DNA of 21,348 nucleotides from positions 1-21,348 of the IMG/VR virus record IMGVR_UViG_3300045541_000050. One strand, written 5' to 3'. The translations under genes and the position numbers were made by a program. Below, piece after piece: positions 1 to 21,348 of the stretch (its first letter is position 1; every line of letters begins with the position of its first letter). Origin of the DNA: a virus. A model generated the notes under the pieces. That model saw nothing but the letters and a program-made list of their open reading frames with translations. It ran no database searches and was not told the origin of the DNA.

Positions 1-2
1 AC

Positions 3-461
3 CCAAACTCCACATCTATGACATTTGCGGATACCCCAATCGCACTAGATATGTTTATAAATATTGCTCAGTTTGACGAAACGTCAGAGTACCTGTCTAT
101 GTACCAATATGTGATGGAGAGCGGAAGTATGACATGGAAGTATGTTGTCTCTCTTGTTCCAGCAATCTTTTCAGACAACTATACCGCAACTTTTACAGAC
201 GGAGAGACTTCAATTGACATCCCACTCAACTCTTTTGTGCCAGATACAATATTGTCAACCGTAGATTCTGACAACTTTAATACACAGGTTACGATCAATA
301 ATCTCTATCCAGTTTCTTTTGGGGTGTCATCTGGAACTATAGCTACTAGTGGAAACATAAGAACTCTAACCCTAGACATTTCTGCAGTAGAGCTTGTTGG
401 TGGAGAGTGGACTCCATTAGACGGCCAAAAGGTGGTTCAGACATTTATTACTATGGTATAA
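3..461 (+). CDS. Hypothetical protein, 5'-truncated by window edge
   Basis: The frame is open from the first bases of the window. The first ATG is at 18, with no Shine-Dalgarno sequence or -10 box before it, so I treat the gene as the C-terminal part of a longer protein. The visible 147+ residues are rich in Thr, Ser, Val and Asp, with alternating hydrophobic stretches that suggest beta-strands. There are no cysteines, signal peptide or membrane segment in the visible part. I recognise no family. The next genes are fibre-type genes on the same strand, so a virion structural role, perhaps a baseplate or tail accessory protein, is an inference from position only. The stop codon TAA (459-461) lies inside the TATAAT of the next promoter. 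Confidence 0.6.
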   Translation, partial: PNSTSMTFADTPIALDMFINIAQFDETSEYLSMYQYVMESGSMTWKYVVSLVPAIFSDNYTATFTDGETSIDIPLNSFVPDTILSTVDSDNFNTQVTINNLYPVSFGVSSGTIATSGNIRTLTLDISAVELVGGEWTPLDGQKVVQTFITMV

Positions 462-462
462 T
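454..462 (+). promoter_or_regulatory. Extended -10 promoter TGGTATAAT for the gene at 480
   Basis: TGG followed by a perfect TATAAT (457-462), overlapping the TAA stop of the preceding gene. Transcription would be expected to start near 469, giving a leader of about 10 nt that contains an AGGTGA ribosome-binding sequence (469-474), 5 nt before the ATG at 480. I see no convincing -35 box. Confidence 0.5.
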
Positions 463-479
463 CAATTTAGGTGATATGA

Positions 480-920
480 ATGGCTTCTGAAAATATTGGA
501 GAATTATTTCCAACTAAAATTCCAGGTTACGACGACGCTGCCGACATCCAAGCAGCTCTAAGGTTGTACCACTATGGCTCGTCAACCTATGACGAAACGA
601 ATACGGATACTGGAGAGTTGGTAAGAGACTCTATTGCTGGCCAATTTAACGATATTGACAGCAGAATCAATGCGATTGAGGATTCGGGCTTTGGCAGCGA
701 GGCTTCAAGCACTGAGCCAGCGACACCACTAGACGGTTATATTTGGATGGACCTTGATAGCGAAGCAACTATTACCTCAAGTTCTGTAGCAGCTTATCAA
801 AATTCAGCACCAACAACAAACCTTGTTGATGGTGCACTATGGGTAGACAAAGACTCTTCTCCACTAAAGATTTTCGTTTATGACTCAGGCACGTCTGCCT
901 GGAGGGAGATTGGTGTTTAA
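480..920 (+). CDS. Small phage fibre/structural protein with repeated W-x-D modules
   Basis: 146 residues. The N-terminus (MASENIGELFPTKIPGYDD, then an ADIQAALRLYHYG stretch) is of a type I recognise from memory in uncharacterised phage tail-region proteins. Residues about 78-146 hold two copies of a module of the form P-x(3-6)-G-x-x-W-x-D followed by a short beta hairpin, the second ending in SGTSAWREIGV. Related modules occur in the genes at 920, 4950, 7657 and 8120. There is no catalytic motif or signal peptide. The start is chosen by the AGGTGA sequence 5 nt upstream; an out-of-frame ATG at 476 is ignored. The stop overlaps the next start (TAATG), so the two genes are probably translationally coupled. 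Likely a virion component near the tail tip; the exact role is unknown. Confidence 0.75.
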   Translation: MASENIGELFPTKIPGYDDAADIQAALRLYHYGSSTYDETNTDTGELVRDSIAGQFNDIDSRINAIEDSGFGSEASSTEPATPLDGYIWMDLDSEATITSSSVAAYQNSAPTTNLVDGALWVDKDSSPLKIFVYDSGTSAWREIGV

Positions 921-1579
921 TGTCAACTATTAGCACAGTAGGAAAAGTAGCTTATGTTTATCAGGAGTCTACCGATACCTGGCACCCAGTAGCAGGATCT
1001 ACAAATACCGCAGCACCGTACGTGTGGACTGGTGATCACACATTTGATGAAGGTTCAAATGTTTCGTTTGAAGAAGTTGTGTTAGCTAAGGCTGGAGTAA
1101 ATAATTTTTTGAACCCCTCTGCTAGAGACACTGCACTAGGTTCAAGTCCATCAGTAGATGGCATCGTTGTTTTTGTACGACAAGATGCGGATGGAAATTC
1201 TATCAACCAGGTTCAATATTCAAATAATGGGACTTGGAAGAACGCAGTCGGACAAACAGAATTAAAGCAGGTTGCAAGTTCAACTTCATATTCTTTGATT
1301 CAGTCAGATGCAGGAAAGACTTTAGAGCTATCCCCAAACTCTGGCATAACTATGACAGTTCAAATTCCAACAGAAGCGTCTGCTGGATGGGTAAAGGGGC
1401 AGAGGCTAGAGTTAATAAGGGTGGGAGAAGGTATTGTGACCGTGTCCCCGTCTTCTGGCGTAACCCTTAACAGCAAGAACAACAATCGTCAGATATCTGC
1501 CCAGTGGTCAGCAGCAATGCTTTACTACAGAGGTTCAAATTCTTGGGTTTTGCTGGGTGACTTGACGGCATCTGCTTAG
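920..1579 (+). CDS. Phage fibre-type protein with C-terminal beta domain
   Basis: 219 residues, starting on the A of the preceding stop codon (TAATG); a GGAGG sequence lies 14 nt upstream. The N-terminal part contains short beta-hairpin segments such as WHPVAGSTNTAAPYVWTGDH. The middle (about residues 70-110) is a diverged copy of the P-x-x-G...W module. The C-terminal 105 residues (from about 1258) form a domain that I can align by eye with the C-terminus of the collagen-like fibre at 8120-10084. Shared positions include Y-S-L/V, D-x-x-K-x-L/I, the iPT motif, a GW/VGM turn followed by L-x-x-x-x-x-G, and the ending W-L/V-x-G-D-L. This looks like a trimerisation or receptor-proximal fibre tip shared by two proteins. 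No enzyme motif is seen. Confidence 0.75.
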   Translation: MSTISTVGKVAYVYQESTDTWHPVAGSTNTAAPYVWTGDHTFDEGSNVSFEEVVLAKAGVNNFLNPSARDTALGSSPSVDGIVVFVRQDADGNSINQVQYSNNGTWKNAVGQTELKQVASSTSYSLIQSDAGKTLELSPNSGITMTVQIPTEASAGWVKGQRLELIRVGEGIVTVSPSSGVTLNSKNNNRQISAQWSAAMLYYRGSNSWVLLGDLTASA

Positions 1580-1582
1580 GAG
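1578..1582 (+). promoter_or_regulatory. Shine-Dalgarno AGGAG overlapping upstream stop
   Basis: AGGAG sits 6 nt before the ATG at 1589 and shares bases with the TAG stop of the upstream gene (1577-1579), so ribosomes terminating there could reinitiate. Confidence 0.6.
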
Positions 1583-1588
1583 AAGATC

Positions 1589-2557
1589 ATGCTAGGATCA
1601 TTTGCTATATTTGGCTCTAAGGGAATGACAAGAGTTCCATCCATAGCTGGATCCGCACCATCTTCTGCTATATCAGCAATTCAGTCAGCAGGACTAGTGG
1701 CTTCGTTGTCTGGTACTGTCGCAACCTCTAATAGCGGTATAGCTGGTACAGTAGCTTCCCAGTCACCATCAGCAAACTCACTGGTTGAATATGAGACAAC
1801 GGTATCTTATCAGACATATGTTTATGAAGAGCCGCCATGCACTGGAACTGGAACAATCTGGTGGGGGTATTGCGAAGGAGGAAGCTTAGTATCAGGAAGC
1901 TTTACCTGGTATTATTGCACCACAAGTTTTGAGGCAGCATTAGAGGCTGAATGGCCTGCAGCAACTCGGCCTGCAGGATTTACTGCCACAAACTCTGGGC
2001 CAATTCCATCAGATTATTGTGGACCAGCATCTTGCCTAAACACCTATTCTTTTACTTATTACGATGGTGGTTGTAATTATGCAATCTATGATTGCAACGG
2101 TGGCTATGTTGGCTCCACTAGGGTTACAACCTGCTCCTCACCAGGAACAGACTCGTCTGGTGCCACAATACCAGGATGCTCTCAGAACTGCTCTGCACCA
2201 CCAACGCTATATTATGCATCTGGATGCTGTGGATCTTCTCCAGTTACTGCAAGCAGCTATGCAAGTGCCTCGCAGGCCATAGATTATCTAGAGGAGGGCT
2301 GCCAGGTTGGTGTAACAAATGTTTCTACAAGCACAAGCGGATATCCATCGGTTTCTTGTGACTCACCAGCACCAACTCCAACATACACTTTTGTTTACGA
2401 TCTTGGAACACCAACATGTTCTGGGTCTACAGATGCCAGCGGTAGCGTATATGCAGCAGCACCAGGAAACAAAACTGTTAGTGCAGGCAATTGCGGAAGC
2501 CAGACATTCTATGCATTTACTAGCGGAACATTTTATTGGAAGTGTTGTGCTAGCTAG
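1589..2557 (+). CDS. PASTA-domain, Cys-rich phage tail protein
   Basis: 322 residues. Residues about 16-79 read as one PASTA domain: it opens with VPSIAG, has a helix containing SAISAIQSAGL, then V-A-S-Q-S-P-S-A-N-S-L-V and a final beta-strand ending in TVSYQTYVY. PASTA domains bind peptidoglycan stem peptides or muropeptides in Gram-positive kinases and penicillin-binding proteins. The remaining 240 residues contain 18 cysteines, many aromatics (YY, WYY, FTYY) and Gly/Ser/Thr turns; I recognise no family there. There is no signal peptide or lipobox. Neighbours are fibre-type genes, so it is probably a virion protein that contacts cell-wall material, with a disulfide- or metal-stabilised tip (inference). 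The gene is convergent with the lysozyme-like gene; the two stop codons share the palindrome CTAG at 2554-2557. Confidence 0.8.
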   Translation: MLGSFAIFGSKGMTRVPSIAGSAPSSAISAIQSAGLVASLSGTVATSNSGIAGTVASQSPSANSLVEYETTVSYQTYVYEEPPCTGTGTIWWGYCEGGSLVSGSFTWYYCTTSFEAALEAEWPAATRPAGFTATNSGPIPSDYCGPASCLNTYSFTYYDGGCNYAIYDCNGGYVGSTRVTTCSSPGTDSSGATIPGCSQNCSAPPTLYYASGCCGSSPVTASSYASASQAIDYLEEGCQVGVTNVSTSTSGYPSVSCDSPAPTPTYTFVYDLGTPTCSGSTDASGSVYAAAPGNKTVSAGNCGSQTFYAFTSGTFYWKCCAS

Positions 2558-3054
2558 TAGCCCAAAGATCTTTTTGCAGAATGTTCTGTGCTCCAAGAGC
2601 TCCAGTTTTTTCCACCATTAGACATCTTGTATGCAACCTGTGCATTGGTTAGGGGATTAAACAAAGCCTCGTTTGTCTCAAGGTTATACTTTTTTCTACG
2701 ATCAGGACCCATGGAGCCAGTCATGTTGATCTGAAATAGTCCGTAGCAGTTGCTAGATTTGTTTAGTGCCATGGGCCTGTTGGTTGACTCATAAAATGCG
2801 ATAGCTTTTGCCATTTTTAATCCATTGCCAGAAAAGCCTGCCTGCTCAAGAATAATGGTAAGCTGCTCATCAGATAGTTGTGTTTTTGAGGTATAAGACA
2901 TTTTAACAATCTCATAGCTGCCACGATCAAAGCTAATAGAATACTCTGGTACTAGTAGCGTTTGAAGTCCTTCGCTTGTTTCAGAAGGTGCTACATTTGC
3001 GGTAGTCAGATTAGCAATAAGTCCTACCGTTGCTGCGATTGCGTATAGTTTCAT
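2554..3054 (-). CDS. Secreted lysozyme/SLT-like peptidoglycan hydrolase
   Basis: 166 residues. The N-terminus (MKLYAIAATVGLIANLTTA) is a short basic start plus a weakly hydrophobic Ala/Gly-rich segment. It could be a Sec signal peptide cleaved near residue 20-22, or a signal-arrest-release segment. Residues about 60-166 fit a lysozyme/soluble lytic transglycosylase-like domain: AKAIAFYEST holds the likely catalytic Glu89, followed by SNCYGLFQINMTG (GLFQIN at 105-110, the typical SLT motif), a NPLTNAQVAYKMSN helix and the NWSSWST motif. The expected role is cleavage of the glycan backbone at lysis. Its ATG overlaps the TAA stop of the upstream NlpC/P60 gene (TAATG), so the pair is coupled. It is short for a two-domain endolysin and has no separate wall-binding domain. 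The family call is strong; its use at lysis rather than at entry is inferred from the export signal. Confidence 0.82.
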   Translation of the reverse strand: MKLYAIAATVGLIANLTTANVAPSETSEGLQTLLVPEYSISFDRGSYEIVKMSYTSKTQLSDEQLTIILEQAGFSGNGLKMAKAIAFYESTNRPMALNKSSNCYGLFQINMTGSMGPDRRKKYNLETNEALFNPLTNAQVAYKMSNGGKNWSSWSTEHSAKRSLGY

Positions 3055-3674
3055 TAGTTTTCAATTACCCTGACAAAAGAGATTTCGCTGTTCTTGAATG
3101 CTGGTGAGTCAAGAGAAATCTTTTCTGTCTTTGTTCCTTTTCTAAATCCAGCGTGAATAATTTTGTTGTTTCCCACATAGATTCCTACGTGGTAGTACTT
3201 CTCTGAGTTGAGGTGGCTAAAGGCAACAATGTCCCCTAGATTTGGGGTCTCTACGTGATACCCTGCAGACTTGCCCTGCTTAGATGCAGAATGCTCAATC
3301 TCAATTCCAAGGCCTTGGTAAAACCATCTGGTCATTCCAGAGCAGTCCCAGCCACTTGGGCTAGATCCACTAAAAACATACCAGGTCCTTCCGACATGTT
3401 TTTGAAGCTCAGCAACTCTGTCTTCCAGGGCTTGTCTGTTTGCAAGTCTTGCCTTGTTAGCCTCAGCTGCTTCAATCTTTAGCCTTAATGCCTCAGCAGC
3501 TTGCTGCTCTAGCATTGTCTGTGTCCTGTGTGTCTCAATAATTTGAGACATAATATTTACTTCGTAAACTGGCTTATATTCAATTGTACTTAATGATTTA
3601 TGGTCATCAGCCACGGTAGCTGCAGAACAGCCAAGTAATACTACTACCGCTCCTAGTATTGCAATCTTCTTCAA
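3054..3674 (-). CDS. NlpC/P60 endopeptidase with lipoprotein signal peptide
   Basis: I start this at TTG 3674 because a perfect AGGAGG lies 6 nt upstream. The upstream ATG at 3818 would add 48 unlikely residues that run through the promoter. From TTG the protein has 206 residues and begins MKKIAILGAVVVLLGCSA, a lipoprotein signal with lipobox LLGC and acylated Cys16. Residues about 45-95 are Glu/Ala/Lys-rich and likely a coiled coil. Residues about 95-200 are an NlpC/P60 domain: GWDCSG with nucleophile Cys111, YYHVGIYVG with His162, and KIIHAG with His174 as the third catalytic-site residue. This fold cleaves peptide bonds in peptidoglycan stems. The lipid anchor would hold the enzyme on the outer face of the membrane. 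It is probably a lysis partner of the lysozyme-like gene that follows with a TAATG overlap. A lipoprotein-anchored phage endopeptidase is uncommon. Confidence 0.85.
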   Translation of the reverse strand: MKKIAILGAVVVLLGCSAATVADDHKSLSTIEYKPVYEVNIMSQIIETHRTQTMLEQQAAEALRLKIEAAEANKARLANRQALEDRVAELQKHVGRTWYVFSGSSPSGWDCSGMTRWFYQGLGIEIEHSASKQGKSAGYHVETPNLGDIVAFSHLNSEKYYHVGIYVGNNKIIHAGFRKGTKTEKISLDSPAFKNSEISFVRVIEN

Positions 3675-3680
3675 GTTGCA

Positions 3681-3686
3681 CCTCCT
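3681..3686 (-). promoter_or_regulatory. Shine-Dalgarno AGGAGG deciding a TTG start
   Basis: On the minus strand AGGAGG lies 6 nt before TTG 3674, and the encoded peptide is a textbook lipoprotein signal. This spacing decides the start in favour of TTG. The adjacent GGTGC (3678-3682) repeats the 3' arm of the leader hairpin. Confidence 0.75.
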
Positions 3687-3691
3687 AAAGC

Positions 3692-3717
3692 AAAAAGCAC
3701 CTTGTTTAAGGGTGCTT
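3692..3717 (-). terminator. Leader hairpin with U tract, possible attenuator
   Basis: On the minus strand, AAGCACC pairs with GGTGCTT across a 9-nt loop (arms at 3711-3717 and 3695-3701). The 3' arm runs into a five-T tract ending at 3692. It lies between the predicted promoter (-10 at 3733-3738) and the ribosome-binding site of the NlpC/P60 gene, so it would act in the 5' leader. The stem is only 7 bp and the U tract is short, so it may be a weak or conditional terminator. Confidence 0.4.
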
Positions 3718-3732
3718 AGATTTGGTCTTAAT

Positions 3733-3761
3733 ATTATAGCATCGTTTGAGCCAATTGTCAT
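3733..3761 (-). promoter_or_regulatory. Promoter for the lysis-type gene pair (minus strand)
   Basis: Reading the minus strand: ATGACA (3761-3756, one mismatch to TTGACA), a 17-nt spacer ending in TGC, and TATAAT (3738-3733). This has the best -35/-10 arrangement in the window. Transcription should begin near 3726, giving a leader of about 50 nt. Its -35 overlaps the extended -10 of the opposite promoter, so occupancy of one should hinder the other. Confidence 0.65.
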
Positions 3762-3769
3762 GCTATAAT
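3761..3769 (+). promoter_or_regulatory. Extended -10 TGCTATAAT, leaderless start at 3776
   Basis: TGC plus TATAAT (3764-3769), then 6 nt to ATG 3776, and no Shine-Dalgarno sequence. The expected transcription start coincides with the A of the ATG, which predicts a leaderless mRNA. It forms a perfect 10-bp inverted repeat with the minus-strand -10 region (3733-3742 against 3760-3769, 17 nt apart). Confidence 0.65.
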
Positions 3770-3775
3770 TAAAAC

Positions 3776-4291
3776 ATGGCACAAGGAAGATCAGATGGGC
3801 TAGACCTGCCCTATCCACTAGCAGAAGACTACGTAAATGTTCATGGCGATATCCGTCAGCTAGTTGAGAAACTTGAAATTATTCTGCCACCACTTGGGGT
3901 GTCATACTTTCAGCTTCAAGTTAGCAACAATAGCGGTCAGGATATTTCTGCAGGAGACCCACTTGTTGCATCTGGATTTATGACTAAGACAAACGTTAGA
4001 AAAGCCTTGGCAACTGACACAGAACCAATCCTGGGGCTGGCAAAGACCGATATTCCAGATGAAACAGATGGCGTGATTGTTGTTGCAGGTGTTATGGACG
4101 GCATCAACACATCTGGTTTTACTACTGGAGACATCCTTTATGTTGGTGAGACTGGAGGTCTGACAGCAACACGTCCTGCAGCAGGCTCTGGGGCAGTTGG
4201 GCTAGTGGCTCATGCAGCAACAGAAGGCGTAATCATTGTTGAGGCAAAAGGAAACGGAACCTGGGGGGCACTAAAGGCTGGACTAGCCTAA
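3776..4291 (+). CDS. Phage structural protein with decoration-like beta domain
   Basis: 171 residues. After an N-terminal helix (about residues 10-40), residues about 45-171 form a beta domain of a type seen in phage structural and fibre proteins. It has N-x-S-G-x-x-I-x-A-G-x-P, a segment stating earlier values are replaced (EPILGLAKTDIPD), G-V-M-D-G-I-N-T-S-G-F-T-T-G-D, and LYVGETGGLTATRP, then V-G-L-V-x-x-A-x-x-x-G-V-I-I-V. This layout recalls small DUF2190-like or capsid-decoration modules, but I would not assign it to head or tail. There is no enzyme motif. The ATG is placed for a leaderless transcript. It is the first + strand gene after the divergent promoter, and the next gene has its own promoter. 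Confidence 0.78.
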   Translation: MAQGRSDGLDLPYPLAEDYVNVHGDIRQLVEKLEIILPPLGVSYFQLQVSNNSGQDISAGDPLVASGFMTKTNVRKALATDTEPILGLAKTDIPDETDGVIVVAGVMDGINTSGFTTGDILYVGETGGLTATRPAAGSGAVGLVAHAATEGVIIVEAKGNGTWGALKAGLA

Positions 4292-4294
4292 AGG

Positions 4295-4303
4295 TGGTAT
4301 AAT
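4295..4303 (+). promoter_or_regulatory. Extended -10 TGGTATAAT, likely leaderless start at 4310
   Basis: TGG plus TATAAT (4298-4303), with 6 nt to ATG 4310. A purine-rich AAAGGTGG at 4290-4297 is 12 nt from the ATG and would lie upstream of the transcription start, so it could only serve a readthrough transcript from the previous gene. Confidence 0.6.
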
Positions 4304-4309
4304 AATAAA

Positions 4310-4702
4310 ATGGCCAGATCAAAATCTTATGCAGTTGGAAGCATTCCTCCACAAGTAGCGTGGACAGTAGTTCGTGGAGACACTGCAGCATTCAAGGTTT
4401 ATGTAACAAATGATTCAAAAGAAGCACTAGACATAGAAGACTGGACAATCTCAATGAAGATTAAGCGTCCAAACTCAGGGAGAACCCTGGGCGTAATTAC
4501 GGATGATGCTACGCTTGTGCTGACACTTACCCCTTCTGCTGATGAAGACGATCTTCCTGGAGAGTTCACAGTATCTCTGACTGCCAACGACTCTCTAATT
4601 CTGGAGACTGGAGACATCTTTGATATTCAGCTATCGCAGCCAGGAACTGTTTGGACAGTTGCCCAGGGTAGCATGGTGATTATTGAAGACGTAACTGACT
4701 AA
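4310..4702 (+). CDS. Ig-like beta-sandwich structural protein
   Basis: 130 residues, almost all predicted beta-strand: VVRGDTAAFKVYVTND, WTISMKIKRP, DATLVLTLTP, GEFTVSLTAND, DIFDIQLSQPG and TVAQGSMVIIEDV. The strand order and the D-W-T-I-S-M-K-I-K pattern recall Ig-like domains of phage baseplate proteins such as the BppU N-terminal type; this is recognition from pattern, not a search. There are no cysteines, signal or active site. The stop shares its A with the next ATG (TAATG), so the following 74-residue protein is likely made in step with it and may be a binding partner. Confidence 0.72.
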   Translation: MARSKSYAVGSIPPQVAWTVVRGDTAAFKVYVTNDSKEALDIEDWTISMKIKRPNSGRTLGVITDDATLVLTLTPSADEDDLPGEFTVSLTANDSLILETGDIFDIQLSQPGTVWTVAQGSMVIIEDVTD

Positions 4703-4926
4703 TGGGCAAGGCAGTTATTGTAGACGATACTAAGCGTATTGTAAGAAGAATTGGCCCATCAAATTATTTCAACTCTAAAATAAGCTTTAAGTCTGGAAAG
4801 GCAAGAATAAACGAAGTACTTCCTTTTAGGGTTAAGTTTATGAATGTTGACAACGCTCAATATACAAGCACAAACCCACCAGGAATTGGACTTCAGATTA
4901 TTGGCGTTAATAACTACATCTTGTAA
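4702..4926 (+). CDS. Small phage structural protein, 74 residues
   Basis: Overlaps the preceding stop (TAATG) and has no other visible ribosome-binding sequence, which argues for coupling. The protein has a basic first half (TKRIVRRIGPSN, FKSGKARIN) and a second half, PFRVKFMNV...NPPGIGLQIIGVNNYIL, ending in a hydrophobic strand. From memory, short phage proteins ending in a P-x-x-I-x-L-x-I-I-G-x-x-N-Y-I-L-type motif recur in tail regions of environmental phages, with no known function. It is likely a small subunit of the tail tip or baseplate, working with its coupled Ig-like neighbour. Confidence 0.7.
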   Translation: MGKAVIVDDTKRIVRRIGPSNYFNSKISFKSGKARINEVLPFRVKFMNVDNAQYTSTNPPGIGLQIIGVNNYIL

Positions 4927-4933
4927 AGATAAA

Positions 4934-4942
4934 TGTTATAAT
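4934..4942 (+). promoter_or_regulatory. Extended -10 TGTTATAAT, leaderless start at 4950
   Basis: TGT plus TATAAT (4937-4942), 7 nt to ATG 4950, no Shine-Dalgarno sequence and no clear -35. Predicts a leaderless mRNA. Confidence 0.62.
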
Positions 4943-4949
4943 GTAATTT

Positions 4950-5273
4950 ATGGCTATTTTAACTATTGAAGAACTACTGGATAAGTTTGGCCCTGGAGAG
5001 ATTCCAAGATCAGATGACTACCAGGACCTTATTCAGACGTTGTCAGATGACAGGAACGCTGTCCACTTCTCTAGCACTCAGCCATCAGACCCATTGGCTA
5101 CTCCAGTTTGGTTTAACACATCTAGCCAGGTGCTTTCGGTATATGACTCAGAATGGAAGGCCGTAGGAATCCTTCTTGACGTATCGTCTGCTGCAAATGG
5201 AGACGTCTTGGTCTATTCATCTAGCGAATCTGCCTGGCAAAACCAGTCTACGCTAGATGGCGGCACTCCATAA
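4950..5273 (+). CDS. Small fibre-type protein ending in LDGGTP
   Basis: 107 residues. An N-terminal helix (IEELLDKFGPGEIPRSDDYQ) is followed by the shared module at about residues 43-75: TQPSDPLATPVWFNT, then LSVYDSEWKAV. The R-x-D/S-D-Y-x-D-L-I motif near the N-terminus (residues about 20-28) also appears in the next gene (PSQSDYEDLID), so the two share an N-terminal element. The protein ends in LDGGTP directly before the stop, as does the gene at 7657; the same peptide occurs internally in the 1257-residue protein. No catalytic motif is present. Probably a small virion adhesin or adaptor, read from its own leaderless promoter. Confidence 0.72.
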   Translation: MAILTIEELLDKFGPGEIPRSDDYQDLIQTLSDDRNAVHFSSTQPSDPLATPVWFNTSSQVLSVYDSEWKAVGILLDVSSAANGDVLVYSSSESAWQNQSTLDGGTP

Positions 5274-5289
5274 TCTTTAAAAAGTCTAT

Positions 5290-5295
5290 TATACT
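5290..5295 (+). promoter_or_regulatory. -10 box TATACT, leaderless start at 5302
   Basis: TATACT with 6 nt to ATG 5302 and no Shine-Dalgarno sequence. Unlike the neighbours it lacks the TGn extension. Confidence 0.45.
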
Positions 5296-5301
5296 TATTA
5301 C

Positions 5302-5748
5302 ATGTCCAGATCCCAAATCTCATATGTCAAGTCTCGCTTTGAAAGCGGAGACAGGCCATCGCAATCAGACTACGAAGACCTGATTGATACCTCTACCGCT
5401 CAGGCCACAGACCTGGGTACCTTTGGAAATAACGAAAATACTATCACTGGTATTGAGAACACTACTGTTGTTGATGATTTTGACGCAACGGTATGGAGAA
5501 TGGTAAAATATGTGATCTCTCTATCAAAGACGACTCAGGGAGATAACTACTTTTATGCAACAGAGTTGACCGTGCTGGTTGACGGAGAAGATGTTTCCGT
5601 TAGCGAGTATGGCACAATTGACAACGATGGGAATATGGGAACCATTAGCGTCTCTAGGACTGGAGATACGGTTGAACTTACCGTTACCCCAGATTCAGTC
5701 ATTAAGCCAGTCACAGTACGTTTTGCACGTATGGGACTTAAGGCATAA
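5302..5748 (+). CDS. Small fibre protein with shared C-terminal beta domain
   Basis: 148 residues. The N-terminal 30 residues (YVKSRFESGDRPSQSDYED) resemble the start of the preceding gene product. Residues about 60-148 form a beta domain that aligns by eye with the last 85 residues of the following 616-residue fibre. Both have a strand of the form Y-V/L-I/K-x-x-K, then T-E-L/V-x-x-x-V-L, an E-Y-G/A-x-I/V-x-x-x-G-N/D-x-G turn, S-x-S-x-x-G-x-x-V-x-L-T-V-T and a closing V-x-V. The short protein may therefore be a stand-alone version of the fibre tip. No enzyme motif is visible. Confidence 0.74.
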   Translation: MSRSQISYVKSRFESGDRPSQSDYEDLIDTSTAQATDLGTFGNNENTITGIENTTVVDDFDATVWRMVKYVISLSKTTQGDNYFYATELTVLVDGEDVSVSEYGTIDNDGNMGTISVSRTGDTVELTVTPDSVIKPVTVRFARMGLKA

Positions 5749-5755
5749 CTAAAAC

Positions 5756-5760
5756 AGGAG
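5756..5760 (+). promoter_or_regulatory. Shine-Dalgarno AGGAG for the 616-residue fibre
   Basis: AGGAG 8 nt before ATG 5769, in the 20-nt gap after the previous stop. No -10 box of the TGnTATAAT type is seen here, so this gene is probably read through from upstream. Confidence 0.6.
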
Positions 5761-5768
5761 ATAATAAA

Positions 5769-7619
5769 ATGGCAACAGTCGTAAAAGACTTTAAGATTAA
5801 GAGCGGACTGGTTGTTGAGGGTACCACAGGAACCATCAACACCTACGACATTCTTACAAAGAAGCAGGATGACCAGGACTACATCATTGGTCTTATTGGT
5901 GGCACAGCCACCTCAACAAACACTGCAGACGCAGTAGTAAAGCGTGATGGCTCTGGCAACTTCGCTGCTGGAACAATCACTGCAGATCTAACAGGTGACG
6001 TAACTGGTAATGTAACAGGTGACGTAACTGGTGATCTTACTGGTAATGTTACAGGTAACGTAACTGGTAACGCAGATACAGCAACCGCACTAGAGACAGC
6101 ACGTACTATTGAGCTAACTGGTGACGTTACTGGTTCCGTATCATTTGATGGCACATCAAACGTTCAGATCTCTGCAACACTAGACGGTAGCTTTGCAACT
6201 GACACCGAAGTAGCGACAGCTAAGCAGGAAGCTATTGATGCAGCTGCACTAGATGCAACTACAAAGGCTGACCAGGCTGAAGCTGATGCAAATGACTACA
6301 CAGACGACCGTGAGGTAGCAATCACCACAGCTTACCAGTCTTACGCAGACCAGGCAGAGCTAGACGCAGTTGCTACTGCAGAGTCCTACACAGATGGTCG
6401 TGAAACAGCCATCACAGCTGCTTACGAGGCATATGCTGACCAGGCAGAGGTAGATGCTAAGGCGTACGCAGACAGTCTGATTTCTGACGGTACTACTACA
6501 ACTTCAAGCACTTGGTCCTCCAGCAAGATTGACACTGAGATTGGCACAGCTATTGCTAATCTAGTTGATTCTGCACCAGCTACTCTAGATACCCTAAACG
6601 AGCTTGCTGCTGCACTTCAGGATAACCCAGACATCATCACTGACCTACAGGACATCGCTGCTGGAAAGCAGGACACTCTAACTGCAGGTGCAAACATTGA
6701 TATTACAGGTGCAACAATCTCTGTAACTGGCCTAGACACTGATGACGTAGCTGAAGGAACAAACCTTTACTTCACTGATGCTCGTGCAGTAACTGCTAAC
6801 ACTGGCCTATGGGACACGATTGGTGCAGCTTCTGCTGCTCAGTCTGCAGCTGAAACATTTGCTACTAACGCAGACACAACCCTTTACGGAACCGTAACTG
6901 GTGACATTGCTACCGCAAAGTCAGAAGCTGGCGTAATTGCACAGGGATATGCAGATGCTGCTCAGACAGCTGCAGAGGGCTACGCAGATGGTCTTGTAAG
7001 CGATCTAGAAACAACTGTTCAGAACCTAACAACTGATGATGTTGCAGAGGGAAACAACCTGTACTTCACAGACTCCCGTGCATCAAACGCAGCAGCAGTT
7101 CTGCTAACAAATGCCTCAACAACAAACATCAGCATCACAGGAGACTCTGTTAATGGTCTAACCATTACTGCAGAAAACGGCGTTGCTGACTCTGACACTG
7201 ACGATCTAACTGAGGGTACAACTAACTTGTACTTCACAGACTCCCGTGCAGTAGAAGCTCTTGAGGCAGTTGTTCCTAACTTTGAGGCTGTAGAGTTTAA
7301 CTCTGTCGCAAAGCAGGTAGCTGCTACAGCAAGTGTTGCAACTGCAAGCACTAGCAATGCACTAACATGGGCTAAGGCTGACTACCGCTCTGCGGAGTTC
7401 CTTGTCAAGATCAAGAACGGTACCCACACAGAGGTTTCCAAGCTAGTTCTAACCATGGACACATCTGACAACATTGCTATCACTGAATACGCAATGGTTG
7501 GCACTAACGGAGACCTAGGTTCCTACTCTGCATCAGTATCTGGCACAGATGTAGCCCTAACCGTTACCACCCTAAACAATAACTCTGAAGTTATGGTTGT
7601 AGGAACACTGCTTAAGTAA
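5769..7619 (+). CDS. Repetitive long tail-fibre protein, 616 residues
   Basis: An N-terminal anchor-like segment (KDFKIKSGLVVEG, residues 6-18) is shared with the gene at 7657. Residues about 74-102 are tandem G-D/N-V-T-G units (TGDVTGNVTG type). Residues about 165-240 are Ala-rich helical heptads carrying A-D-Q-A-E-x-D-A and Y-T-D-x-R-E repeats, a likely trimeric coiled coil. The motif D-V-A-E-G-T-N-L-Y-F-T-D-A/S-R-A occurs three times (near 6740, 7035 and 7205). Such LYFTD and GNVTG repeats are typical of long phage tail fibres. The last 85 residues form the beta domain shared with the gene at 5302. There are no cysteines or enzyme motifs. It is likely trimeric, with the N-terminus on the tail and the C-terminus facing the receptor. 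Confidence 0.85.
   Translation: MATVVKDFKIKSGLVVEGTTGTINTYDILTKKQDDQDYIIGLIGGTATSTNTADAVVKRDGSGNFAAGTITADLTGDVTGNVTGDVTGDLTGNVTGNVTGNADTATALETARTIELTGDVTGSVSFDGTSNVQISATLDGSFATDTEVATAKQEAIDAAALDATTKADQAEADANDYTDDREVAITTAYQSYADQAELDAVATAESYTDGRETAITAAYEAYADQAEVDAKAYADSLISDGTTTTSSTWSSSKIDTEIGTAIANLVDSAPATLDTLNELAAALQDNPDIITDLQDIAAGKQDTLTAGANIDITGATISVTGLDTDDVAEGTNLYFTDARAVTANTGLWDTIGAASAAQSAAETFATNADTTLYGTVTGDIATAKSEAGVIAQGYADAAQTAAEGYADGLVSDLETTVQNLTTDDVAEGNNLYFTDSRASNAAAVLLTNASTTNISITGDSVNGLTITAENGVADSDTDDLTEGTTNLYFTDSRAVEALEAVVPNFEAVEFNSVAKQVAATASVATASTSNALTWAKADYRSAEFLVKIKNGTHTEVSKLVLTMDTSDNIAITEYAMVGTNGDLGSYSASVSGTDVALTVTTLNNNSEVMVVGTLLK
5990..6075 (+). repeat. Short tandem repeats encoding GDVTGN units
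   Basis: Back-to-back 12-18 bp units of the type GGTGACGTAACT / GGTAATGTAACA, in frame, coding for alternating GDVTG and GNVTG. The unit length keeps the frame, so copy-number change would lengthen or shorten the fibre without breaking it. Confidence 0.7.
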
Positions 7620-7640
7620 GCAAAAAATAAGTTAATCTGA

Positions 7641-7647
7641 AAGGAGG
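7641..7647 (+). promoter_or_regulatory. Strong Shine-Dalgarno AAGGAGG for the gene at 7657
   Basis: AAGGAGG 9 nt before ATG 7657, in the 37-nt gap after the fibre gene. No -10 box is seen in the gap, so translation of a readthrough transcript is likely. Confidence 0.65.
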
Positions 7648-7656
7648 AGTATCTAA

Positions 7657-8043
7657 ATGAGCACAATGGACAAGGACTTCAAAGTCAAAAATGGAATCCA
7701 GGTAACTGGAGGTGGAACCTTTGGAGCACCAGTCGTAGTCGCTACACCAACGGAAGACAATCACGCAGTAACAAGGGCATACCTTAATGATGCGATTGCT
7801 ACCCCAGTTGGAGATACTCCTCCTTCAGACCCAACTAACGGAGATTTCTGGTTTGACACAGAAACCGAAAGACTGAAGGTATACTTCAATTCCGAGTGGA
7901 TTAGCCTCGCTACAAGAGGAGATCAGATTCCTGACCACATCCACGATACCACCATTGATGGTGATGGAAGAATTACAGAGATTTTCTGGGATGGCCAGTT
8001 CCCAGAATTAGCAATGCAGATTCTAGATGGTGGAACACCATAA
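7657..8043 (+). CDS. Small fibre-type protein with KDFK anchor and LDGGTP end
   Basis: 128 residues. The N-terminus MSTMDKDFKVKNGIQVTGG matches the start of the preceding fibre (KDFKIKSGLVVEG), so both may dock to the same site. Residues about 52-86 carry the shared module TPPSDPTNGDFWFDT plus ERLKVYFNSEWISL. A His/Asp-rich turn (DQIPDHIHDTTIDGDGRIT) follows at about residues 89-107 and could bind a metal. The protein ends in QILDGGTP just before the stop. It could be a competitor, chaperone or short side-fibre related to the long fibre; which one cannot be told from sequence. Confidence 0.74.
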   Translation: MSTMDKDFKVKNGIQVTGGGTFGAPVVVATPTEDNHAVTRAYLNDAIATPVGDTPPSDPTNGDFWFDTETERLKVYFNSEWISLATRGDQIPDHIHDTTIDGDGRITEIFWDGQFPELAMQILDGGTP

Positions 8044-8072
8044 TAGTTAATCTTATTTGCGAAAAAAATAAC

Positions 8073-8081
8073 TGGTATAAT
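8073..8081 (+). promoter_or_regulatory. Extended -10 TGGTATAAT for the collagen-like fibre
   Basis: TGG plus TATAAT (8076-8081) in the 76-nt gap before ATG 8120. The expected start near 8088 gives a leader of about 32 nt containing AGGAGA (8105-8110), so this promoter produces a leadered mRNA, unlike those at 3761-5295. Confidence 0.62.
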
Positions 8082-8119
8082 TAAGTAATTGGCAGCACCC
8101 CAATAGGAGAATTTTAAAT

Positions 8120-10084
8120 ATGGCAACTAGAATGCAGCAACGCAGAGGAACTGCGACACAGTGGACAGCAGCAAATACAATTTTGGCAGCTGGAGAAATC
8201 GGTTTTGAGACTGATACAAATCAGTTTAAGATTGGTGACGGAACTACTGCATGGGAAGATCTTCCATACTTCAAGAACCTTGAAGACCTTGGTGCTAACC
8301 TAGATGACTATGTTTTGGTAGAGCTACTTGGCCAGCCAGAGGGTGTTGCTACACTAGACGTAACTGGAAAGCTATCTGAGGCTCAAATTCCAGATACAAT
8401 TCACGGACCAACAGGACCTACTGGACCTACTGGACCAATCGGCCCTACTGGTGCAGACGGAGAGATGGGTCCTGAAGGCCCACAGGGTGAAACAGGTGCC
8501 ACAGGACCAACAGGTGCTACAGGTGCCACAGGACCACAGGGAACAGACATTCACTTTGCAGGATCTGTTGCTGATGTGGCAAGCCTGCCATCAAGCGGTA
8601 ACGAAGTAAACGATGCTTACATTGTTGATGCCGATGGAAACCTGTATGTTTGGAATGGATCTTCATGGACTGACGCAGGTCAGATTGTTGGCCCACAGGG
8701 CGAGACTGGACCGACTGGACCAACTGGACCAGAAGGTCCTCTTGGTGGAGTATTTTATGTAAGTGCAACACAGCCATCAACCACAGTAGACGGATCTGTA
8801 TGGTTTGAAGATGGAACAGGTCTCTCATATGTTTATGTTGCAGACGAGTCATCTTGGAACCTTCTTAACATGTATGGCCCTACAGGACCACAGGGTGATA
8901 CGGGACCACAAGGATCAATTGGTCAAACTGGAGAAACAGGGCCAACTGGTCCAATTGGAGAAACTGGTCCTACAGGACCAATCGGTCCTACAGGTCCCCA
9001 GGGTGAGCAGGGAATTCAAGGTACTCAGGGTGAGCAGGGAGAAGTTGGTCCTACAGGTCCACAGGGAGATATTGGACCTACGGGCCCACAGGGAGCTCTT
9101 GGTCCAACTGGTGCAACTGGTCCTACAGGACCAATCGGCCCTACAGGACCAACTGGAGCAGATTCTACAGTAGAAGGACCTACAGGACCTACAGGAGCAA
9201 CAGGTCCACAGGGTGTTTCTGGTGCAGACTCTACTGTTCCAGGACCTACAGGTCCTACAGGCCCTACTGGACCACAGGGATCTTTTGGTGGTGCAACGTT
9301 TGACTACACATTCGATTCTGATACGAGCCACCCAGAAACTTTGGCAGAAGGTCTTTTGAGGCTAAACAATTCAGACCTGACTCTTGCTACAGAGCTTTAC
9401 ATTGACTTTTTGGATGACGCTTCGGTAAATATCTATAACTTCTTGCAGACCATTGACGACTCAACGTCTGCAATAAAGGGGTCTTTCAAGCTTTACAAGA
9501 AGTCAAACCAAGATGACTTTGTATTCTTCAACATAGTAGGAAACCACATTCACTTTACAGATCACTTTGACGTACCAGTTGCATATGTTACTGGATCGGT
9601 ATCAAGCTTTGCAGATAATGAAGACGTCCTTATTACATTTGCTAGAACTGGTGACGTGGGAGATGTTGGTCCGACAGGACCAACTGGCCCTCAAGGAGAA
9701 ACAGGACCAACTGGCCCTCAAGGAGAAACAGGTCCGACTGGGCCTACAGGACCAACTGGGGCAGATGCTCCTACGGTAGTTTCAATAGTCTCTGCAACCG
9801 ATAACTACAGTGTAACTGCAGCAGATAAGAATAAGATGATTAAGATTAATTCTTCTTCTGCAAAGACTGTTACCTTCCCAACAGAAACATCCGAACCAAC
9901 TCTTGAAGTGGGAATGACCCTTACAATTGCTCAAATGGGAGCTGGAAGACTCACAATGACTCCAGCATCTTCAGCTGTTGTATACACAACACCAGGAAAC
10001 AAGACTAGAGCACAATACTCAACTGTATCTGCACTCTACCTTGGATCTAACGAATGGCTAGTATCAGGAGATTTGGCGGTATAA
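8120..10084 (+). CDS. Collagen-like tail fibre with Mtd-type N-terminus
   Basis: 654 residues. Residues 1-55 ([15 protein letters not shown] ... [24 protein letters not shown]) match the N-terminal domain known from the BPP-1 major tropism determinant and many phage fibres. Collagen Gly-X-Y tracts lie at about residues 96-141, 191-211, 253-391 and 511-550, dominated by GPT, GPQ and GET triplets. Between them sit small globular modules, including two P-x-x-x-x-G-x-x-W copies and a beta domain (residues about 393-508). The last 105 residues match the C-terminus of the gene at 920. Prokaryotic collagen tracts form stable triple helices without hydroxyproline, so this should be a long trimeric fibre. 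Thr in the Y position is a glycan acceptor in Bacillus BclA; glycosyltransferase genes lie about 3 kb downstream. Confidence 0.88.
8405..9770 (+). repeat. Collagen-coding GGA-CCA-ACA type triplet repeats (interrupted)
   Basis: Degenerate 9-bp units (Gly-Pro-Thr and Gly-Pro-Gln codons) at about 8405-8545, 8690-8750, 8876-9290 and 9650-9770, separated by unique sequence. Both other frames stay open across parts of this stretch because of the skewed composition, producing false long frames on both strands. Confidence 0.85.
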
Positions 10085-10087
10085 CAT

Positions 10088-11143
10088 ATGTTTAGAGATA
10101 TATTCAGAGGTACACTTTCATCAGCCTTTCGTAAGGTAATTGGAACAGCAGGGTCAAATCCATTTAACGATGACTTTAATCGTGCAGACGGATCAATAAA
10201 TCCAGCTGAGGATGGAGGAGCCTGGGACTCTGTAAGGGGAACCTTCCAGATTTCTGGCAACAAGGCCTCATCTCTAACAGACTCCGACTACCCCATCGCA
10301 GCTGTAAAGTCATTTACCTCAAATGTTGATATTGACATTAAGGGCACCACTGGTATAGGTGCTGCTCTTTGGGTGACCGATTCTGGAAACTGGTGGTCTG
10401 TAGGTGCCATACAGACTTCTGAGTCTTGCAACTGTGTAGAGTACTACAACAGCTATACATATACCTATTCTTACTCATATATAGCTGGATACAATCAGGG
10501 AAACTGTATTGCAAATAACAATAGCTGTTGTGGATACTACTGCCTATACTACACAGGTGGCAACTGTGCAGGCTACACTTGTAATGCCTATAATACATCA
10601 AACTGCTGTGGCTACACCTGCTATGGTTATAATGCTGGCGGAAACTGTAAGGGAAATTATTGCTCTTGTTATAATGGTTCAAACTGTGCCAGCTCAAGCT
10701 GTTCTGCATACAACCCAATAAGCTGTGGACAGTATACCTGCTCAGACTATAGTTCTTGCAACAACTGTGCAGCATACAATACTGGAAATCCAATTTATGC
10801 AACTGCATATGCAAATGCAACTGGATATAATGGCCCCTACTACAATTGCCAGACATGCTATCCAAGTTACATCAGGGTATTCCAGTCGGCATCAAATGTT
10901 GTTACGACAATGCTAACCCAAGCTGTAAGTGCAGTTGTGCAGTCTCTAAAGGTAAAGACCGTTGGAAACCAAATTACAATTAAGGCATATTCAGATGCAA
11001 ATCAGGTTACTCAGATTGGAACAGACATAGTCTACACTGCAACTGGGGCAGCACTTGAGCCAAGATTTGGAATTACAGTTGTCCCAAGCTCTTATGGTCA
11101 AACATACGCTATTGATGAAGTCACAATTACTCCAAACTCTTAG
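10088..11143 (+). CDS. Lectin-like adhesin with Cys/Tyr/Asn repeat insertion
   Basis: 351 residues, starting 3 nt after the collagen fibre stop. Residues about 25-112 look like the first half of a concanavalin/LamG-like beta sandwich: DDFNRADGSI, W-x-x-x-R-G-T-F-x-I-S-G-N-K-A, then GIGAALWVTDSGNWWSVGA. Residues about 262-351 (S-L-K-V-K-T-V-G-N-Q-I-T-I-K-A-Y, FGITVVPSS, IDEVTI) complete it. Between them, residues 113-258 carry all 22 cysteines of the protein. The core (152-227) repeats every 13-14 residues as C-x-x-Y-N-x-x-N-C-x-x-Y-T, with Cys gaps alternating 8/9 and 5. I know no named family for this repeat. It probably forms a surface loop array held by disulfides or metal on a carbohydrate-binding tail domain (inference). 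Confidence 0.82.
   Translation: MFRDIFRGTLSSAFRKVIGTAGSNPFNDDFNRADGSINPAEDGGAWDSVRGTFQISGNKASSLTDSDYPIAAVKSFTSNVDIDIKGTTGIGAALWVTDSGNWWSVGAIQTSESCNCVEYYNSYTYTYSYSYIAGYNQGNCIANNNSCCGYYCLYYTGGNCAGYTCNAYNTSNCCGYTCYGYNAGGNCKGNYCSCYNGSNCASSSCSAYNPISCGQYTCSDYSSCNNCAAYNTGNPIYATAYANATGYNGPYYNCQTCYPSYIRVFQSASNVVTTMLTQAVSAVVQSLKVKTVGNQITIKAYSDANQVTQIGTDIVYTATGAALEPRFGITVVPSSYGQTYAIDEVTITPNS
10541..10768 (+). repeat. 39-bp imperfect tandem repeat coding C-x-x-Y-N-x-x-N-C-x-x-Y-T
   Basis: About six diverged in-frame units. Cysteine positions 152, 160, 165, 173, 178, 187, 192, 200, 205, 213, 218 and 227 show the alternating 8/9 and 5 spacing. The protein pattern is much better preserved than the DNA, which suggests selection on the Cys/Tyr framework. 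Confidence 0.8.
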
Positions 11144-11147
11144 TTCG

Positions 11148-11156
11148 TGATATACT
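11148..11156 (+). promoter_or_regulatory. Extended -10 TGATATACT for the glycosyltransferase block
   Basis: TGA plus TATACT (11151-11156) just after the adhesin stop. A start near 11163 would leave a leader of about 19 nt with a purine-rich AGAGAGAG before ATG 11182. This is the only promoter-like site I find before the overlapping set of genes to about 14.36 kb. Confidence 0.5.
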
Positions 11157-11181
11157 AGTTGTATCAAAAAAGAGAGAGATT

Positions 11182-11880
11182 ATGAAGATTTTTAAAGTGT
11201 TTGCTAGGCCTGGCCTTAGAGACTGGGGAAAGCCCCAGGCCACAAGAAACGTGGTGCCAGAGTGGTACAGACAAAGCGAAAGCTTGTATGTAAGCTCAGA
11301 TGATCCAAACAAGGAAGAGCATGCAGGTCTAAAAAAGTGCATGCCATTTATGGACACCCTTGTTTCTGGCTACGTTCTCACAATACCAGTAGACATCTAT
11401 GTGACAAAAGATGCAGATGGAAATCCAAGGTTTAGCTGGAATGGACCAGAGCTTCTGGGTGCATTTATTGACGAAAGGTCAAAAGAACTAGGAAAGATAA
11501 TGCCACGCCCAGCAGGGCATCACCCAAATCATCTAGTCTTTAGTGGTTTTTGGGGATGGAAGACACCAAGAGGTTGGTCATCTTTGGTGGTGCATCCTCT
11601 TAATAGATACGATCTACCGTTTACAATTTCCGAAGGTATCGTTGATAGCGATGGATTCAATTCTCCAGGAAATATACCATTTTTCATAAGAGAGGGGTTT
11701 GAGGGCACAATCCCAGCAGGAACTCCATTCGCTCAGATTATTCCTATCAAAAGAGCTTCCTGGCTTCTTGTAGATGATACTACTGGGATGTCAGATGTTG
11801 AAAGAATTCAGGGAACACTCGTGAGGCAACCAGAAACTCTTTATAAGAAAATTTTTTGGAGAAAGAAGGATTATAGATAA
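11182..11880 (+). CDS. Uncharacterised phage protein, DUF6065-like, copy 1
   Basis: 232 residues. Conserved landmarks shared with the gene at 12290 are V-P-E-W-Y-R (about 30), K-K-C-M-P-F-M-D-T-L (about 55), G-Y-V-L-T-I-P-V-D (about 68), WKTPRGWSSLVVHPLNR (about 128-144), G-I-V-D-S-D (about 154) and IPAGTPFAQIIPIKR (about 178-192), plus a closing K-K-D-Y-R. From memory this resembles DUF6065 and similar unnamed cyanophage and marine phage proteins of unknown function. The second half, G-I-V-D-x-D then I-x-x-G-x-P-x-x-Q-x-I-P, recalls the barrel motifs of dUTPase/dCTP deaminase. The dUTPase sugar- and base-binding residues are not clearly present, so I claim no enzyme activity. The stop overlaps the next start (TAATG). 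Role unknown. Confidence 0.72.
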   Translation: MKIFKVFARPGLRDWGKPQATRNVVPEWYRQSESLYVSSDDPNKEEHAGLKKCMPFMDTLVSGYVLTIPVDIYVTKDADGNPRFSWNGPELLGAFIDERSKELGKIMPRPAGHHPNHLVFSGFWGWKTPRGWSSLVVHPLNRYDLPFTISEGIVDSDGFNSPGNIPFFIREGFEGTIPAGTPFAQIIPIKRASWLLVDDTTGMSDVERIQGTLVRQPETLYKKIFWRKKDYR

Positions 11881-12293
11881 TGGCTAAAATAAAGAAAAAT
11901 CGTCCAGAGAAAAAGCTTGTTGTAAAAGTTCCAGGGGACATTAAGAGAATTAGCACTTTGGACATTTTAAAGATTGCAATTCTAAAAGTTTTAGATGGCA
12001 AAAAGCCAAAGAAGTCTGTAATATCACCAAACGGACTTATGCCAAATATGGATAGGATGAACGATATCTCAACACTTGCTATTATCGTTGATGGTGAGGT
12101 TGTTGATATAATGAGATCACAGCCAAGACTAACATCAATATTGCTTGCTGAGCCAAAATTTGTAAAGCTAGACCCATCTTCACAACCAGTAAGAATCGGA
12201 GATAAGTACTCTGACGGATTGTTTATATCGTCCGAAGATACCCCAGAGCTAGAAATTACTCCAAAAGAATTTAATCTAGGAGATTCAAAATGA
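11880..12293 (+). CDS. Small hypothetical protein between two paralogues
   Basis: 137 residues. It opens with a Lys-rich segment (MAKIKKNRPEKKLVVKV). The central core ISTLAIIVDGEVVDIMRSQ followed by RLTSILLAEPKFVKL (about residues 62-98) looks like strand-turn-strand-helix. Short phage proteins with an I-V-D-G-E-V-V-D-x-type core are common in environmental phages and have no assigned role. There is no signal peptide, no cysteine and no known catalytic motif. Both junctions overlap: TAATG with the gene before and ATGA with the gene after. This implies the three are made together and perhaps act as a complex. Confidence 0.7.
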   Translation: MAKIKKNRPEKKLVVKVPGDIKRISTLDILKIAILKVLDGKKPKKSVISPNGLMPNMDRMNDISTLAIIVDGEVVDIMRSQPRLTSILLAEPKFVKLDPSSQPVRIGDKYSDGLFISSEDTPELEITPKEFNLGDSK

Positions 12294-12958
12294 AAATAAG
12301 AGGAAAGAACATAACATTTCACTCTGACAAGGTAGACTTTGACGTAATGCGTCCATTTCCTGCTAGCAGATTTGTTCCAGAATGGTACAGAACAATGCCA
12401 GGTGTAATAGATAGAGTTGAGACTGTAAAAAAATGCATTCCAGTACTAGACTCACTCACCTTGGGATATATAATTCCTGTACCAGCAGATGTTTCCTATG
12501 AGCCAGATTCAAAGCAAATTATATCTAATGCATCATTTATGCTGAATAGTGACCATGTGCCAAGCCAAACTCAAGACGTTGCTTTGCCACCAGAGTTTGA
12601 TCCACAGCCACATAAGTGGATTAATTCTTGGCATGTAAAGACTCCAAAGGGTTACAGCACCCTGTTTGTGCACCCACTAAACAGGCTAGATCTTCCATTT
12701 CACTCATTTAGCGGAGTAGTAGATACCGACAAGCATCCGATAGTGATTAACTTCCCATTTGTAATACGCAAAGACTTTTCTGGTATAATACCAGCAGGGA
12801 CTCCAATGATTCAGGCTATACCGTTTAAGAGAGACACCTGGGATAGCAAGATCATTGACGAGAACAGCTCGTATTCGTATGAGTTCGGAAACGCAAATCA
12901 AGATGCACCACTAGCATGGTATAAGAGGAATGTATGGAACAAAAAGACGTATCGCTAA
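12290..12958 (+). CDS. Uncharacterised phage protein, DUF6065-like, copy 2
   Basis: 222 residues, paralogue of the gene at 11182. It keeps F-V-P-E-W-Y-R, K-K-C-I-P-V-L-D-S-L, G-Y-I-I-P-V-P-A-D-V, HVKTPKGYSTLFVHPLNRL, D-L-P-F, G-V-V-D-T-D and IIPAGTPMIQAIPFKRDTW, and ends in N-K-K-T-Y-R. The region between the second and third landmark has diverged (S-E-x-P-type linker with several Gln/Pro). Copies separated by one small gene suggest duplication and divergence, so the two may form a heteromer or recognise different ligands. The start overlaps the stop of the previous gene (ATGA). The last 25 nt overlap the start of the glycosyltransferase gene. Function is unknown; the dUTPase-like barrel idea applies equally here. 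Confidence 0.72.
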   Translation: MKIRGKNITFHSDKVDFDVMRPFPASRFVPEWYRTMPGVIDRVETVKKCIPVLDSLTLGYIIPVPADVSYEPDSKQIISNASFMLNSDHVPSQTQDVALPPEFDPQPHKWINSWHVKTPKGYSTLFVHPLNRLDLPFHSFSGVVDTDKHPIVINFPFVIRKDFSGIIPAGTPMIQAIPFKRDTWDSKIIDENSSYSYEFGNANQDAPLAWYKRNVWNKKTYR

Positions 12959-14364
12959 AAACAATTTATGTAGCGATCCCTTCGCTTTATGATGAAGAGC
13001 TGCCTAGAACAATTGATGATGCAATTAAGAAGGCAGAGCACCCAGAACGAGTGTTCCTGGGGGTAGCACTGCAAGACTCTAGTTCTAAGATGTTTAAGCA
13101 GATTAAAAAGACTTACAAAGATAACAAAAATGTAAACATTTCTTTTACTAAGTTAAACAAAAAAGAAATTCTTGATCAGCTTGGAGTTGGTCTTGGCCGA
13201 GCAAAGTCTCATGGACTCTATAATGATGAGGACTATGTTCTTCAGGTAGACTCTCACACCATGTTTGAGCCTGGCTGGGATACAACCTTAATATCTCTAC
13301 ACGAAGAGGCATCGCTTGAGATTCAAAACAAGAGGGTAGTTCTGACCGCTTACGCAGGTCATTATTTTCTAGATGAGTCTGGGAATAGAACTCTAGACTT
13401 TCCAGAAGGATTCTCTGCAACAAATAAATTTTTCTATTCTTTATATTCGCAATTTCAAAGAAGGCATGGGGTGATTCCAGCTGCGTCAATGGTGGATATT
13501 TCAACAATAACAGACTCAGAAAGAAAGTTTATTCCTGCATCAAAATTTAGTGCTAATTTTGCATTTGGAGATCGTGAATTTGCAAGAAGCCTAGGGCTTG
13601 ACGTTGCTTCGGTATTTTTTGAAGAAGAGGTTATTCAGTCTGTAAACCTTTTGTCATCAAGATTTAGCCTGGTCTTTCCAAATGTTGAGAACGCAATTAT
13701 CAGGCATCTCTATACCCTGATAGGAACAGGATCAAACCGAAGAAAGGTATCATCAGACTATCTTACCGATGATCAACAGGCAGAGCTAAATGAAAGACAA
13801 AAAAAGAACTACTTATCATTTTTGACAGATGAGTCTAAAAAGGGTGTTCAGGAGTCATACGAAAGGTATTCAAACATAAGCCTTGAGCTTGGCAGACAGT
13901 CAGCGTCTACCCTGCACCCATCAGATTGGGTTATTGATTACTTTGACTATGAGCAAATCAAGCTAGACTTCTTGAGGGTAGAAGACCCTATTTCATCTAT
14001 TGAGGGCAATGACTCAGGCTCAGCGGATGAGGATTGCGGATGCAAAAATAAGCCTGAAGGCACATTAGCAGAGTCTGGAGATGGTCACTCTCACGATCAT
14101 AATCACGATGCTACTCAGGATCTAGCAACTGAAGCCGTCAAGCCAAAAGAGGCCAGGCCGTGGGACATGCTTGATCCACGTATTGGACGTGTTAGCGATG
14201 AAGTTAAGAAGCTAAGAATGGACTACTGCAATGGGTGCGAATTCTTTATTTCGCTAACTCAGCAGTGTAAGAAGTGCGGCTGCCACATGCCATGGAAGAC
14301 AGGTCTGCCTCACGCATCCTGCCCAGTTGGAAAATGGGATGCAGTTCCAGATGATGCTAGTTAG
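12934..14364 (+). CDS. GnT1-like GlcNAc-type glycosyltransferase with Cys-rich tail
   Basis: 476 residues. The start is at ATG 12934, inside the end of the previous gene; AGAGG lies 5-6 nt upstream. Residues about 10-330 match the layout of the Skp1 (hydroxyproline) GlcNAc-transferase family, Pfam GlcNAc: IYVAIPSLYDEELPRTI, H-P-E-R-V-F-L-G-V, GLGRAKSHGLYNDEDYVLQ, and VDSHTMFEPGWD, where D106-S-H108 is the metal-binding DxD/DxH motif. An N-terminal signal is absent, so action is cytoplasmic. After residue 365 comes DCGC, a His cluster (385-391) and a C-terminal zinc-finger-like set Cys432, 435, 445, 448, 450 and 463 ending in C-P-V-G-K-W. Short phage proteins with that finger exist on their own, so a fusion is likely. 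Donor and acceptor are unknown. Confidence 0.82.
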   Translation: MEQKDVSLKTIYVAIPSLYDEELPRTIDDAIKKAEHPERVFLGVALQDSSSKMFKQIKKTYKDNKNVNISFTKLNKKEILDQLGVGLGRAKSHGLYNDEDYVLQVDSHTMFEPGWDTTLISLHEEASLEIQNKRVVLTAYAGHYFLDESGNRTLDFPEGFSATNKFFYSLYSQFQRRHGVIPAASMVDISTITDSERKFIPASKFSANFAFGDREFARSLGLDVASVFFEEEVIQSVNLLSSRFSLVFPNVENAIIRHLYTLIGTGSNRRKVSSDYLTDDQQAELNERQKKNYLSFLTDESKKGVQESYERYSNISLELGRQSASTLHPSDWVIDYFDYEQIKLDFLRVEDPISSIEGNDSGSADEDCGCKNKPEGTLAESGDGHSHDHNHDATQDLATEAVKPKEARPWDMLDPRIGRVSDEVKKLRMDYCNGCEFFISLTQQCKKCGCHMPWKTGLPHASCPVGKWDAVPDDAS

Positions 14365-14401
14365 CACATAGACATATTTAAAACACTAAGGGTTTATCTT
14401 A

Positions 14402-15463
14402 ATGAAAGTTGCAGTCTACACAATAGCACTAAATGAGCGTCAGTTTGTGCAAAAGTGGTACGACAGTGCCAAGGACGCAGACTACCTTCTAATAGCCGAC
14501 ACAGGCTCCTCTGACGGCACAAAAGAGCTTGCAGAGTCTTTAGGTATACATGTTATTGATGTATCTGTAAAGCCATGGAGGTTTGATGACGCAAGAAACG
14601 CATCTTTAGCAGCCTTGCCGTCTGACATAGACTATTGCATATCTTTGGATATGGATGAAGAACTACAGCCTGGCTGGAAGCTGGCTCTTGAGAAGGCCTA
14701 TGACAATGGTTGGAACAGGCCTAGATATAACTATACCTGGTCATGGAATGATGACGGAACGCCAGGCCTTCAGTATGGTGGAGATAAAATTCATACCAGA
14801 AAAAACTACAGGTGGAAGTTCCCAGTGCACGAAGTTTTGACAGTATATGGAGAGCAAGAGATTCAGGGGTGGATAGACTTAGAGATACATCATCATGCCG
14901 ATAACTCTAAGCCAAGAAGTCAATATTTGCCTTTGCTTAAAATGTCAGTTCAGGAAGATCCACACAATGACAGAAACGCTCATTATTACGCTAGAGAGCT
15001 TTACTTTTATAAAATGTTTTCTCAGGCAGCAGATGAGTTTAGGAGGCATCTAGCCCTCCCAAGTGCTACCTGGAAACCAGAGAGGGCAGCCTCCATGAGA
15101 TATCTCGCCAAATGCGAACCGCTAAATGCGGAGCATTGGCTAAGGCTTGCAATAAACGAGGCACCAGATAGACGAGAAGCATACGTTGAGTTAGCAACCT
15201 TATACTATAAAAATAAAGAGTGGAAGCTTTGCAAAGAAATTGCGGAAAGAGCTATCCTTATAACAGAAAAGCCATTGGAGTATTTGGTGGAGGGCTTTGC
15301 CTGGGGATCAATGCCATACGAGCTAGCAGCCTTTGCTGCGTATAACTTGGGAGATTTTGTCAGGGCATATGAACTATCGGAAATGGCGTATCAGACAAAC
15401 ATAAATGACGCCAGGCTTAAAAGTGAGCTAGAGCAGTATGCCCTAAAACTATCAGAAATCTAA
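14402..15463 (+). CDS. Family-2 glycosyltransferase with TPR-like C-terminus
   Basis: 353 residues. Residues 1-120 are a GT-A family 2 domain: MKVAVYTIALNERQFVQKW, ADYLLIADTGSSDGT (nucleotide-sugar site, residues 27-40), KPWRFDDARNASL and SLDMDEEL, with the metal motif D83-M-D85. Residues about 190-345 are helical pairs with Ala/Tyr/Leu spacing (EAYVELATLYYKNKEWKL and similar) resembling tetratricopeptide repeats, which often bind a protein acceptor in this class. There is no membrane segment. The only candidate ribosome-binding sequence is AAGGGT about 8-13 nt upstream. The gene follows the GnT1-like transferase by 37 nt, so the two may act in sequence on one glycan. Virion proteins, phage-made surface proteins or host wall polymers are all possible acceptors. 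Confidence 0.85.
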   Translation: MKVAVYTIALNERQFVQKWYDSAKDADYLLIADTGSSDGTKELAESLGIHVIDVSVKPWRFDDARNASLAALPSDIDYCISLDMDEELQPGWKLALEKAYDNGWNRPRYNYTWSWNDDGTPGLQYGGDKIHTRKNYRWKFPVHEVLTVYGEQEIQGWIDLEIHHHADNSKPRSQYLPLLKMSVQEDPHNDRNAHYYARELYFYKMFSQAADEFRRHLALPSATWKPERAASMRYLAKCEPLNAEHWLRLAINEAPDRREAYVELATLYYKNKEWKLCKEIAERAILITEKPLEYLVEGFAWGSMPYELAAFAAYNLGDFVRAYELSEMAYQTNINDARLKSELEQYALKLSEI

Positions 15464-15473
15464 ACATTCTGTA

Positions 15474-15490
15474 TGGTAAACTATAGGAGG
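15474..15490 (+). promoter_or_regulatory. TGGTAAACT (-10-like) plus AGGAGG before the 1257-residue gene
   Basis: TGG plus TAAACT (15477-15482) followed by AGGAGG (15485-15490), 6 nt before ATG 15497. The Shine-Dalgarno sequence is the clearest on the + strand. The -10 is a weak match, and a start there would trim most of the leader, so upstream readthrough may dominate. Confidence 0.5.
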
Positions 15491-15496
15491 TGAACA

Positions 15497-18400
15497 ATGT
15501 CTAGACCTTCTAATTTATACGCCGAGAAAATATTCTCCGAGCACCCCATTGCTATGTGGGCCCTTGACGAGCAGGCTGACTACGTTTCCATTATAAACGA
15601 AGACTTCAGACTGCTTAGTGACTCATCTAGCTGGACAATTACTAATGGTATCATGGAGCAAACCGCAATTGGTGGTGGACCATTACAGTCACCTTTCCCA
15701 GATAGTCACACATGCCTATCCACAACAGATCACCAATATGACAGCATCACAATTCTTAGCGACTTTGTGCCCAACATTTTTTCTGGAGGAATCCTCAGCT
15801 TTGAAGATCTAGACCACGATCTGGGGACAATGTGTGTTGGAATATACGTATACTCACAAACCGAAAATACCACAGGATATGAGATTGGGTACTCATACTT
15901 TGATTCGGTTTCTGGAGAAAATGTAGAGGTCGTTAAAAGTTTTGACATTCCGACTTCTGAAAGATGGATGCATATTTCTGCAACTTTTCCGCTTTTAGAT
16001 CAGGATGTTTCATTTAGATTGTTGTTTAGGTCAAAGTTTAGACAGTCTATTGCATCTCCTGTACCACACACGATTCTTTATAACGGTCTTACTTTTGGGC
16101 AGTGGTCAGAAGAGTTTTGTTCGGTATCACTCGGCTCCGATGTCGTAGATTTACCAGAAGAAGTAAACTTTTTGCCAGAAGGGTACAAGGGAATTGTTGG
16201 CAGATCGTACTCTAGAGAAGATATTCCAGGCTACTATCTGGTAAATGGAGCATCAATATATGCCAAGAACTCTGGGATACCGCTAGTCTATGGTGCAGAA
16301 AACTCAACTGTAATCTATGAGAATCCTTCCGAGGAAGACCAGCCATCACTAATCATTCCTGGCCAAGGATTCCTAAACAGTCTTGGAAAGTATCAGACTT
16401 CAACCATTGAAATGTGGATAAACATCAATGCATCTAGTTCACAGCTAAAAAGGATTTTTGGACCAGTATTTTCTAATGACGGGCTATATGTTGATGGCCC
16501 ATTCCTAGCATTAAAGATCGGAGACTCTTATGCGTCTCATTATGTTGGAGAATGGGCAAGGCCAATGCTGGTGCACATTAGGTACTCTTCGTCTGCCGCA
16601 AGTCTTATGGTTAATGGAGAAGAGGTGCTAAATATTGTATTTAACGAAGGCTTGACGCATTTACCAGAGCCATTCATAGAGGGCATCTCCACCGACTGGC
16701 TTGGATTTTATGGTGCAGAATCTATATCGCCATTTTTGGTTGACTGCGTTGCCATTTATGGCTACAAGGTTCCACCAGTAGTTGCAAAAAGAAGATTTAT
16801 TTATGGTCAGGGCGTAGAGTTCCCAGAAAACATTAACAACGCTTACAGCGGAACAACAACATTCTTTGATTACTCATTTTCTAAATATTCCAATAACTAC
16901 TCTTATCCAGGATCTGGAAAGTGGGCTCAGGGCGTAGCTAACAACCTTAATCTAGAGAATAACTATTTGGCAACAAGAGTATACCAAAAGCCTGCTCCAT
17001 TATTTAATAGTCTTGGTGCAGACATTTCGGATAGATGGCTTAACGACAACCTAGCTGCTCAAAATGAGTCTGTGCCATTTTTTACAATGAAGCCAAATAC
17101 CAATTGGGGCGGCGTTGATGGACATCTATACCTGGAAGACTATCAGGTCTTTGAAGATCAGATATCTGCCTTTTATGGAATATTCAAGGTCTCAGAGCTG
17201 TCTGACGACGAACAGATTTTGTTTAGAGTTAACGACAAGCAGCAGCCAAGATATTTTGAGATAGTTCTGCAAGATAATATCGTTAAGTATAGGTTTAAAG
17301 ACGGCGATGCTGCTTTGTCAACACTATATCAGGCTGAAAGCGTAATTGTTGGAGAGCAGTTTACGGTTGGAATATCCATACAAGAGTTTGTAAGATTTTT
17401 TGGCAACAACATGAGATCTTTTTTCTCTAACACTAGGCAGCTATCCTTTAGTATCGGAGGAAGCTCAGAGTATGAATCAACTTTTGCTGGAAACATTTAC
17501 GCAGTATCTTTGCTAAATTCACAAAATCTTTTATCCATACCATACATGTTTTCATCTCGTGGAATACCAGTAGACTACGAATACGGTTTTGACGAGTACG
17601 ACTCATTTGTTCTATATGATGCTGGAAACGAGTACTTTGGAAACGATGGGGAATATTGGCAGCATATTTTAGATGGAGGAACCCCAACATCATTCATAAC
17701 TGCACGAGCAATTAGCCATGTTGCCACATACACGCTAAAGGCCAAGGTAGTTTTTGGAAATTTTGATCTATGCATTGCATCAGCTTCGTCTTGGGAAGAC
17801 TACCTTCCTTTAACATCTTTTGCAAGGTATATAACAAATCAAAAGGGTAAGAGCTACTATGACCTAGACTTTATACAGTTTAACATAGACTATCCTGCAC
17901 CCAACACATTTTCTAAAGCGGAGTCTGAGCCTAGACAATGGAGCTACGGAGAGTTGTACGAAGAGTATGCTGTACCAACTAAAAAGACCTATGAGACGCT
18001 ATCTAACCATCTGTTTACTGGATATGATAGCTATGCTGACCTAGCAGAAAGATCGTCCTTTGACTATGTATACAATACGGATGGGTCAATCGTTAAAACA
18101 TATGTCATGTTTTCGTTCATATCGTCTATCTATGGAACGCTATCTGGGAAATACTCTAGAACGCAAAGCCTTCCAAAGAGTGGAATCGTGGTTCCTGGAG
18201 AAGACTGGTTAACTACCAGGTATGAAGTGGTTGACAATTCAATCATCTATCCACCAGCAGGAATAGATGTCAATCAAATGGTTATGACAACTCAGGTAGA
18301 GATTGTCAATCCAGACACAGACGTCTACCCAGTTTCAATAAGAACAATCCAGTACTCCCCACAGTCTCTTGACAGATCTTCTCCAACAAAGGTGGGTACG

Positions 18401-19270
18401 AGATTTGGTGTAGACGTGTCTCCATATACTCAAAATGGTTTTTACATGGACTATTCAGCAAATAATCCGTTTAGTGTATACAAGGGTAGCACACCATATC
18501 TTTACAATACTAGATATAGTGGTATTCAGCCAAGAGGAGCGTTTTCACCACTAATAAATCGTGGAGTCTCGATTCCCGTCAATCCAGAGAAAACAAGAAA
18601 CTACGAGATTATTGCTATGCAAATTTCTCTTAGGTATGACGAAGACTTCTTCCCAGTGTCTCCAGTGCAGATTTTTGAGGTGCAGGGCAGAAGGGATCAT
18701 ATAAAGTTTTTTCTTGTGTCAACAAGTCCAAACGGAAAACGTGCAAAGATTTACGCAGTAAACGCCAAGACTGGCCAGCTTGATGCGAATGTTGGACTCT
18801 ATATTAATGGCAAGATAACGAAGGATGCAACCCTTACGGTCAAGGAGTGGGCAACTCTAGGCATTAGTTTTTCAAAGATACTGGACGTATCTTTGACCGC
18901 AGGAGCCATTAGAATAAATGGTCCAATTCTTGCAAACAATATTTCATATTATCAATCTACTAGCCTTGAAGAGCGTCAAGATACCCAGGAAAGAAACTGG
19001 GAGGATGTGTTGGTGAGCGGAAACATAGATCTAGAGTGGGACTTTTGGGATTCCTTTATCTGGAATGATGTTTTAATTCTTACCTCAACATCTCTATTCG
19101 GAGTTTCGCCAGTAGAGATTTATAAGTCGTTCACTGGAACAAATAGGATAGTAATTGATGATTACTCGCCAACAGCCACAAGCCAGCCAGACAAGATTGT
19201 GTTCAAAGATTATCAGTACTCCATCTATTCTGATATTTCGTGGTATAGCACTACGAGGGCAGCCCTATAA
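15497..19270 (+). CDS. Giant LamG-containing tail/adhesin protein, 1257 residues
   Basis: Starts with EHPIAMWALDEQADY (residues about 15-29), a segment of a type found at the N-terminus of large phage tail proteins. Residues about 45-215 form a first beta sandwich. Residues about 275-425 read as a LamG/concanavalin-like lectin domain: QTSTIEMWININASS, FLALKIGD, MLVHIRYSSSAASLMVNGE. A second LamG-like block lies near residues 520-690 (DNIVKYRFKDG, SFSIGGSSEYES). Residues 725-730 carry the LDGGTP peptide also seen at two other C-termini. The rest is beta-rich and aromatic, with almost no cysteine. No hydrolase motif was recognised. It is probably a baseplate or tail-tip adhesin binding host glycans. 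It is by far the longest gene here, but lacks tape-measure features (few helices, no repeats). Confidence 0.8.
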   Translation: MSRPSNLYAEKIFSEHPIAMWALDEQADYVSIINEDFRLLSDSSSWTITNGIMEQTAIGGGPLQSPFPDSHTCLSTTDHQYDSITILSDFVPNIFSGGILSFEDLDHDLGTMCVGIYVYSQTENTTGYEIGYSYFDSVSGENVEVVKSFDIPTSERWMHISATFPLLDQDVSFRLLFRSKFRQSIASPVPHTILYNGLTFGQWSEEFCSVSLGSDVVDLPEEVNFLPEGYKGIVGRSYSREDIPGYYLVNGASIYAKNSGIPLVYGAENSTVIYENPSEEDQPSLIIPGQGFLNSLGKYQTSTIEMWININASSSQLKRIFGPVFSNDGLYVDGPFLALKIGDSYASHYVGEWARPMLVHIRYSSSAASLMVNGEEVLNIVFNEGLTHLPEPFIEGISTDWLGFYGAESISPFLVDCVAIYGYKVPPVVAKRRFIYGQGVEFPENINNAYSGTTTFFDYSFSKYSNNYSYPGSGKWAQGVANNLNLENNYLATRVYQKPAPLFNSLGADISDRWLNDNLAAQNESVPFFTMKPNTNWGGVDGHLYLEDYQVFEDQISAFYGIFKVSELSDDEQILFRVNDKQQPRYFEIVLQDNIVKYRFKDGDAALSTLYQAESVIVGEQFTVGISIQEFVRFFGNNMRSFFSNTRQLSFSIGGSSEYESTFAGNIYAVSLLNSQNLLSIPYMFSSRGIPVDYEYGFDEYDSFVLYDAGNEYFGNDGEYWQHILDGGTPTSFITARAISHVATYTLKAKVVFGNFDLCIASASSWEDYLPLTSFARYITNQKGKSYYDLDFIQFNIDYPAPNTFSKAESEPRQWSYGELYEEYAVPTKKTYETLSNHLFTGYDSYADLAERSSFDYVYNTDGSIVKTYVMFSFISSIYGTLSGKYSRTQSLPKSGIVVPGEDWLTTRYEVVDNSIIYPPAGIDVNQMVMTTQVEIVNPDTDVYPVSIRTIQYSPQSLDRSSPTKVGTRFGVDVSPYTQNGFYMDYSANNPFSVYKGSTPYLYNTRYSGIQPRGAFSPLINRGVSIPVNPEKTRNYEIIAMQISLRYDEDFFPVSPVQIFEVQGRRDHIKFFLVSTSPNGKRAKIYAVNAKTGQLDANVGLYINGKITKDATLTVKEWATLGISFSKILDVSLTAGAIRINGPILANNISYYQSTSLEERQDTQERNWEDVLVSGNIDLEWDFWDSFIWNDVLILTSTSLFGVSPVEIYKSFTGTNRIVIDDYSPTATSQPDKIVFKDYQYSIYSDISWYSTTRAAL

Positions 19271-19272
19271 TA

Positions 19273-19281
19273 TGGTATACT
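19273..19281 (+). promoter_or_regulatory. Extended -10 TGGTATACT, leaderless start at 19289
   Basis: TGG plus TATACT (19276-19281), then 7 nt to ATG 19289, with no Shine-Dalgarno sequence. A second TATAAT (19266-19271) overlaps the stop of the giant gene. This spacing decides the start at ATG 19289 over the TTG at 19283. Confidence 0.62.
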
Positions 19282-19288
19282 GTTGGTT

Positions 19289-19666
19289 ATGAAACCACAA
19301 AAACCACGTATGCCTGGTCAGATAGGCGACACAAAAGTAAGAGTTATTGAAGAAAACTTTTCAAACTTTGGAACCTATGTTTGGATTAAGCCAAATGGAA
19401 GGCCATTCATGGATTCTGACAAGAATGTCTTGTCCATTGAGGGCATGAGAGACGACAAGTCAAAAATTAGAGAGCTTGCAGATGCTGCAAAGTACTGGGG
19501 GCAGCCAGAGGGCCGTGCCGTATTCTATCCAAACATGAAGAAGATTTCAGACGAAGAGCACTCTGAACAGGTAGACAGAATGAGCCAGGGACTAATTCCA
19601 AGCATGAATGACCTGGGTGCCGTTATGGCAGCAAAGAAAACACTAGAATTATATGGAGATGAGTAG
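19289..19666 (+). CDS. Small hypothetical protein upstream of portal
   Basis: 125 residues from ATG 19289, chosen because the -10 box lies 7 nt upstream; TTG 19283 would add only two residues. It has a basic Pro-rich N-terminus (MKPQKPRMPGQIGDTK), a beta segment YVWIKPNGRPFMDSD, a charged helix (KSKIRELADAAKYWG) and a C-terminal helix (MNDLGAVMAAKKTLELYGDE). There are no cysteines, signal or membrane segment. I do not recognise the family. Position directly before the portal gene, with 1 nt between its stop and the likely portal start, suggests a head-assembly or packaging accessory (inference). A terminase small subunit is possible in principle, but I see no clear helix-turn-helix. Confidence 0.7.
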   Translation: MKPQKPRMPGQIGDTKVRVIEENFSNFGTYVWIKPNGRPFMDSDKNVLSIEGMRDDKSKIRELADAAKYWGQPEGRAVFYPNMKKISDEEHSEQVDRMSQGLIPSMNDLGAVMAAKKTLELYGDE

Positions 19667-19667
19667 T

Positions 19668-21314
19668 ATGTCTGGACAAGAATATATCAGAGAGATTAGG
19701 CTGGACGACATTGATGTAAATCAGGATCAGTTTAAAGATCACGATCCATTTACAAAGTCGTGGAATAGCCTGAAAGACTTCTCTGGAATTGAGAAGAACT
19801 TTAAGCGTCGCACAGACAGAATTGAGAAGGCAAACAACGACTCCCTGGTAGACTCAACCCTACAATATAACAACGTAAACGTAATGTCGCTTGAGTACCA
19901 AGACAGTGCTCTAGCAATTAATTCTGGAAAAGACGGGGCACGTTCAAAAGAAATTAATCCTGGTAAGGTGTATCGCAACGGATATGGACTATTTGACGTC
20001 ATCACTCCACCATGGAACCTTTATGAGCTAGCTAACTACTACGATACATCATTTGCTAATCACGCCGCCATTGACGCAAAGGTAGAGAATATTGTTGGAT
20101 TGGGATACGATCTTCAGGCAACAGAAAGAGTCCTGATGGCACTTGAGGCATCCGACAACGACAGTGCTGTGGACAAAGCAAGGAAAAGAATTGAAAGAGC
20201 CAAGGTAGAGGTTAAGGAGTGGTTTGAGTCTCTAAATATGGACGAGTCCATGACATCCACCTTTATGAAGTTGTGGACTGATTATGAGTCTACTGGGAAT
20301 GGATACCTGGAAGTTGGAAGAACTATTACAGGTGAGATCGGATATGTGGGTCACATTCCTGCAACAACCATGAGAGTGCGTCGTTTGCGTGATGGATATG
20401 TTCAGATTATTGGAAACAAGGTTGTGTATTTCCGCAACTTTGGTGCAAGAAATGTAAATCCAATTACAGACGATCCTAGACCAAACGAGATTATTCACAT
20501 TAAGCAGTACTCCCCACTAAACTCTTTCTACGGAGTTCCAGATATTCTTTCTGCAGTGGGTGCCCTACAGGGTGATGCTTTGGCATCACAGTACAACATT
20601 GACTACTTTACTAACAAGGGTGTTCCAAGATACATCGTTACCCTAAAGGGTGCAAAGTTGTCAGAGGATGCAGAAGATAAGATGTTTAGATTCTTGCAGA
20701 CAAGCCTCAAGGGGCAGAATCACAGAACCCTATACATTCCTCTACCAGGTGACTCTGACACTAACAAGGTTGAGTTTAAAATGGAAGCGGTAGAAAGCGG
20801 TACACAAGAGGCATCGTTTAACGAATACCGTATTCGCAACAGAGATGATATTCTAGTTGCACACCAGGTTCCACTATCTAAGATTGGTGGTGGAGACTCT
20901 GCTGCCATCGCTGCTGCACTTGCACAGGACAGGACCTTCAAGGAGCAGGTAGCAAGACCAGCTCAACGTAACCTTGAGAAGGTAATTAACAAGATTATTA
21001 AAGAAAAGACTGACATCGTAGAAATCAAGTTTAAGGAGTTAACCCTAACTGATGAAATCGCACAGTCTCAGATTATTGAACGATATGTCCGCAACCAGGT
21101 TATGACGAGGAATGAGGCTAGAGAGGCTCTAAACTTGCCACAGCTAGAAGAGGCAGACAGCTTCCTTGAGCTAACTGCAAGATCGGCTGCCGATGCTAAG
21201 GCAAACACCGAGCAGACTCGTGAGCGAGATGCAGAGAGAAGTTCAAACTCTTCAGATAGCCCTGCAACAGTTTCTGGAAGAAATGCTCAAGGTGAGGGTC
21301 GCTCAGTTCAATAA
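19668..21314 (+). CDS. Phage portal protein
   Basis: 548 residues from ATG 19668; GGAG (19655-19658) lies 9 nt upstream. In-frame ATGs at 19653 and 19659 are alternatives that add 3-5 residues and overlap the previous gene. The portal ring forms the vertex channel for DNA entry and joins head to tail. Landmarks are the wing region with GNGYLEVGRTITGEIGYVGH and T-T-M-R-V-R-R, EIIHIKQYSPLNSFYGVPDI, ALASQYNIDYFTNKGVPRYI, then the stem and clip with AHQVPLSKIGGGDSAAIAAA and the helix EQVARPAQRNLEKVINKIIK. The closing EARE-ALNLPQL segment is usual for PBSX/HK97-type portals. Length is normal (about 450-600). The Ser/Ala/Asp-rich last 40 residues look disordered. Head genes probably follow beyond the window. 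Confidence 0.93.
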   Translation: MSGQEYIREIRLDDIDVNQDQFKDHDPFTKSWNSLKDFSGIEKNFKRRTDRIEKANNDSLVDSTLQYNNVNVMSLEYQDSALAINSGKDGARSKEINPGKVYRNGYGLFDVITPPWNLYELANYYDTSFANHAAIDAKVENIVGLGYDLQATERVLMALEASDNDSAVDKARKRIERAKVEVKEWFESLNMDESMTSTFMKLWTDYESTGNGYLEVGRTITGEIGYVGHIPATTMRVRRLRDGYVQIIGNKVVYFRNFGARNVNPITDDPRPNEIIHIKQYSPLNSFYGVPDILSAVGALQGDALASQYNIDYFTNKGVPRYIVTLKGAKLSEDAEDKMFRFLQTSLKGQNHRTLYIPLPGDSDTNKVEFKMEAVESGTQEASFNEYRIRNRDDILVAHQVPLSKIGGGDSAAIAAALAQDRTFKEQVARPAQRNLEKVINKIIKEKTDIVEIKFKELTLTDEIAQSQIIERYVRNQVMTRNEAREALNLPQLEEADSFLELTARSAADAKANTEQTRERDAERSSNSSDSPATVSGRNAQGEGRSVQ

Positions 21315-21316
21315 TA

Positions 21317-21325
21317 TGTTATAAT
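21317..21325 (+). promoter_or_regulatory. Extended -10 TGTTATAAT for a gene beyond the window
   Basis: TGT plus TATAAT (21320-21325) right after the portal stop. A start near 21332 would give a leader that includes AAAAGGG at the window end, probably the beginning of a ribosome-binding region, so the next gene should start just outside. Confidence 0.5.
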
Positions 21326-21348
21326 TATGTAATAATATTGTAAAAGGG

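Follow-up and report, generated by a model that had tools for sequence, protein, structure and literature searches.

The window analysed here, a 21,348-base virus fragment (IMG/VR record IMGVR_UViG_3300045541_000050), encodes a 351-residue protein that belongs to a real, unnamed family of adhesins among the concanavalin (ConA)-like receptor-binding proteins of actinophages, with a very unusual arm. The protein carries a long cysteine-rich insert, and the organising rule of the insert cysteines is mirror (antiparallel) symmetry, not the 13-residue repeat that had been noticed in them originally. We consider it probable that the protein is a siphophage-fibre tip adhesin, in which a long two-strand arm stapled by nested cross-strand disulfides stands on a ConA-like sandwich. 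The features referred to below are the following.

8120..10084, + strand: upstream tail fibre with an Mtd_N-type N-terminus and collagen-like repeats (PF18454, PF01391, PHROG tail fibre)
10088..11143, + strand: adhesin gene, 351 amino acids, made up of half-sandwich, Cys-rich insert and half-sandwich (ORF, IMG/VR relatives, purifying selection)
10151..10423, + strand: residues 22-112, first half of the ConA-like sandwich (AlphaFold, mean block pLDDT 77-97)
10424..10861, + strand: residues 113-258, Cys/Tyr/Asn insert with 22 Cys (Cys count; low pLDDT at 124-245)
10427..10621, + strand: proposed ascending arm, Cys114 to Cys178 (mirror Cys pairing, compensated indels)
10622..10645, + strand: proposed hairpin tip, residues 179-186, YGYNAGGN (Cys pairing, indels)
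10646..10858, + strand: proposed descending arm, Cys187 to Cys257 (mirror pairs, AlphaFold strand sums)
10862..11140, + strand: residues 259-351, second half of the sandwich (AlphaFold, mean block pLDDT 77-98)
11182..11880, + strand: conserved downstream neighbour, function unknown (phrog_7084, synteny)

RESULTS

The adhesin gene and its concanavalin-like base

Measured against the nearest relative, dN/dS is 0.05 for the flanks and 0.09 for the insert, which indicates that the adhesin gene is real. All 22 cysteines lie within residues 114-257 and the flanks are free of cysteine, as the original prediction had stated. In the AlphaFold model, residues 22-123 and 246-351 form one sandwich, mostly at pLDDT >90, and the insert sits between its adjacent antiparallel strands 112-119 and 251-257; insert residues 124-245 are unresolved in the model (pLDDT about 28). 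Structure comparison matched the sandwich to the C-terminal domain of gp20, the central fibre of mycobacteriophage Douge (Z 17.1, 165 residues aligned, 2.6 A), to CBM66 (Z 16.2) and to the receptor-binding domain of TM4 gp23 (Z 15.4, 170 residues, 2.9 A). The model and the structure comparison agree with two earlier suggestions, that the flanks are the halves of a single concanavalin/LamG-like sandwich and that the Cys region is an insertion in the sandwich of a tail adhesin. The earlier remark that no named family was known to have this repeat was also borne out: the whole protein had no match in Pfam or PHROGs, and the insert had no sequence match in the PDB up to E 10.

Two scans of IMG/VR yielded 66 loci with relatives, and two later scans added others; the family was thus found in dozens of contigs from uncultured phages, most of which encode WhiB. 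Among cultured phages (50,697 phage records), tblastn detected no relative with the full-length protein, the two flanks joined together or one relative as query, and no paper on the family was found in the open-access literature text. In the family alignment the flanks are conserved, with an invariant WVTDSGNW-type strand in the first half-sandwich, whereas the inserts cannot be aligned between clades. Some phages carry two diverged adhesin copies (L005:6004-7050 and L005:11385-12497; also L056), and two distant members (L119:2438-4162 and L124:2423-4120) have a long Gly-rich C-terminal domain past the sandwich, recalling gp38-type adhesins.

Number and spacing of the cysteines

The insert (residues 113-258) contains 22 Cys, 29 Tyr and 24 Asn, no His and hardly any charged residue. 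Autocorrelation of the cysteines peaks at lag 13, where 9 pairs are found and shuffles give 2.9; p is 0.0008 for this single lag and about 0.02 after correction for 29 lags. The successive Cys-Cys gaps are 2,24,7,1,4,8,5,8,1,4,9,5,2,6,5,8,5,6,3,27,3. An alternation of gaps of 8 or 9 with gaps of 5, as had been predicted, is present in the middle of the insert if each CC or CxC doublet is treated as a single position, and breaks down elsewhere. The 13-residue unit C-x-x-Y-N-x-x-N-C-x-x-Y-T, which had been put forward as the defining feature, proved to be local to the window's own clade. Relatives are built from single-Cys heptads (CNAASYP), pentads (CTGYG), units of 9-11 residues or units with no Cys, and their cysteines are spaced by 5, 7, 8, 9, 10 or 11.

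Among the Cys-containing members at <95% identity (n=70), 68 have an even number of insert cysteines, in a range of 4-50. The two odd members (L129 and L134) become even once one Cys in a C-terminal sandwich strand is set aside, and the other apparent odd counts (L061, L043) reflect N-terminal extensions arising from the choice of start. As 60-77%, not 50%, of the other phage proteins containing 4 or more Cys have even counts, parity alone is supportive and not decisive. The insert count is not a multiple of 4 in 39 of the 70 members, with values such as 10, 14, 18, 22, 26, 30, 42 and 50.

Mirror order, paired gains and matched indels

The k-th Cys from the start of the insert was paired with the k-th from its end, and the position sums of the pairs were compared. 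In the window the pairs are, from the tip outward, 178/187, 174/192, 173/194, 165/200, 160/205 and 152/213, and then towards the base 148/218, 147/224, 140/227, 116/254 and 114/257. Their sums fall between 365 and 371, with 365 occurring four times. L043 has seven successive pairs with a sum of exactly 341, and L005 has four with 357 and a near-palindromic series of gaps (2,15,22,5,8,5,8,[14],9,5,8,5,27,14,3). In L040, whose gaps are likewise near-palindromic, each arm includes a Cys-free stretch of 48 residues.

Mirror order was tested in 32 representatives at <60% identity by two statistics, which were applied to the same data and are not independent. Permutation p-values for palindromic gaps, combined by Fisher's method, gave p = 1.4e-18. 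A stricter cumulative mirror statistic gave p = 4.5e-11 and was individually <0.05 in 12 of the 32; the single proteins for which it was not significant include L006, L008, L010 and L043. The distant members L113, L121, L135, L137 and L149-L153 are even but not palindromic. Inverted repeats in the DNA were considered as a cause of the palindromes and rejected, only one 15-nt palindrome being present, which does not explain them.

Cysteines gained between relatives usually come as one pair at mirror positions. Examples are 168+221 in L038 (sum 389 vs 390), 149+167 in L134 (316/316), 163+287 in L092 (450/450), 169+283 in L023 (452/451) and 151+273 in L034 (424/423). Ten paired gains or losses at mirror positions gave p = 4.7e-7, or 2e-5 when six awkward cases were included. 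Between L058 and L062 five Cys were added in each arm, and adjacent gained pairs were seen only in the distant L145. Insertions and deletions are also matched between the arms: +12/+12 in L038, -9/-9 and -4/-4 in L007, and -22/-25 and +10/+11 in L028. The arm-to-arm indel correlation is r = 0.92 over 17 pairs, not all of them independent, and the lengths of the ascending and descending arms correlate with r = 0.96. The inserts of the window and L001 differ in length by 8 residues, of which 7 are at the tip. Paired cysteine gains together with matched indels are to a protein what compensatory changes are to an RNA stem. The descending arm exceeds the ascending arm in length by about 8% in most members, in proportion to arm length; this excess might represent regular bulges or a coiled ribbon.

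Only the cysteines and the indels show mirror order. No mirror signal was found in aromatic, Gly, Asn or small residues, nor was there a general two-residue alternation of aromatics, the signature of a strand; a plain flat beta-ribbon is therefore not proven. In the clade with 40-50 Cys (L058, L062 and relatives) two registers are interleaved exactly 5 residues apart (424/419; 468/463), and a flat two-strand ribbon therefore cannot fully fit this clade. L038 contains a striking stretch with Tyr at every second position, opposite a stretch with Ala at every second position.

Predicted hairpin

The mirror rule was derived before the AlphaFold model of L058, a relative with 40 Cys, was inspected. 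In the best model of L058, strands 138-209 and 214-284 form a single giant hairpin with i+j = 422-423, and the first and last cysteines (107+316 = 423) are in the same register. The best of the five models scores 67.7 and the others 49-57, and the pLDDT of the hairpin is about 55-75. As confidence is moderate and the hairpin belongs to the best of five only, the model is support for the predicted geometry and not proof of it. In the model of the window protein, strands 112-119/251-257 and 125-130/237-242 pair with sums of 367-370. Among the matches listed for the L058 model there were sandwiches and no long ribbon, a result that does not show such a match to be absent.

Variation and exchange of inserts

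Between L063 and L065 all 50 of 50 Cys are kept, while 65 of the 146 other non-aromatic insert positions (about 45%) differ. For L050 and L051, dN/dS is about 1.3 for the insert against 0.12 for the flanks. L012 and L041 have near-identical inserts on diverged flanks (dS 0.04 in the insert vs 0.41 in the flanks), and the opposite holds for L012 and L039 (0.70 vs 0.12). As judged by comparison of sequences, inserts are exchanged between phage lineages. Such exchange is typical of modules that determine receptor specificity.

DGR hypermutation, which the Asn/Tyr/Cys/Ser/Gly composition had brought to mind, was considered and rejected, as the substitutions are not specific to adenine and also affect synonymous sites. 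Between L050 and L051 all four bases alike undergo change (for example GTT>ACT, AGC>GGA, CCA>GCA), and no match to the reverse transcriptase RVT_1 was found in 15 related contigs of 68-138 kb.

Four members without cysteine (L048, L055, L056 and L060) have their insert at the same site and keep the Tyr/Thr/Ser repeats, so the arm may exist without disulfides. One of them, L060, carries YTSNVP hexads. L024 (6450-6504) and L025 (6456-6510) have a common stop and frame change inside the insert, representing either a broken gene or an assembly artefact common to both.

Gene neighbourhood and host

The gene order is the same in nearly all relatives: a fibre gene with the C-terminal domain found in the fibre at 8120..10084, then the adhesin gene, then a phrog_7084 gene. 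The gap between fibre and adhesin is 6 bases in the window (strict coordinates) and 2-31 bases in most relatives. The fibre is likely to be the attachment partner of the adhesin. Downstream, the phrog_7084 gene (11182-11880) and 12290-12958 are paralogues placed around a small ORF, and form the constant family downstream of the adhesin.

A second Cys-rich tail protein, with a PASTA domain and 18 Cys, is encoded at 1589-2557 (+ strand). It comes after a fibre gene (920-1579) with a C-terminal domain of the kind seen in 8120-10084. Three relatives were found (L068-L070), which have 10 Cys and match it only over its first 139 residues; these proteins are even, modular and Cys-rich, and by eye have no mirror order. 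The fibre cluster is interrupted by two cell-wall hydrolase-like genes on the minus strand (2554-3818), one transglycosylase-like and the other NlpC/P60-like. The motif LDGGTP forms the C-terminal end of two small proteins (4950-5273 and 7657-8043) and is internal in a 1257-residue protein (15497-19270); it is possibly a shared attachment or processing motif.

The portal protein is 47% identical to those of Streptomyces phages such as Daubenski, and the glycosyltransferase is 64% identical to that of the lake Actinomycetia phage DSL-LC01. WhiB, a marker of actinophages (PMC6802176), is encoded in 12 of 15 longer contigs carrying adhesin relatives. These identities, together with the occurrence of WhiB, point to an aquatic actinobacterium as the most likely host.

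DISCUSSION

A proposed stapled two-strand arm and its alternatives

We propose that one strand-to-strand hairpin of a ConA-like sandwich, of the type found in CBM66 and the Douge C-terminal domain, has been lengthened into an antiparallel two-strand arm. Each strand would comprise about 70 residues in the window, some 20 nm when fully extended, and about 25-135 in relatives. The disulfides would be nested, joining the k-th Cys from the start to the k-th from the end, which would give 11 in the window and up to 25 in relatives. This ladder of cysteines would hold the register, and the arm and tip would be the likely variable contact surface, since non-Cys positions vary fast and whole inserts are swapped between phages. 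The likeness of the base to glycan-binding tail domains of actinophages, the hypervariable arm and the exchange of inserts suggest a host-binding protein at the tip of the fibre, with putative glycan or receptor binding.

Oxidation would take place outside the reducing cytoplasm, either following lysis or, in oxic water, on the virion. The original prediction had raised metal binding, late disulfide formation outside the cell and a covalent lattice as options for so dense an array of cysteines; of the three, disulfides that form late or outside the cell are the best. Thioredoxin is encoded in 5 of 15 related contigs and says little either way on oxidation.

Nested pairing could also arise between two or three chains, the ascending arm of one copy zipping up with the descending arm of another in a swapped dimer or trimer to give an inter-chain covalent spike or lattice. 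Mirror statistics cannot separate pairing within a chain from pairing between chains, phage fibres are usually trimers, and the interleaved pair of registers in the clade with 40-50 Cys would be easier to accommodate with more than two strands. However, in the AlphaFold models the points at which the insert departs from the sandwich and returns to it are on neighbouring antiparallel strands, so a hairpin within one chain is the simplest closure, and the tip is short, with a 9-residue Cys-Cys spacing in the window. We regard pairing between chains as unlikely.

A disulfide-filled beta-solenoid of the Tenebrio antifreeze type, with a coil of 12-14 residues per repeat and a bond within each, was our first working idea, taken from the 13-residue Cys period of the window; the heptads in L039 and the small polar composition would also suit it. 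It was dropped when the cysteines gained together in the window's clade and nearer relatives proved to be distant from one another and mirror-placed, not neighbours. With indels compensated across the two halves, spacing that differs freely among relatives and a hairpin in the L058 model, a solenoid now seems very improbable.

Little more can be said for a disordered low-complexity linker whose even, palindromic cysteines come from repeat duplication and not from folding. The low pLDDT of the window's model and the repetitive, fast-evolving sequence are what such a linker would show, but direct duplication yields translational and not mirror order, and the DNA holds no inverted repeat that would explain a palindrome. 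Single-Cys units are even in number as well, and the cysteines are invariant while the rest changes, all of which leaves this explanation with very little credibility. A zinc or iron-sulfur array on a tail protein, which would draw on the many CxC, CxxC and CC motifs and on assembly in a reducing cytoplasm, is the least credible of all, given counts that are often not multiples of 4, the lack of accompanying His/Asp ligands in the window insert, the mirror pairing of the cysteines and the Cys-free members that keep the same Tyr/Thr/Ser repeats.

Significance of the proposed arm

If the two-strand arm is stapled as proposed, it would be a single loop that has grown from a lectin sandwich and that evolves through paired changes preserving the register. 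That it amounts to a novel architecture, a covalent ladder with a ribbon of as many as about 135 residues in each arm and up to about 25 nested disulfides that serves phages of abundant aquatic Actinobacteria as a diversifiable host probe, is a suggestion we make tentatively. The arm itself stands a fair chance of being a new structural class; no description of a disulfide-stapled hairpin arm was found among phage host-recognition proteins in open-access text. Such a ladder, if true, would be among the longest disulfide-stapled hairpins known to us, would explain how a small-residue, Tyr-rich arm keeps its shape without a core, and would be a natural scaffold comparable to the ultralong antibody loops of cows.

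Aquatic Actinobacteria rank with the most abundant bacteria of fresh water, and only a very small number of their phages have been cultured. A fixed lectin-type base with a swappable hypervariable arm is a candidate for the host-recognition answer of aquatic actinophages, and one that is readable from sequence alone. The test by paired gains and compensated indels is applicable to other Cys-rich repeat proteins that are beyond the reach of structure prediction.

Comparison with known systems

The closest structural likeness is to the Douge gp20 C-terminal domain and the TM4 gp23 domain, which have the same sandwich and also belong to tail proteins of actinobacterial phages (PMC13033339). Domains of the Douge central fibre (CFP) bind to the surface of mycobacteria and to glycan fragments of the cell wall (PMC13033339). 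Identity to the Douge and TM4 domains is only about 14%, however, and the matched domains lack the long Cys-rich insert; they are fused into a large fibre, whereas the window adhesin is a small separate gene after the fibre.

Tentaclins and Mtd are likewise phage lectin-like receptor-binding proteins with a variable beta-hairpin (PMC10743442). They have a C-type lectin fold, a short hairpin and retroelement mutagenesis, in contrast to the ConA-like fold and very long hairpin proposed for the window protein.

In the bovine ultralong CDR-H3, as proposed here, a loop of a beta-sandwich has grown into an antiparallel stalk with paired, variable cysteines, and some of these are nested, as in BOV-4 [1-6,2-5,3-4] (PMC6440498). 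The bovine protein is unrelated, and its loop is 52-63 residues long with 4-8 Cys, whereas the window insert has about 145 residues and 22 Cys; the bovine cysteines lie in a terminal knob, those of the window along both arms. In theta-defensins, antiparallel strands are joined by successive cross-strand disulfides, as proposed for the arm. Their cystine ladder (PMC13408038) serves as a comparison system, although a theta-defensin is a cyclic peptide with three bonds, and the window arm is inserted in a large protein and has 11 proposed bonds (up to 25 in relatives).

The gp38 adhesins of T-even phages (T2, S16 and PP01) are also encoded by a separate gene right after the fibre gene and combine a conserved attachment part with a modular hypervariable part (PMC12892980). 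The window protein differs from them in having a ConA-like sandwich and no Gly-rich domain, which in this family is found only in L119 and L124. In gp38, polyglycine helices and variable loops are used. By analogy, the adhesin would work like CDR-H3 stalks, theta-defensin ladders and gp38, while being a member of none of these groups.
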